NCBI GenBank assembly: GCA_905221235.1
Contig: CAJNCJ010000009.1
Location: 1-64,000 of the forward strand
Direction of reading: 5' to 3'
From: a bacterium
GTDB taxonomy: Bacteria > Bacillota > Bacilli > Lactobacillales > Streptococcaceae
Length of the DNA: 64,000 nucleotides
Shown: positions 1 through 64,000 of the stretch, one piece after another
How positions within the stretch are numbered: position 1 is the stretch's first letter
How the letters are laid out: each line of letters opens with the position of its first letter
Notes under the pieces: model-generated
The model's input: only the letters and a program-made list of their open reading frames with translations
The model's database searches: none
What the model was told of the DNA's origin: nothing
Position numbers and translations under genes: made by a program

Positions 1-123
1 TAATTCCACCATAAAAATCCGTTTTAGACTAATTTCCACTTTGGTTGGGCAAGTGGAAGTTACTTTGAGAAGTTACCGAAAACATTTTCATGTTAAAAAT
101 TTTAAAAAACAGCAACAAATCTC

Positions 124-152
124 TTGCAATCGCAGGGGCTTTGTGTTATTCT
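124..152 (+). promoter_or_regulatory. Promoter of the S10 operon
   Basis: A -35 box TTGCAA (124-129) and a -10 box TATTCT (147-152) are separated by 17 bases. A TG one base upstream of the -10 makes it an extended -10. Transcription would start near 159, leaving a leader of about 130 nt before rpsJ. Confidence 0.65.
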
Positions 153-197
153 ATTATGGTGCTGTAAATTACAGCTTTAGCTTTGATGCAAGAGGTT

Positions 198-232
198 GCG
201 ACACGCTCGGTTGCATTGCCACGCAACGTCGC
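198..232 (+). promoter_or_regulatory. Structured leader hairpin upstream of rpsJ
   Basis: GCGAC (198-202) and GTTGC (210-214) pair with the contiguous GCAACGTCGC (223-232), giving a two-part stem with a 7-nt bulge and an 8-nt loop. It lies in the untranslated leader of the S10 operon. A 76-codon frame crosses this region (41-271) but has no good ribosome binding site and looks like chance. A regulatory role, for example feedback by a ribosomal protein, is only inference. Confidence 0.5.
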
Positions 233-288
233 GTCGGTTTTCTTGTGGAGCTAGCCTATTATCTTAAATAGACGAAAAGGAGAAAAAG

Positions 289-597
289 ATGGCAAACAAA
301 AAAATCCGTATCCGTTTGAAAGCTTACGAACACCGTACGCTTGACACAGCGGCTGCAAAAATCGTAGAATCAGCTACTCGTACAGGTGCACAAGTTGCGG
401 GTCCAATCCCACTTCCAACTGAACGTAGCCTCTACACAATTATTCGTGCGACTCACAAATACAAAGACTCTCGCGAACAATTTGAAATGCGTACACACAA
501 ACGTTTGATCGATATCGTTAACCCAACTCAAAAAACAGTTGATGCCTTGATGAAATTGGATCTTCCAAGTGGTGTAAACGTAGAAATCAAACTTTAA
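289..597 (+). CDS. rpsJ: 30S ribosomal protein S10 (NusE)
   Basis: S10 (102 aa, the normal length) is a head protein of the small subunit and, as NusE, takes part in antitermination complexes. The start [16 protein letters not shown] is typical of Firmicute S10. An AAGGAG sits 8 bases before the ATG. It is the first gene of the S10 operon, followed by rplC after 82 bases, as in other streptococci. Identity is certain from sequence and position. Confidence 0.98.
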
Positions 598-679
598 TCT
601 AAAGCTTGATACCTTGAGCATAAAAAACGCTCGTTAAAAACTTTTTGAATAAAAAATATAGAAAAGGAACTATTTTCTC

Positions 680-1306
680 ATGACAAAAGGAATCTTAGGG
701 AAAAAAGTGGGAATGACTCAAATCTTCACTGAAGCTGGCGAATTGATCCCTGTAACAGTTATTGAAGCAACTCCAAACGTTGTTCTTCAAGTTAAAACTG
801 TTGAAACAGACGGATACAACGCTATCCAAGTTGGTTTCGATGACAAACGCGAAGTATTGAGCAACAAACCTGCTAAAGGACATGTAGCGAAAGCTAACAC
901 GGCTCCTAAGCGCTTCATTCGTGAATTCAAAAACGTTGAAGGCTTGGAAGTTGGTGCTGAAATCACAGTTGAAACATTCGCAGCTGGAGACGTTGTTGAC
1001 GTAACTGGTACTTCTAAAGGTAAAGGTTTCCAAGGTGTTATCAAACGCCACGGACAATCACGTGGACCAATGGCTCACGGTTCTCGTTACCACCGTCGTC
1101 CAGGTTCAATGGGACCTGTTGCACCTAACCGCGTATTCAAAGGTAAAAACCTTGCAGGACGTATGGGTGGCGACCGCGTAACAATTCAAAACCTTGAAGT
1201 TGTACAAGTTGTTCCAGAAAAGAACGTTATCCTTATCAAAGGTAACGTACCAGGTGCTAAGAAATCTCTTATCACTATCAAATCAGCAGTTAAAGCTGGT
1301 AAATAA
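680..1306 (+). CDS. rplC: 50S ribosomal protein L3
   Basis: L3 (208 aa) binds near the 3' end of 23S rRNA and its long extension reaches towards the peptidyl transferase centre. The conserved extension segment [13 protein letters not shown] is present at about residues 132-145. AAGGA at 664-668 gives a slightly long 11-base spacing to the ATG. It is the second gene of the S10 operon, and rplD follows after 24 bases. Confidence 0.98.
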
Positions 1307-1330
1307 TAAAGAAAGGGGAAATCAGTCACA

Positions 1331-1954
1331 ATGGCAAACGTAACATTATTTGACCAAACTGGTAAAGAAGCTGGCCGAGTTGTTCTTAACGATGCAGTAT
1401 TTGGTATCGAACCAAATGAATCAGTTGTGTTTGATGTGATCATCAGCCAACGCGCAAGCCTTCGTCAAGGAACACACGCTGTTAAAAACCGCTCTGCAGT
1501 ATCAGGTGGTGGACGCAAACCATGGCGTCAAAAAGGAACTGGACGTGCTCGTCAAGGTTCTATCCGCTCACCACAATGGCGTGGTGGTGGTGTTGTCTTC
1601 GGACCAACTCCACGTTCATACGGCTACAAACTTCCACAAAAAGTTCGTCGCCTAGCTCTTAAATCAGTTTACTCTGAAAAAGTTGCTGAAAACAAATTCG
1701 TAGCTGTAGACGCTCTTTCATTTACAGCTCCAAAAACTGCTGAATTTGCAAAAGTTCTTGCAGCATTGAGCATCGATTCTAAAGTTCTTGTTATCCTTGA
1801 AGAAGGAAATGAATTCGCAGCTCTTTCAGCTCGTAACCTTCCAAACGTGAAAGTTGCAACTGCTACAACTGCAAGTGTTCTTGACATCGCAAATAGCGAC
1901 AAACTTCTTGTCACACAAGCAGCTATCTCTAAAATCGAGGAGGTTCTTGCATAA
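1331..1954 (+). CDS. rplD: 50S ribosomal protein L4
   Basis: L4 (207 aa) folds around 23S rRNA and lines the peptide exit tunnel. The tunnel loop reads [14 protein letters not shown], the ordinary streptococcal form, so none of the known macrolide-resistance changes in that loop is seen. The stop codon shares its last base with the ATG of rplW (TAATG), so the two are probably translationally coupled. In some bacteria L4 represses its own operon; nothing here proves that. Confidence 0.98.
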
Positions 1955-2250
1955 TGAATTTGTATGATGTTATCAAAAAACCTGTCATCACTGAAAGCTC
2001 AATGGCTCAACTTGAAGCAGGGAAATATGTATTTGAAGTTGACACTCGTGCACATAAACTTTTGATCAAGCAAGCTGTTGAAGCTGCTTTCGAAGGTGTT
2101 AAAGTTGCCAACGTTAACACAATCAACGTAAAACCAAAAGCTAAACGTGTTGGACGTTACACTGGTTTTACTAACAAAACTAAAAAAGCTATCATCACAC
2201 TTACAGCTGATTCAAAAGCAATCGAGTTGTTTGCTGCTGAAGCTGAATAA
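1954..2250 (+). CDS. rplW: 50S ribosomal protein L23
   Basis: L23 (98 aa) sits at the polypeptide exit and docks trigger factor and SRP. The N-terminus [16 protein letters not shown] is characteristic. The start overlaps the rplD stop by one base, and its ribosome binding site (GAGGAGG) lies inside the end of rplD. The length is normal for streptococci. Confidence 0.98.
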
Positions 2251-2267
2251 TCTAAGGAGGAAATATC

Positions 2268-3101
2268 GTGGGAATTCGTGTTTATAAACCAACAACAAAC
2301 GGTCGCCGTAATATGACTTCTTTGGATTTCGCTGAAATCACAACAAGCACTCCTGAAAAATCATTGCTTGTTGCATTGAAGAGCAAGGCTGGTCGTAACA
2401 ACAACGGTCGTATCACTGTTCGTCACCAAGGTGGTGGACACAAACGTTTCTACCGTTTGGTTGACTTCAAACGTAACAAAGACAACGTTGAAGCAGTTGT
2501 TAAAACTATCGAGTACGATCCAAACCGTTCTGCAAACATCGCTCTTGTACACTACACTGACGGTGTGAAAGCATACATCATCGCTCCAAAAGGTCTTGAA
2601 GTAGGTCAACGTATCGTTTCAGGTCCAGAAGCAGATATCAAAGTCGGAAACGCTCTTCCACTTGCTAACATCCCAGTTGGTACTTTGATCCACAACATCG
2701 AGTTGAAACCAGGTCGTGGTGGTGAATTGGTACGTGCTGCTGGAGCATCTGCTCAAGTATTGGGTTCTGAAGGTAAATACGTACTTGTTCGTCTTCAATC
2801 AGGTGAAGTTCGTATGATTCTTGGAACTTGCCGTGCTACAGTTGGTGTTGTCGGAAACGAACAACATGGACTTGTAAACCTTGGTAAAGCAGGACGTAGC
2901 CGTTGGAAAGGTATCCGCCCAACAGTTCGTGGTTCTGTAATGAACCCTAACGATCACCCACACGGTGGTGGTGAAGGTAAAGCACCAGTTGGTCGTAAAG
3001 CACCATCCACTCCATGGGGCAAACCTGCTCTTGGTCTTAAAACTCGTAACAAGAAAGCGAAATCTGACAAACTTATTGTTCGTCGTCGCAACGAGAAATA
3101 A
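2268..3101 (+). CDS. rplB: 50S ribosomal protein L2
   Basis: L2 (277 aa) is needed for subunit joining and peptidyl transferase activity. The conserved C-terminal segment with [12 protein letters not shown], containing the functionally important histidine, is present. The start is GTG, preceded by AAGGAGG at 2255-2261. The gene runs from the RNA-binding OB/SH3-like domain to the basic C-terminal tail RRRNEK. Confidence 0.98.
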
Positions 3102-3107
3102 TATTAA

Positions 3108-3129
3108 ACTAGTCGCTTAAGCAACTAGT
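3108..3129 (+). other. Hairpin between rplB and rpsS
   Basis: ACTAGT, GC, TTAA, GC and ACTAGT form a self-complementary stem in the 103-base gap between rplB and rpsS. There is no T-run, so it is not an intrinsic terminator. It may be an mRNA processing or stability element, which is inference. Confidence 0.4.
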
Positions 3130-3204
3130 AAATCCGCCAGCTCGGTAGCGCTCCATGTGAGCGCAAGCCGCTGTGGTACAACATTTAAAGGAGAAAATAT
3201 AAAA

Positions 3205-3486
3205 ATGGGACGCAGTCTTAAAAAAGGACCTTTCGTCGATGAGCATTTGATGAAAAAAGTTGAAGCTCAAGCTAACGACGAAAAGAAAAAAGTTATTAAA
3301 ACTTGGTCACGTCGTTCAACGATCTTCCCAAGTTTCATTGGTTACACTATTGCAGTTTATGACGGACGTAAACACGTACCTGTTTACATCCAAGAAGACA
3401 TGGTAGGTCACAAACTTGGTGAATTTGCACCAACTCGTACTTACAAAGGTCACGCTGCAGACGACAAGAAAACACGTAGAAAATAA
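3205..3486 (+). CDS. rpsS: 30S ribosomal protein S19
   Basis: S19 (93 aa) is a head protein of the small subunit that contacts the A-site finger and S13. I chose the ATG at 3205 because the protein then begins [15 protein letters not shown] like all S19 proteins and AAAGGAG (3187-3193) lies just upstream. An in-frame upstream ATG at 3157 would add 16 unrelated residues and has no binding site. Confidence 0.98.
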
Positions 3487-3497
3487 GGAGAACATAA

Positions 3498-3842
3498 ATG
3501 GCAGAAATTACTTCAGCTAAAGCAATGGCTCGTACAGTACGTGTTTCACCTCGTAAATCACGTCTTGTTCTTGATAACATCCGTGGTAAAAGCGTAGCCG
3601 ATGCAATCGCAATCTTGACATTCACTCCAAACAAAGCTGCTGAAATCATCTTGAAAGTTTTGAACTCAGCTGTAGCTAACGCTGAAAACAACTTTGGTTT
3701 GGATAAAGCTAACTTGGTAGTATCTGAAGCATTCGCGAACGAAGGACCAACTATGAAACGTTTCCGTCCACGTGCGAAAGGTTCAGCTTCACCAATCAAC
3801 AAACGTACAGCTCACATCACTGTAGCTGTTGCAGAAAAATAA
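3498..3842 (+). CDS. rplV: 50S ribosomal protein L22
   Basis: L22 (114 aa) has a globular domain on the subunit surface and a beta hairpin reaching into the exit tunnel. The hairpin stretch [17 protein letters not shown] (about residues 90-106) is of normal sequence, with no sign of macrolide-resistance insertions. The gene is spaced 11 bases from rpsS with AAGGAG in the gap. Confidence 0.98.
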
Positions 3843-3854
3843 GGAGGTAAAATC

Positions 3855-4508
3855 GTGGGTCAAAAAGTACATCCAATTGGTATGCGTGTCGGCATCATCC
3901 GTGATTGGGATGCCAAATGGTATGCTGAAAAAGAATACGCGGATTACCTTCATGAAGATCTTGCAATCCGTAAATTCGTTCAAAAAGAACTTGCTGACGC
4001 AGCAGTTTCAACTATCGAAATCGAACGCGCAGTAAACAAAGTTAACGTTTCACTTCACACTGCTAAACCAGGTATGGTTATCGGTAAAGGTGGTGCTAAC
4101 GTTGATGCACTCCGTGCAAAACTTAACAAATTGACTGGAAAACAAGTACACATCAACATCATCGAAATCAAACAACCGGATTTGGATGCTCACCTTGTAG
4201 GTGAAGGAATTGCTCGTCAATTAGAGCAACGTGTTGCTTTCCGTCGTGCACAAAAACAAGCAATCCAACGTGCAATGCGTGCTGGAGCTAAAGGAATCAA
4301 AACTCAAGTATCAGGTCGTTTGAACGGTGCAGATATCGCCCGTGCTGAAGGATACTCTGAAGGAACTGTTCCACTTCACACACTTCGTGCAGATATCGAT
4401 TACGCTTGGGAAGAAGCAGATACTACATACGGTAAACTTGGTGTTAAAGTATGGATCTACCGTGGTGAAGTTCTTCCAGCTCGCAAAAACACTAAAGGAG
4501 GTAAATAA
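3855..4508 (+). CDS. rpsC: 30S ribosomal protein S3
   Basis: S3 (217 aa) lies at the mRNA entry tunnel and contributes to ribosomal helicase activity. A KH domain is visible with the GKGG loop in [15 protein letters not shown] (about residues 74-88). The start is GTG, preceded by AAGGAGG. It ends 3 bases before the rplP ATG, whose binding site (AAAGGAGG) overlaps the rpsC C-terminus. Confidence 0.98.
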
Positions 4509-4511
4509 CCA

Positions 4512-4925
4512 ATGTTAGTACCTAAACGTGTTAAACACCGTCGTGAATTCCGTGGAAAAATGCGCGGTGAAGCAAAAGGTGGAAAAGAAGTAGCATTCGG
4601 TGAATACGGTCTTCAAGCTACAACTAGCCACTGGATCACTAACCGCCAAATCGAAGCTGCTCGTATCGCCATGACTCGTTACATGAAACGTGGTGGTAAA
4701 GTTTGGATTAAAATCTTCCCACACAAATCATACACTGCTAAAGCTATCGGTGTGCGTATGGGATCTGGTAAAGGGGCACCTGAAGGTTGGGTAGCACCAG
4801 TTAAACGTGGTAAAGTGATGTTCGAAATCGCTGGTGTATCTGAAGAGATTGCACGCGAAGCGCTTCGTCTTGCTAGCCACAAATTGCCAGTTAAATGTAA
4901 ATTCGTAAAACGTGAAGCAGAATAA
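4512..4925 (+). CDS. rplP: 50S ribosomal protein L16
   Basis: L16 (137 aa) helps organise the A-site architecture of the large subunit. The N-terminus [19 protein letters not shown] and the segment [15 protein letters not shown] are diagnostic. It is tightly packed between rpsC and rpmC, with gaps of 3 and 9 bases. Confidence 0.98.
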
Positions 4926-4934
4926 GGAGAAGGC

Positions 4935-5141
4935 ATGAAACTTAATGAAGTAAAAGAATTTGTTAAAGAACTTCGTGGTCTTTCTCAAGAAGAACTCGCG
5001 AAGCGCGAAAACGAATTGAAAAAAGAATTGTTTGAACTTCGTTTCCAAGCTGCTACTGGTCAATTGGAACAAACAGCTCGCTTGAAAGAAGTTAAAAAAC
5101 AAATCGCTCGTATCAAAACAGTTCAATCTGAAGCGAAATAA
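4935..5141 (+). CDS. rpmC: 50S ribosomal protein L29
   Basis: L29 (68 aa) is a small two-helix protein next to L23 at the exit tunnel. The charged helical sequence, with [20 protein letters not shown] in the first half, fits the family in content and length. AAGGAG precedes the ATG by 5 bases. Confidence 0.97.
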
Positions 5142-5165
5142 TAGACTAGGGAAGGAGAAATTTCA

Positions 5166-5426
5166 ATGGAACGCAATAATCGTAAAGTTCTTGTTGGACG
5201 TGTTGTATCTGACAAAATGGACAAGACAATCACAGTTGTAGTTGAAACAAAACGTAACCACCCAGTCTATGGTAAACGTATTAACTACTCTAAAAAATAC
5301 AAAGCTCATGATGAAAACAATGTTGCCAAAGAAGGCGATATCGTACGTATCATGGAAACTCGTCCGCTTTCAGCTACAAAACGTTTCCGTCTTGTAGAAG
5401 TTGTTGAAGAAGCGGTCATCATCTAA
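5166..5426 (+). CDS. rpsQ: 30S ribosomal protein S17
   Basis: S17 (86 aa) is an OB-fold protein needed early in 30S assembly. The segments [19 protein letters not shown] and HPVYGKR are typical. GGAAGGAG lies upstream. It is normally the last gene of the S10 operon; here transcription most likely continues into rplN. Confidence 0.98.
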
Positions 5427-5451
5427 TCAAACCTGAAAGGAGAAAACTGAA

Positions 5452-5820
5452 ATGATTCAAACAGAAACTCGTTTGAAAGTCGCAGACAACAGCGGTGCTC
5501 GCGAAATCTTGACTATCAAAGTTCTTGGTGGTTCAGGACGTAAATTTGCAAACATCGGTGATGTTATCGTGGCATCTGTAAAACAAGCTACTCCTGGTGG
5601 TGCGGTTAAAAAAGGTGACGTTGTTAAAGCAGTTATCGTTCGTACTAAATCAGGTGCTCGTCGTGCTGATGGTTCATACATCAAATTTGACGAAAACGCA
5701 GCAGTTATCATCCGTGAAGACAAAACTCCTCGCGGAACACGTATCTTTGGCCCAGTTGCACGTGAATTGCGTGAAGGTGGCTTCATGAAGATCGTGTCAC
5801 TTGCTCCAGAAGTACTTTAA
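5452..5820 (+). CDS. rplN: 50S ribosomal protein L14
   Basis: L14 (122 aa) is the beta-barrel protein at the subunit interface that contacts L19 and 16S rRNA. It starts [19 protein letters not shown], as in most bacteria. It is the first gene of the spc operon. AAAGGAG lies 11 bases before the ATG. Confidence 0.98.
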
Positions 5821-5840
5821 TTTTTAGAAACAAACTAGTC

Positions 5841-5873
5841 CCCTGGATTTACCTCCAGGGTGCCCTTATGGGC
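5841..5873 (+). other. Double hairpin between rplN and rplX
   Basis: CCCTGGA (5841-5847) pairs with TCCAGGG (5854-5860), and GCCC/GGGC (5862-5873) forms a second small stem directly after it. Both lie in the 78-base gap before rplX, upstream of its ribosome binding site. There is no T-run, so I do not call it a terminator. It may be a translational control or mRNA processing element. Confidence 0.45.
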
Positions 5874-5898
5874 GTAAGAAAAATCAAGGAGAAACCTA

Positions 5899-6204
5899 AT
5901 GTTTGTAAAAAAAGGCGACAAAGTTCGCGTAATCGCTGGTAAAGATAAGGGAACAGAAGCTGTTGTCCTTACTGCCCTTCCAAAAGTAAACAAAGTTATC
6001 GTTGAAGGTGTTAACATCGTTAAGAAACACCAACGTCCAACTAACGAGCTTCCTCAAGGTGGTATCATCGAGAAAGAAGCAGCTATCCACGTATCAAACG
6101 TTCAAGTTTTGGACAAAAATGGTGTAGCTGGTCGTGTTGGTTACAAATTTGTAGACGGTAAAAAAGTTCGCTACAACAAAAAATCAGGCGAAGTGCTTGA
6201 TTAA
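5899..6204 (+). CDS. rplX: 50S ribosomal protein L24
   Basis: L24 (101 aa) is an assembly initiator of the large subunit. The N-terminal KOW motif is seen in [19 protein letters not shown]. The gene follows the 78-base structured gap after rplN and has AAGGAG upstream. Normal length. Confidence 0.98.
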
Positions 6205-6227
6205 TCACGAAGGAAAGGAGAAGTATA

Positions 6228-6770
6228 ATGGCAAATCGTTTAAAAGAAAAATATCTTAATGAAGTAGTTCCTGCTTTGACAGAACAATTCAACTACTCAT
6301 CAGTGATGGCTGTGCCTAAAGTAGATAAGATCGTTTTGAACATGGGTGTTGGTGAAGCTGTATCAAACGCTAAAAGCCTTGAAAAAGCTGCTGAAGAATT
6401 GGCGCTTATCTCAGGTCAAAAACCACTTATCACTAAAGCTAAAAAATCAATCGCCGGCTTCCGTCTTCGTGAAGGTGTTGCGATCGGTGCAAAAGTTACC
6501 CTTCGTGGTGAACGTATGTACGAATTCTTGGATAAATTGGTTTCAGTTTCACTTCCACGTGTACGTGACTTCCACGGTGTTCCAACAAAATCATTTGATG
6601 GACGCGGAAACTACACGCTTGGTGTGAAAGAACAATTGATCTTCCCAGAAATCAACTTCGATGACGTTGACAAAACTCGTGGTCTTGACATCGTTATCGT
6701 AACAACTGCTAACACTGACGAAGAGTCACGTGCATTGCTTACAGGCCTTGGAATGCCTTTTGCAAAATAA
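6228..6770 (+). CDS. rplE: 50S ribosomal protein L5
   Basis: L5 (180 aa) carries 5S rRNA into the central protuberance and contacts P-site tRNA. The motif [11 protein letters not shown] near residue 28 and [10 protein letters not shown] are diagnostic. AAAGGAG lies upstream. Next gene rpsN after 17 bases. Confidence 0.98.
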
Positions 6771-6787
6771 TATAGGAGGTAAATCTA

Positions 6788-6973
6788 ATGGCTAAAAAAT
6801 CAATGATTGCTAAGAACAAACGTCCAGCGAAGTTCTCTACTCAAGCTTATACTCGTTGTGAAAAATGTGGTCGTCCACATTCAGTTTACCGCAAATTTAA
6901 ACTTTGCCGTGTTTGCTTCCGTGAATTAGCTTACAAAGGACAAATTCCTGGTGTAACAAAAGCATCTTGGTAA
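6788..6973 (+). CDS. rpsN: 30S ribosomal protein S14, zinc-binding type (S14Z)
   Basis: S14 (61 aa) of the short, zinc-binding type. Two CxxC pairs, CEKC and CRVC, about 13 residues apart, form the zinc site. This is the usual main copy in Gram-positive spc operons; a longer zinc-independent paralogue often lies elsewhere. AGGAGG precedes the ATG. Confidence 0.98.
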
Positions 6974-6986
6974 TTTAAGATATCAA

Positions 6987-7076
6987 GGGCGTCAAAACTC
7001 TAAGTGAAAATAGGAAACTTGACGAAGAAACTAAAGTTTCTAGGAAAGTTTATCTTTTTCACACAGAGTTTAGCCC
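6987..7076 (+). repeat. Long hairpin element A between rpsN and rpsH
   Basis: Five nested arms pair across 90 nt: GGGC/GCCC, AAACTCT/AGAGTTT, GTGAAAA/TTTTCAC, AAACTT/AAGTTT and GAAACT/AGTTTC. The element at 7671-7757 has the same architecture and keeps blocks such as TAGGAA and the TATCT before the right arm, but every stem has different bases that still pair. This looks like one family of structured element. It resembles the short interspersed palindromes of streptococcal genomes, but I cannot name it. Confidence 0.6.
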
Positions 7077-7257
7077 GGGTTCAGTTGGTTTTGCCAATTT
7101 GAACACGAGCTACAGCTTTGGCAAAAAAGACCAATTTGCTTTGGAGCATCGCTCCTGCATCAAATTGCCTATTTTTGCTCTTGCTGTTACGCTCTTTGTA
7201 TCATGTATTAACTAGCAAGTGCAACTTGCAAACTACTAGTAAGAGGAGAAAAACAAA

Positions 7258-7656
7258 ATGGTTATGACTGACCCAATCGCAGACTTCCTAACTCGTATTC
7301 GTAACGCTAACCAAGCTAAACACGAAGTACTTGAAGTACCTGCATCAAACATCAAAAAAGGGATTGCTGAAATCCTTAAACGCGAAGGTTTTGTAAAAAA
7401 CGTTGAAATCATCGAAGATGACAAACAAGGCATCATCCGTGTATTCCTTAAATACGGACCAAACGGTGAAAAAGTTATCACTAACTTGAAACGTGTTTCT
7501 AAACCAGGACTTCGTGTCTACAAAAAACGTGAAGACCTTCCAAAAGTTCTTAACGGACTTGGAATTGCTATCCTTTCAACTTCTGAAGGTTTGCTTACTG
7601 ATAAAGAAGCACGCCAAAAGAATGTTGGTGGGGAAGTTATCGCTTACGTTTGGTAA
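7258..7656 (+). CDS. rpsH: 30S ribosomal protein S8
   Basis: S8 (132 aa) is a primary 16S rRNA binder and, in E. coli, the repressor of the spc operon. The start [18 protein letters not shown] and the C-terminal segment ending GGEVIAYVW are typical. It is set off from its neighbours by unusually long gaps of 284 and 191 bases, each holding a long hairpin. AGAGGAG precedes the ATG. Confidence 0.98.
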
Positions 7657-7670
7657 AATCAAGATACAAA

Positions 7671-7757
7671 GCTCGTAAAGAACAAAGCAAAATTAGGAAG
7701 TTGGAGAAGTTTGTTTACAAACAAGCCAACTTATCTATTTTGCACAGTTCTTAGAGC
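7671..7757 (+). repeat. Long hairpin element B between rpsH and rplF
   Basis: An 87-nt hairpin with arms GCTC/GAGC, AAGAAC/GTTCTT, GCAAAAT/ATTTTGC, GAAGTTGG/CCAACTT and an inner GTTTGT/ACAAAC. It is the partner of the element at 6987-7076: same order and length of arms, different bases, pairing kept. It is transcribed within the spc operon and is not a terminator, since no T-run follows. Confidence 0.6.
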
Positions 7758-7847
7758 GTGTTCAATTTAGCTATTGAACTCAATAAGTATCTGAACCCCG
7801 TGAAAACTGGCCGTTCTGGCCTGACAATTTAACAGGAGAAAATAAAC

Positions 7848-8384
7848 ATGTCACGTATTGGTAATAAAGTTATCGTGTTGCCTGCTGGTGTTGAAATCAC
7901 TAACAATGACAACGTTGTAACTGTAAAAGGACCTAAAGGAGAACTTACTCGTGAGTTCTCAAAAGATATTGAAATCCGTGTGGAAGGTACTGAAGTAACT
8001 CTTCACCGTCCAAACGATTCAAAAGAAATGAAAACTATCCACGGAACTACTCGTGCCCTTTTGAACAATATGGTTGTTGGTGTATCAGAAGGATTCAAGA
8101 AAGAACTTGAAATGCGCGGGGTTGGTTACCGTGCACAACTCCAAGGATCTAAACTTGTTTTGGCTGTTGGTAAATCTCATCCAGACGAAGTTGAAGCTCC
8201 AGAAGGAATTACTTTTGAACTTCCAAACCCAACAACAATCGTTGTTAGCGGAATTTCAAAAGAAGTAGTTGGTCAAACAGCTGCTTACGTACGTAGCCTT
8301 CGTTCACCAGAGCCATATAAAGGTAAAGGTATCCGTTACGTTGGTGAATTCGTTCGCCGTAAAGAAGGTAAAACAGGTAAATAA
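7848..8384 (+). CDS. rplF: 50S ribosomal protein L6
   Basis: L6 (178 aa) has two related domains and lies near the factor-binding centre. The start [17 protein letters not shown] and the C-terminal [20 protein letters not shown] are diagnostic. AGGAG lies 8 bases upstream. The 191-base gap before it carries hairpin element B. Confidence 0.98.
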
Positions 8385-8390
8385 TGTTGA

Positions 8391-8409
8391 GTGGTTGATC
8401 ATCAACCAC
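8391..8409 (+). other. Short perfect hairpin between rplF and rplR
   Basis: GTGGTTGAT and ATCAACCAC, separated by one base, form a perfect inverted repeat in the 83-base gap. No T-run follows. The near-zero loop would open to a smaller stem in RNA. Role unknown. Confidence 0.35.
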
Positions 8410-8467
8410 CAACCTATTTTCCAACTTTGTGCATAGCACACGATTTAAAACTAAAGAGGTGAAAACT

Positions 8468-8824
8468 GTGATTTCAAAACCAGATAAAAACAAACTCCGC
8501 CAAAAACGCCACCGTCGCGTTCGCGGAAAACTCTCTGGAACTGCTGATCGCCCACGTTTGAACGTATTCCGTTCTAATACAGGCATCTACGCTCAAGTGA
8601 TTGATGACGTAGCGGGTGTAACGCTCGCAAGTGCTTCAACTCTTGACAAAGAAGTTTCAAAAGGAACTAAAACTGAACAAGCCGTTGCTGTCGGTAAACT
8701 CGTTGCAGAACGTGCAAACGCTAAAGGTATTTCAGAAGTGGTGTTCGACCGCGGTGGATATCTATATCACGGACGTGTGAAAGCTTTGGCTGATGCAGCT
8801 CGTGAAAACGGATTGAAATTCTAA
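8468..8824 (+). CDS. rplR: 50S ribosomal protein L18
   Basis: L18 (118 aa) binds 5S rRNA with L5. I chose the GTG at 8468 because it gives the standard start with [19 protein letters not shown] and has AGAGGTGA just upstream. The in-frame ATG at 8429 would add 13 residues that do not belong to the family. Confidence 0.96.
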
Positions 8825-8841
8825 TAGGAGGACACTAGAAA

Positions 8842-9336
8842 ATGGCATTTAAAGACAATGCAGTTGAATTAGAAGAACGCGTAGTTGCTGTCAACCGTGT
8901 TACAAAAGTTGTTAAAGGTGGACGTCGTCTTCGTTTCGCAGCTCTTGTTGTTGTTGGTGACCACAACGGTCGCGTAGGATTTGGTACTGGTAAAGCTCAA
9001 GAAGTTCCAGAAGCAATCCGTAAAGCAGTAGATGATGCTAAGAAAAACTTGATCGAAGTTCCTATGGTTGGAACAACAATCCCACACGAAGTTCTTTCAG
9101 AATTCGGTGGAGCTAAAGTATTGTTGAAACCTGCTGTAGAAGGTTCTGGAGTTGCCGCTGGTGGTGCAGTTCGTGCCGTTGTGGAATTGGCAGGTGTGGC
9201 AGATATTACATCTAAATCACTTGGTTCTAACACTCCAATCAACATTGTTCGTGCAACTGTTGAAGGTTTGAAACAATTGAAACGCGCTGAAGAAGTTGCT
9301 GCCCTTCGTGGTATCTCAGTTTCTGATTTGGCATAA
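8842..9336 (+). CDS. rpsE: 30S ribosomal protein S5
   Basis: S5 (164 aa) acts in decoding fidelity at the mRNA entry site. The N-terminal double-stranded RNA binding fold and the loop [20 protein letters not shown] (about residues 20-39), where spectinomycin-resistance changes usually map, are intact and ordinary. AGGAGG lies upstream. Confidence 0.98.
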
Positions 9337-9349
9337 GAAAGGGGATAAA

Positions 9350-9532
9350 ATGGCTCAAATTAAAATTACTTTGACTAAGTCTCCAATCGGACGCATTCCA
9401 TCACAACGTAAAACTGTTGTAGCACTTGGACTTGGCAAATTGAACAGCTCTGTTATTAAAGAAGATAACGCTGCTATCCGTGGTATGATCACAGCAGTAT
9501 CTCACTTGGTAACAGTTGAAGAAGTAAACTAA
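9350..9532 (+). CDS. rpmD: 50S ribosomal protein L30
   Basis: L30 (60 aa). The ATG at 9350 gives [15 protein letters not shown], the usual start, with AAAGGGG upstream. A longer in-frame reading from 9296 overlaps the end of rpsE and adds nothing of the family. Normal order rpsE-rpmD-rplO. Confidence 0.97.
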
Positions 9533-9537
9533 TGAAT

Positions 9538-9571
9538 TTTTAGGGGATGTGCACTATACCATCCCCTAAAA
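9538..9571 (+). other. Hairpin between rpmD and rplO
   Basis: TTTTTAGGGGATG pairs with CATCCCCTAAAA around a short loop. It lies in the 144-base gap before rplO. It has no T-run on the plus strand, so the operon probably reads through; a processing or partial attenuation role is possible. Confidence 0.45.
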
Positions 9572-9676
9572 CTAGATATAGTCATCTATGATGACGTCGT
9601 ATAGGCGAGTTGATGGGGGAGACAACCTTTTCTCCCTTATCGGCGCTAGCATTTTACAAAAGAGGAGAAAATAAAA

Positions 9677-10117
9677 ATGAAACTTCATGAATTGAAACCT
9701 GCAGAAGGTTCTCGTAAAGTACGTAACCGCGTTGGTCGTGGTACTTCATCAGGTAACGGTAAAACATCTGGTCGTGGTCAAAAAGGTCAAAAAGCACGTA
9801 GCGGTGGCGGAGTTCGTCTTGGTTTTGAAGGTGGACAAACTCCATTGTTCCGTCGTCTTCCAAAACGTGGATTCACTAACATCAACGCTAAAGAATACGC
9901 AATTGTGAACCTTGACCAATTGAACGTCTTTGAAGATGGTGCTGAAGTTACTCCAGTTGTTCTTATCGAAGCAGGAATTGTTAAAGCTGAAAAATCAGGC
10001 GTTAAAATTCTTGGTAACGGTGAGTTGACTAAGAAATTGACTGTGAAAGCAGCTAAATTCTCTAAATCAGCTGAAGAAGCTATCACTGCTAAAGGTGGTT
10101 CAGTAGAAGTCATCTAA
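9677..10117 (+). CDS. rplO: 50S ribosomal protein L15
   Basis: L15 (146 aa) is a late assembly protein with a long basic N-terminal extension, visible as the Gly/Arg/Lys-rich stretch within residues 15-50. It starts [20 protein letters not shown] precedes the ATG. secY follows after 12 bases, the near-universal arrangement. Confidence 0.98.
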
Positions 10118-10129
10118 GAGAGGTGACCT

Positions 10130-11440
10130 ATGTTTTTTAAATTATTAAGAGAAGCTCTTAAAGTCAAGCAGGTTCGATCAAAAATTTTATTTACAATTTT
10201 TATCGTTTTGGTCTTTCGTATCGGGACTAGTATTACAGTTCCTGGTGTGAATGCCAATAGCTTGAATGCTTTAAGTGGATTATCCTTCTTAAACATGTTG
10301 AGCTTGGTGTCAGGAAATGCCATGAAAAACTTCTCAGTTTTTGCACTTGGTGTTAGTCCCTACATTACAGCCTCTATCGTTGTCCAACTCTTGCAAATGG
10401 ATATTTTACCCAAGTTTGTAGAGTGGGGGAAACAAGGGGAAGTAGGCCGTAGAAAATTGAATCAAGCTACTCGATATATTGCTCTTGGTCTAGCCTTTGT
10501 GCAATCTATCGGGATTACAGCTGGTTTTAATACTTTGGCTGGAGCTCAATTGTTGAAAACGGCTCTTACTCCACAAGTCTTTATCATGATTGGTATCATC
10601 TTAACAGCTGGTAGCATGATTGTGACGTGGTTGGGAGAGCAAATTACAGATAAGGGATACGGAAATGGTGTTTCTATGATTATCTTTGCAGGGATTGTCG
10701 CTTCAATCCCAGAGATGATTCAGGGCATCTATGTAGACTACTTTGTAAACGTTCCAAGTAGCCGTATCAACTCATCTATCATTTTTGTAATCATCTTGAT
10801 TATTGCTGTATTGTTGATCATTTACTTTACAACTTATGTTCAACAAGCAGAATACAAAATTCCAATCCAATATACTAAAGTTGCACAAGGTGCTCCATCT
10901 AGCTCTTACCTTCCATTGAAAGTAAACCCTGCTGGAGTTATCCCTGTTATCTTCGCAAGTTCGATTACTGCAGCGCCTGCGGCTATTCTTCAGTTTTTGA
11001 GCGCTACAGGCCATGATTGGGCTTGGGTAAGAACAGCACAAGAAATGCTGGCAACAACTTCACCAACTGGTATTGCCATGTATGCTTTGTTGATTATTCT
11101 CTTTACATTCTTCTACACGTTTGTACAGATTAATCCTGAAAAAGCGGCAGAGAACCTACAAAAGAGCGGTGCCTATATCCACGGAGTTCGTCCTGGTAAA
11201 GGTACAGAAGAATATATGTCTAAACTTCTTCGTCGTCTTGCAACTGTTGGTTCCCTCTTCCTTGGTGTGATTTCTATTTTACCGATTGTAGCAAAAGATG
11301 TCTTTGGACTTTCAGAAGCGGTTGCTTTTGGAGGCACTAGTCTTTTGATCATTATCTCTACAGGTATTGAAGGAATTAAACAATTGGAAGGTTACCTATT
11401 GAAACGTAAGTATGTTGGTTTCATGGATAGAACAGAATAA
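10130..11440 (+). CDS. secY: Preprotein translocase channel subunit SecY
   Basis: SecY (436 aa) forms the membrane channel for protein export with SecE and SecG, driven by SecA. About ten hydrophobic segments are visible, with the plug and pore residues in the first third (around ITVPGVNANSL and FALGVSPYITASIVVQLLQM). The cytoplasmic loop PEKAAENLQKSGAYIHGVRPG is the SecA-contacting region. It is the usual housekeeping SecY, not the accessory SecY2 that exports serine-rich repeat proteins. Confidence 0.98.
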   Translation: MFFKLLREALKVKQVRSKILFTIFIVLVFRIGTSITVPGVNANSLNALSGLSFLNMLSLVSGNAMKNFSVFALGVSPYITASIVVQLLQMDILPKFVEWGKQGEVGRRKLNQATRYIALGLAFVQSIGITAGFNTLAGAQLLKTALTPQVFIMIGIILTAGSMIVTWLGEQITDKGYGNGVSMIIFAGIVASIPEMIQGIYVDYFVNVPSSRINSSIIFVIILIIAVLLIIYFTTYVQQAEYKIPIQYTKVAQGAPSSSYLPLKVNPAGVIPVIFASSITAAPAAILQFLSATGHDWAWVRTAQEMLATTSPTGIAMYALLIILFTFFYTFVQINPEKAAENLQKSGAYIHGVRPGKGTEEYMSKLLRRLATVGSLFLGVISILPIVAKDVFGLSEAVAFGGTSLLIIISTGIEGIKQLEGYLLKRKYVGFMDRTE

Positions 11441-11452
11441 AAGTATTTACTG

Positions 11453-11603
11453 ATACTCTTCGAAAATCAAATTCAAACCACGTCAGCTTCACCTTGCCGT
11501 AGTATGGTTAATGACTTCGTCAGTTATATCCACAACCTCAAAACAGTGTTTTGAGCAGTCTGCGGCTAGCTTCCTAGTTTGTTCTTTGATTTTCATTGAG
11601 TAT
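11453..11603 (+). repeat. BOX element (boxA-boxB-boxC)
   Basis: A 151-bp element with the characteristic ends ATACTCTTCG and CATTGAGTAT. The boxA core contains CACCTTGCCGTAG, close to the sequence of the BOX typing primer. A boxB-like middle (GACTTCGTCAG) and a boxC with GCGGCTAGCTTCCTAG follow. This is the only one of the four BOX elements in the window that keeps a boxB. It occupies the secY-adk gap, where it would be transcribed. Confidence 0.85.
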
Positions 11604-11620
11604 GAATCAGTAAATGCTGA

Positions 11621-11722
11621 GGGAGTGGAGGTTTAAACTCTGACATTTGTGAGAGTTTGGTCTCCCCTCTTCTATTTTGTTTTTAAATAGGGGTGAAAAG
11701 ACTTTTTGCTTCTATTTAAAAA
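11621..11722 (+). promoter_or_regulatory. Two hairpins in the adk leader
   Basis: The 302-base gap before adk holds the BOX element and then two hairpins. GGGAG (11621-11625) with AAACTCT pairs with AGAGTTT and CTCCC (11662-11666). TTTTTAAATAG (11680-11690) pairs with CTATTTAAAAA (11712-11722). The second ends just before the AAGGAG binding site of adk, so it could affect its translation. I see no clear promoter. Confidence 0.4.
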
Positions 11723-11742
11723 TAAAATAAGGAGATCAAATC

Positions 11743-12381
11743 ATGAATCTTTTGATTATGGGCTTACCTGGTGCAGGTAAGGGAACTCAAGCAGCAAAAA
11801 TCGTAGAACAATTCCATGTTGCACATATCTCAACAGGTGATATGTTCCGCGCTGCTATGGCAAATCAAACTGAAATGGGTGTTCTTGCTAAGTCATACAT
11901 TGACAAGGGTGAATTGGTTCCTGACGAAGTTACAAATGGAATCGTAAAAGAACGTCTTTCACAAGATGATATTAAAGAAACAGGATTCTTGTTGGATGGT
12001 TACCCACGTACAATTGAACAAGCTCATGCCTTGGACAAAACATTGGCTGAACTCGGTATTGAACTAGAGGGTGTCATCAACATTGAAGTGAACCCAGATA
12101 GCCTCTTGGAACGTTTGAGTGGTCGTATCATCCACCGCGTAACTGGAGAAACTTTCCACAAGGTCTTTAACCCACCAGTTGACTATAAAGAAGAAGATTA
12201 CTACCAACGTGAAGATGATAAGCCTGAGACAGTGAAACGTCGTTTGGACGTTAATATTGCTCAAGGAGAACCAATCATTGCTCACTACCGTGCCAAAGGT
12301 TTGGTTCATGACATCGAAGGTAATCAAGATATCAATGATGTCTTCTCAGATATCGAAAAAGTATTGACAAATTTGAAATAA
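11743..12381 (+). CDS. adk: Adenylate kinase
   Basis: Adk (212 aa) converts ATP and AMP to two ADP in the cytoplasm. The P-loop is GLPGAGKGT (residues 7-15). The LID region reads [19 protein letters not shown] and lacks the four zinc cysteines found in many Gram-positive enzymes, so it is of the hydrogen-bonded, zinc-free type. The order secY-adk-infA is standard. AAGGAG lies upstream. Confidence 0.98.
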
Positions 12382-12395
12382 AGCGTTTTTCACAC

Positions 12396-12424
12396 TTGCA
12401 AAAATCCGCTACAAATGTTATACT
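12396..12424 (+). promoter_or_regulatory. Internal promoter before infA
   Basis: TTGCAA (12396-12401), 17 bases, then TATACT (12419-12424), with TG one base before the -10. The predicted start near 12431 gives a 67-nt leader to infA. This would let the alpha operon be expressed partly apart from the spc operon. Confidence 0.6.
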
Positions 12425-12497
12425 GAGATAGTCTGACTTATAATTGTTGTCTCTGTGTCTAGAGGCATCGAATCGAAATTTATGGAGGTGCTTTTGC

Positions 12498-12716
12498 GTG
12501 GCAAAAGACGATGTGATTGAAGTTGAAGGCAAAGTAGTTGATACAATGCCGAATGCAATGTTTACGGTTGAACTTGAAAATGGACATCAGATTTTAGCAA
12601 CAGTTTCTGGTAAAATTCGTAAAAACTATATTCGTATTTTAGCGGGAGATCGTGTTACTGTCGAAATGAGTCCATATGACTTGACACGTGGACGTATCAC
12701 TTACCGCTTTAAATAA
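12498..12716 (+). CDS. infA: Translation initiation factor IF-1
   Basis: IF-1 (72 aa) is an OB-fold protein that occupies the A site during initiation. I chose the GTG at 12498, which gives the family start [20 protein letters not shown] at the second residue and has GGAGGTG upstream. The in-frame ATG at 12444 would add 18 foreign residues. The C-terminus [15 protein letters not shown] is typical. Confidence 0.97.
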
Positions 12717-12740
12717 TCGAAAAACTTGGAGGGATAAGAA

Positions 12741-12857
12741 ATGAAAGTAAGACCATCGGTCAAACCAATTTGCGAATACTGTAAAGTTATTCGTCGTAAT
12801 GGTCGTGTTATGGTAATTTGCCCAGCAAATCCAAAACACAAACAACGTCAAGGATAA
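12741..12857 (+). CDS. rpmJ: 50S ribosomal protein L36, zinc-binding type
   Basis: L36 (38 aa) is among the smallest ribosomal proteins. It starts [17 protein letters not shown] and keeps the zinc ligands C11, C14, C27 and H33, so it is the C+ form. TTGGAGGG lies upstream. It sits between infA and rpsM, as in all streptococci. Confidence 0.97.
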
Positions 12858-12874
12858 GATAGAAAGGAGAAAAC

Positions 12875-13240
12875 ATGGCTCGTATTGCTGGAGTTGACAT
12901 TCCAAATGACAAACGCGTAGTAATCTCATTGACTTATGTTTATGGTATCGGACTTGCAACATCTAAGAAAATTTTGGCTGCTGCTGGAATCTCAGAAGAT
13001 GTTCGTGTACGTGATCTTACATCAGATCAAGAAGATGCTATCCGTCGTGAAGTGGATGCAATCAAAGTTGAAGGTGACCTTCGTCGTGAAGTAAACTTGA
13101 ACATCAAACGTTTGATGGAAATCGGTTCATACCGTGGTATCCGTCACCGTCGTGGACTTCCTGTCCGTGGACAAAACACTAAAAACAACGCTCGCACTCG
13201 TAAAGGTAAAGCTGTTGCGATTGCTGGTAAGAAAAAATAA
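12875..13240 (+). CDS. rpsM: 30S ribosomal protein S13
   Basis: S13 (121 aa) bridges the subunits and contacts P-site tRNA through its basic tail. [19 protein letters not shown], the helix-hairpin-helix region and the tail [19 protein letters not shown] are diagnostic. AAAGGAG lies upstream. Confidence 0.98.
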
Positions 13241-13257
13241 TATAGGAGGTAAAAGTC

Positions 13258-13641
13258 TTGGCTAAACCAACACGTAAACGTCGTGTGAAAAAGAATATCG
13301 AATCTGGTATTGCTCATATTCACGCTACATTTAATAACACTATTGTTATGATTACTGATGTGCATGGTAATGCAATTGCTTGGTCATCAGCTGGTGCTCT
13401 TGGTTTCAAAGGTTCTCGTAAATCTACACCATTCGCTGCTCAAATGGCTTCTGAAGCTGCTGCTAAATCTGCACAAGAACACGGTCTTAAATCAGTTGAA
13501 GTTACTGTAAAAGGTCCAGGTTCTGGTCGTGAGTCAGCTATTCGTGCGCTTGCTGCCGCTGGTCTTGAAGTAACAGCAATTCGTGATGTGACTCCAGTGC
13601 CACACAATGGTGCTCGTCCTCCAAAACGTCGCCGTGTATAA
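13258..13641 (+). CDS. rpsK: 30S ribosomal protein S11
   Basis: S11 (127 aa) is a platform protein near the E site. The start is TTG, preceded by AGGAGG, giving an N-terminus [19 protein letters not shown]; the C-terminus is the usual [13 protein letters not shown]. Same operon as rpsM and rpoA. Confidence 0.97.
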
Positions 13642-13683
13642 TCATCGCATTACACTGCTTTTCGTTTAAGAGGGAGTAACTAA

Positions 13684-14619
13684 ATGATCGAGTTTGAAAA
13701 ACCAAATATAACAAAAATTGATGAAAATAAAGATTATGGCAAGTTTGTAATCGAACCACTTGAACGTGGCTACGGTACAACTCTTGGTAACTCTCTTCGT
13801 CGTGTACTTCTAGCTTCTCTACCAGGAGCAGCTGTGACATCTATCAATATTGATGGTGTGTTACATGAGTTTGACACAGTTCCAGGTGTTCGTGAAGACG
13901 TGATGCAAATCATTCTGAACATTAAAGGAATTGCAGTGAAATCGTACGTTGAAGACGAAAAAATCATCGAACTGGATGTTGAAGGTCCTGCTGAAGTGAC
14001 AGCTGGTGACATTTTGACAGATAGCGATATTGAAATTGTAAATCCAGATCATTATCTCTTTACAATCGGTGAAGGTTCTTCCCTAAAAGCGACTATGACT
14101 GTTAACAGTGGTCGTGGATATGTACCTGCTGATGAAAATAAAAAGGATAATGCACCAGTTGGAACACTTGCTGTAGATTCTATTTATACACCAGTTACAA
14201 AAGTCAACTATCAAGTGGAACCTGCTCGTGTAGGTAGCAATGATGGATTTGACAAATTAACCCTTGAAATCTTGACAAATGGAACAATTATTCCAGAAGA
14301 TGCTTTAGGGCTTTCAGCACGTATTTTGACAGAACATCTTGATTTGTTTACAAATCTTACTGAGATTGCTAAGTCAACTGAAGTGATGAAAGAAGCTGAT
14401 ACTGAATCTGACGACCGTATTTTGGATCGTACGATTGAGGAACTGGACTTGTCTGTGCGTTCATACAACTGTTTGAAACGTGCCGGTATCAATACTGTGC
14501 ATGATTTGACAGAAAAATCTGAAGCAGAGATGATGAAAGTACGAAATCTTGGACGCAAGAGTTTGGAAGAAGTGAAACTCAAACTCATTGATTTGGGTCT
14601 TGGATTAAAAGATAAATAA
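13684..14619 (+). CDS. rpoA: DNA-directed RNA polymerase alpha subunit
   Basis: The alpha subunit (311 aa) dimerises to nucleate polymerase assembly. The N-terminal domain contains [18 protein letters not shown] (about residues 27-44), and the C-terminal domain (from about residue 245) contains the helix-hairpin-helix motifs that bind UP elements and activators, ending with [20 protein letters not shown] lies upstream. Confidence 0.98.
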
Positions 14620-14630
14620 AGGAGGAATAC

Positions 14631-15017
14631 ATGGCTTACCGTAAACTAGGACGCACTAGCTCACAACGTAAAGCAATGCTTCGCGATTTGACAACTGACC
14701 TTTTGATCAACGAATCAATCGTGACAACTGAAGCTCGTGCTAAAGAAATCCGTAAAACTGTTGAAAAAATGATTACTCTAGGTAAACGTGGTGATTTGCA
14801 TGCACGTCGTCAAGCTGCTGCTTTCGTACGTAATGAAATCGCATCTGAAAACTATGATGAAGCAACTGATAAGTACACTTCTACTACAGCACTTCAAAAA
14901 TTGTTCTCAGAAATCGCACCTCGTTATGCTGAACGTAACGGTGGATACACTCGTATCCTTAAAACTGAACCACGTCGTGGTGATGCAGCGCCAATGGCGA
15001 TCATTGAATTAGTATAA
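14631..15017 (+). CDS. rplQ: 50S ribosomal protein L17
   Basis: L17 (128 aa) sits near the exit tunnel. [20 protein letters not shown] is the family start. It is the last gene of the alpha operon, with AAGGAGG in the 11-base gap after rpoA and a strong terminator downstream at 15134-15195. Confidence 0.98.
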
Positions 15018-15081
15018 AATCATCAATTTTGTTGAGTGTTATGATGATGGAGTCTTGTGCTCTTAGTCTAGCTCTGGTCTA

Positions 15082-15105
15082 CCGCTAGGATTTCGGTCCT
15101 AGCGG
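15082..15105 (+). other. Strong hairpin downstream of rplQ
   Basis: CCGCTAGGA and TCCTAGCGG pair perfectly around a 6-nt loop. Flanking GAGTGTT (15034-15040) and AACACTC can extend it. No T-run follows, so it is probably a 3' protecting structure ahead of the real terminator at 15134. Confidence 0.45.
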
Positions 15106-15133
15106 GAACACTCATCATAAGTTGGGATAGTAG

Positions 15134-15195
15134 ACGCTTGTTTACGAAATTGTTTTTTGCTTAAGAACAACTTCGTAAGCAGGCGTTTTTGAGTA
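15134..15195 (+). terminator. Terminator of the ribosomal protein operons
   Basis: A stem of about 21 base pairs, with a few G-U pairs, joins the arm starting ACGCTTGTTTACGAA to the arm ending TTCGTAAGCAGGCGT, and TTTTT follows. It ends the rpsJ-rplQ transcription unit. Confidence 0.8.
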
Positions 15196-15281
15196 TTTTC
15201 GTTAGAATTATGCTATACTATTTGAAAAGAATCCTGTTTAATGTTCAGGTTTCCTATTAAAAGAAGAATTGGAGTTTGCTT

Positions 15282-15548
15282 ATGAAAGCGATTATAACTG
15301 TTGTTGGTAAAGATAAATCTGGAATTGTTGCAGGTGTTTCCGGCAAAATTGCAGAATTGGGTTTGAACATAGACGATATCTCTCAAACTGTCTTGGATGA
15401 ATATTTCACGATGATGGCTGTCGTCTCTAGCGATGAAAAGCAAGATTTCACCTATCTTCGTAATGAGTTTGAAACCTTTGGGCAAACTTTGAATGTGAAA
15501 ATTAATATTCAGAGTGCAGCGATTTTTGAAGCTATGTATAATATCTAG
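15282..15548 (+). CDS. ACT domain-containing protein
   Basis: A single ACT domain of 88 aa, the small-molecule binding fold of GcvR-like regulators. It starts MKAIITVVGKDKSGIVAGVS. I chose the ATG at 15282 because GGAG (15271-15274) lies 7 bases upstream; an in-frame ATG at 15276 is too close to it. A TATACT -10 with an upstream TG is at 15214-15219. It is followed after 9 bases by the PFL-family gene, and the pair is conserved in streptococci, which suggests the ACT protein senses a ligand for its partner. The ligand is unknown. Confidence 0.9.
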   Translation: MKAIITVVGKDKSGIVAGVSGKIAELGLNIDDISQTVLDEYFTMMAVVSSDEKQDFTYLRNEFETFGQTLNVKINIQSAAIFEAMYNI

Positions 15549-15557
15549 GAGGTTATT

Positions 15558-16895
15558 ATGGATATTAGACAAGTTACTGAAACCATTGCTATGATTGAGG
15601 AGCAGAACTTCGATATCAGAACTATTACCATGGGGATTTCCCTATTAGACTGTATCGATCCAGATATTAATCGTGCTGCGGAGAAAATTTATCAAAAGAT
15701 TACGACCAAGGCGGCTAATTTAGTGACTGTTGGTGATGAAATTGCAGCTGAGTTGGGAATTCCTATCGTTAATAAGCGTGTATCGGTGACTCCTATTTCT
15801 CTGATTGGAGCAGCGACAGATGCGACGGACTACGTGGTTTTGGCAAAAGCGCTTGATAAGGCTGCGAAAGAGATTGGAGTGGATTTTATTGGTGGTTTCT
15901 CTGCCTTGGTACAAAAAGGTTATCAAAAGGGAGATGAGATTCTCATCAATTCTATTCCGCGTGCTTTGGCTGAAACGGACAAGGTCTGCTCGTCAGTCAA
16001 TATCGGCTCAACCAAGTCTGGTATCAATATGACGGCTGTGGCAGATATGGGACGAATTATCAAGGAAACGGCAAATCTGTCTGATATGGGGGCAGCTAAG
16101 TTGGTTGTATTCGCTAATGCTGTTGAGGACAATCCGTTTATGGCGGGTGCCTTCCATGGTGTTGGGGAGGCAGATGTCATCATCAATGTCGGAGTTTCTG
16201 GTCCTGGTGTGGTCAAACGTGCCTTGGAAAAAGTTCGTGGACAGAGCTTTGATGTAGTAGCCGAAACAGTTAAGAAAACTGCCTTTAAAATCACTCGTAT
16301 CGGTCAATTGGTTGGTCAAATGGCCAGTGAGAGACTAGGTGTGGAATTTGGTATTGTGGACTTGAGTTTGGCGCCAACTCCTGCGGTTGGAGATTCTGTT
16401 GCACGTGTCCTTGAAGAAATGGGACTAGAGACAGTTGGTACGCATGGAACGACGGCTGCCTTGGCTCTCTTGAATGACCAAGTTAAGAAGGGCGGAGTTA
16501 TGGCCTGCAACCAAGTTGGTGGTTTATCTGGTGCCTTTATCCCTGTTTCAGAGGATGAAGGAATGATTGCTGCAGTGCAAAATGGCTCTCTTAATTTGGA
16601 AAAACTAGAAGCCATGACGGCTATCTGTTCTGTCGGTTTGGATATGATTGCTATCCCAGAAGATACTCCTGCTGAAACCATTGCGGCTATGATTGCGGAT
16701 GAAGCAGCAATTGGTGTCATTAACATGAAAACAACGGCTGTTCGTATCATTCCAAAAGGAAAAGAAGGAGATATGATTGAGTTTGGTGGCCTATTAGGAA
16801 CTGCACCTGTTATGAAGGTTAATGGGGCTTCGTCTGTTGATTTCATCTCTCGCGGTGGACAAATTCCAGCACCAATTCATAGTTTTAAAAATTAA
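15558..16895 (+). CDS. PFL family protein (UPF0210)
   Basis: A 445-aa protein of the PFL/UPF0210 family, related in fold to glycyl-radical enzymes such as pyruvate formate-lyase, but of unproven function. The N-terminus [20 protein letters not shown] and the C-terminal [21 protein letters not shown] are conserved in the family. I see no typical glycyl radical motif of the form RVxGY near the C-terminus. AGGAGG precedes the ATG. It is encoded with the ACT-domain protein upstream. Confidence 0.88.
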
Positions 16896-16909
16896 AAAAA
16901 TGGGAGAAA

Positions 16910-17734
16910 ATGATGAAAAAAGAAATGAAACATGCTTTAGTAGCTTTAGGACTGTCGACTTTACTAGTCCCAAGTTTTACCAGTCAAGTAGTTTTTGCAC
17001 AGGAAGAAAGTCATGAAACTACTACTAGTACAACTCGAGAAGAGGTTAAGAAAGAAATAGATAATATTAGGAAATCTTATATAGAGCTACAGGAGAAGGA
17101 TAGACAAGATATATTGAAACAGATTGATGAAGCTAACTGGAGTAGTATTTCTTTTTCTCAAAATGATGTAGAACAAATCAAGAAAAAGGTTTCTGAAAAT
17201 TTTACTGACAATCGTCAAAGATTTTTATCTAATTTAGATAATATAGAAAAAGAGTTATTATCAGCTCCATTATGGTATTCTAAAGAAAGATTAGCTACCT
17301 TAGACTCACACAAGAATTATAATGATTATTTGCATAATCTAAATTTTCAAATTTTTGATATGGCGATACAAAAGAAAAAGGAGCTTGTAATTACTCAAAT
17401 AAGAGAAAATCCGTATTATACATCTCTTGAAAGAGAAATTACAATCAAAATTGTTTCAGAAAAATATGACTATCGTGGGCCAAATAGTTATAAGGGATTA
17501 GAAAAGTATAGTCCGTCATATGATATTCCAGAGCGTTTAAGTGAGTATTTGCGAAAATTAGTCTCTTTCTATTCTAATGATTTTCGTCCATACACAATTC
17601 CACCAACGGAAAAAAATATCAGAGAAATTAATGCTGTTGCTTTCATGGAGAGACTAAGAAAGATTATCAAGCAAGTAAGTGGTTTAAAGAGTCTGGTAAA
17701 TGGTACTACAATGACCTTTCTGGCAATCTTGTAA
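16910..17734 (+). CDS. N-terminal part of a frameshifted choline-binding surface protein
   Basis: A secreted protein part (274 aa, or 273 if the second ATG at 16913, better spaced from GGGAG, is used). A signal peptide is clear: basic start, hydrophobic ALVALGLSTLLVPSFTSQVV and a likely AxA-type cut before QEES. The region from about 35 to 235 is charged, helical and Lys/Glu-rich, without a domain I recognise. The frame closes with 20-odd unrelated residues after about residue 250, while choline-binding repeats continue in another frame. One lost A in the AAA run near 17658-17661 would explain it. It follows the PFL gene by 14 bases. Confidence 0.7.
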   Translation: MMKKEMKHALVALGLSTLLVPSFTSQVVFAQEESHETTTSTTREEVKKEIDNIRKSYIELQEKDRQDILKQIDEANWSSISFSQNDVEQIKKKVSENFTDNRQRFLSNLDNIEKELLSAPLWYSKERLATLDSHKNYNDYLHNLNFQIFDMAIQKKKELVITQIRENPYYTSLEREITIKIVSEKYDYRGPNSYKGLEKYSPSYDIPERLSEYLRKLVSFYSNDFRPYTIPPTEKNIREINAVAFMERLRKIIKQVSGLKSLVNGTTMTFLAIL

Positions 17735-18090
17735 GAAACCGTTGGGTAGGCCGTTATTATCTAAAAGCAGATGCTTCAATGGCTGCGAGTGAATGGATTT
17801 ACGATGAAGATTATAAGAGCTGGTTTTATGTAGATTCAACTGGTAGTTATGTGGAGAAAGCTTGGCAGGGCGAATACTACCTAAAACGTGGCGGTTACAT
17901 GGCTAAGAGTGAGTGGGTATTTGATTCTCAGTATGATAGTTGGTATTATCTGAACCAAGATGGTAAGTATGCTCGTAACCAATGGATTAAGGATGGAGAT
18001 AAGTGGTATTACTTGTTAGCTGATGGAAAACTAGCAAAAAATATGACCATTAACGGTTATACAGTAAATGAAAAAGGTGAATGGGTTTAA
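17632..18090 (+). pseudogene. Out-of-frame choline-binding repeats of the same protein
   Basis: This frame opens at 17632, has no start of its own with a ribosome binding site at its beginning, and encodes WFKESGKWYYNDLSG followed by several choline-binding repeats with the GW/WYYL pattern, ending VNEKGEWV. An ATG at 17779 could start only the last 103 residues. Joined by a one-base shift to the upstream frame, the two give a protein of about 390 aa with signal peptide, helical domain and C-terminal choline-binding module. It is either a pseudogene, a phase-variable allele or a sequencing error. Confidence 0.7.
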
Positions 18091-18093
18091 TTT

Positions 18094-18126
18094 TTTAAGT
18101 TCTATTTAAGGTTAGCTGTGTATACT
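18094..18126 (+). promoter_or_regulatory. CiaR box and promoter of a small RNA
   Basis: TTTAAG (18094-18099), five bases, TTTAAG (18105-18110), then a 10-base spacer to the -10 TATACT (18121-18126). This is exactly the direct-repeat architecture reported for CiaR-activated promoters in S. pneumoniae. Confidence 0.85.
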
Positions 18127-18132
18127 ATAATC

Positions 18133-18284
18133 ATTAAATAAAGACCTCCTAATATTATTTGAAACAGATAACACTGATTTAGTTTGAATTTGATTTTCAT
18201 CTAATATCTTTATTTAATAGAACTCCTAAACTTTTTCATAATAATCTCCTGCAAAAGTCGCCTGTATGGGTGGCTTTTGTTTTA
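18133..18284 (+). ncRNA. CiaR-dependent small RNA (csRNA/ccn family), long form
   Basis: About 150 nt from the predicted start to an intrinsic terminator (AGTCGCC, TGTAT, GGTGGCT, T-run). It shares AAGACCTCCTAA near the 5' end and ACTCCTAAACTTTTTCAT plus ATAATCTCC before the terminator with the RNAs at 27858 and 31026. The CTCCT and TCAT parts are complementary to a Shine-Dalgarno and an AUG, as expected for RNAs that block translation starts. It is about 55 nt longer than the other two. CiaRH controls competence and stress functions in pneumococci. Confidence 0.8.
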
Positions 18285-18322
18285 TCATCCATGATATAAT
18301 AGAAGCAAACGGAGGACGGAAA

Positions 18323-19015
18323 ATGGTAAAAGTACGATTGTATTTGGTACGTCATGGCAAGACCATGTTTAACACGATTGGTCGCGCGCAAGGTTGGAGC
18401 GATACTCCCTTAACAGCTGAAGGTGAGCGAGGGATTCAAGAATTAGGGATTGGTTTGCGAGAATCTGGTCTACAGTTTGAGCGTGCTTATTCGAGTGATT
18501 CTGGTCGTACCATTCAGACTATGGGAATCATACTTGACGAACTTGGCCTGCAAGGGAAAATCCCTTATCGCATGGACAAGCGTATCAGAGAATGGTGTTT
18601 TGGCAGCTTTGATGGAGCCTACGATGGCGATCTTTTCATGGGCATCATTCCTCGTATCTTTAATGTGGACCATGTTCACCAATTGTCTTATGCTGAACTG
18701 GCTGAGGGCTTGGTAGAGGTTGATACAGCTGGTTGGGCTGAAGGCTGGGAAAAACTCAGTGGCCGAATCAAGGAAGGCTTTGAAGCGATTGCAAAGGAAA
18801 TGGAAGAACAAGGTGGGGGCAATGCCCTTGTTGTCAGCCACGGAATGACCATTGGAACCATTGTTTATCTGATTAATGGCATGCATCCTCATGGTCTCGA
18901 TAATGGTAGCGTGACGATTCTTGAATACGAGGACGGTCAGTTTAGCGTTGAAGTTGTTGGTGACCGTAGTTACCGAGAACTAGGACGGGAGAAAATGGAG
19001 GGAGCCTCTATTTAA
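18323..19015 (+). CDS. Histidine phosphatase family protein (phosphoglycerate mutase-like)
   Basis: A cytoplasmic phosphatase of the RHG superfamily, 230 aa. The catalytic motif is LVRHGKT (about residues 7-13), and the second histidine is in VVSHGMTIGT near residue 174. I chose the ATG at 18323, next to GGAGGA and directly before the RHG strand; an ATG at 18266 would add residues that overlap the small RNA terminator. A TATAAT -10 lies at 18295-18300. Broad phosphatase rather than glycolytic mutase is likely; substrate unknown. Confidence 0.88.
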   Translation: MVKVRLYLVRHGKTMFNTIGRAQGWSDTPLTAEGERGIQELGIGLRESGLQFERAYSSDSGRTIQTMGIILDELGLQGKIPYRMDKRIREWCFGSFDGAYDGDLFMGIIPRIFNVDHVHQLSYAELAEGLVEVDTAGWAEGWEKLSGRIKEGFEAIAKEMEEQGGGNALVVSHGMTIGTIVYLINGMHPHGLDNGSVTILEYEDGQFSVEVVGDRSYRELGREKMEGASI

Positions 19016-19070
19016 TCAGTCTAGACTTGCTTGCTAGGAACTGAGGATTTGATAGGAATATCAAGATAAG

Positions 19071-19106
19071 AAAAAACAGCCGAGGGTAATCCTTTCGGCT
19101 GTTTTT
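19071..19106. terminator. Bidirectional terminator between convergent genes
   Basis: AAAAAACAGCCGA pairs with TCGGCTGTTTTT around a short loop. The A-run on one side and T-run on the other let it work for both the phosphatase gene and the iron transporter operon. Confidence 0.8.
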
Positions 19107-19117
19107 GATGGGGAAAA

Positions 19118-20776
19118 CTAAAGTGTAATGCTATTGCTTTTAGAGATTTTCATAAACAAGAGCAAGGAACCTACTGTTAGAACAGTCAGGATAGTTGACA
19201 AGGCTGCGGCTACACCGTAATTTCCTCTGAGAACCTCTGTATAAATGGCTACAGTCATTGTTCTTGTTTTGACATTGTAGAGGAGGATAGAAGTAGAGAG
19301 TTCTGAAATCATTGTGACCCAAGATAGGATGGCTCCAGAAATAATACCAGATAGCATCATTGGAGTTGTAATCTTGGCAAAGGTATTGAGATGGCTACTT
19401 CCTAAACTCTCAGCGGCTTCTTCAATACTTGGTGCTATTTGTTGCAAGCTAGCAACAGATGAGCGAATAGTATAAGGTAATCTTCTGACAGATAGGGACA
19501 TAATCAAGATGAAAGCTGTCCCTGTAATCATAAGAAATCCACTTCCAAATAGGCCAGTATTGAAGGAAGAAATGAAGGCGATCCCTAGAACGGTTCCTGG
19601 TACAATATAAGGAACCATACTGAGGCTATCAATTAAGTTTGTAAACAAATTCCGTTTTCTAACGGCTAGGTAGGAGATAAATGTTGCAAATAAAACAACT
19701 AGAACTAAGGCAATCAAAGGGATACGAATGGTATTGAAAATAGCAGATCCCATACGATTGAAAGCTACCTTGTAACTGTTTAGAGAATAACCTTTGACAA
19801 ATACCATACCTGATGTTTTTAGGAAAGAAGTATAAATCAAGTAGACTTGAGGTAGAACAGAGAACAAGATAATTCCGTAGACTGTTGCATAAATGGCAAC
19901 CATTTTTCCTTTTGTAGTTTTTTTAGGCTCGATTGGATGGAGCGAATTCATGCTGAAACTGTAGCGATTTGAAATGTATTTTTGGATAAGGAAAATTGCC
20001 AAGGCGATGATAATCGCCATAATTGCTAAAGCAGATGCAAAAGCAGAATTTCCTCCAACCTCGCTAATAAATTGGGTATAAATCAAGACCGGGAAAGTCC
20101 GATATCCTTCACCAATTAACATAGGTGTTCCAAAATCTGAGAATGCTCTCATAAATACAAGTAGGGCAGCAGCTAGTAAGGTTGGAACTAGGAGAGGTAA
20201 AACAACCGTTACGATACGCTTAAATCCGAAGGACCCCATGCTTTCAGCGGCTTCAAGTAGAGAATTGTCAATACTCTTCATTGTCCCAGCAACGTATAGA
20301 AATACCAGTGGGAATAGTTGCAGTGTAAAGACAAGTACAATTCCTTTGAATCCATAAATATCGATAGCTGGAAGATGAAGGGCATTTGTCAGGAATTTAG
20401 TAATGACCCCATTTCGTCCCAGCAAGAGAATCCAGGAGTAGGCTCCCACGAACGGAGCTGACATGGAAGCAATGATAATTAATATTTGTAGAAATTTCTT
20501 TCCCTTGAAGTCATACATAGAGAAGAGATAAGCTAATAAGGTTCCTATAACTAAGGAAGTGACAGTAGCGGTAATGGAAACCTTGAAACTGTTGACGAGT
20601 GTCTCAGAGTAGTAGGATTTACTAAAAAAAGTGACGAAATTAGCTAGTGAAAATTGTCCTTCATGTATGAGTGCTTGCTTGAGTACGGTAACGATAGGAT
20701 AAACGAGAAAGACAAGATAGGTAAGAAAGATGAAGAAAGAGGAGCCTGTCCAAATATTTAGTTTTTTACGTTCCAT
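19118..20776 (-). CDS. Iron(III) ABC transporter permease (Fbp/Pit type)
   Basis: A 552-aa fused permease with two copies of the binding-protein-dependent transport domain, each with about six membrane segments, as in FbpB. EAA-type loops are seen in LLEAAESMGSFGFKRIVTVVLP (shown in part; around residue 190) and IEEAAESLGSSHLNTFAKI (around residue 460). It overlaps the ATPase gene by 11 bases. The same set in S. pneumoniae is the Pit iron uptake locus, next to the same phosphatase gene; that match is from memory. Confidence 0.9.
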   Translation of the reverse strand: MERKKLNIWTGSSFFIFLTYLVFLVYPIVTVLKQALIHEGQFSLANFVTFFSKSYYSETLVNSFKVSITATVTSLVIGTLLAYLFSMYDFKGKKFLQILIIIASMSAPFVGAYSWILLLGRNGVITKFLTNALHLPAIDIYGFKGIVLVFTLQLFPLVFLYVAGTMKSIDNSLLEAAESMGSFGFKRIVTVVLPLLVPTLLAAALLVFMRAFSDFGTPMLIGEGYRTFPVLIYTQFISEVGGNSAFASALAIMAIIIALAIFLIQKYISNRYSFSMNSLHPIEPKKTTKGKMVAIYATVYGIILFSVLPQVYLIYTSFLKTSGMVFVKGYSLNSYKVAFNRMGSAIFNTIRIPLIALVLVVLFATFISYLAVRKRNLFTNLIDSLSMVPYIVPGTVLGIAFISSFNTGLFGSGFLMITGTAFILIMSLSVRRLPYTIRSSVASLQQIAPSIEEAAESLGSSHLNTFAKITTPMMLSGIISGAILSWVTMISELSTSILLYNVKTRTMTVAIYTEVLRGNYGVAAALSTILTVLTVGSLLLFMKISKSNSITL

Positions 20777-21857
20777 GGTTGACTCCTTTTATCAGGTTTT
20801 GGGAACCATCCGCAGAAAAGACGTTTAATTTTTTAGTATTGATTCGTAGACGAATACGATCGCCTTTTTGTAGATCTTCTTCAAAAGTTGATTCTTCGCT
20901 AACTTGAATTTTTGAGGCAAAACCTGTCTCAATGAAATACTCCGTATTTAGTCCAAGATAGACGCTATCGCTAATAATTCCTTCAATATCTCCAGATTCA
21001 TCTTTAATGAATTCTTCAGGACGAATACTTACATGAATAGCTTGTGCTTCAGCCTGATCAAGGGCTGGCATTCGAAGAGCATAGCCATCTGAAAAGACGA
21101 TATAAGCGCCGTCGCTCCGTTTTTCAAGATTGGCAGGGATAATATTTGTGCGTCCGATAAAGGTTGCTACAAACTCATTAGCTGGTTTATGATAGAGTTC
21201 TTTTGGCCGACCGATTTGTTGGATGACTCCGTCTTTCATAACAGCAATTTGGTCTGAAATAGCCATAGCTTCTTCTTGGTCGTGGGTCACATAAACAGTT
21301 GTAATTCCCACTTCGTGTTGGATTTCTCGAATAGCTTGACGCATATCCAAGCGAAGTTTGGCATCTAGGTTACTAAGTGGTTCGTCCATGAGGAGAACAC
21401 TTGGATTGACAGCTAAGGCACGTGCCAAGGCGACACGTTGTTGTTGTCCACCACTAAGTTTATCGGGCTTTCGATCCGCATATTGAGCAATTTGCATGAG
21501 TTCAAGATACTTGTTGGTCTGTTGGACCAATTCTTCTTTTGGAACCTTCTTTTGCTTGAGACCAAAAGCGACATTATCTCGAACAGTCAAATGTGGGAAA
21601 ATAGCGTAGTTTTGAAAAACCATCCCGATATTGCGTTTGCTGGGTTCCATATTATTGATTTTTGTATCATCGAAGTAAAATTCTCCACCTTCGATACTGT
21701 TGAAACCTGCAATCATACGAAGAAGAGTCGTTTTCCCACACCCTGACGGACCAAGGATGGTAAAGAGACTTCCTTTTGGAATTGTAATGTTCAAATTCTC
21801 AATAACAGGGACATCGTGGTAGATTTTTTTGGCGTTAATAATTTTGATCTCACTCAT
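20766..21857 (-). CDS. Iron(III) ABC transporter ATP-binding protein
   Basis: A 363-aa ABC ATPase energising the adjacent permease. Walker [10 protein letters not shown] (about residues 37-45), signature [14 protein letters not shown] and Walker [17 protein letters not shown] are intact, followed by a regulatory C-terminal TOBE-type domain (from about residue 240). The strongest relatives are FbpC/PotA-type subunits. Tight overlap with the permease gene and a 12-base gap to the binding-protein gene upstream mark one operon. Confidence 0.92.
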
Positions 21858-21869
21858 AGTGAACCTCTT

Positions 21870-22910
21870 TTACTGTTTAGATTGGATATCTGTAAAAATG
21901 TCATTGTACTTTTTAAGAATAGTGGATTTATTTTTAATGACATAATCTGAATCTTCGGTGGCAATCTTGATTTCTGTCATAGCCTTCATATTTTTATTGG
22001 TTTTAGCATTTTTACGAATAGGTCTGATTGTAGTTTCAGTTCCTAGCTTATCTTGGATTTCTTGAGAAAGGAGGAAATCGATAAATTTCTTAGCGTTTTC
22101 CATGTGTTTGGCATTTTTGATGATAGCTGCGTTACCAGGTAAAAAGACGGTTCCTTCTTTTGGATAAATAACTTTTACATCAACCCCGTCGTTTAAGAGT
22201 TTTAAGGCAGGGTCTTCATAGGTGAGTCCAACAGCCATTTCCCCATCGGCGACAGCTTTGTAAACATTCGAAGAGCTAGATGCAATTTTTCCATCTACCA
22301 GGGTAAATAGATTTTTCACATAGGTCCAAGCTTGTTCATTTTCGTATCCACCTTGGTCTACAAGCATGTTTGTTAATTGAGCAAAAGCGCTAGAAGCATT
22401 ACTTGGATCAGCAGTAGCAATTTTTCCTTTTAATTTAGGATTGAGTAGATCATTGTAGCCTTCAATTTTAATATCTTTTGTAAGAGCTGAATTGGCAATG
22501 ATAACACTGACATCCAATGTATAAGGTGTGTAGAATCCTGTTTTATTTTGATATTCAGGGATTACCTGGTCGTTTTCTTGGGAAATATAAGGTTCAAAAA
22601 GTTTTTCGTTAGAAGAGAAGAGAGCGTAGGAGCCTCCGAAAATGACATCGGCTACTGGGGATTCTTTTTCGGCCTCAGCTTTTTTGAACAATTCACCCGT
22701 GCTGGCTTGTACTAAATCAACCTTAATACCATATTTTTCTTCGAAGGCTGGAATTGTTTCTTCGATAAGGTCCTCAGGATTAGGCGAGTAGACAACCAAA
22801 GTGTTATCTGAATCTTTTTCAGAGCTAGTTTCCGCTTCTGTTGTTGAAGAACATCCTGATAAAGTAAGAAATATCCATCCACAAGAGAGAAAGAATAGTA
22901 GTTTTTTCAT
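21870..22910 (-). CDS. Iron(III) ABC transporter substrate-binding lipoprotein
   Basis: A 346-aa extracellular binding lipoprotein. The signal peptide ends in the lipobox LSGC with the lipidated Cys at residue 20. The body (DNTLVVYSPNPEDLIEETIP onward) is of the AfuA/FbpA class that binds Fe(III) or a small organic anion. First gene of the three-gene minus-strand operon, with GGAG upstream of the ATG. Iron is the likely substrate from family and operon; related transporters take phosphonate or thiamine-like ligands. Confidence 0.88.
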   Translation of the reverse strand: MKKLLFFLSCGWIFLTLSGCSSTTEAETSSEKDSDNTLVVYSPNPEDLIEETIPAFEEKYGIKVDLVQASTGELFKKAEAEKESPVADVIFGGSYALFSSNEKLFEPYISQENDQVIPEYQNKTGFYTPYTLDVSVIIANSALTKDIKIEGYNDLLNPKLKGKIATADPSNASSAFAQLTNMLVDQGGYENEQAWTYVKNLFTLVDGKIASSSSNVYKAVADGEMAVGLTYEDPALKLLNDGVDVKVIYPKEGTVFLPGNAAIIKNAKHMENAKKFIDFLLSQEIQDKLGTETTIRPIRKNAKTNKNMKAMTEIKIATEDSDYVIKNKSTILKKYNDIFTDIQSKQ

Positions 22911-23227
22911 AAGAATCTCCTTTTTACGAACATTTTCTCTACCTGGATTGTTAATGTTTTTAAATTGTAGAGTCCTACAGGATATAATAAAAACCTTAAA
23001 GAAATCTAAAACGGGGAATATGAGTCAAAGGCGTTAGGGGAAAAAGATGAAAGAGACAAATAATCGATATAAGTTAATTTCAAGTGCTAGCTAATTTTTT
23101 ATACTGCTAAATAAGCTGGATTTGCGATTCAATCTTTCTTACTATCCAAGTCTAAAAGAACATTTCTCGTCTTTCAAATTCCCTCAAAAATGGTATAATA
23201 GTAACATCACAAAATTGGAGAGAGACC
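22911..23227. other. Intergenic region between the iron transporter operon and leuS
   Basis: A 317-base divergent gap. On the plus side a leuS promoter is visible: TATAAT at 23194-23199 with an upstream TG, and TTTCAA at 23172-23177 as a weak -35; GGAGAGAG precedes the ATG. The promoter of the iron operon on the minus strand should lie near 22960-22990, where TACAAT is a possible -10, but I see no convincing -35 or iron-regulator site. No T-box-like leader or tRNA gene is recognisable. Confidence 0.5.
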
Positions 23228-25729
23228 ATGAGTTTTTACAATCATAAAGAAATTGAGCCTAAGTGGCAAGGCTACTGGGCAGAACATCATACATTTAAGA
23301 CAGGAACAGATGCATCAAAACCGAAGTTTTATGCGCTTGACATGTTTCCGTATCCGTCTGGAGCGGGTCTGCACGTAGGACACCCAGAAGGTTATACCGC
23401 AACCGATATCCTCAGCCGTTACAAACGTGCGCAAGGTTACAATGTCCTTCACCCAATGGGTTGGGATGCTTTTGGTTTGCCTGCAGAGCAATACGCTATG
23501 GATACAGGTAATGACCCAGCGGAATTTACGGCTGAAAACATTGCCAACTTCAAACGACAAATCAATGCGCTTGGATTTTCTTATGACTGGGATCGTGAAG
23601 TCAATACAACAGATCCAAACTACTACAAGTGGACGCAATGGATTTTCACTAAGCTTTACGAAAAAGGCTTGGCCTATGAAGCGGAAGTGCCAGTAAACTG
23701 GGTTGAGGAATTGGGAACAGCCATTGCCAATGAAGAAGTCCTTCCTGACGGAACTTCTGAGCGTGGAGGCTATCCAGTTGTCCGCAAACCAATGCGCCAA
23801 TGGATGCTCAAAATCACGGCTTACGCAGAGCGCTTGCTTAATGATTTAGATGAACTAGATTGGCCAGAGTCTATCAAGGACATGCAACGTAACTGGATTG
23901 GTAAATCAACTGGTGCCAATGTAACTTTCAAAGTAAAAGGAACAGACAAGAAATTCACAGTCTTTACCACTCGTCCTGATACTCTTTTTGGTGCGACTTT
24001 CACAGTCTTGGCTCCTGAACATGAATTAGTAGACGCTATCACAAGTCCAGAGCAAGCAGAAGCAGTAGCAGACTACAAACACCAAGCCAGCCTCAAGTCT
24101 GACTTGGCTCGTACAGACCTTGCCAAAGAAAAAACAGGGGTTTGGACTGGTGCTTATGCCATCAACCCTGTCAATGGCAAGGAAATTCCAATCTGGATTG
24201 CAGACTACGTCCTTGCTAGCTATGGTACAGGTGCTGTAATGGCTGTTCCTGCCCACGACCAACGTGACTGGGAATTTGCCAAACAATTTGATCTTCCAAT
24301 CGTCGAAGTACTTGAAGGTGGAAACGTTGAAGAAGCTGCCTACACAGAAGATGGCCTTCACGTTAATTCAGACTTCCTAGATGGATTGAATAAAGAAGAC
24401 GCAATTGCTAAGATTGTGGCTTGGTTGGAAGAAAACGACTGTGGTCAGGAGAAGGTTACCTACCGTCTCCGCGACTGGCTCTTTAGCCGCCAACGTTACT
24501 GGGGTGAACCAATTCCAATCATTCATTGGGAAGACGGAACTTCAACAGCTGTTCCTGAAAGTGAATTGCCACTTGTCTTGCCTGTAACCAAGGACATCCG
24601 CCCTTCAGGTACAGGGGAAAGTCCATTGGCTAACTTGATAGATTGGCTTGAAGTGACTCGTGAAGATGGTGTCAAAGGTCGTCGTGAAACCAACACCATG
24701 CCACAATGGGCAGGTTCAAGCTGGTATTACCTCCGCTATATTGATCCACACAATACTGAGAAATTGGCCGATGAGGATCTTCTCAAACAATGGTTGCCAG
24801 TAGATATCTATGTGGGTGGTGCAGAGCATGCTGTACTTCACTTGCTTTACGCTCGTTTCTGGCATAAATTCCTCTATGACCTTGGTGTTGTTCCAACTAA
24901 GGAACCATTCCAAAAACTCTTTAACCAAGGAATGATTTTGGGAACAAGCTACCGTGACCACCGTGGGGCTCTTGTGGCGACTGACAAGGTTGAAAAACGT
25001 GACGGTTCTTTCTTCCATGTGGAAACAGGGGAAGAGTTGGAGCAAGCACCAGCCAAGATGTCTAAATCGCTCAAGAACGTTGTTAACCCAGACGATGTGG
25101 TGGAACAATATGGTGCCGACACCCTTCGTGTCTATGAAATGTTCATGGGGCCACTTGATGCTTCAATTGCTTGGTCAGAAGAAGGTCTGGAAGGAAGCCG
25201 TAAGTTCCTTGACCGTGTTTACCGTTTGATTACAAGTAAAGAAATCGCTGCGGAAAACAATGGTGCTCTTGACAAGGTCTACAATGAAACAGTCAAATCT
25301 GTCACTGAGCAAATCGAGTCTATGAAATTCAACACAGCCATTGCCCAACTTATGGTCTTTGTCAACGCTGCTAACAAGGAAGACAAGCTCTATGTGGACT
25401 ACGCTAAAGGCTTTATCCAGTTGATTGCCCCATTTGCACCTCACTTGGCAGAAGAACTCTGGCAAACAGTTGCAGCAACAGGTGAATCAATCTCTTACGT
25501 AGCTTGGCCAACATGGGACGAAAGCAAATTGGTTGAAGACGAAATCGAAATCGTTGTCCAAATCAAAGGTAAAGTCCGTGCCAAACTCATGGTCGCTAAA
25601 GATCTATCACGCGAAGAATTGCAAGAAATTGCTCTAGCGGATGAAAAAGTCAAAGCAGAAATTGATGGTAAGGAAATCGTGAAAGTGATTAGTGTACCGA
25701 ATAAATTAGTTAATATCGTTGTGAAATAA
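23228..25729 (+). CDS. leuS: Leucyl-tRNA synthetase
   Basis: LeuRS (833 aa) charges tRNA-Leu. It is a class I synthetase with HVGHPEGYT (HIGH motif, about residues 50-58) and KMSKS near residue 617. The CP1 editing domain lies between them, with a threonine-rich stretch around [12 protein letters not shown]. Full length and intact to the C-terminal tRNA-binding domain. It has its own promoter and a terminator at 25738. Confidence 0.98.
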
Positions 25730-25737
25730 GCAGTTAT

Positions 25738-25772
25738 CAACTCTAAAGTTTCTTCTTTAGAGTTGATTTTGT
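25738..25772 (+). terminator. Terminator after leuS
   Basis: CAACTCTAAAG and CTTTAGAGTTG form a perfect stem around a short loop, followed by ATTTTG. It separates leuS from the downstream membrane protein gene. Confidence 0.8.
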
Positions 25773-25797
25773 AAAATATTAATAAAAAGAGGGAATT

Positions 25798-26649
25798 ATG
25801 ATTAAGAAATCAATCTTGTTTAAAATCTTCAAACATATAGTTTTAATCTCACTAATTTTTACTTTTTTTCTATGTAATGCTTTTGATACTATGGCATTTC
25901 TATCAACTAGTGATATAAAGATTATAGAGCCAACATTGACTGTAGATACTCTTTTTGCAGTTTTTATTACTTTCTTTAGTTTTTCAAATGATAAATCAAG
26001 CAATATTTTTGGAATATCACCAAATGAAATTATAAGAAAACAGTCTGAATGGTATCAATTATTATTTACAAAATCTTTTGCAACTCTATTAATGGTGACA
26101 AATTTGTTATCTATTATCCATTATTTTGGAGTCAAAAATGTAATAGTTTCTTTTAATGAAACTTATCCTCGTGTTCAATTCAGTGTTGGTATCATGTGGC
26201 TACCACTGTTTGGCATTTTAGTAATCTATTTTATTTGGCTCTTAATAGAGGGATTAAAATACATTAAAAAAATAAATTATGTTATTCAGAATAAGGTACT
26301 TGTCAATTTTTATTCGCATGTAAAATCTAGTGGTAATCTTCCTGATTATGAATTGAAAAAACACGGTGAATATATTGATTTGTACGAATCGTGTCGTCAA
26401 GAAACAGGTGAAAAATTGCTTACCTTTTTGAGCGTAGTAGACAAAAAAATGGGGGAAGGTCCTAGTAATGCAGTGAGGGTTATCTTTGAATCTTTTGATA
26501 AGGCAGATCAAATTGCAGCTCTTAGTATTTGTAAAAACTATTTAGCAGAAGGACAGGTTTCAAATGAAGAAGATGTAGAAAAATTGTTAAATGAAATTGA
26601 TAAAAAACTTGAAATTAGTAGACAGGACAATTTAAATAGGTTTGAGTAA
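25798..26649 (+). CDS. Membrane protein of unknown function
   Basis: A 283-aa protein I do not recognise. Four hydrophobic segments lie at about residues 8-27, 42-61, 89-107 and 119-145; the rest, from about 150, is soluble, charged and probably cytoplasmic. The base composition is more AT-rich than in leuS, and the gene stands between the leuS terminator and an acetyltransferase. AGAGGGA precedes the ATG. It looks accessory; there is no motif to suggest an activity. Confidence 0.75.
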   Translation: MIKKSILFKIFKHIVLISLIFTFFLCNAFDTMAFLSTSDIKIIEPTLTVDTLFAVFITFFSFSNDKSSNIFGISPNEIIRKQSEWYQLLFTKSFATLLMVTNLLSIIHYFGVKNVIVSFNETYPRVQFSVGIMWLPLFGILVIYFIWLLIEGLKYIKKINYVIQNKVLVNFYSHVKSSGNLPDYELKKHGEYIDLYESCRQETGEKLLTFLSVVDKKMGEGPSNAVRVIFESFDKADQIAALSICKNYLAEGQVSNEEDVEKLLNEIDKKLEISRQDNLNRFE

Positions 26650-26679
26650 AAAGTTTAAAACTGCCAAAAGGAGAAAGCT

Positions 26680-27375
26680 ATGCCAGTAAATGAATATGGT
26701 CAAATGATTGGTGAGTCAATGGAAGGTTATACACATGGTGAAATGCCTTCGATTGATTTCTTAGAAGGGCGTTATGCTAAGGTAGAGGCTCTTTCGGTGG
26801 AAAAGCATGCGGAGGATTTATTAGCTGTTTATGGTCCAGATACTCCACGGGAGATGTGGACTTACCTCTTTCAGGAGTCAGTGGCAGATATGGAGGAGCT
26901 GGTTAGCCTTTTAAATCAGATGTTAGCTCGTAAGGATCGCTTCTACTATGCGATTGTAGACAAGGCAACTGGTAAGGCCTTGGGAACATTTTCTCTCATG
27001 CGAATTGATCAGAATAACCGAGTAATAGAAGTGGGAGCAGTCACTTTTTCTCCAGAACTCAGGGGAACACGAATAGGGACAGAAGCTCAGTATCTCTTGG
27101 CACGCTATGTTTTTGAGGAGCTGAACTATCGTCGCTATGAGTGGAAATGCGATGCCTTAAATCTGCCATCCAGACGAGCTGCGGAGCGTTTGGGTTTTGT
27201 TTATGAAGGAACCTTCCGTCAGGCAGTTGTTTATAAGGGGCGTACAAGAGATACGGATTGGTTGTCTATGCTTGATAAGGACTGGCCTCAAGTCAAAGCT
27301 CGATTGGAAGCATGGTTGGCTCCTGAAAATTTTGATAAAAATGGACGGCAGTACAAGAGCTTGAGAGAATTCTAA
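26680..27375 (+). CDS. GNAT family N-acetyltransferase (RimJ/RimL type)
   Basis: A 231-aa acetyltransferase of the Acetyltransf_3 type, which moves acetyl from acetyl-CoA to an amine. The acetyl-CoA pocket is suggested by RGTRIGTEAQYLLARYVFEE (about residues 128-147) and the C-terminal NLPSRRAAERLGFVYEGTFR that follows the usual order. AAAGGAG lies upstream. The next gene, also a GNAT, starts 11 bases downstream. Substrate unknown. Confidence 0.88.
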   Translation: MPVNEYGQMIGESMEGYTHGEMPSIDFLEGRYAKVEALSVEKHAEDLLAVYGPDTPREMWTYLFQESVADMEELVSLLNQMLARKDRFYYAIVDKATGKALGTFSLMRIDQNNRVIEVGAVTFSPELRGTRIGTEAQYLLARYVFEELNYRRYEWKCDALNLPSRRAAERLGFVYEGTFRQAVVYKGRTRDTDWLSMLDKDWPQVKARLEAWLAPENFDKNGRQYKSLREF

Positions 27376-27386
27376 GAGGTGTTGAG

Positions 27387-27803
27387 ATGATTACTATTAA
27401 AAAGCAAGAAATTGTCAAGTTAGAGGATGTTTTGCATCTCTATCAGGCTGTCGGTTGGACAAATTATACCGATCAATCAGAGATGCTGGAGCAGGCCTTA
27501 TCTCATTCATTAGCGATTTATGTGGCGCTTGATGGTGATACTGTGGTGGGCTTGGTCCGTTTGGTTGGAGATGGATTCTCATCAGTACTGGTTCAGGATT
27601 TAATCGTTTTACCAATCTATCAGCGTCAAGGGATTGGTAGTGCCCTAATGAAAGAGGCTTTAGAGGATTACAAAGATGTCTATCAAGTCCAGCTGGTGAC
27701 AGAACAGACAGAAAGAACCTTGAGATTTTATCGTTCTATGGGTTTTGAAATCTTATCCACCTATAATTGTATAGGAATGACTTGGATGAATCGAGAAAAA
27801 TAA
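27387..27803 (+). CDS. GNAT family N-acetyltransferase
   Basis: A compact 138-aa GNAT domain. The acetyl-CoA binding motif is QRQGIGSALMKEAL (about residues 73-86). AGAGGTG lies before the ATG. It probably shares an mRNA with the larger acetyltransferase upstream. Its stop codon is only 16 bases from the CiaR box of the next small RNA. Substrate unknown. Confidence 0.88.
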   Translation: MITIKKQEIVKLEDVLHLYQAVGWTNYTDQSEMLEQALSHSLAIYVALDGDTVVGLVRLVGDGFSSVLVQDLIVLPIYQRQGIGSALMKEALEDYKDVYQVQLVTEQTERTLRFYRSMGFEILSTYNCIGMTWMNREK

Positions 27804-27818
27804 CAAAACTTGCTTTTT

Positions 27819-27851
27819 CTTAAGCAAAGTTTAAGGATGGTCTAGTATCAT
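27819..27851 (+). promoter_or_regulatory. CiaR box and promoter of a small RNA
   Basis: CTTAAG (27819-27824), five bases, TTTAAG (27830-27835), a 10-base spacer, and the -10 TATCAT (27846-27851). Same geometry as the two other CiaR boxes in the window. Confidence 0.8.
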
Positions 27852-27857
27852 ATAGTC

Positions 27858-27952
27858 ATTAGATAAAGACCTCCTAACTTTATTTAATGAAATCCTAAAA
27901 CTTTTTTTCATCATAATCTCCCTTAACTCCACCCAATCAGGTGGAGTTTTTT
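27858..27952 (+). ncRNA. CiaR-dependent small RNA (csRNA/ccn family)
   Basis: About 95 nt. It has the shared 5' block AAGACCTCCTAA, the shared 3' block with TCCTAAAACTTTTTTTCAT and AATCTCC, and an intrinsic terminator ACTCCACC, CAATCA, GGTGGAGT, T-run (27926-27952). The terminator sequence is repeated at each boundary of the toxin-antitoxin array that follows. Confidence 0.82.
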
Positions 27953-28077
27953 GGCTCTATTTCAGGCTTTTGGGGACTATTCTAAAAATCATTTTTCGAT
28001 AACTTTCTCCCAATCTTATAAACTTTATTGGACAGATTATAAAGTTGAAGAAGCTAAATGGGTGAGGTTGTAAAGTT

Positions 28078-28106
28078 TTGACAAATTTTGTGAACTATGG
28101 GATAAT
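28078..28106 (+). promoter_or_regulatory. Promoter of antitoxin RNA, module 1
   Basis: TTGACA (28078-28083), 17 bases, GATAAT (28101-28106) with an upstream TG. It is a near-consensus promoter, conserved in all three modules (TTGACA also at 28513 and 29099), as expected for an abundant antitoxin RNA. Confidence 0.85.
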
Positions 28107-28112
28107 GGAGAG

Positions 28113-28188
28113 GAATTAAGGATTAGTTCTATATCATGGACTAGAAAAGACCCCAAGCTAACTTCCACATTAAGCTTGGGGTCTTTTT
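28113..28188 (+). ncRNA. Antitoxin RNA (RNA II-like), module 1
   Basis: About 76 nt from the promoter at 28078 to the terminator stem GACCCCAAGCT/AGCTTGGGGTC with T-run (28145-28188). It contains AAGGATTAGTTC, the same sequence found in the plus strand across the toxin start region (28269-28280), so the RNA can pair with the toxin mRNA there and through the shared terminator. This is the layout of the pAD1 par module, where RNA II blocks Fst translation. Confidence 0.8.
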
Positions 28189-28193
28189 TGACA

Positions 28194-28286
28194 CTATCTA
28201 TCTTTGTTTAGCCATTTATCGACTAAGCGAAGAACAACACCGACCACAATTGGTCCGATGATAGTTTTAAGGATTAGTTCCATCAT
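28194..28286 (-). CDS. Fst/Ldr-family type I toxin, copy 1
   Basis: A 30-codon gene encoding MMELILKTIIGPIVVG, then VVLRLVDKWLNKDR: a short hydrophobic helix, the conserved internal proline and a charged tail, as in the Fst toxins that act at the membrane. GGAGG lies 11 bases upstream of the first ATG; a second ATG follows at once. The minus-strand promoter has TATAAT at 28334-28339 with an upstream TG. The toxin mRNA would run to the bidirectional terminator, converging with the antitoxin RNA. Confidence 0.88.
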   Translation of the reverse strand: MMELILKTIIGPIVVGVVLRLVDKWLNKDR

Positions 28287-28547
28287 GGGCTATCTCACCT
28301 CCTTTCGTAGGCGGTGTAGTAGTGCCGTATAATATTATACCACATGAATGTTAAACTCGGGAGGCACCCAATCAGGTGGAGTTTTTTGGCTCTATTTCAG
28401 GATTTTGGGGAGTATTTTAAACATCATTTTCCGATAACTTTTACTTAATCTTATAAACTTTATTGGATAGATTCTAAAGTTGGAGAAGCTGAGTAGATTA
28501 GGATATAAATCTTTGACAAATTTTGTGAACTATGGGATAATAAAAGG

Positions 28548-28624
28548 GAATTAAGTATTGTGTCTATATCATAGGCTAGAAAAGACCCCAAGCTCACGAC
28601 CAAATAAGCTTGGGGTCTTTTTGA
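28548..28624 (+). ncRNA. Antitoxin RNA (RNA II-like), module 2
   Basis: About 77 nt, from promoter TTGACA (28513-28518), 17 bases, GATAAT (28536-28541) to the stem GACCCCAAGCT/AGCTTGGGGTC (28580-28622). The antisense repeat reads TAAGTATTGTGTC, matching the plus strand over its own toxin start (TAAGTATTGTATC) and differing from modules 1 and 3. Confidence 0.8.
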
Positions 28625-28626
28625 CA

Positions 28627-28719
28627 CTATTTGTCCTTGTTTAGCCATTTATCAACTAATCGAAGAACGACACCGACCACAATTGGTCCGATGATAGTTT
28701 TAAGTATTGTATCCATCAT
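28627..28719 (-). CDS. Fst/Ldr-family type I toxin, copy 2
   Basis: 30 codons, starting MMDTILKTIIGPIVVG and ending LVDKWLNKDK. It differs from copy 1 at residues 3-4 (DT for EL) and at the last residue. Binding site GGAGG and a minus-strand TATAAT (28767-28772) as in copy 1. Reading frame, proline and charged tail are intact, so the toxin is probably functional. Confidence 0.87.
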   Translation of the reverse strand: MMDTILKTIIGPIVVGVVLRLVDKWLNKDK

Positions 28720-29133
28720 GGGCTAATTCACCTCCTCTCGCAGGCGGTGTAGAAGTGCCGTAGAATATTATACCACATAAGTGTTAAACTCGGGAGTCGC
28801 CTAATCAAGTGAAGTTTTTTGGCTCTATTTCAGGCTTTTTGGGACTATTCTAAAAATAGTTTTCCGATAATTTCCGGTCTTTTTCGGATTTTGGTCGGGG
28901 AATTGGCGGGGACTTTTTTAGGAAATATGACTAAGAAATAGGTTTGCTGTTACTTCAGCTACTTCAAACTCAATTTGATTGTAAGTGACTGTTAATTGAA
29001 GGGTTAGAACTACTTTAATAATGTTCTTGGTTGTCGAGGAGTGAGTCATTATATTGTTGTACAGCAGTTAAAGCTTGAAAAGCCGAGAATGTAAACCTTT
29101 GACAAAATTTGTGAACTGTGGGATAATAAAAAG

Positions 29134-29209
29134 GAATTGAGTACTAGTTCTATATCATAGGCTAGAAAAGACCCCAAGCTCACGACCAAATAAGCTTGGG
29201 GTCTTTTTT
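29134..29209 (+). ncRNA. Antitoxin RNA (RNA II-like), module 3
   Basis: About 76 nt, from promoter TTGACA (29099-29104), 17 bases, GATAAT (29122-29127) to the stem at 29166-29208. Its antisense repeat is TGAGTACTAGTTC, matching TGAGTACTAATTC over the start of its own toxin gene. Confidence 0.8.
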
Positions 29210-29213
29210 GACA

Positions 29214-29306
29214 CTATTTGTCCTTGTTTAGCCATTTATCGACTAATCGAAGAACGACACCGACCACAATTGGTCCGATGATAGTTTTGAGTACTAATTC
29301 CATCAT
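29214..29306 (-). CDS. Fst/Ldr-family type I toxin, copy 3
   Basis: 30 codons, starting MMELVLKTIIGPIVVG and ending LVDKWLNKDK. Same binding site as the other copies and a minus-strand TATAAT at 29354-29359. It converges with the third antitoxin RNA. The ruvB promoter lies just behind its own promoter region. Confidence 0.88.
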   Translation of the reverse strand: MMELVLKTIIGPIVVGVVLRLVDKWLNKDK

Positions 29307-29404
29307 GGGCTATCTCACCTCCTTTCGTAGGCGGTGTAGCAGTGCCGTATAATATTATACCACATAAGTGCTAAACTCAGGAGTCACCCAATCAGGTGGC
29401 TTTT

Positions 29405-29433
29405 TTGTTTGTGGCTTGGATTTTTGATATAAT
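29405..29433 (+). promoter_or_regulatory. Promoter of ruvB, probably giving a leaderless mRNA
   Basis: TTGTTT (29405-29410), 17 bases, TATAAT (29428-29433). Only six bases separate the -10 from the ruvB ATG at 29440, so transcription should start at or next to the A of the ATG. No Shine-Dalgarno sequence fits in front. Confidence 0.65.
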
Positions 29434-29439
29434 AGAGTC

Positions 29440-30438
29440 ATGAGTAGAATTTTAGATAATGAGATAATGGGGGATGAGGAGTTAGTAGAACGCACACTCC
29501 GTCCTCAGTACTTACGTGAATATATTGGGCAGGACAAGGTCAAGGATCAGCTCCAAATCTTTATCGATGCTGCCAAAATGCGGGATGAAGCGCTGGATCA
29601 TGTGCTCTTATTTGGGCCTCCAGGCTTGGGAAAAACGACCATGGCTTTTGTTATTGCCAACGAACTAGGTGTCAATCTCAAGCAGACTTCGGGTCCAGTC
29701 ATTGAAAAAGCAGGTGATTTGGTAGCGATTCTGAATGACTTAGAACCTGGGGACGTCCTCTTTATAGACGAGATTCATCGTTTGCCAATGTCAGTGGAAG
29801 AGGTGCTTTATAGTGCCATGGAGGACTTTTACATTGATATCATGATTGGGGCTGGTGAAGGCAGTCGCAGTGTTCATTTGGAGTTGCCACCTTTTACCTT
29901 GATTGGTGCGACGACTCGGGCTGGTATGCTCTCAAATCCGCTACGGGCACGTTTTGGGATTACAGGTCATATGGAATACTATGCCCATGCTGATTTGACA
30001 GAAATTGTCGAGCGGACGGCAGATATTTTTGAGATGGAAATTACTCATGAGGCAGCATCTGAGTTAGCCCTACGTAGCCGTGGGACCCCTCGTATTGCCA
30101 ATCGTCTCCTCAAGCGCGTGCGCGATTTTGCCCAGATTATGGGGGATGGGGTTATCGATGATCTTATTACCGATAAGGCTTTGACCATGCTGGATGTTGA
30201 CCATGAAGGCTTGGACTATGTGGACCAAAAAATCCTTCGCACCATGATTGAGATGTATGGTGGCGGTCCTGTCGGTCTAGGAACTCTTTCTGTGAATATC
30301 GCTGAAGAGCGTGAGACGGTAGAAGATATGTATGAGCCTTACTTGATTCAAAAAGGTTTTATCATGCGGACACGGTCTGGACGGGTTGCAACGGCTAAGG
30401 CCTACGAACATTTAGGGTATGAATACAATGAAAAATGA
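29440..30438 (+). CDS. ruvB: Holliday junction branch migration helicase RuvB
   Basis: RuvB (332 aa) is the hexameric AAA+ motor that drives branch migration with RuvA. Walker [10 protein letters not shown] (residues 59-67), Walker [10 protein letters not shown], sensor 1 in [11 protein letters not shown] and a C-terminal winged helix are all present. The start [15 protein letters not shown] fits the streptococcal family. It overlaps the next gene by 11 or 20 bases, depending on its start. Confidence 0.97.
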
Positions 30439-30991
30439 GCAAGAAATTCTAGATGCATTTAGAGAAAATCCGGATATGATGGCTATTCTGACTATCATAC
30501 GAGACCTTGACTTAAAAGACTCATGGTTGGCAGCAGGTTCGGTACGAAATTTCATCTGGAATCTCTTGTCAGACAAATCCCCTTTTGACTGTGAAACAGA
30601 TGTAGATGTGATTTTCTTTGATCCAGATATTTCTTATGAGGAAACCTTGTCCCTAGAGAAAAAACTGCGAGAGGACTTTCCTCAGTACCAGTGGGAATTG
30701 AAAAATCAAGTCTATATGCACCAGCACAGCCCTCATACTGCTCCCTATAGCAGCTCTTGTGATGCTATGAGTAAGTATCCAGAACGGTGTACGGCTGTTG
30801 GACTACGCTTGAATGAAGAATCCGATTTTGAACTCTATGCACCTTATGGTTTGGAGGATATTTTGAATTTTCAAGTTCGTCCAACTCCTCATTTTTTAGA
30901 GAATGAAGATCGAATGAAGCTCTATCAAACACGATTATCCAAGAAAAATTGGCAGGAAAAATGGAAAAATTTGATTTTTAAAAATACTTAA
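30419..30991 (+). CDS. Nucleotidyltransferase family protein (DUF925/NTP_transf_6)
   Basis: A 190-aa protein (187 if the ATG at 30428 is the start). The segment [14 protein letters not shown] followed by [14 protein letters not shown] has the GS and D-x-D arrangement of the polymerase-beta-like nucleotidyltransferase fold. It is translationally coupled to ruvB. Streptococci carry this pair commonly; the substrate is unknown. Its stop codon lies inside the CiaR box of the next small RNA. Confidence 0.85.
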
Positions 30992-31019
30992 GGAAACTTT
31001 AAGCTAGGAAGTGTATACT
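30987..31019 (+). promoter_or_regulatory. CiaR box and promoter of a small RNA
   Basis: CTTAAG (30987-30992), five bases, TTTAAG (30998-31003), a 10-base spacer, TATACT (31014-31019). The first half site overlaps the stop codon of the upstream gene. Confidence 0.85.
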
Positions 31020-31025
31020 AAGTCC

Positions 31026-31120
31026 ATAAGTTAAGAAGACCTTAACTTAAACTCCTAAAACTTTTTCATAATAATCTCCCTATAAAAAATAGAGTCGCCC
31101 AATCAGGCGGCTTATTTTTT
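31026..31120 (+). ncRNA. CiaR-dependent small RNA (csRNA/ccn family)
   Basis: About 95 nt. It shares ACTCCTAAAACTTTTTCAT and ATAATCTCC with the other two RNAs and ends with the terminator AGTCGCC, CAATCA, GGCGGCT and a T-run (31093-31120). Its 5' part (AAGTTAAGAAGACC) differs most, so its targets may differ. Confidence 0.82.
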
Positions 31121-31148
31121 TGAAAAATGGGCTTTGTGCCTGAGAATA

Positions 31149-31262
31149 ATACTCAATGAAAATCAAAGAGCAAACTAGGAAGCTAGCCGCAGGTTGCTCA
31201 AAACACTGTTTTGAGGTTGCAGATAGAGCTGACGTGGTTTGAATTTGATTTTCGAAGAGTAT
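31149..31262 (-). repeat. BOX element (boxA-boxC)
   Basis: A 114-bp BOX element in reverse orientation: boxC (ATACTCAATG ... GCTAGCCGC) then boxA (CTGACGTGG ... CGAAGAGTAT). No boxB. It fills most of the gap between the small RNA and uppS, so this 346-base gap is fully explained by those two elements and the uppS promoter (TATAAT at 31300-31305). Confidence 0.85.
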
Positions 31263-31337
31263 AAATAGCTTAGTGATAGAAGAAAATAGGGAAATATGGT
31301 ATAATGAAACGATAGATTTTTGAATAGGAATAAGATC

Positions 31338-32096
31338 ATGTTTGGATTTTTTAAGAAAGATAAGGCTGTGGAAGTAGAAGTTCCGACCCAGGTTCCTGCT
31401 CATATCGGCATCATCATGGATGGGAATGGTCGTTGGGCTAAAAAACGTATGCAACCGCGAGTTTTTGGACACAAGGCGGGTATGGAAGCATTGCAAACTG
31501 TGACCAAGGCAGCCAACAAACTGGGCGTTAAGGTGATTACGGTCTATGCTTTTTCTACGGAAAACTGGACCCGTCCAGATCAGGAAGTCAAGTTTATCAT
31601 GAACTTGCCAGTAGAGTTTTATGATAGTTATGTCCCGGAATTGCATGCGAATAATGTTAAGATTCAGATGATTGGGGAGACAGACCGCCTGCCTAAGCAA
31701 ACCTTTGAAGCTTTAACCAAGGCTGAGGAATTGACTAAGAACAATACAGGTTTGATTCTTAACTTTGCTCTTAACTATGGTGGACGTGCTGAGATTACGC
31801 AGGCGCTTAAGTTGATTTCCCAGGATGTGTTAGATGCCAAAATCAACCCAGGTGACATCACAGAGGAATTGATTGGCAACTATCTCTTCACCCAGCATTT
31901 GCCTAAGGATGTACGAGATCCGGACTTGATTATCCGTACTAGTGGAGAATTACGTTTGAGTAATTTTCTTCCATGGCAGGGAGCCTATAGTGAACTCTAT
32001 TTTACAGATACCTTATGGCCTGATTTTGACGAGGCAGCTTTGCAGGAAGCCATTCTTGCCTACAATCGTCGTCACCGCCGATTTGGAGGAGTTTAG
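31338..32096 (+). CDS. uppS: Undecaprenyl diphosphate synthase
   Basis: UppS (252 aa) makes the C55 lipid carrier of cell wall synthesis by cis-adding isoprene units. The catalytic Asp is in HIGIIMDGNGRWAKKR (residue 28). I chose the ATG at 31338, next to AGGA and giving the streptococcal start MFGFFKKDK. Next gene cdsA after 8 bases. One operon with cdsA, eep and proS. Confidence 0.96.
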   Translation: MFGFFKKDKAVEVEVPTQVPAHIGIIMDGNGRWAKKRMQPRVFGHKAGMEALQTVTKAANKLGVKVITVYAFSTENWTRPDQEVKFIMNLPVEFYDSYVPELHANNVKIQMIGETDRLPKQTFEALTKAEELTKNNTGLILNFALNYGGRAEITQALKLISQDVLDAKINPGDITEELIGNYLFTQHLPKDVRDPDLIIRTSGELRLSNFLPWQGAYSELYFTDTLWPDFDEAALQEAILAYNRRHRRFGGV

Positions 32097-32104
32097 GAGG
32101 AAAT

Positions 32105-32908
32105 ATGACACAGGATTTACAGAAAAGAACCTTGTTTGCAGGGATTGCCCTGGCTATTTTCCTACCAATTTTAATGATTGGGGGACTCTTGCTGCAGATA
32201 GCAATTGGAATCATAGCCATGCTAGCCATGCATGAACTTTTGAAGATGAGAGGTCTAGAGACCATGACGATGGAGGGCCTCTTGACCCTCTTTGCCACCT
32301 TTGCCTTGACCATTCCCTTGGAGAATTACCTGACTTTTTTGCCAGTTGATGGGAATGTGGTTGCATATAGTGTGTTGATTTCAATCATGTTAGGAACGAC
32401 TGTTTTTAGCAAGTCTTATACGATTGAGGACGCTGTTTTCCCGCTTGCTATGAGTTTCTATGTAGGCTTTGGATTTAATGCTTTACTAGATGCTCGTGTT
32501 GCAGGTTTAGATAAGGCGCTCTTAGCCTTGTGTATCGTTTGGGCGACAGACAGTGGTGCCTATCTTGTTGGGATGAACTATGGTAAACGAAAATTAGCAC
32601 CAAGGGTATCGCCTAATAAAACTCTTGAGGGTGCCTTGGGTGGTATTTTAGGAGCAATTTTAGTAACCATCATCTTTATGATAGTTGACAGCACAGTCGC
32701 TCTGCCGTATGGAATTTACAAGATGTCAGTCTTTGCTATTTTCTTTAGTGTGGCTGGACAATTTGGTGATTTACTAGAAAGTTCGATTAAGCGTCACTTT
32801 GGTGTCAAAGATTCTGGGAAATTTATTCCTGGACATGGTGGTGTTTTGGATCGTTTCGATAGTATGTTGCTTGTATTTCCAATCATGCACTTATTTGGAC
32901 TCTTTTAA
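32105..32908 (+). CDS. cdsA: Phosphatidate cytidylyltransferase
   Basis: CdsA (267 aa) makes CDP-diacylglycerol from phosphatidate and CTP in the membrane. Seven or eight hydrophobic segments are followed by the family signature, seen as SSIKRHFGVKDSGKF then HGGVLDRFDS near the C-terminus (about residues 225-250). GGAGG precedes the ATG. Confidence 0.97.
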   Translation: MTQDLQKRTLFAGIALAIFLPILMIGGLLLQIAIGIIAMLAMHELLKMRGLETMTMEGLLTLFATFALTIPLENYLTFLPVDGNVVAYSVLISIMLGTTVFSKSYTIEDAVFPLAMSFYVGFGFNALLDARVAGLDKALLALCIVWATDSGAYLVGMNYGKRKLAPRVSPNKTLEGALGGILGAILVTIIFMIVDSTVALPYGIYKMSVFAIFFSVAGQFGDLLESSIKRHFGVKDSGKFIPGHGGVLDRFDSMLLVFPIMHLFGLF

Positions 32909-32929
32909 TCAAAAGACGGAGGAAATACT

Positions 32930-34189
32930 ATGCTCGGAATTTTAACCTTTATTCTGGTTTTTGGGATTATTGTGGTGGTGCACGAGTTCGGGCACTTCTA
33001 CTTTGCCAATAAATCAGGGATTCTAGTGCGTGAATTTGCCATTGGTATGGGACCCAAGATCTTTGCTCATATTGGCAAGGACGGGACGGCCTATACCATT
33101 CGAATTTTGCCTCTGGGTGGCTATGTTCGCATGGCTGGTTGGGGTGATGATACGACTGAAATCAAGACAGGGACTCCTGTCAGTCTGACCCTTACTGACG
33201 ATGGTAAGGTTAAGCGCATCAATCTTTCAGGTAAAAAATTGGACCAAACAGCTCTTCCTATGCAGGTGACCCAGTTTGACTTTGAAGATAAGCTCTTTAT
33301 CAAAGGCTTGGTTCTGGAAGAAGAAAAAACATTTGCAGTGGATCACGATGCAACGGTTGTGGAAGCAGATGGAACTGAGGTTCGAATTGCTCCTTTGGAT
33401 GTGCAATATCAAAATGCGACTATCTGGGGGAAACTCATTACTAACTTTGCAGGCCCCATGAATAACTTTATCTTAGGTGTTGTTGTTTTCTGGATTTTAA
33501 TCTTTATGCAGGGTGGTGTCAGAGATGTTGATACCAACCAGTTCCATGTCATGCCCCAAGGGGCTTTGGCTAAGGTAGGAGTGCCAGAAACAGCACAGAT
33601 TACCAAGATTGGTTCACATGAGATTAGCAACTGGGAAAGTTTGATCCAGGCTGTGGAAGCAGAAACTAAAGATAAGACGGCCCCAACCTTGGATGTGACT
33701 ATTTCTGAAAAGGGTAGTGACAAGCAAGTCACTGTTACTCCTGAAGAAAATCAAGGCAGTTACCTTCTAGGTGTTCAACCGGGAATTAAGTCGGACTTTC
33801 TATCTATGTTTGTAGGTGGTTTTACAACTGCTGCTGACTCAGCTCTCCGAATTCTCTCAGCCCTGAAAAATCTGATTTTCCAACCGGATTTGAACAAGCT
33901 AGGTGGACCTGTTGCCATCTTTAAGGCAAGTAGTGATGCTGCTAAAAATGGAATTGAGAATGTCTTGTACTTCTTGGCAATAATTTCCATCAATATTGGG
34001 ATTTTTAATCTTATTCCGATTCCAGCTCTGGATGGTGGTAAGATTGTGCTCAATATCCTAGAAGCCATTCGCCGCAAACCATTGAAACAAGAAATTGAAA
34101 CCTATGTCACCTTGGCCGGAGTGGTCATCATGGTTGTCTTGATGATTGCTGTGACCTGGAATGACATTATGCGACTCTTTTTTAGATAA
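32930..34189 (+). CDS. eep: RIP metalloprotease Eep/RseP
   Basis: A 419-aa intramembrane site-2 protease. The zinc motif is HEFGH (residues 18-22) in the first membrane segment, and the second active-site motif [11 protein letters not shown] lies near the C-terminus; a PDZ domain lies between. Relatives cleave signal peptide remnants and anti-sigma factors, and Eep of Enterococcus releases peptide pheromones. It sits in the usual uppS-cdsA-eep-proS cluster. Confidence 0.96.
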
Positions 34190-36055
<1,866 letters not shown>

Positions 36056-36071
36056 AAACTATAATCAGAAG

Positions 36072-36113
36072 AAAAACAAGGAAAAAATGTAACTAGTTTT
36101 TACCTTGTTTTTT
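36072..36113 (+). terminator. Terminator after proS
   Basis: AAAACAAGGAAAAA pairs with TTTTTACCTTGTTTT and is followed by more T residues. A TATAAT for the next gene lies just beyond, at about 36117-36122. Confidence 0.75.
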
Positions 36114-36153
36114 CTGTATAATGGGAAAAATGACTAGATAAAGGGGTAAATGT

Positions 36154-37533
36154 ATGCTAAGATTTCCAAAGGATTTTGTCTGGGGATCCTCCACTTCTGG
36201 GCCCCAGACAGAAGGGCGTGTAGCTGGTGATGGTAAGGGGGATAATCTCTGGGATTACTGGTACCAAGTGGAGCCAAATCGTTACTATAATGGGATTGGT
36301 CCAGATAAGACATCGACCTTTTATGAAAATTGGGAACAGGACATTGAGCTTTTGTTAGAGACTGGTCACACGGCCTTTCGGACTTCTATCCAGTGGTCAC
36401 GGATTTTTCCACAAGGCTGTGGAAAAGTCAACCCTCAAGGTGTGGATTTTTATCGTAAGGTCTTTGAGGCTATTAAGGCTAAAGGGATTCGTCTGTTAGT
36501 CAATCTCTACCACTTTGATTTGCCTTTTGCTCTTCAAGAAGCTGGTGATGGTTGGGAAAATAAGGCGACTGTCTCAGCCTATGAAGACTATGCTCGTTTT
36601 TGTTTTGAGACTTATGGAGATTTAGTGGATCAATGGATTACCTTTAACGAGCCCATCGTTCCGGTGGAATTTGGCTATTTTTACGATGCCCATTATCCAC
36701 ATAAGGTGGATGCAGAAGCGGCGGTTAAAGTAGCCTACCACACACAATTAGCCAGCAGTCGGGCGGTCAAGGCTTGTCATGAACTCTTACCTGACTCTAA
36801 GATTGGGATTGTCTTAAACTTGACACCGGCTTATCCACGTAGTCAGCATCCTGCTGATGTCAAGGCGGCTCGCATTGCGGATCTTTTTCAAGCTCAATCT
36901 TTTTTAGACCCATCTGTTTTGGGGACTTATCCACAGGAGTTGGTAGAAATCTTGCATGAACACGGTCTCTTGCCTGATGCTACAGAGGAGGAGTTGGATC
37001 TCATTCATGACAATACGGTGGACTTCCTTGGTGTTAACTACTATCAACCTTTGCGCGTTATGGCACCTCGATTTGCTAAGAATCCAGAGAGTCCTCTCTT
37101 GCCAGAACATTTTTACGAACCTTATGTTATGCCTGGCCGTAAAATTAATCCTCACCGTGGCTGGGAGATTTATGAGCAAGGGATTTATGACATTGCTCAA
37201 AATATCAAGGAAAATTATGGTAATATCGAATGGATGTTGACAGAGAATGGTATGGGTGTTGAAGGGGAAGAAAAATTCTGCCAAGATGGAATGATTCAAG
37301 ATGATTACCGTATTGACTTTGTAAAAGGTCATCTTCGCGAACTGCACCGTGCCATTGAAGACGGAGCCAATTGTAAGGGCTACTTGATTTGGACCTTTAT
37401 TGATTGCTGGTCATGGCTCAACAGCTATAAAAATCGCTATGGTTTGGTCGAATTAGACTTGGAAACACAAGAACGTCGTCTGAAAAAATCAGGGCACTGG
37501 TTCAAGGAATTAAGCGACAATAATGGATTTTAA
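36154..37533 (+). CDS. Glycoside hydrolase family 1 (beta-glucosidase/6-phospho-beta-glucosidase)
   Basis: A 459-aa cytoplasmic GH1 enzyme. The acid/base Glu is in TFNEP (residue 166), and the nucleophile Glu is in MLTENGMG near residue 366. Full length. There is no neighbouring PTS gene that would settle whether the substrate is phosphorylated, so the sugar is open. GGGG/AAGGGG before the ATG. It has its own promoter and a strong terminator. Confidence 0.9.
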   Translation: MLRFPKDFVWGSSTSGPQTEGRVAGDGKGDNLWDYWYQVEPNRYYNGIGPDKTSTFYENWEQDIELLLETGHTAFRTSIQWSRIFPQGCGKVNPQGVDFYRKVFEAIKAKGIRLLVNLYHFDLPFALQEAGDGWENKATVSAYEDYARFCFETYGDLVDQWITFNEPIVPVEFGYFYDAHYPHKVDAEAAVKVAYHTQLASSRAVKACHELLPDSKIGIVLNLTPAYPRSQHPADVKAARIADLFQAQSFLDPSVLGTYPQELVEILHEHGLLPDATEEELDLIHDNTVDFLGVNYYQPLRVMAPRFAKNPESPLLPEHFYEPYVMPGRKINPHRGWEIYEQGIYDIAQNIKENYGNIEWMLTENGMGVEGEEKFCQDGMIQDDYRIDFVKGHLRELHRAIEDGANCKGYLIWTFIDCWSWLNSYKNRYGLVELDLETQERRLKKSGHWFKELSDNNGF

Positions 37534-37576
37534 AAAAGGACTCTGACTGATTATCCTAATTGGTCAGAGTCTTTTG
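37534..37576 (+). terminator. Terminator after the GH1 gene
   Basis: AAAGGACTCTGAC and GTCAGAGTCTTTT form a strong stem with a T-run. Confidence 0.8.
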
Positions 37577-37595
37577 CTTACAGGAGCTTAATTTG

Positions 37596-37611
37596 AACTA
37601 TACCAATTTTT
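37596..37611 (+). promoter_or_regulatory. NagR (dre)-like operator 1 upstream of glmS
   Basis: AACTATACCAATTTTT lies just upstream of the glmS -35 box. TATACCAAT is the complement of ATTGGTATA, the core of dre sites bound by the GntR-family N-acetylglucosamine regulator NagR. Confidence 0.6.
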
Positions 37612-37615
37612 ACTC

Positions 37616-37644
37616 TTGACAAGTGAAAGAAACAAGTATATACT
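37616..37644 (+). promoter_or_regulatory. Promoter of glmS
   Basis: TTGACA (37616-37621), 17 bases, TATACT (37639-37644). The predicted start near 37651 gives a 75-nt leader. One dre-like operator is on each side of the promoter. Confidence 0.75.
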
Positions 37645-37673
37645 GTTTTTGCTGGTTCTATAAAAGAGAAATC

Positions 37674-37690
37674 AGACTATACCAATTTTA
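37674..37690 (+). promoter_or_regulatory. NagR (dre)-like operator 2 in the glmS leader
   Basis: AGACTATACCAATTTTA, the second copy of the motif at 37596, about 78 bases downstream and just before AAGGAG. The two copies share ACTATACCAATTTT. Confidence 0.6.
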
Positions 37691-37725
37691 AGGAGAAAGC
37701 ACAGCTGGTCTGTGTCGTATATACT

Positions 37726-39534
37726 ATGTGTGGAATTGTTGGTGTTGTTGGAAACACAAATGCAACTGATATTTTAATTCAAGGGCTTGAAAAGCTCGAA
37801 TACCGTGGTTATGATTCTGCGGGGATTTTTGTCCTAGGTGGTGCTGAAAATCATCTGGTTAAGGCTGTCGGTCGTATCGCAGAATTATCTGCCAAGACAG
37901 CTGGTGTTGAGGGAACGACTGGTATCGGACATACTCGCTGGGCAACTCATGGGAAACCAACTGAAGACAATGCTCACCCACATCGCTCTGAGACAGAACG
38001 TTTTGTCTTGGTTCACAATGGAGTGATTGAGAACTACCTTGAAATCAAGGAAGAATACCTTGCAGGACACCACTTCAAGGGGCAAACAGATACGGAAATA
38101 GCCGTTCACTTGATTGGAAAATTTGCGGAAGAAGATGGCTTGTCAGTTCTTGAAGCCTTCAAAAAAGCTCTTCACATCATTCGTGGTTCTTATGCTTTTG
38201 CCTTGGTTGACTCACAAGATCCTGAAGTCATCTATGTGGCTAAGAATAAATCACCACTCTTGATTGGTCTTGGGGAAGGATACAATATGGTCTGCTCAGA
38301 TGCGATGGCTATGATTCGTGAAACCAACCAATACATGGAAATTCATGACCAAGAGTTGGTAATCGTCAAGGCTGATAGTGTGGAAGTTCAAGACTATGAT
38401 GGAAATCGTCATGAGCGTGTTAGCTACACTGCTGAACTTGACTTGTCAGATATCGGTAAGGGAACTTACCCTTACTACATGCTCAAGGAAATTGATGAGC
38501 AACCAACGGTTATGCGTAAACTCATCCAAGCCTACACAGATGAGGCTGGTCAAGTAGTGGTTGATCCAGCCATCATCAAGGCTGTGCAAGATGCAGACCG
38601 CATTTACATCCTTGCAGCTGGGACATCTTACCACGCAGGATTTGCTTCTAAGAAGATGCTGGAAGAATTGACAGATACACCAGTTGAACTTGGAATCTCA
38701 TCTGAGTGGGGCTACGGTATGCCACTTCTCAGCAAGAAACCACTTTTCATCTTTATCAGCCAGTCTGGTGAAACAGCGGATAGCCGTCAGGTTTTGGTTA
38801 AGGCTAATGAAATGGGTATCCCGAGCTTGACAGTGACAAACGTCCCAGGTTCAACTCTTTCTCGTGAAGCCAACCATACCATGCTCCTTCATGCAGGTCC
38901 TGAAATTGCCGTGGCATCAACCAAGGCCTATACAGCGCAAATTGCAGCCCTTGCCTTCCTTGCAAAAGCAGTCGGAGAAGCAAATGGCAATGCTAAAGCG
39001 CAAGCCTTTGACCTGGTTCATGAATTGTCAATCGTAGCTCAGTCTATCGAATCAACTCTTTCAGAGAAAGAAACCATCGAAGCCAAGGTTCGTGAGCTTC
39101 TTGAAACAACTCGCAACGCCTTTTACATTGGACGTGGTCAAGATTACTACGTAGCCATGGAAGCAAGTCTCAAACTCAAAGAGATTTCTTACATCCAGTG
39201 TGAAGGTTTTGCGGCAGGAGAACTCAAGCACGGAACCATTGCCTTGATTGAAGAAGGAACACCTGTTTTGGCCCTATTGTCAGATCCAGTCCTTGCCAAC
39301 CATACTCGTGGAAATATCCAAGAGGTCGCAGCTCGTGGTGCCAAAGTCCTCACTATCGCAGAAGAAAATGTTGCCAAAGAGACAGACGACATCGTTCTTA
39401 CGACTGTACATCCATACCTCTCACCAATTTCAATGGTTGTGCCAACGCAATTGGTCGCTTACTTTGCAACTCTGCACCGTGGTCTTGATGTGGATAAACC
39501 ACGTAACCTTGCTAAATCAGTAACGGTAGAATAA
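37726..39534 (+). CDS. glmS: Glutamine-fructose-6-phosphate aminotransferase (isomerizing)
   Basis: GlmS (602 aa) makes glucosamine 6-phosphate, the entry to peptidoglycan precursors. The start is fixed because Cys2 of MCGIVGVVG must become the N-terminal nucleophile. The glutaminase domain (to about residue 240) is followed by two SIS sugar isomerase domains, and the C-terminus LAKSVTVE is the usual one. Odd: the only Shine-Dalgarno (AAGGAG, 37690-37695) is 30 bases before the ATG, with a small hairpin in between. No glmS ribozyme is recognisable. Confidence 0.97.
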
Positions 39535-39536
39535 GC

Positions 39537-39567
39537 TAAAAAAGTCTAGTTATCTAGGCTTTTTCTT
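39537..39567 (+). terminator. Terminator after glmS
   Basis: AAAAAAGTCTAG, TTAT, CTAGGCTTTTT: a short stem with T-run directly behind the stop codon. Confidence 0.75.
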
Positions 39568-39604
39568 GTGAGCAAATTGGTTGCTTGTACTCAAGATTCG
39601 TGTT

Positions 39605-39718
39605 ATACTCTTCGAAAGTCTCTTCAAACCACGTCAGCTTCCATCTGCAACATCAAAACACTGTTTTGAGCAGCCTGCGGCTAGCTTCCTAGTTTGCTCT
39701 TTGATTTTCATTGAGTAT
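39605..39718 (+). repeat. BOX element (boxA-boxC)
   Basis: A 114-bp BOX element with ends ATACTCTTCG and CATTGAGTAT, boxA and boxC present, boxB absent. It lies in the glmS-oxidoreductase gap. Confidence 0.85.
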
Positions 39719-39767
39719 TAGAATAATTTTTCAAATTGAAGGACAGAAATAGATAGGGAGAATCACA

Positions 39768-40817
39768 ATGGTAGAATTGGGAATTTCAACATTTGGGGAA
39801 ACAACGGAGCTTGAAGGGACTGGACAGACTTACAGTCATGCCGAACGTATTCGCCAGTTGGTGGCAGAGATTGAACTGGCTGATAAGGTTGGTTTGGACG
39901 TGTATGGGATTGGTGAGCACCATCGAGAGGATTTTGCAGTATCAGCCCCAGAGATTATTTTGGCAGCTGGGGCAGTCAATACCAAGAAAATCCGTTTGAC
40001 CAGTGCAGTCAGCATTCTGTCAAGTATGGATCCGATTCGCTTGTTCCAACAGTATGCCACTATCGATGCTTTGTCGAATGGACGTGCGGAGATTATGGCT
40101 GGAAGGGGTTCTTTCACGGAATCTTTCCCTCTATTTGGCCATGATTTGAAAGACTACGAAGCTCTTTTTGATGAGAAATTAGACTTGCTTCAATTAGTCA
40201 ATGAAAAGACAAAACTAGATTGGCAAGGTCGATTGACCCAAACAATCTCTGGCAAAGAAGTCTATCCTCGTCCAGTTCAGGACAAATTACCCTTGTGGAT
40301 AGCGACAGGTGGTCATGTCGAATCAACAGTGAAGATTGCTCAGGCAGGTCTACCGATTGTCTATGCTATTATTGGTGGCAATCCGCCTTATTTTAAAAAA
40401 TTGATTGAGGCTTATCGTGAGATTGGGAGCGAAGCGGGTCATGCCAGTCATGAGCTGAAGGTCGGAGCCCATTCTTGGGGTTGGATTGCTGAAGATGGCG
40501 AGCAGGCGGTAAAAGATTATTTCCATCCGACCAAGCAAGTAGTGGATGCTATTTCCAAAGACCGTCCACACTGGCAGGAATTGCGTTATGAACAATATTT
40601 GGAGCAAGTTGGACCAAATGGAGCCATGTTTGTGGGTAATCCTGATCAGGTAGCAGAAAAATTGATTCGCATGATTGAGGATTTAGGCTTGGATCGCTTC
40701 ATGCTCCATCTACCTCTTGGTTCTATGCCACATGATCAAGTTCTGCGAGCTATTGAACTTTTCGGAATGCAAGTGGCACCCAAAGTCCGGGCTTACTTTG
40801 CCATGAAAGAGGCTTAA
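39768..40817 (+). CDS. LLM class flavin-dependent oxidoreductase
   Basis: A 349-aa protein of the bacterial luciferase-like monooxygenase fold, a TIM barrel that binds FMN or F420. The start MVELGISTFGETTELEGTG and the segment GLDVYGIGEHHREDFAVSAPE are typical of the group of small streptococcal LLM proteins. The substrate is unknown. AGGGAGA lies upstream; the gene follows a BOX element and is single, with a terminator behind it. Confidence 0.88.
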   Translation: MVELGISTFGETTELEGTGQTYSHAERIRQLVAEIELADKVGLDVYGIGEHHREDFAVSAPEIILAAGAVNTKKIRLTSAVSILSSMDPIRLFQQYATIDALSNGRAEIMAGRGSFTESFPLFGHDLKDYEALFDEKLDLLQLVNEKTKLDWQGRLTQTISGKEVYPRPVQDKLPLWIATGGHVESTVKIAQAGLPIVYAIIGGNPPYFKKLIEAYREIGSEAGHASHELKVGAHSWGWIAEDGEQAVKDYFHPTKQVVDAISKDRPHWQELRYEQYLEQVGPNGAMFVGNPDQVAEKLIRMIEDLGLDRFMLHLPLGSMPHDQVLRAIELFGMQVAPKVRAYFAMKEA

Positions 40818-40887
40818 TAAAAAATCCTAATCAGGCTGATAAAAAATCTATATAACAACTATTTTAAAAAAGTAATAAACAGAAAAG

Positions 40888-40933
40888 AATCTCTGAAAAG
40901 CTAGTAAAATCAAGCTTTCCAGAGATTTTTTTC
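40888..40933 (+). terminator. Terminator after the oxidoreductase gene
   Basis: AATCTCTGAAAAGCT pairs with AGCTTTCCAGAGATT and is followed by TTTTTT. Confidence 0.8.
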
Positions 40934-40950
40934 GCTATTGATATAAACAA

Positions 40951-40984
40951 TCCCAATCAAGTCGATAGTCAATATATATTGGGA
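40951..40984 (+). promoter_or_regulatory. Inverted repeat upstream of the UroD-like operon
   Basis: TCCCAAT (40951-40957) and ATTGGGA (40978-40984) are perfect inverted repeats 20 bases apart. They lie 54 bases before the first gene of the operon. TATATT (40975-40980) could be a -10. It may be an operator or an RNA hairpin; no known site is recognised. Confidence 0.4.
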
Positions 40985-41037
40985 AAATGCAAAAAGGAGT
41001 GGTAAGATGGTTTCAATCCAAATGGAAGGAGAAAAGT

Positions 41038-42042
41038 ATGACAAGTAAAAGAGAACTAGTTTTTAGAGCCATCCGAGGAGAAGAGGTGGAACGGGTTCCT
41101 GTAGGCTTGTGGTTTCATTTTGTAACACTGGAGGAAAAAGGGCAAGGTTTAAATAACCCACGTATCTTTCAAAAAAGTGTAGAGGGGCATCGGCAGTACG
41201 TTGAAAGAATTCATCCTGACTTTGTCAAAATAATGAGTGACGGATTTTTCATTTATCCAAGTAATGTCTATAGTCCTTCGGTTGCAAGTATTCAGGAGTT
41301 GGCTTCTATTGAGTCCATTGGTGAAAATCATCCTTGGATTCAGCAACAAGTAGAAGTGGTACAAGCTATCCGTGCAACCTTCACTGAGGAAATTGCATCG
41401 TTTTACAATATTTTTTCTCCGATTTCCTACTTGAAACGCTGGTTTCGTACAGAGACTTCTAGAGGTGATAAGGAGGTTGCAGATCTTGTTCTTGAAAATC
41501 CAGAGCTATTCAGGGAGGTTTTAGATGTGATAGCTGAGGATATCGCTATCCTAACCAAGGCAGTCATTCAGGATGGTGGAGCAGATGGGATTTACCTTAG
41601 TACGCAAGAAATTCAGGATGAGCGCATCACATCAGACTTGTACCAGACCTATATCGAGCCAAGTAATATAAAGGTTTTAGAAGCTGCTAATCAGGCAGGT
41701 GGGATAAATATTCTGCATATTTGTGGTTTCCAAGGTGCTAGTAATGATGTGACTATTTTCAAAGATTATCCAGCCCAAGTTTTCAACTGGGCAACCCACC
41801 ATGAAGCAGTCAGTTTGCCTCAAGGTCAGGAGCTATTTCATGGTAAAGCGGTCTTGGGTGGTTTTGAAAATGGGAAGCAGAGCCTGCTTTATGGAGGTAG
41901 AAAGGCTGAACTACAAGAGGAAACCAAACGCTTGTTAGCTGAGGCTGGAAGTAGAGGAGTTCTTCTTGGAGCAGATTGCACAGTTCCAGATGACTTTGAA
42001 TTAGAAAGATTGGACTGGATTCGTCAGGCTGCTGTTTTATGA
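41038..42042 (+). CDS. Uroporphyrinogen decarboxylase-superfamily protein, putative zinc-dependent methyltransferase (paralogue 1)
   Basis: A 334-aa protein of the UroD/MtaA superfamily. It has HIC (His227, Cys229) in INILHICGF and a Cys in LGADCT (about residue 314), giving H-x-C-x84-C. That is the zinc motif of the methylcobalamin:thiol methyltransferases MtaA, MtbA and CmuA, and true UroD lacks it. I chose the ATG at 41038, next to AAGGAG; the in-frame ATG at 40987 is less likely. Operon: this gene, a 67-aa membrane protein, a paralogue, and an amino-acid-type ABC importer. Haem synthesis is unlikely; a methyl transfer role is inference. Confidence 0.75.
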   Translation: MTSKRELVFRAIRGEEVERVPVGLWFHFVTLEEKGQGLNNPRIFQKSVEGHRQYVERIHPDFVKIMSDGFFIYPSNVYSPSVASIQELASIESIGENHPWIQQQVEVVQAIRATFTEEIASFYNIFSPISYLKRWFRTETSRGDKEVADLVLENPELFREVLDVIAEDIAILTKAVIQDGGADGIYLSTQEIQDERITSDLYQTYIEPSNIKVLEAANQAGGINILHICGFQGASNDVTIFKDYPAQVFNWATHHEAVSLPQGQELFHGKAVLGGFENGKQSLLYGGRKAELQEETKRLLAEAGSRGVLLGADCTVPDDFELERLDWIRQAAVL

Positions 42043-42054
42043 TAGGAGGGCCTT

Positions 42055-42258
42055 ATGAAAAGAAAAAAGTTGTTATTGGCAGGGACGGTCCTCGGCTTTG
42101 TCATCTTACTTGCAATCAGTCTTACCAAGGGATTTACTTGTAAGGAAGGTCCAAGATGTCATGGAGTTCAGGATTTTCAGAAGGGAAGTCTTCCTTTCAT
42201 TCAAACAAATGATATTGCCAGTGTTTTATTAGTTGAAAAAGAAAGAAATGGAGAATAG
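42055..42258 (+). CDS. Small membrane-anchored protein of unknown function
   Basis: 67 aa. A basic start (MKRKKLLLAG) and one hydrophobic segment (about residues 6-24) mark an uncleaved anchor or signal peptide. Two cysteines follow in TCKEGPRCHG (C29 and C35, with H36), then a short polar tail. AGGAGGG precedes the ATG, and it lies 12 bases after the first UroD-like gene and 2 before the second, so it belongs to the operon. I do not recognise the family. C-x5-C-H could bind a metal or form a disulphide outside the cell. Confidence 0.65.
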   Translation: MKRKKLLLAGTVLGFVILLAISLTKGFTCKEGPRCHGVQDFQKGSLPFIQTNDIASVLLVEKERNGE

Positions 42259-42260
42259 AG

Positions 42261-43259
42261 ATGTCAGAAAAAAGAGAATGGGTTTTAAAAGCATTTAGAG
42301 GAGAAGCGGTCGATCGTGTGCCAGTTGGTTTTTGGCACCATTTTACATCAGAAGAGGAATGGTTAAAGGGTTTTTCAAATCCTGTGATTATTGAAAAGAA
42401 CATACAAGGTCACAAACGTTTTATCCGTGAATTAAATCCCGACTTTATCAAGTTGATGAGTGATGGCTATTTTGCTTATCCAAATCCAGTTATTGCCAAA
42501 GGGAAGTCACTTCAAGAGTTGGCAGAGATTGAACCTCTGGGAGAAGATCATCCGTGGATTAGAGAGCAAGTAGAGTTAGTGAAGAAAATTAAGCAGGAGT
42601 TTACGGAAGATATTGTTGCTATTTACAATATTTTTGCACCTGTGACCTACCTCAAATGGTTACTTGGAGAAGTGTCTGGTGGGGATGATCTCATTGCAGA
42701 TTTCTTAGTCCAAGATCCTCAGAAATTGAAAAAAGTCCTCGATGTGATTGCGCAGGATATCGCTAGCTTGAGTCAAGCTATTATTAGAGATGCAGGAGCA
42801 GACGGTATCTATCTCAGTGTGCAAAGTATTCAGGATGCGCGAGTTTCTGTTGAAGCCTATCAAGATATTGTTGCGTCGAGTGAACTGACTGTTTTAAATG
42901 CAGCTAAGTCGGTTGGTGGTGTAAATATCCTTCACATCTGTGGCTATGAAGGAGCTCGAAACGATATTCATATCTTTGCCGACTATCCAGCTCATGTTTT
43001 TAACTGGGCAGTTGGTCCAGAAGGGATTAGTCTAAAAGAAGGTCGTGAGATTTTCAAGGGTCGTACTGTTTTGGGAGGATTTGAAAACGGCAAAGAGGGT
43101 CTTCTCTATCAAGGCAGTAAGGAAGAAATTCAAACTGAAACCAAACGATTGATAGAAGAAACAGGCAAAGAGGGCCTCATACTGGGAGCAGATTGTACCA
43201 TTCCGAGCGATATTGCAGTGGAGCGTATCCAGTGGGTGAGAGAAGCAGTAGCTAAATAA
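42261..43259 (+). CDS. Uroporphyrinogen decarboxylase-superfamily protein, putative zinc-dependent methyltransferase (paralogue 2)
   Basis: 332 aa, clearly related along its whole length to the protein at 41038 (shared blocks LGGFENGK, NILHICG, LGADCT). The zinc-type residues are His225, Cys227 and Cys312, so H-x-C-x84-C is kept. The pair probably arose by duplication. Both copies keep the motif, so both may be active, perhaps on a methyl donor and an acceptor; in archaea and anaerobes related enzymes work with corrinoid proteins. No corrinoid protein gene is seen here. Confidence 0.75.
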   Translation: MSEKREWVLKAFRGEAVDRVPVGFWHHFTSEEEWLKGFSNPVIIEKNIQGHKRFIRELNPDFIKLMSDGYFAYPNPVIAKGKSLQELAEIEPLGEDHPWIREQVELVKKIKQEFTEDIVAIYNIFAPVTYLKWLLGEVSGGDDLIADFLVQDPQKLKKVLDVIAQDIASLSQAIIRDAGADGIYLSVQSIQDARVSVEAYQDIVASSELTVLNAAKSVGGVNILHICGYEGARNDIHIFADYPAHVFNWAVGPEGISLKEGREIFKGRTVLGGFENGKEGLLYQGSKEEIQTETKRLIEETGKEGLILGADCTIPSDIAVERIQWVREAVAK

Positions 43260-43270
43260 AGGAGAAGAAT

Positions 43271-44149
43271 ATGAGTAAGAAAACATGGATTATTAGTGGA
43301 GTTACGGTTGCGGCAGTGCTTGGAGCAACAATTATTGGTAGAACTTTAGCAGGAGCATCTGCTAAAGGTGCAGATGCAGCTTCGTCTGGACAAGTAACAA
43401 CTTTAAAAGTTGCCCATACCCAAAACTATGTCCCTTATGATTTTATTGACGAAAAAGGGGAATCAGATGGTTATGAAGTCGCTGTTTTAAAGGCAGTTGA
43501 TGAGAAATTAGCGGATTATAAATTTGAGTATACTGGAACTAGTGATGATGATCTCTTGATTGGACTTGAGTCTGGCAAGTACGATATTGGGACAAAAGGT
43601 GCTTGGTATACAGATGAACGGGCTAAGAAATTCATTATTCCATCTGAGCCAGTAGGAGCCAGCATTATTGGTTTTACTGTTAGAAAAGAAGATGAAGCCA
43701 AATATAAGAATATTGATGATTTCGCCAAAAACAAAGGAAAATTAGTACCCATCTCTCCTCAAAATGCCCAGTGGAATGTTATCAATAGCTATAATGACAA
43801 GCACAAGGATACACCGATTGAACTGACGGCTGCTGAATCCTTCAAAGTGGCAGATGCTTATGCTTGGGTTTTAGAAGGACGTTATGATGCTTTCTTTGAC
43901 ATCAAGTTATCTTTTGAAAAAGCAGTGACAGCAGAGGATGGTTCTTACCACCAATATGCGGACAAACTTAGTTGGTTCCCTTATAAAGGAATCCCAACCT
44001 ATCCCTTGATTCACCGTGATGAAAAGGAAGAGAAGTTTGCTAAAGAGTATGAAAAAGCTATTAAAGAATTAAAAGAAGACGGTACTTTAGCTAAACTTTC
44101 TCAAAAATACTTTAAAGAAGATGTCTTTAGCTACGTTGATAAAGATTAG
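43271..44149 (+). CDS. Amino-acid-type ABC transporter substrate-binding protein
   Basis: A 292-aa family 3 periplasmic-binding fold protein, starting after the N-terminus with VTTLKVAHTQNYVPYDFIDE, as in polar amino acid binders. Unusually, the N-terminal hydrophobic segment (about residues 5-23) contains no lipobox, and the protein has no cysteine at all. It must be held by an uncleaved anchor or be released. AAGGAG lies upstream. It is followed by two permeases and an ATPase; the substrate is unknown. Confidence 0.88.
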   Translation: MSKKTWIISGVTVAAVLGATIIGRTLAGASAKGADAASSGQVTTLKVAHTQNYVPYDFIDEKGESDGYEVAVLKAVDEKLADYKFEYTGTSDDDLLIGLESGKYDIGTKGAWYTDERAKKFIIPSEPVGASIIGFTVRKEDEAKYKNIDDFAKNKGKLVPISPQNAQWNVINSYNDKHKDTPIELTAAESFKVADAYAWVLEGRYDAFFDIKLSFEKAVTAEDGSYHQYADKLSWFPYKGIPTYPLIHRDEKEEKFAKEYEKAIKELKEDGTLAKLSQKYFKEDVFSYVDKD

Positions 44150-44182
44150 ATGAGCAATCAGGCATGTTAGAAAGAGGTTTAC

Positions 44183-44875
44183 ATGGTTTCATATGATTTT
44201 TCAAGAGTGTTCCAATTTTTACCCACCTTATGGCAGGCTCTTCCTATGACCTTGTCCATTCTCTTTTTTACTACAATCCTCGGTTCCCTTTTCGGTGGCT
44301 TACTGGCTTGGGCTCAAGTGGGAGAAGACAAGACTTTTGCGGGTCTTTCTAAGGGCTATATTTTCACTCTTCGCTGTACTCCCCCTATTGTTTTACTATT
44401 CCTTGTTTTTTATGGTTTACCTGAATTTTTAAAATGGTGGCTAAATTTAGATATCAACAACTGGTCCAAAACGGTCTTCGTCTTATTCACCATGGTCTTG
44501 CTATTTGCGGCTATCATTGCAGAAGTATTTAAGGCATCCTATCAGGCAATTCCAAAAGGTCAGATGGAGGCTGGAGTCAGTATTGGTCTGACACCTAGTC
44601 AGACATTTTGGAGAATCATTTTTCCTCAGGCTTTTCAAGTGGCTCTTCCAAATGTGACGACTGCTATTCTAAATTTGATGCGGGACGCTGCCCTAGCTTA
44701 TACGATTGGTTTTGTAGATGTCATGGGGGCTGGGAATCTCTTAATCAGTCGCAATTTGGGGAATTATTCTCTTGAAACCTATACAGCGGTTGCCATTCTT
44801 TATTGGGGTGTAGCCTTGGCTGTTTCCTTCTTGAGTCGCTTGTTAGAAAAATCTTTGGAAACGAAAGGGAGATAG
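44183..44875 (+). CDS. Amino-acid-type ABC transporter permease 1
   Basis: A 230-aa inner membrane permease of the His/Glu/Gln/Arg type, with about five membrane segments and the EAA loop in QMEAGVSIGLTPSQTFWRIIFPQ, seen as MEAGVSIGLTPSQTFW (about residues 131-146). AGAGG lies before the ATG. It would pair with the permease that starts 3 bases downstream. Confidence 0.9.
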   Translation: MVSYDFSRVFQFLPTLWQALPMTLSILFFTTILGSLFGGLLAWAQVGEDKTFAGLSKGYIFTLRCTPPIVLLFLVFYGLPEFLKWWLNLDINNWSKTVFVLFTMVLLFAAIIAEVFKASYQAIPKGQMEAGVSIGLTPSQTFWRIIFPQAFQVALPNVTTAILNLMRDAALAYTIGFVDVMGAGNLLISRNLGNYSLETYTAVAILYWGVALAVSFLSRLLEKSLETKGR

Positions 44876-44878
44876 GAT

Positions 44879-45601
44879 ATGGATTTGGACTATATTGTAA
44901 AAACCTTTTTAGAGACCTTAAAAGGGGTACCGACCACCTTGATTATCATGATTGTAGCTATGATCTTAAGTTTTCTACCTGCCTTATTTTTAGCGCTGGG
45001 GCAAATATACAAAGTCAAAGGTGTTCGAACCTTCTCCCTCGTGTATCTAGCTTTTATAAGAGCGACACCTCCGATTTTGCTGATTCTTTTCTTTTATAGT
45101 TTGTTTCCGAGTTTGCTCAATCAATTTCTTAAAAGCATAGGAAGTGATGTTGATATCTTTAAACTCAATCCCATCTATTATGCTTTTATTATCTATAGCT
45201 TGATGACAACAGGTAGTTTATCAGAAATCTTACGTTCGGCTATTTTGACTGTGGATAAGGGACAATTAGAAGCTGCACAAGCGATTGGTTTAACCACTAG
45301 TCAGGCTTATGTGAGGATTGTTTTTCCACAGGCCTTGCGGTCAGCCTTGCCTAATCTGGCTAATCTAGTCATAAATATTGTAAAAGGAACCTCTTTGGTT
45401 TTTGTGATGACCATTAAGGATATTACAGCCATTGCCCGTGTTGAAGCGTCTTATGGTTATCAGTATTTTGAATCCTATTTTGTGATCTTTTTACAGTACA
45501 TTCTTATTTGCGGATTGATTCAATGGGGCTTTTCAATTATAGAGAAACGCTATATTCGAAGAGAAAAGGGACAAGTAGTGCCCAGTACAGGTTTAGCATA
45601 G
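44879..45601 (+). CDS. Amino-acid-type ABC transporter permease 2
   Basis: A 240-aa permease of the same family, with the EAA loop in LEAAQAIGLTTSQAYVRIVF (about residues 131-150). The start follows the first permease by three bases, with AGGA as part of the preceding stop region. The two permeases differ enough to form a heterodimer. Confidence 0.9.
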   Translation: MDLDYIVKTFLETLKGVPTTLIIMIVAMILSFLPALFLALGQIYKVKGVRTFSLVYLAFIRATPPILLILFFYSLFPSLLNQFLKSIGSDVDIFKLNPIYYAFIIYSLMTTGSLSEILRSAILTVDKGQLEAAQAIGLTTSQAYVRIVFPQALRSALPNLANLVINIVKGTSLVFVMTIKDITAIARVEASYGYQYFESYFVIFLQYILICGLIQWGFSIIEKRYIRREKGQVVPSTGLA

Positions 45602-45610
45602 GAGAAGACA

Positions 45611-46375
45611 ATGTTACAAGTAGAACATATTGCAAAAAAATTTGGAGACAGACAAGTCCTAGAAGATGTTAACCTCAAGGTCAACCAAGGGGATGTGGTT
45701 GTAATCTTGGGCCCATCTGGATCAGGTAAAACGACTTTTCTCAGATGTCTCAATCATTTAGAAAAGGCGGATAGTGGTTCTTTGAAACTTGCTGACAAAG
45801 ACTACGACCTTGGAAAATTGACTAAAAAAGATATTTTAGAAATTCGCCAGAAGACCGCCTTTGTTTTCCAACATTATAATTTATTTGCCAATAAAACATC
45901 CTTGGAAAATATTTTAGAGGGCCTAGTAGTTGCTCGGAAAATTCCTAAGGAAGAAGCAACCAAACGTGCGGAAGCTGCCTTAGAAAAAGTTGGTTTACTA
46001 GCTTATAAGGATTACTATCCCTCTCAGCTTTCTGGAGGCCAGCAACAACGAATCGGTATTGCGCGTGCCATCGCTGTGAAACCAGAGGTCATTCTATTGG
46101 ATGAGCCAACATCGGCCTTGGATCCAGAGTTGGTAGGAGATGTTTTGGATGTTTTAAAACAGTTGGCTAAAGAAGGTGTTACTATGGTAGTAGTGACGCA
46201 TGAGATGGGATTTGCCAGAGATGTGGCCAACCATGTCATTTTTATGGATGGCGGGAAAATTGTTGAAGAAAATAATGCCCATGATTTCTTTAGTCGCCCA
46301 CAGGAAGAACGAACTAAGCAATTTTTGGCACGAATTCTTTCGGATGCGACCTATAGTGTAGAATATATGATTTGA
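45611..46375 (+). CDS. Amino-acid-type ABC transporter ATP-binding protein
   Basis: A 254-aa GlnQ-like ATPase. Walker [10 protein letters not shown] (about residues 34-42), signature [14 protein letters not shown] and Walker [15 protein letters not shown] are intact. It completes the importer of the UroD-like operon, and a strong terminator follows at 46395. Confidence 0.93.
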
Positions 46376-46394
46376 TAGATAGGATTATCAGGGC

Positions 46395-46437
46395 AAAAAA
46401 TCAATCCCCCGAGCGTTAAGGCTTGGGGGATTTTTCT
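46395..46437 (+). terminator. Terminator after the UroD-like/ABC operon
   Basis: ATCCCCCGAGC and GCTTGGGGGAT pair, with one G-U pair, and a T-run follows. The A-run on the left may also serve the minus-strand pullulanase gene. Confidence 0.8.
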
Positions 46438-46451
46438 ATAGGAGGGCTAGT

Positions 46452-49400
46452 TTAGTTCTCTTTTTTGTTTTTTAGTAAGAACCCGAGACCTAGAAGGGCA
46501 AGGAGACTGATTCCTGCCAACAGGAGTTTGTGATCATTTTTGGTTCCTGTATTTGGAAGTTCAGCTTGTTTAGCTGGGGTTGCAGGCGTATTTTCCTTGC
46601 TAGAGTTATCTACAGCTTCGTTTTGAACAGCTTCTTTGACAGATGATGCTTGTGGCTCTTGTACTGGTTTTTCAGCTTGTGAATCAGTTGTAGTTTGGCT
46701 AGGTCTATTATCTGTCTCAGCTACGTTTGCATCTGGTTTTGCAGAATCAGGTTTAGTTTGTGGAGCTGGATTTTGCTGTTCCGGTTTGACGACTCGGTTT
46801 GGAGTATTGACTTGACCGTTATTTTGACCTTGCTCTTGTGTTAAGCTAGAAAGATTAAATTCTGGTTTTTCTTCCACAGCTGGGGCAACAATGGCACCGC
46901 CTTGAGAGACTCGAAGAACAGTGGCTGTAAGGGCATTTAATTTCAAGCCTTTTTCAGTCCATTCAAGTCCTTTCGGGTTGGCAATTCCGACTGGTCCTGC
47001 TTGGTTTTCATCTGCTAAAACTTCAGCATTTCTGAGGTGGGCAAAGGCAGTTCCTAAGTTAAATTCACGAGCTTTTTCGTCCGCATTGACAAAGACTGCA
47101 TAGATATCACCGTTTGGAGCAGTGATTTGGTAGCCAATCACTACATCTTCTTTTTCCACACCATTTTGGCCTGGGACAGTGATGAGGTGGACACGGTCTT
47201 TGATCTCTTGGAGACTCTTGAGTCGGAAGGCATCTGTAGATTGACGAAGGGCAATCAACCCTTTCATATAGTCACGGCTCTTGACATTTTCAGGATAAGC
47301 TTTACCATCTGTAGCCTTAGTCCAGTCAAACTTATTGATAGCATCGCTAGAATCGTAAGAATCATGGATAAAGTAAGGATAGTCGAATGGATTGCCGTCC
47401 TTATCACGCAACAAGTGAGATTTGTTTGGAACCTTATCCTCTGCTACTGGAGTCTTGTAGGCTGGATCACGGAATTGTTTGGTACGCCCATATTCCTGAC
47501 CAGAGTGGATAAATGGAGTTCCTTGAGCTGTTAAGACCATGAGGTTTCCAAGTCGCAAACGACGATGAATTTCAGCATAGTTCTCAGCCTTGCTTGGGTC
47601 TTTTTTGATAGACTGGGCAATGATGTCAAAGAGGGTCAAGTTATCATGGGCTGCGATGTATTGGATGACATCTCCAGGGCTGTCTGCTTCAAAGTTGGTT
47701 GGCTGAGCAATCAGATTTTTAAAGATAGTGTTGATATCACGCTTGCCACCTGTGATAAAGGCAGGTTGACCTTCATTTGGATAACCAGACTTGAGGTTGT
47801 TACGGATGTCATCTGAGAAGACAGCGACAGTATCGGTATGTTTCATCCAATCTTGGTCAGCAGCTTTAGTAGGCATATTTTCATCACCAGCATAGGTTCT
47901 CCAACCTTCACCTAGCATGATGAGGTTTGGATTGAGGGCGCGTGCAGCCTTGTAAGCTTCTTCGATAGAAGCCGCATCATGGTCTCCCATCATATCGAAG
48001 CGGAAACCATCTACTTTGTAGGTATCAACTAGGTATTTGATAGAGTCAACTAGGAGGCGTTTGGTCATATGGTGAGTTGTTCCCAAACGTCCACCACCAA
48101 AGCTAGTTCGAGGTGCGCCATCAGCATCCATAAAGTGGTAGTAGTTTGGTTCTAGATCTTCAAAGATATCGACTTTGGCTGTATGGTTGTAAACTACGTC
48201 CAGGATAGCTCCCATGCCACGTTTGTGGATCTCATTGATGAGGTTTTTAAACTCTGCGATTCGTTTTTCTGGATTCTTAGGATCGCTTGAATACATACCA
48301 GTCAATGAGAAGTAGTTTTGAGGGTCATATCCCCAGTTGTAGTTGCTGTTGCTTGAAGCATAGTCAGACAAGCGTTCATGATTTTTCAATTCATTGACAA
48401 AATAGTAAGACAAGACTGGAAGGAGCTGGATGTGGGTTACACCCAAGTCTTTGAGATAGTCTAGTTTTTCGATAAAGGCTTCAAAAGTACCAAATGGTTT
48501 GGTCAAGTCTTTTGCAATGGCAGGATCTGAAGTGAAGTCACGCACATGAGCTTCATAGATAACGGCATCTTCACGAGTCTTGAAGTTGTGGATCTTACCA
48601 TAAGTCAAGTCTTGAGGTCCTAGTTTGGCTGGATCTACAAAGGCAGCTTTAGCCACTTTATGGGCATCATCGATCTTAGCATCGTCACTATTCCAAGCAG
48701 CGAGAGATTTAGCGTAAGGATCGAGTGCAAGAACAGTTTTACCCTGACGCTCGATTTGGTATTGATAATAGTATCCAGTGAAATCTGTGATTCCTAATTT
48801 GTTTGTGCTATCTAGAGTTTGTTTCCAGGTTCCTCTTTCCCCTTTTTCAAGAGCGACAGTTCCAACCACTTTTTCAGGGTCATTTTTGTCGTAGACAACA
48901 ACAGAAACCTTATCAGCACTTGGTGACCAAAGGGTCAAATCAACTTGTTTTCCTTCTTCTTTTAGGTCAGCTCCAAGTTTGCCATCATAACTGTAAGTCT
49001 CATCTTTAAGACGCCAGCTTGTTTTGGTAGTGAATTGGTCAGCGTTGTAGCTCACGGTATAAGGATGTTTTGTGTCAGAGAAATCTCCGCTGTAAGTTAC
49101 TTTCTTACCAGCTTCGTCGATTGCAACATCGGTAATAGTTACCTTGTTTCCTAGGTGATTAGTGATGTTGGTGTGTTTGAGGATATCCTCTTTTTTAGCA
49201 CCGACAAGTGTTGAAAAACTACTTTCAATACTAGATTTTCCTACGTGTTGGGCTCCTGTCATGCGGATATCATGGACATAGTATGGATTTGTGTAAATCG
49301 ATTCGTCATCGTCTTTTAGAAAAATTTGGCTATGATTTTTCAAATCTGTGAACTTATAATCTTCTTTACGGATTTTCACATCGTCTCCTTGTTTGCTTCT

Positions 49401-50348
49401 GTCTAGTAATAAAAATCCAAGGTCTTTAGCTGCATCTTTGAGTGGAATATCGATATAGCGACCATATTTGCCTGTAGCCGTAAAGTCTGTTCCGTTAGGC
49501 CATTCACCACTACTTGGCTCCTTCACATCTCCCCAGTACCATAGAGATTTCTTGTCATAGTTGCCATCTGTGCGGTAGTAGTTGACACGAATAGTTCCTG
49601 CAGGTTGTGGCTCGTAAGAAAAAACCTTGTAATCTTGGTTCAACCAAGCCTCATTCATCTTTGGTGCCAGTTTTTCTACCGATTTATCGCCTGTTAGATT
49701 TTTCCCAGCTGTATTATTGATGAGGAAGCTAATTTTCTTGGCTTGTTCTCCCTTTAATTTGATATCTAGGTAGTAACCATAGTCATCTTTTTTGGCATCC
49801 TTAAAGGACAAGGCTCCGTTAGGCCAGTTTTCAGAAGGTTTTTCAACATCGTCCCAAGTCCATAGTCCTTGAGCCTCCTTGTTTTCTTCAGGAAGTTTTT
49901 TGACGTGGATACGGAAGTAGTTGTCTTCGATTGGCTCTTCTGCCTTAGTTTTAGTCGTTACTGGACTAGTAGAAGTCGTTGCCTCACTTGAACGATCTTG
50001 TCCAGTTTGTGGTGCTGAATCGGCTGGGCTTGAAACAGGAGTTGTTGGATCTGTTGCAGGTTTTTCTTCTTTTTTCTCTAGGGAAGCGTTTGCATTTTTA
50101 GGTGCAGAAAGATCACTTTCTTGCTTACCAGTGCTGGCTGTTGTATCAGTAAGAGGTTGGGCAAGGGCAGTAGTAGTTTCACTATTACTTGCGTTAGTGG
50201 TTGTAGTATTTTCCTTGGCTGAGATAGTTGGTGTAGCCATAGCAAGTAGGATAAGGCTTGCGCCGATAAGGACAGAGCCAGTTCCATTCTTGAGGGAACG
50301 GATGCTGTAAACCATTTTTTTCTCAGTTTGAGCAGGTGTTTTTCTCAT
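46452..50348 (-). CDS. spuA: LPXTG-anchored surface pullulanase (SpuA-like)
   Basis: A 1298-aa extracellular glycogen/pullulan-debranching enzyme. The signal peptide is of YSIRK type (YSIRSLKNGTGSVLIG). Two CBM41 starch-binding modules lie at about 130-330, then a CBM48-like region and a GH13 catalytic domain with YNWGYDP, GFRFDMMGD (nucleophile Asp) and MLGEGW (acid Glu). A Pro/Gln-rich wall spacer precedes the sorting signal LPNTG near residue 1263, a hydrophobic stretch and a charged tail. I chose the ATG at 50348, 7 bases after GGAG; an ATG at 50354 is too close to it. Confidence 0.93.
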   Translation of the reverse strand: MRKTPAQTEKKMVYSIRSLKNGTGSVLIGASLILLAMATPTISAKENTTTTNASNSETTTALAQPLTDTTASTGKQESDLSAPKNANASLEKKEEKPATDPTTPVSSPADSAPQTGQDRSSEATTSTSPVTTKTKAEEPIEDNYFRIHVKKLPEENKEAQGLWTWDDVEKPSENWPNGALSFKDAKKDDYGYYLDIKLKGEQAKKISFLINNTAGKNLTGDKSVEKLAPKMNEAWLNQDYKVFSYEPQPAGTIRVNYYRTDGNYDKKSLWYWGDVKEPSSGEWPNGTDFTATGKYGRYIDIPLKDAAKDLGFLLLDRSKQGDDVKIRKEDYKFTDLKNHSQIFLKDDDESIYTNPYYVHDIRMTGAQHVGKSSIESSFSTLVGAKKEDILKHTNITNHLGNKVTITDVAIDEAGKKVTYSGDFSDTKHPYTVSYNADQFTTKTSWRLKDETYSYDGKLGADLKEEGKQVDLTLWSPSADKVSVVVYDKNDPEKVVGTVALEKGERGTWKQTLDSTNKLGITDFTGYYYQYQIERQGKTVLALDPYAKSLAAWNSDDAKIDDAHKVAKAAFVDPAKLGPQDLTYGKIHNFKTREDAVIYEAHVRDFTSDPAIAKDLTKPFGTFEAFIEKLDYLKDLGVTHIQLLPVLSYYFVNELKNHERLSDYASSNSNYNWGYDPQNYFSLTGMYSSDPKNPEKRIAEFKNLINEIHKRGMGAILDVVYNHTAKVDIFEDLEPNYYHFMDADGAPRTSFGGGRLGTTHHMTKRLLVDSIKYLVDTYKVDGFRFDMMGDHDAASIEEAYKAARALNPNLIMLGEGWRTYAGDENMPTKAADQDWMKHTDTVAVFSDDIRNNLKSGYPNEGQPAFITGGKRDINTIFKNLIAQPTNFEADSPGDVIQYIAAHDNLTLFDIIAQSIKKDPSKAENYAEIHRRLRLGNLMVLTAQGTPFIHSGQEYGRTKQFRDPAYKTPVAEDKVPNKSHLLRDKDGNPFDYPYFIHDSYDSSDAINKFDWTKATDGKAYPENVKSRDYMKGLIALRQSTDAFRLKSLQEIKDRVHLITVPGQNGVEKEDVVIGYQITAPNGDIYAVFVNADEKAREFNLGTAFAHLRNAEVLADENQAGPVGIANPKGLEWTEKGLKLNALTATVLRVSQGGAIVAPAVEEKPEFNLSSLTQEQGQNNGQVNTPNRVVKPEQQNPAPQTKPDSAKPDANVAETDNRPSQTTTDSQAEKPVQEPQASSVKEAVQNEAVDNSSKENTPATPAKQAELPNTGTKNDHKLLLAGISLLALLGLGFLLKNKKEN

Positions 50349-50379
50349 AATCATTCTCCAATCAATAAATTTCTTTATC

Positions 50380-50408
50380 AGTATAGCACTTAGTAAAACG
50401 ATATGCAA
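50380..50408 (-). promoter_or_regulatory. Promoter of spuA
   Basis: On the minus strand, TTGCAT (50403-50408), 17 bases, TATACT (50380-50385). It gives a short leader to the ATG at 50348. Confidence 0.65.
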
Positions 50409-50417
50409 GCGTTTTCT
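50404..50417 (-). promoter_or_regulatory. Catabolite-responsive element (cre) over the spuA -35 box
   Basis: The minus strand reads AGAAAACGCTTGCA, close to the cre consensus with two mismatches, and overlaps the -35 box. CcpA bound here should repress spuA when preferred sugars are present, as for pneumococcal and group A streptococcal pullulanases. Confidence 0.6.
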
Positions 50418-50512
50418 CAAAATTAAAACAAAAGAAAATCGCAACAGGTTTTGCTACGATTTAGCTAGTATTTCTTATAGGAAAAGATTTTGTCAAAAAA
50501 TCGTCAATCCTC

Positions 50513-50541
50513 TTGAAAAATCTAGCTAAATAGGGTATAAT
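50513..50541 (+). promoter_or_regulatory. Promoter of the rpoBC leader
   Basis: TTGAAA (50513-50518), 17 bases, TATAAT (50536-50541). The predicted start near 50548 gives a leader of about 245 nt before rpoB. Confidence 0.7.
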
Positions 50542-50565
50542 ATGAGTAATCATTTGTCGTAGGTT

Positions 50566-50640
50566 TTGTCTGAAATATTGTCCAGACAAGGCTCACAGCA
50601 GTTAAATCTTCTGAAAAAGTCAGATTTAGCTGCTCTTTTT
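50566..50640 (+). terminator. Leader hairpins with an intrinsic terminator upstream of rpoB
   Basis: A hairpin TTGTCTG/CAGACAA (50566-50589) is followed by a 13-bp stem, AGCAGTTAAATCT/AGATTTAGCTGCT (50597-50634), with a T-rich tract. The stem lies between the promoter and rpoB, so it should stop part of the transcripts. The rest of the gap to rpoB (50641-50793) shows no second clear promoter. A small RNA or an attenuator are both possible. Confidence 0.6.
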
Positions 50641-50793
50641 GTGCTTTTTTTCAGGATTTTGAGTACTTGTAACAAAGATTTAAAGATTCTGAAAATTTAT
50701 CAAAGGGACACGGTGATAGGGGTTTTACAACCATATGACGATTAGAAAGCCTGATTGATAAGGCTTGGAACTTATTTACAAAGGAGAATCATC

Positions 50794-54408
<3,615 letters not shown>

Positions 54409-54446
54409 GAATAAGCAGTTCACTTAGAATAGAAAGGGAAGAAATA

Positions 54447-57400
54447 GTGGTTGATGTAAATCGTTTTAAAAGTATGCAAATCACCCTAGCTTCTCCAAGC
54501 AAAGTCCGTTCATGGTCTTATGGAGAAGTCAAAAAACCTGAAACAATCAATTACCGTACGTTGAAACCAGAACGTGAAGGGCTCTTTGATGAAGTCATCT
54601 TTGGTCCTACAAAAGACTGGGAATGTGCTTGTGGTAAGTACAAACGTATTCGTTACAGAGGGATTGTTTGTGACCGCTGTGGGGTTGAAGTAACGCGTAC
54701 GAAAGTTCGTCGTGAGCGTATGGGGCACATCGAGTTGAAAGCTCCTGTATCTCACATCTGGTACTTCAAGGGGATTCCAAGTCGTATGGGCTTGACCCTT
54801 GATATGAGCCCTCGTGCCCTCGAGGAAGTTATCTACTTTGCGGCTTATGTGGTGATTGATCCGAAGGATACACCACTTGAGCACAAGTCTATCATGACAG
54901 AACGCGAATACCGTGAGCGCTTGCGTGAGTATGGTTATGGATCATTTGTTGCCAAGATGGGTGCCGAAGCCATCCAAGACCTTTTGAAACAAGTAGATCT
55001 TGAAAAAGAAATTGCTGAACTCAAAGAAGAATTGAAAACAGCAACTGGACAAAAACGTGTTAAAGCCATCCGTCGTTTGGATGTTTTGGATGCCTTTTAC
55101 AAGTCTGGAAATAAACCTGAATGGATGATTCTCAACATCCTTCCAGTTATTCCACCAGATCTTCGTCCAATGTTGCAGTTGGATGGTGGCCGTTTTGCCT
55201 CATCTGACTTGAATGACCTTTACCGCCGTGTTATCAACCGTAACAACCGTTTGGCTCGTTTGCTTGAGTTGAATGCACCAGGTATCATCGTTCAAAATGA
55301 GAAGCGTATGCTTCAAGAAGCGGTTGACGCTTTGATTGACAATGGTCGTCGTGGTCGTCCAATCACAGGACCAGGTAGCCGTCCACTGAAATCATTGAGC
55401 CACATGCTTAAAGGGAAACAAGGACGCTTCCGTCAAAACTTGCTCGGTAAACGTGTTGACTTCTCAGGACGTTCCGTTATCGCCGTTGGTCCAACTCTTA
55501 AGATGTACCAATGTGGTGTGCCACGTGAAATGGCGATCGAGCTCTTTAAACCATTTGTCATGCGTGAAATCGTTGCCCGTGATATCGTGCAAAACGTTAA
55601 AGCAGCTAAACGCTTGGTGGAACGCGGAGATGAGCGTATCTGGGATATCCTTGAAGAAGTAATCAAAGAACACCCAGTGCTTTTGAACCGCGCACCGACC
55701 CTTCACCGTTTGGGTATCCAAGCCTTCGAGCCAGTCTTGATTGATGGTAAGGCCCTTCGCTTACACCCACTTGTCTGTGAAGCCTACAATGCCGACTTTG
55801 ACGGGGACCAAATGGCCATCCACGTACCGCTTTCAGAAGAAGCCCAAGCAGAAGCTCGTATCTTGATGCTCGCTGCTGAGCACATCTTGAACCCGAAAGA
55901 TGGTAAACCAGTTGTTACTCCATCTCAGGATATGGTTTTGGGTAACTACTACTTGACCATGGAAGAAGCTGGTCGTGAAGGTGAAGGAATGGTCTTCAAA
56001 GACCGTGACGAAGCGGTTATGGCTTACCGTAATGGCTATGTTCACCTTCACTCACGTGTTGGTATCGCAACAGACAGTCTCAACAAGCCTTGGACAGAAG
56101 AGCAAAAACACAAGGTCTTGCTTACAACAGTTGGTAAAATCCTCTTCAACGACATCATGCCAGAGGGCCTACCATACTTGCAAGAACCAAACAATGCCAA
56201 CTTGACAGAAGGCGTTCCAGCTAAATACTTCTTGCCACTTGGTGGAGATATCAAGGAAGCAATCAGTAAACTTGAAATTAACCCTCCATTCAAGAAGAAA
56301 AACCTTGGAAATATCATCGCTGAAATCTTCAAACGTTTCCGTACGACAGAAACTTCTGCTCTACTTGACCGTATGAAGAACCTCGGTTACCACCACTCAA
56401 CTCTTGCAGGATTGACAGTGGGTATCGCCGATATCCCAGTCGTTGATGACAAGGCTGAAATCATTGAAGAATCACACAAACGTGTAGAACAAATCACAAA
56501 ACAATTCCGTCGTGGTATGATCACAGACGACGAGCGTTACAATGCTGTTACAGCTGAATGGCGTGCAGCCCGTGAAAAACTAGAGAAACGTTTGATTGCC
56601 AACCAAGATCCTAAGAACCCAATCGTTATGATGATGGACTCTGGAGCCCGTGGTAATATCTCAAACTTCTCACAGCTTGCCGGTATGCGTGGTCTGATGG
56701 CTGCTCCGAATGGACGTATCATGGAATTGCCAATCCTTTCAAACTTCCGTGAAGGTTTGTCAGTACTCGAAATGTTCTTCTCAACTCACGGTGCCCGTAA
56801 AGGTATGACCGATACGGCCCTTAAGACAGCCGACTCAGGTTACTTGACTCGTCGTTTGGTTGACGTTGCCCAAGACGTTATCATCCGTGAGGATGACTGT
56901 GGAACAGATCGTGGTCTCTTGATCCGCTCTATCGCAGAAGGAAAAGAGATGATCGAGTCTCTCGAGGAGCGTCTCAACGGTCGTTATACTAAGAAAACTG
57001 TTAAACATCCAGAAACTGGTGCAGTGATTATCGGTCCAAATGAGTTGATTACAGAAGACAAGGCGCGTGAAATTGTTAATGCTGGTGTGGAAGAAGTTAC
57101 TATCCGCTCCGTATTTACATGTAACACTCGTCACGGTGTATGCCGTCACTGTTATGGTATCAACTTGGCGACTGGTGATGCGGTTGAAGTTGGTGAAGCA
57201 GTTGGTACAATCGCTGCCCAATCTATCGGGGAACCTGGTACACAGCTTACAATGCGTACCTTCCACACGGGTGGGGTTGCCTCAAATACCGATATCACTC
57301 AGGGTCTTCCTCGTGTCCAAGAAATCTTTGAAGCCCGCAATCCTAAAGGGGAAGCGGTTATCACAGAGGTTAAAGGACAAGTTACCGCTATCGAAGAAGA

Positions 57401-58124
57401 TGCATCAACTCGTACCAAGAAAGTCTTTGTTAAGGGTGAAACTGGTGAAGGTGAATACGTTGTTCCATTTACAGCTCGTATGCGTGTTGAAGTTGGGGAC
57501 CAAGTAGCGCGTGGTGCCGCTCTTACAGAAGGTTCTATCCAACCAAAACGTCTCCTTGCAGTCCGTGATGTCTTGTCAGTTGAAACTTATCTTCTCGGCG
57601 AAGTACAAAAAGTTTACCGTAGCCAAGGGGTAGAAATCGGTGACAAACACATCGAGGTAATGGTTCGTCAAATGATCCGTAAAGTTCGTGTCATGGATCC
57701 AGGTGACACAGATCTTCTCATGGGTACCCTCATGGATATCAATGACTTTACAGATGCCAACAAAGATGTTCTTATCGCAGGTGGAGTGCCAGCGACAGGT
57801 CGCCCAGTTCTTATGGGAATTACCAAAGCCTCACTTGAAACAAACAGTTTCTTGTCAGCGGCTTCCTTCCAGGAAACAACTCGTGTCCTTACTGACGCAG
57901 CTATCCGTGGTAAGAAAGACCATCTCCTTGGACTTAAAGAAAATGTTATCATCGGTAAGATCATCCCAGCAGGTACTGGTATGGCTCGTTACCGTAACCT
58001 TGAACCACATGCTGTTAACGAAGAAGAATACCTTAACCCTCCAGTAGAGGAAGAAGGAAATGAAGAAACAACAGAAGTAGTTGTGGATACTGCCGTTGAA
58101 ATTGTGGAAGAAACAGTAGAATAA
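54447..58124 (+). CDS. rpoC: DNA-directed RNA polymerase beta' subunit
   Basis: RpoC (1225 aa). The start is GTG, preceded by AAAGGGAAG. The N-terminal zinc finger is seen in ECACGKYK and CDRCGVEV; the catalytic magnesium site is [12 protein letters not shown] (about residues 447-458). The trigger loop and the second zinc cluster ([13 protein letters not shown]) are present. It lies 38 bases after rpoB and is co-transcribed with it. Confidence 0.98.
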
Positions 58125-58129
58125 GAGAG

Positions 58130-58165
58130 AATGAGAGAACCTTCGGGTTCTCTTTCTCTTTTCTG
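58130..58165 (+). terminator. Terminator after rpoC
   Basis: GAGAGAACC, TTCG, GGTTCTCTT followed by a T-rich tract. A UUCG tetraloop closes the stem, a very stable type. Confidence 0.85.
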
Positions 58166-58232
58166 AAAACTTTCTCCATTTTTCCATGAAATATGGTAAA
58201 ATAAAAGAAAGAAGCTGACAAAGGAGACGGGT

Positions 58233-58646
58233 ATGGAACAAACATTTTTTATCATTAAACCAGATGGTGTAAAAAGAGGACTAGTGGGGGAAGTGTTGAA
58301 ACGCATCGAACAACGTGGATTGACAATCGAAAAATTGGAGTTGCGTACAAAGGTTTCAGAAGAGTTGATTGACCAGCACTATCAGGACTTGGTTGGTCAA
58401 AGTTTTTACCCACCGATTCGTGAATTCATGACTTCAGGCCCAGTTCTTGTGGGTGTAATTTCAGGTCCCAAAGTAATCGAAACTTGGCGGACTATGATGG
58501 GTGCGACTCGTCCAGAAGAAGCTTTACCAGGAACGATTCGAGGTGATTTTGCAAAAGCTGCTGGAGAAAATCAGGTTATCCAAAATGTTGTACATGGGTC
58601 AGATTCAGAAGAGTCAGCTAAGCGAGAGATTGCTCTTTGGTTTTAA
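58233..58646 (+). CDS. ndk: Nucleoside diphosphate kinase
   Basis: Ndk (137 aa) transfers phosphate among nucleoside di- and triphosphates through a phosphohistidine, seen in [12 protein letters not shown] (residue 121). The start [20 protein letters not shown] is typical. AAAGGAG lies before the ATG. It stands alone after rpoC, with a promoter-like TAAAAT just upstream. Confidence 0.96.
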
Positions 58647-58705
58647 GAGTGGATTGGCTCAATCAATTAGTTAAAAGCTCATTTGAATAGAAAGTATAGT
58701 CACAT

Positions 58706-58738
58706 AAAAAAGAAAGGACTAACTTCGTCCTTTCTCAT
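58706..58738 (-). terminator. Terminator of the choline-binding protein gene
   Basis: AGAAAGGAC (58711-58719) and GTCCTTTCT (58727-58735) form the stem. On the minus strand it is followed by a run of T residues, so it serves the minus-strand gene at 58894. The plus-strand side has no T-run, so it is weak for ndk. The rest of the 247-base gap between the two genes holds nothing I recognise. Confidence 0.65.
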
Positions 58739-58893
58739 TCTTAGCTTTTCTTCAACCTACTACAGTAGATAAACATACTGAATAGCTACTGTCTTGACTC
58801 ATTTAATTCTTAAAAATTGATAGAGTTGACAAATGGTAGAAAAAAGCTCTTTTTACTAAGTTAAGTATCAACTACAGTTACGATTAGCATTCG

Positions 58894-59877
58894 TTACTTA
58901 GCCCACTCACCATTATAGTTTACGTAGTAACCATCTACTGTGGTATTAACAGCTAGAGCACCTGAACCATAGGCATAATACCATTTACCATTGATTTGGA
59001 ACCAGCCTGTCTTCATATCTCCATTACTTGCATTTAGGTAGTACCAAATTGAACCATCTTGATACCAACCAGTTGCCATTGCTCCTGATGAACGAAGGTA
59101 GTACCAACGGTTACCAACATATACCCAACCTGTCTTCATATCACCATTTTTATTATCTAAATAATACCAAGTTGAACCATCTTGATACCAACCAATTGCC
59201 ATTGCACCTGATGAACGGAGGTAGTACCACTTATTGCCAATTTGCTTCCAACCAGTTTGCATGATACCAGTTTCTGAATCTAGATAGTACCAAGCTGAAC
59301 CATCATTTATCCAACCTACACGTCTTTCACCACCAAGATTCTTATTCCCAGAATTTCCTGTTTTTGCTAGGTAATACCAGTTAGATTGATCATAAAGCCA
59401 ACCTGTCTTTAAATAATGATCTTGATCAAAGTAGTAGTATGCTAATTTAAGAACTTCGGGACCTTCCCAGCCTTCACCATGTTTTTTCCCAACGGTTAAG
59501 GAATATTTTAGCTCTAATTCTTGCCAACCAACAAACTCTTGTAGCACTCCATTTTCGTCAAAGTAGTACCATTCTGGCATTGGGGAACCTTCTAATCTGA
59601 TACCATTAGGGTAAGGACCAATTGTATATCCTTTAACTGGCATTGGAATGTACTGCCAACCAACAACCATTTCGCCATTATAATCAAAATAATAGGTCTT
59701 CCCATCAATCACTCGCCAGTCCGTTTCTTTGAGGTCCCCCTTTTTGTAATAGGTTCTACCGTTTTCTTGGACAAACTGCCATCCTTCAGAGTTATCTGCA
59801 AATACTGTATTCGTAGCTAGCAAACCAAAGAAAATTACTGTTAGTCCAGCTTGCATAGTTTTTTTCAAAAGTTTCAT
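58894..59877 (-). CDS. Choline-binding surface protein (CbpC/CbpF/CbpJ-like)
   Basis: A 327-aa secreted protein made almost only of choline-binding repeats with the GW/WYYL pattern, anchoring it to phosphocholine on teichoic acids. The signal peptide MKLLKKTMQAGLTVIFFGLL is followed by a likely cut after VFA (about residue 27). The middle repeats (GSTWYYLDNKNGDMKTGW and kin) are near identical to each other. The first third (QENGRTYYKKGDLKET) resembles pneumococcal CbpC and CbpF from memory. No catalytic domain is seen. Its start overlaps a small peptide gene by ATGA. Confidence 0.88.
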   Translation of the reverse strand: MKLLKKTMQAGLTVIFFGLLATNTVFADNSEGWQFVQENGRTYYKKGDLKETDWRVIDGKTYYFDYNGEMVVGWQYIPMPVKGYTIGPYPNGIRLEGSPMPEWYYFDENGVLQEFVGWQELELKYSLTVGKKHGEGWEGPEVLKLAYYYFDQDHYLKTGWLYDQSNWYYLAKTGNSGNKNLGGERRVGWINDGSAWYYLDSETGIMQTGWKQIGNKWYYLRSSGAMAIGWYQDGSTWYYLDNKNGDMKTGWVYVGNRWYYLRSSGAMATGWYQDGSIWYYLNASNGDMKTGWFQINGKWYYAYGSGALAVNTTVDGYYVNYNGEWAK

Positions 59878-60047
59878 TTATATATACCTCCAATATTAAA
59901 TCCACTCACCAGATGAAGCGAAATTATAAACTTTACCAATTGTCTATTCTTCTGAACAAACTGTTGATAGGGAATTGTATTGCCAAATGCAAGAACACTT
60001 AGTAATACAAATATAACTATTTTTTTAATTCCACGTTTTTTTCTCAT
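59874..60047 (-). CDS. Small secreted peptide, candidate Phr-type pheromone precursor
   Basis: 57 codons with a basic start MRKKRGIKK, a hydrophobic segment IVIFVLLSVLAFG and a polar C-terminal half (from about residue 24). AAAGGGG lies before the ATG, and the promoter at 60080-60108 gives a 26-nt leader. The stop overlaps the start of the choline-binding gene (ATGA), whose own GGAGG lies inside this frame. Position and shape match phrA beside tprA in pneumococcus. Doubt: a second frame also reads sensibly near the 3' end (GKVYNFASSGEWI), so it may instead be a decayed remnant. Confidence 0.5.
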   Translation of the reverse strand: MRKKRGIKKIVIFVLLSVLAFGNTIPYQQFVQKNRQLVKFIISLHLVSGFNIGGIYK

Positions 60048-60079
60048 GCAATGAAACCCCTTTCTGTTTCCTTGTTTTT

Positions 60080-60108
60080 ATTCTAACAGATATATTTTAT
60101 TTAGTCAA
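60080..60108 (-). promoter_or_regulatory. Promoter of the small peptide/choline-binding protein operon
   Basis: On the minus strand TTGACT (60103-60108), 17 bases, TAGAAT (60080-60085). A copy of TTTTGAACT (plus strand 60123-60131) lies just upstream. Confidence 0.7.
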
Positions 60109-60122
60109 TTGCTTTTATTATG

Positions 60123-60190
60123 TTTTGAACTTTTTTTTCTCATTATTACCATGAGGAATTATTTATTTCTTTAACTTGCTATTTTGAACT
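60123..60190. promoter_or_regulatory. Repeated TTTTGAACT motif, putative regulator operator
   Basis: TTTTGAACT occurs at 60123-60131 and again at 60182-60190, in the 191-base divergent gap. The first lies behind the minus-strand promoter, the second within the spacer of the plus-strand promoter (TTGCTA at 60176-60181, TATAAT at 60199-60204). A regulator that binds both would control both sides. Confidence 0.45.
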
Positions 60191-60238
60191 AAAAATTTTA
60201 TAATGAAATTAAGCAAATAGGAAGGTTTATTATCTTTA

Positions 60239-61102
60239 ATGAATACACTCGCAGAGAAATTCAGATTGAAAAGAAAAGAGTTGAGACTCTCCCAACAAAC
60301 TCTTGCAGAAGGAATTTGTGAACAAAGCCAGATTAGTAAAATTGAGAGAGGGCATTTCATTCCCTCCGCAGACCTTTTGTTCAAACTTTCACAACGACTT
60401 GAAGTACCATTAGATTATTTTTTTAATGAACAAATTGAAATTAAATCTAACCTCTCTAATTTCAAGCAATTATCTACTCACCTATTAGATGATAGAAATT
60501 ATGACGATTTGGAATATATTTATAGAATAGAGATTGAACGAAGTACTTTTCTAACACTAGAAGACCGAACTTACCTTGAATGGATTAAAGCTATTATTGA
60601 CTTCTATCAATATGACAGTAAGTGTGAGGCTATTTCTTCATTGGAAAATATATTATTAAAAGTCTCTTCAAATACTCTGATTTATTTAAAGGCGTTGAAT
60701 ACTCTATCTAATTTCTATTCCTTAGTGGGTCGTGAACAAGAATATGAGGCAAACTACTCTCATTTGATGGAGTTATATCAGACAAAAAATTTTGAGCATC
60801 AAGAGTTTTTATTTGGCTACATCAGAGTTCGTTACAACTACGCTCACTACCTAGTGTCAAAGGAAAAATATAACGAAGCCATCCAAGAAGCTCTTGAGAC
60901 GATTGAACTCTGTAAACAAAGACAGACAAGCTACCAACTGGCTCCCCTACTTATTCTTGTAGGAAATGCTGGAGCCAAATTTCTAGACAAAGAACAAGTC
61001 AAAAATTATTATATAGAAGCAAGAGAGTTATGTAAGATTTATAACAATCCTTTAATGTTGATGAAGATAGAAAATTATTTGAAGGAATTAGATACTGTTT
61101 AG
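60239..61102 (+). CDS. tprA: PlcR/TprA-like peptide-responsive transcriptional regulator
   Basis: A 287-aa regulator with an N-terminal XRE helix-turn-helix (about residues 6-60; LSQQTLAEGICEQSQISKIE) and a C-terminal region of TPR-like helices, which in PlcR, NprR and TprA bind an imported signal peptide. It is divergent from a small peptide gene, like tprA/phrA of S. pneumoniae D39, where the regulator represses and the peptide relieves. AGGAAGG lies upstream. The gene symbol is from recall of the pneumococcal locus, not a search. Confidence 0.8.
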   Translation: MNTLAEKFRLKRKELRLSQQTLAEGICEQSQISKIERGHFIPSADLLFKLSQRLEVPLDYFFNEQIEIKSNLSNFKQLSTHLLDDRNYDDLEYIYRIEIERSTFLTLEDRTYLEWIKAIIDFYQYDSKCEAISSLENILLKVSSNTLIYLKALNTLSNFYSLVGREQEYEANYSHLMELYQTKNFEHQEFLFGYIRVRYNYAHYLVSKEKYNEAIQEALETIELCKQRQTSYQLAPLLILVGNAGAKFLDKEQVKNYYIEARELCKIYNNPLMLMKIENYLKELDTV

Positions 61103-61146
61103 TTAATCTTGACATTATAGTTTTTCTGAAACGTTAAATAACCTGT

Positions 61147-61179
61147 AAGGCTGATAGTGAAATGAATACTATCAGCCTT
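61147..61179 (+). terminator. Terminator-like hairpin after the tprA-like gene
   Basis: AAGGCTGATAGT and ACTATCAGCCTT form a perfect 12-bp stem. The T-run after it is weak (ATTTC). Confidence 0.65.
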
Positions 61180-61190
61180 ATTTCAAATTT

Positions 61191-61303
61191 ATATTCTTCC
61201 AAAATCTCTTCAAACCACGTCAGCTCTATCTGCAACCTCAAAACAGTGTTTTGAGCAACCTGTGGCTAGCTTCCTAGTTTGCTCTTTGATTTTCATTGAG
61301 TAT
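61191..61303 (+). repeat. BOX element (boxA-boxC)
   Basis: A 113-bp BOX element with ends ATATTCTTCC (variant) and CATTGAGTAT, boxA and boxC, no boxB. With the hairpin upstream it accounts for most of the 305-base gap before the next gene. A TATAAT for that gene lies at 61378-61383. Confidence 0.83.
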
Positions 61304-61407
61304 TAGTCTCTGGTGTTTGTTTAGCGTCTTAAAAAGACATTTGAGAAGATTGGAAACAGTTCTCTCTTTTCTCCGAGTATAATGATTGGTAGGAAGGGAG
61401 AGAAAAG

Positions 61408-62028
61408 ATGAAATCAATGAGAATCTTATTTTTGTTAGTTTTAATTCAAATTAGTTTGAGTAGCTGTTTCCTATGGAAGGAATGCATCTTGTCCTTTAAA
61501 CAAAGTACAGCTTTTTTCATCGGAAGTATGGTCTTTGTTTCAGGAATCTGTGCTGGAGTAAATTATCTTTATACCCGTAAGCAAGAAGTTCATAGTGTCC
61601 TAGCCAGTAAGAAGTCGGTGAAGCTTCTTTACAGTATCCTGCTCTTAATTAATTTGTTAGGAGCTGTTCTTGTCTTGTCAGATAACTTGTTCATCAAAAA
61701 TACGTTGCAGCAAGAATTAGTTGACTTTTTATTGCCATCCTTTTTCTTTCTATTTGGGCTAGATTTGCTGATTTTTTTACCCTTGAAAAAATACATGCGC
61801 GATTTACTTGCTATGCTAGATAGAAAAAAGACAGTGTTGGTGACTATTTTAGCAACACTTCTCTTCTTAAGAAATCCAATGACCATTGTCTCTCTTTTGA
61901 TTTATATTGGACTGGGTTTGTTTTTTGCAGCCTATCTTGTCCCGAATTCTGTTAAAAAGGAAGTTTCCTTTTATGGTCATATTTTCCGAGATCTTGTATT
62001 GGTCATTGCTACGCTCATTTTCTTTTAG
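61408..62028 (+). CDS. Membrane protein of unknown function
   Basis: A 206-aa protein with about six hydrophobic segments, in pairs of short loops, and Lys/Arg-rich loops on the inner side. I do not recognise a family. It is found in front of tsaE in pneumococcus as well, from memory. Its binding site is GGGAGAG, 12-18 bases before the first ATG. A second ATG at residue 4 is also possible. Confidence 0.75.
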   Translation: MKSMRILFLLVLIQISLSSCFLWKECILSFKQSTAFFIGSMVFVSGICAGVNYLYTRKQEVHSVLASKKSVKLLYSILLLINLLGAVLVLSDNLFIKNTLQQELVDFLLPSFFFLFGLDLLIFLPLKKYMRDLLAMLDRKKTVLVTILATLLFLRNPMTIVSLLIYIGLGLFFAAYLVPNSVKKEVSFYGHIFRDLVLVIATLIFF

Positions 62029-62076
62029 AGAAAGCTTGTTTTTATGGATGTTATGATGGTAAGTTTAGCAGGAAAA

Positions 62077-62106
62077 TAGACACAAAAGAAAAGTTTTTGG
62101 TATAAT
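62077..62106 (+). promoter_or_regulatory. Promoter of tsaE, probably giving a leaderless mRNA
   Basis: TAGACA (62077-62082), 18 bases, TATAAT (62101-62106) with an upstream TG. Only six bases separate the -10 from the ATG at 62113, and there is no Shine-Dalgarno sequence. The same spacing is seen at ruvB. Confidence 0.6.
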
Positions 62107-62112
62107 AAGAGT

Positions 62113-62556
62113 ATGTACACAAAAAATGAAGAAGAGCTACAATCCTTAGGGGAGCGTTTGGGTCATCTATTAGAAAAGAATGATGTTTTAATCTTAACTG
62201 GAGAACTGGGCGCAGGTAAAACGACCTTTACTAAAGGACTTGCAAAAGGATTACAGATTTCTCAAATGATTAAAAGTCCAACCTACACTATCGTAAGAGA
62301 GTATGAAGGTCGTCTTCCGCTTTACCACCTAGATGTTTATCGTATAGAGGGGGATGCTGATTCTATTGATTTAGATGAATTTCTCTTTGGTGGCGGGGTG
62401 ACTGTCATCGAGTGGGGGAATCTTTTAGGTGATGCCTTACCAGATACTTATTTAGAATTGGAAATTCTAAAAGAAGAAGACGGTCGCAGATTACATTTCC
62501 AAGCAAAGGGTTTGCGTGCAGAAAAGCTTTTAGAGGAACTTCAACATGGAGTATGA
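62113..62556 (+). CDS. tsaE: tRNA threonylcarbamoyladenosine biosynthesis protein TsaE
   Basis: TsaE (147 aa) is the small ATPase that acts with TsaB and TsaD in making t6A37 of tRNAs. Walker A GELGAGKTT (residues 30-38) and the segment SPTYTIVREYEG are typical. The ATG at 62113 is the only start that keeps the family N-terminus. It overlaps the next gene by 11 bases. Confidence 0.95.
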   Translation: MYTKNEEELQSLGERLGHLLEKNDVLILTGELGAGKTTFTKGLAKGLQISQMIKSPTYTIVREYEGRLPLYHLDVYRIEGDADSIDLDEFLFGGGVTVIEWGNLLGDALPDTYLELEILKEEDGRRLHFQAKGLRAEKLLEELQHGV

Positions 62557-63064
62557 ATTGCTCATTAGGGAAGCAGAGCCTAAAGATGCAGCTGAATTAG
62601 TGGCCTTTTTAAATTGTGTGAGTTTGGAGACAGATTTTACCAGCCTAGACAGAGATGGTATTCTCTTGACCAGTGAGGAGATGGAAATATTTCTCAACAA
62701 GCAAGCTAGTTCGGACAATCAGATAACCTTACTTGCATTCTTAAATGATAAAATTGCTGGTATTGTAAATATTACAGCTGACCAGCGCAAGAGAGTCCGT
62801 CATATTGGAGATCTCTTCATTGTGATTGGAAAAAGATATTGGAATAATGGATTGGGAAGTTTGTTGCTAGAAGAAGCGATAGAGTGGGCACAAGCAAGTG
62901 GCATTCTGCGTCGTCTCCAGCTGACTGTCCAAACTCGTAATCAAGCAGCAGTTCATCTTTATCAAAAGCATGGCTTTGTAATTGAAGGTCGCCAAGAGCG
63001 TGGAGCATATATAGAAGAAGGGAAATTTATCGATGTTTACTTGATGGGTAAACTGATAGATTAG
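62546..63064 (+). CDS. GNAT family N-acetyltransferase
   Basis: A 172-aa acetyltransferase. The acetyl-CoA motif lies around YWNNGLGSLLLEEAIEWA (about residues 99-116) and is followed by NQAAVHLYQKHGFVIEGRQ, the usual C-terminal motif. AGAGGA lies inside tsaE, and the start overlaps its end, so the two are coupled. The next gene follows after 7 bases. A wall- or protein-modifying role is possible; the substrate is unknown. Confidence 0.9.
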   Translation: MEYELLIREAEPKDAAELVAFLNCVSLETDFTSLDRDGILLTSEEMEIFLNKQASSDNQITLLAFLNDKIAGIVNITADQRKRVRHIGDLFIVIGKRYWNNGLGSLLLEEAIEWAQASGILRRLQLTVQTRNQAAVHLYQKHGFVIEGRQERGAYIEEGKFIDVYLMGKLID

Positions 63065-63071
63065 TAGAAAT

Positions 63072-64000
63072 ATGGTTAAAAAAATTATTGGAATGGTGCT
63101 AGCTTTTCTAGCTGTGACAGTTTTAGGTGTCGGTGTTTTTGCGTATACTATTTATCAGCAAGGCACACAAACCTTATCAAAGACCTATAAAAAAATAGGG
63201 GAAGAAACCAAGGTTATTGAAGCAACAGAGCCTTTGACCATTCTGTTAATGGGGGTTGATACTGGGAATGTAGAGCGTACAGATCAATGGGCTGGAAATA
63301 GTGATTCTATGATTCTCTTGACTGTCAATCCACATACTAAGAAGACCATGATGCTGAGTTTGGAGCGTGATATCCTGACTAAAATTCAACATAAAGATGG
63401 TAGTATTGAAGAAGCGAAGTTAAATGCTGCCTATGCTGGTGGTGGTGCAGAACTTGCTATAGAAACAATTCAAAAGATGATGAATATCCATATCGATCGC
63501 TACATTATGGTTAATATGCAAGGATTGCAACAATTGGTCGATGCAGTGGGAGGTATTACGGTCAATAATACACTAGGTTTCCCAATCTCTATCAGTGATC
63601 AAGAAGAATTTAACACCATTTCTATCGGTGTTGGAGAGCAGACAATAAATGGAGAAGAAGCGCTTGTTTATTCACGCATGCGTTATCAAGACCCAGAAGG
63701 AGACTACGGTCGTCAAAAGCGTCAGCGTGAAGTCATTCAAAAAGTTGTTGAAAAAGTTCTTAGTTTGAATAGTGTCAGTCACTACCAATCTATTTTAAAA
63801 GCCCTAAGTACTAATATGCAGACCAATATTGATTTGTCTGCGAAAAGTATTCCGAGCTTGTTGGGCTATAAAGATTCATTTAAAACTATTGAAACACAAC
63901 AGTTGAAGGGTGAAGGGGAGATGCTACAAGGCGTTTCTTATCAAATTGTTACGAGAAGCCATATGTTGGAAATGCAGAATCTTTTGAGACGTTCTTTGGG
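63072..64000 (+). CDS. LytR-CpsA-Psr (LCP) family protein, C-terminus cut by the window
   Basis: The first 309 residues of an LCP protein, which attaches teichoic acids or capsule to peptidoglycan. A short cytoplasmic start and one membrane segment (about residues 3-25) are followed by the LCP domain, with LLMGVDTG, RTDQWAGNSDSMILLTV and SRMRYQDPEGDYGRQKRQREVI, where the Arg and Asp residues bind the lipid phosphate. The gene continues past the end of the window. It follows the acetyltransferase by 7 bases, with no strong binding site. Confidence 0.93.
   Translation, partial: MVKKIIGMVLAFLAVTVLGVGVFAYTIYQQGTQTLSKTYKKIGEETKVIEATEPLTILLMGVDTGNVERTDQWAGNSDSMILLTVNPHTKKTMMLSLERDILTKIQHKDGSIEEAKLNAAYAGGGAELAIETIQKMMNIHIDRYIMVNMQGLQQLVDAVGGITVNNTLGFPISISDQEEFNTISIGVGEQTINGEEALVYSRMRYQDPEGDYGRQKRQREVIQKVVEKVLSLNSVSHYQSILKALSTNMQTNIDLSAKSIPSLLGYKDSFKTIETQQLKGEGEMLQGVSYQIVTRSHMLEMQNLLRRSL

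What the first reader, a model, noticed from the sequence alone, without database searches (positions are those of the whole stretch)
28078..29306. Three tandem Fst-type toxin-antitoxin modules whose antitoxin repeats covary with their own toxin
Seen: three minus-strand 30-codon Fst-like genes, each facing a near-consensus plus-strand promoter and a shared stem terminator. In each module the antitoxin RNA carries a repeat of the toxin start region, and the repeats differ between modules in step: TAAGGATTAGTTC, TAAGTATTGTGTC/TAAGTATTGTATC and TGAGTACTAGTTC/TGAGTACTAATTC. Known: in the pAD1 par module RNA II pairs with direct repeats and the terminator of the toxin mRNA. Inference: the array has diverged so that each antitoxin silences mainly its own toxin, which would allow the copies to persist without cross-protection.
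Basis: partly seen in the sequence, partly recalled or inferred. Interest (0 to 1): 0.85.

Follow-up and report, generated by a model that had tools for sequence, protein, structure and literature searches.

The report
Three self-specific toxin-antitoxin modules beside ruvB
Next to the ruvB gene of a streptococcus lie three small poison genes in a row, each with its own RNA off-switch that is predicted to fit mainly that poison; mismatched versions in related bacteria were seen only where the poison gene looks damaged, and the row sits in an old virus landing site.

Summary
In detail: three minus-strand Fst genes, each with a convergent 11/12 promoter, a two-way terminator and a repeat of the toxin start in the antitoxin, in three discrete types A, B, C. 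They are par/Fst type I toxin-antitoxin modules at the locus of pneumococcal Srf-07/spd_sr24.

Specificity is supported twice. Predicted antitoxin-arm pairing is -16.4 to -18.8 kcal/mol for cognates, -2.8 to -8.5 otherwise. In 68 typeable modules (window, 41 unnamed Streptococcus genomes, one named contig) all 46 with intact toxin promoter, Shine-Dalgarno and ORF are matched; the 10 hybrids all carry a lesion there (strict rule set after inspection, p 2e-6; two hybrids pass a laxer rule, p 5e-4).

Beyond the finding: each module follows a copy of a known prophage attachment site, an integrase remnant precedes module C, and six phages plus seven virus contigs carry the same type-A module.

Against: B and C share a terminator loop, so whole-RNA pairing does not separate them; two arrays keep two intact B modules; nothing was measured. 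New variant of a known kind; boldest reading: prophage addiction scars with incompatibility-like types.

The parts
27858..27951 (+). csRNA (Cia-dependent small RNA) upstream of the array
   Evidence: Rfam RF02379, 96.3 bits, cut-off 57
27924..28007 (+). att copy 1 (attachment-site sequence of prophage group PPH035), before module A
   Evidence: 80 of 84 identical to the att printed in PMC8637289
28078..28106 (+). antitoxin promoter A
   Evidence: TTGACA-17-GATAAT, 11/12
28113..28189 (+). antitoxin RNA A (predicted 77 nt; start assumed 7 nt after the -10)
   Evidence: D39V srf-07 spans 76 nt
28117..28129 (+). DRa copy in antitoxin A, TAAGGATTAGTTC
28149..28189 (.). two-way terminator A (stem 28149-28183)
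   Evidence: read; folded
28194..28286 (-). Fst toxin A, MMELILKTIIGPIVVGVVLRLVDKWLNKDR
   Evidence: PF13955, NF033608
28268..28280 (+). DRa copy at toxin A start, TAAGGATTAGTTC (identical to the antitoxin copy)
28334..28342 (-). toxin A extended -10 promoter TGGTATAAT
   Evidence: read; intact by the rule
28365..28442 (+). att copy 2, before module B
   Evidence: 69 of 78 identical
28513..28541 (+). antitoxin promoter B
   Evidence: 11/12
28548..28622 (+). antitoxin RNA B (predicted 75 nt)
28552..28564 (+). DRa copy in antitoxin B, TAAGTATTGTGTC
28584..28622 (.). two-way terminator B (stem 28584-28617)
   Evidence: read; folded
28627..28719 (-). Fst toxin B, MMDTILKTIIGPIVVGVVLRLVDKWLNKDK
28701..28713 (+). 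DRa copy at toxin B start, TAAGTATTGTATC (one G.U wobble to the antitoxin)
28767..28775 (-). toxin B extended -10 promoter TGGTATAAT
   Evidence: read; intact by the rule
28800..28918 (+). att copy 3, before module C
   Evidence: 109 of 119 identical; 28800-28984 is 87% identical over 185 nt to the att-integrase junction of provirus L135
28924..29055 (-). remnant of a phage integrase C-terminus
   Evidence: tblastn with the L135 integrase, residues 327-381, 44% identity, E 1e-4; DNA match
29099..29127 (+). antitoxin promoter C
   Evidence: 11/12
29134..29209 (+). antitoxin RNA C (predicted 76 nt)
29138..29150 (+). DRa copy in antitoxin C, TGAGTACTAGTTC
29170..29209 (.). two-way terminator C (stem 29170-29203)
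   Evidence: read; folded
29214..29306 (-). Fst toxin C, MMELVLKTIIGPIVVGVVLRLVDKWLNKDK
29288..29300 (+). DRa copy at toxin C start, TGAGTACTAATTC (one G.U wobble)
29354..29362 (-). toxin C extended -10 promoter TGGTATAAT
   Evidence: read; intact by the rule
29387..29399 (+). further copy of the att hairpin core (CCCAATCAGGTGG), before ruvB
29440..30438 (+). ruvB (332 aa), downstream neighbour
   Evidence: ORF; the name rests on recall and on the D39 gene order in PMC9812572

Best explanation
Three par/Fst-type type I toxin-antitoxin modules in tandem. In each, a 30-residue membrane toxin is made from a minus-strand mRNA whose Shine-Dalgarno (SD) sits in a 5' hairpin; a ~76-nt antitoxin RNA from the facing promoter shares the terminator, meets the mRNA there (inferred from pAD1), then pairs through DRa and DRb over the start codon and blocks translation. 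Terminator and DRb are largely common property; the 13-nt DRa is the type key, so A, B and C antitoxins mainly silence their own toxin. Selection keeps DRa matched only while the toxin can be expressed. Shown here: anatomy, types, predicted energies, no hybrids among modules with an intact toxin side. Inferred: expression in this strain, toxicity, silencing, and what selects for the match.
For: Family hits; convergent promoters; 5' hairpin over the SD, and the arm covering AUGAUG in cognate pairs; nine arm pairings, the cognate 7.9 to 14.8 kcal/mol better than the best non-cognate for the same toxin; intact modules 46 matched, 0 hybrid; lesioned 12 matched, 10 hybrid, Fisher 2.2e-6; ruvB-proximal modules only, intact/lesioned 25/6 for matched v 0/10 for hybrids, p 7e-6; single-module loci 15/4 v 0/6, p 0.0012; distinct upstream haplotypes 25/10 v 0/9, p 1.3e-4. 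Among the 22 lesioned modules 12 are matched, 8.2 expected at random, P 0.056. Hybrids need 9 changes on a ruvB tree. Antitoxin promoter present in 9 of 10 hybrids and 58 of 58 matched modules. In D39 both RNAs of the single module at this locus are reported.
Against: The intact/lesioned rule was set after seeing the sequences; with TATAAT in place of TGNTATAAT two hybrids (L046, L059) count as intact (p 5e-4). Single criteria give p 3e-7 to 0.1. A rule-free edit distance separates hybrids only weakly (toxin side p 0.02, antitoxin side p 0.05), so hybrids are somewhat decayed on both sides. B and C share terminator loops and pair equally as whole RNAs. C antitoxin on A toxin (-8.5) is better than the best of 60 shuffled arms (-6.0). 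L062 and L070 hold two intact B modules. Most genomes are drafts, and related genomes are not independent.
Confidence: 0.74

Rival explanations
1. The two repeats within a module are kept alike by gene conversion or by common descent of whole modules, not by selection for pairing; hybrids arise by chance recombination, and lesions are unrelated decay.
For: Repeat units are 79-91% alike and in direct repeat, so exchange is easy; all 10 hybrids are ruvB-proximal, as simple deletions would give; hybrids are slightly more diverged on the antitoxin side too.
Against: The fixed G/A difference between the two DRa copies persists in all 29 intact B and C modules, which conversion would erase; terminators, which lie between the two repeats, have been exchanged in some intact modules while DRa stays matched (clearest cases 2 of 17 A and 2 of 29 B/C); the hybrid-lesion link holds within ruvB-proximal and within single-module loci.
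Confidence: 0.15
2. Antitoxins cross-silence; the DRa types reflect drift, and the terminator loop plus DRb suffice for repression of any toxin.
For: B and C have identical terminator loops, DRb is nearly common, whole-RNA cofold gives B/C as strong as B/B; same-type pairs coexist in two arrays.
Against: It predicts intact hybrids; none under the strict rule, two of ten under the lax one. Five of six non-cognate arm pairings lie within the range of 60 shuffled arms. The similar S. aureus pairs SprA1/SprA2 are reported to have no cross-regulation (PMC6393315).
Confidence: 0.1
3. The modules are degenerate, non-functional prophage debris.
For: Attachment-site copies and integrase remnants lie beside the modules; 22 of 68 typed modules in the sample fail the strict rule and five more lack a readable toxin start.
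Against: All three window modules pass the strict rule; DRa is nearly invariant among intact modules; RNAs of the D39 module are detected and change with conditions.
Confidence: 0.06

Closest known systems
par of plasmid pAD1 (RNA I/Fst and RNA II)
   Same: Convergent RNAs, shared terminator, repeats DRa/DRb at the toxin start, 5' hairpin over the SD (review PMC7472228, passages seen)
   Different: Chromosomal, three tandem copies with three repeat types; ATG start (pAD1 Fst: GUG, from the legend)
Srf-07/spd_sr24 (SPV_2132) of S. pneumoniae D39, upstream of ruvB
   Same: Same locus and family; both RNAs detected (PMC9812572 passages; PMC6212727 table and text passages)
   Different: Single module; types, hybrids and arrays at this locus are not mentioned in the passages seen
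SprA1/SprA1AS and SprA2/SprA2AS of S. aureus (toxins PepA1, PepA2; Fst/Ldr superfamily)
   Same: Two similar pairs in one species with no cross-regulation in vitro or in vivo (PMC6393315 abstract and passages)
   Different: Not described there as a tandem array; measured, whereas here specificity is predicted
zorO-orzO / zorP-orzP of E. coli O157:H7
   Same: Duplicated type I pairs; a 3-nt region decides whether the antitoxin silences zorO (PMC3919570 passages)
   Different: Antitoxins divergent from the toxin genes; another toxin family
Ibs/Sib and tandem Ldr/Rdl of E. coli
   Same: Several homologous type I copies, three Ldr in tandem; Sib recognition domains (PMC4147584 passages)
   Different: Antitoxin overlap differs; no natural hybrids in the passages seen
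Fst-Sm/srSm of S. mutans
   Same: Streptococcal Fst with ~200-nt mRNA, ~70-nt antitoxin, direct repeats over the start codon, toxicity and neutralisation reported (PMC3543317 abstract and passages)
   Different: Described as one locus

Membership tests
par/Fst type I toxin-antitoxin | Toxin of the Fst family | tested here: met
   PF13955 and NF033608 above curated cut-offs for all three
par/Fst type I toxin-antitoxin | Convergent promoters for toxin mRNA and antitoxin RNA | tested here: met
   Antitoxin promoters 11/12; toxin TGGTATAAT on the minus strand in all three; consensus only, no transcript data for this strain
par/Fst type I toxin-antitoxin | Shared two-way terminator | tested here: met
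   Stem with T-runs on both strands read and folded; the scan did not list it, probably because it allows loops of at most 8
par/Fst type I toxin-antitoxin | Direct repeats linking antitoxin to the toxin start | tested here: met
par/Fst type I toxin-antitoxin | 5' hairpin that hides the Shine-Dalgarno | tested here: met
   Predicted in A, B and C
par/Fst type I toxin-antitoxin | YUNR U-turn in the toxin terminator loop | tested here: inconclusive
   By eye in the loops: present in B and C (UUUG), in A only at the stem edge; the review says not all homologs have one
par/Fst type I toxin-antitoxin | Toxin toxic, antitoxin neutralises it | not testable with these tools
   The passages seen call the pneumococcal systems uncharacterised
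PPH010/PPH035 prophage attachment locus | att sequence | tested here: met
   Three copies in the window
PPH010/PPH035 prophage attachment locus | Integrase of that group beside att | tested here: inconclusive
   A C-terminal remnant matching the 382-aa integrase of L135; that L135 belongs to those groups rests on its site, att and integrase length, not on a named record

The most novel reading that the evidence does not exclude
The array is a row of scars of successive prophages that landed at the csRNA attachment site: each decayed but left its Fst module because losing it kills. DRa types then act like incompatibility groups: a resident type-A antitoxin would neutralise the type-A addiction module of an arriving phage, while B and C are types that neither phage nor neighbour can cover, so modules add up rather than replace one another.
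Probability: 0.3. Interest if true: 0.78.

Novelty: new variant of a known kind. Interest (0 to 1): 0.62.

Why it matters
It offers natural genetic evidence, independent of laboratory assays, that an antisense antitoxin must match its own toxin, and three keys of 13 nt on one scaffold with which to measure how much mismatch silencing tolerates. It also ties chromosomal Fst modules, of whose function little is known (PMC7472228 passage), to temperate-phage modules with the same key and to a known prophage landing site, which makes an anti-addiction role testable.

Tried and rejected
Rejected or weak: (1) The antitoxin as a known Rfam RNA: SpF11 came up only below its cut-off. (2) A rule-free test (edit distance) was weak and is reported as such. 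(3) Whole-RNA cofold cannot hold terminator and repeat pairing at once (crossing topology), so arm-only pairing was used as well. Five B stretches also hold a word like the toxin core, but on the other strand or thousands of bases away. (5) Plasmids: one weak S. suis record. (6) Toxin type alone as cause of the hybrid-lesion link: within toxin C it remains (13/7 v 0/7, p 0.006); within A and B numbers are too small (p 0.06, 0.11). Dropped before the count of 68: four type-D modules at another locus (L072-L074, L076), five modules without a readable toxin start (L075, L089, L124-L126), and 30 of the 31 loci because their contig lengths equal those of genomes already held; L097 was kept. L043 and L063, counted among the 68, are not at ruvB; L063 lies beside repressor-like and metalloprotease-like genes (my reading), L043 was judged by its likeness to the phage copies.

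Not found in print: the listings of nine full-text searches showed no study of tandem Fst arrays with typed repeats or of natural hybrids in streptococci; the two founding surveys (Weaver 2009, Fozo 2010) are not held and may touch on it.

Full report
What is there. Between a csRNA gene (27858-27951) and ruvB (29440-30438) the window holds three head-to-tail units, spaced 433-435 and 586-587 nt. Each has a minus-strand 30-codon Fst gene, a plus-strand promoter with 11 of 12 consensus bases, a predicted antitoxin RNA of 75-77 nt and a terminator stem with T-runs on both strands (read, folded). The toxin promoters are extended -10 sites, TGGTATAAT, with no -35 that I could recognise by eye. In D39 a single module at this place, srf-07 (76 nt) with toxin SPV_2132, is annotated (table and text passages of PMC6212727). 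Both its RNAs were seen by RNA-seq, the antitoxin in molar excess; Northern blots were made, but the antitoxin pattern on them did not agree with the RNA-seq (PMC9812572 passages).

The repeats. DRa (13 nt) comes in three forms: A TAAGGATTAGTTC in both places; B TAAGTATTGTGTC in the antitoxin, TAAGTATTGTATC at the toxin; C TGAGTACTAGTTC and TGAGTACTAATTC. The B and C differences are G.U wobbles in the RNA duplex. DRb, next to it, is nearly common to the types. Of the nucleotide differences between the three toxin genes, DRa holds four of ten (A-B), four of nine (A-C) and five of six (B-C); of the eight residue differences summed over the three pairs, six lie in DRa (read from the ORFs).

Nine pairings. 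The 31-nt antitoxin arm against the full toxin mRNA gives net -16.4 (A), -17.7 (B) and -18.8 (C) kcal/mol for cognates and -2.8 to -8.5 for the six non-cognates. Shuffled arms average -1.0 to -3.9, best of 60 -6.0 (A), -13.0 (B), -10.1 (C); five of six non-cognates lie within that range, C antitoxin on A toxin (-8.5) does not. Plain duplexes give -29.6 to -31.8 against -16.1 to -21.4. The terminator loop does not tell B from C: it is identical, and as whole RNAs B and C antitoxins bind both toxins equally well. A differs from B and C on both counts.

Relatives. Of 284 Streptococcus genomes 59 had a match to toxin A at E up to 0.01, 50 an antitoxin motif with up to 3 mismatches and 56 a DNA match. 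In loci L033-L092, L097, L124-L126 and the window 77 antitoxin sites were found. Leaving out four type-D modules at another locus and five without a readable toxin start, 68 modules could be typed on both sides, from 43 loci. Within intact modules the antitoxin DRa is identical within its type in 46 of 46, the toxin DRa in 45 of 46.

Natural hybrids. In 10 of 68 the antitoxin is of one type and the toxin of another: L046 (B/C), L054 (B/C), L059 (A/C), L060 (C/A), L066 (B/C), L067 (A/C), L068 (B/A), L071 (C/B), L078 (B/C), L080 (A/C). I called a toxin side intact if it has TGNTATAAT, GGAGG and a full ORF. Intact: 46 matched, 0 hybrid. Not intact: 12 matched, 10 hybrid (Fisher p 2.2e-6). Hybrid lesions are changed or deleted -10 sites (TCTAAT, TATAAC, TATGAT, deletion, lost TG), lost SD, or an insertion in the ORF. 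The same lesion families contain matched members (TCTAAT in L038, L048; promoter deletion in L045; shortened promoter in L055), as if the toxin fell silent first and the pairing scrambled afterwards. Among the 22 not intact, 12 are matched where 8.2 are expected if antitoxins were dealt at random (P 0.056).

How firm this is. The link holds within ruvB-proximal modules (25/6 v 0/10, p 7e-6), in single-module loci (15/4 v 0/6, p 0.0012) and for distinct upstream haplotypes (25/10 v 0/9, p 1.3e-4). Other rules give p 3e-7 (TGNTATAAT alone), 0.0036 (TATAAT alone), 0.013 (SD alone) and 0.1 (ORF alone); with TATAAT in the full rule two hybrids pass, p 5e-4. The rule was framed after looking. Edit distances from consensus are larger in hybrids on the toxin side (p 0.02) and a little on the antitoxin side (p 0.05), but the antitoxin promoter motif is present in 9 of 10 hybrids and 58 of 58 matched modules. 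On a ruvB tree hybrids need nine changes, five of them forced by well-supported branches; labels are no more clustered than shuffled ones. Three of ten hybrids have the cognate antitoxin elsewhere in the same locus.

Terminator exchange. The terminator lies between the two repeats. In intact matched modules A occurs with three terminator classes, B and C with four each, counting 'other'. Two of these classes differ by one base, so the clear exchanges are few: 2 of 17 A modules have a B/C-like terminator, 2 of 29 B or C modules the A-like one. In those four the repeats are still matched.

Same-type copies. In the 18 multi-module loci there are 16 pairs of intact modules within a locus; 2 are of the same type (B,B in L062 and L070), where 5.9 are expected if types are dealt at random (P 0.023). 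Types tend to differ within an array but need not.

The landing site. PMC8637289 (table and text passages) places attB of prophage group PPH035 between the acetyltransferase gene and the Fst gene of D39, overlapping a csRNA 3' end; its first 21 nt equal attB of PPH010. The window has three copies, one before each module (80/84, 69/78, 109/119 identical), and the hairpin core once more before ruvB. In relatives and the window together 57 of the 68 modules that have ruvB downstream (another set than the 68 typed) have that core, up to 2 mismatches, within 450 nt upstream; the 11 without include the window's own C module, whose core is more diverged. Provirus L135 sits at a csRNA gene: its full 127-nt att overlaps the csRNA 3' end and abuts a 382-aa integrase, and it carries a type-A module 2.6 kb beyond that integrase. 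Window 28800-28984 matches that att-integrase junction at 87% over 185 nt; a reversed control gave only 13-16 nt matches. A protein-level integrase remnant lies at 28924-29055, between modules B and C. Such a remnant (E up to 0.01) is present in 37 of 48 loci, in all 37 antisense to and within 500 nt upstream of an antitoxin. The order att, integrase (minus), Fst (antitoxin plus) is the same in L135 and in the window. L130, whose contig shows phage-like genes (my reading of the translations, no search), then att, then a module with ruvB-locus-type flank, suggests that prophages use this site next to the array.

Phage modules. Six pneumococcal phages (IPP63, SF39, phiARI0468-4, IPP55, IPP65, phiBHN167; ten records, of which six were fetched) and seven IMG/VR contigs (L129, L131-L136) carry a type-A module with a phage-style flank; in all 13 it is matched, with TGGTATAAT, GGAGG and a full ORF. 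No complete B or C module was seen in virus contigs (0 of 120 stretches, scan cut at its limit, and 0 of 27), while the same test found A in eight contigs, one of them (L300) with ruvB-locus flank. In the phage collection B and C queries found 13 records each, ten of them the type-A phages. Six of the 13 also carry a second, different Fst module in tandem, again self-matched. The 13 share few upstream haplotypes and are not independent.

Reading. I take the array as three par/Fst modules with DRa as the specificity key (confidence 0.74). That the modules were brought by prophages and kept because loss kills, and that types act like incompatibility groups against phage-borne modules, is the boldest reading not excluded (0.3). 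An alternative is that phages landed beside pre-existing Fst modules and decayed; the shared order and orientation fit both. Expression, toxicity and silencing in this strain were not tested. The host species is inferred: the nearest held genome shares 41% of sampled 31-mers, and the closest ruvB, 95% over 624 columns, is L042, whose contig length is that of S. mitis DD26.

Noticed in passing
L061, L078, L080 toxin ORFs; L124 (G126): A similar short insertion (about 105 bp in L061 and L078, judged by the distance to ruvB) interrupts the toxin frame in three genomes and seemingly a fourth; from recall it looks like the pneumococcal RUP repeat.
   Followed up: partly
L049:2380-4777 and 5313-6173, L068:2484-10972; L039 and L062 have similar 4.5 kb gaps: Between modules some strains carry accessory genes that read like ABC transporters with a helix-turn-helix regulator (L049) and, in L068, a second transporter and a two-component system. 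Named by eye; L039 and L062 were not read.
   Followed up: partly
L072-L074, L076: A fourth type (D: TGAATAGTAAGTC / TGAATAGTAAATC) at another chromosomal place, again self-matched with a G.U wobble; in L073 the neighbours read like tatC and a sugar ABC transporter (by eye).
   Followed up: partly
all intact B and C modules; exceptions L055, L067, L080: The wobble difference between antitoxin and toxin DRa is kept in all 29 intact B and C modules; the three C modules whose toxin copy lacks it are all lesioned and lie in one group of the ruvB tree.
   Followed up: partly
L089: An antitoxin gene remains where an internal deletion has removed the toxin start: a candidate orphan antitoxin.
   Followed up: no
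L132, L133, L135-L138; L085, L087: Other tandem Fst pairs (type A plus a VEPMVDYIF toxin in phages; VEPMVDYIF plus LELLFTLIL in L085 and L087), each module self-matched.
   Followed up: partly
window 18133-18280 and 31025-31117: Two further csRNA genes in the window, one on each side of the array.
   Followed up: no
L066: A hybrid module that has also lost the antitoxin promoter and whose terminator loop reads inverted.
   Followed up: no
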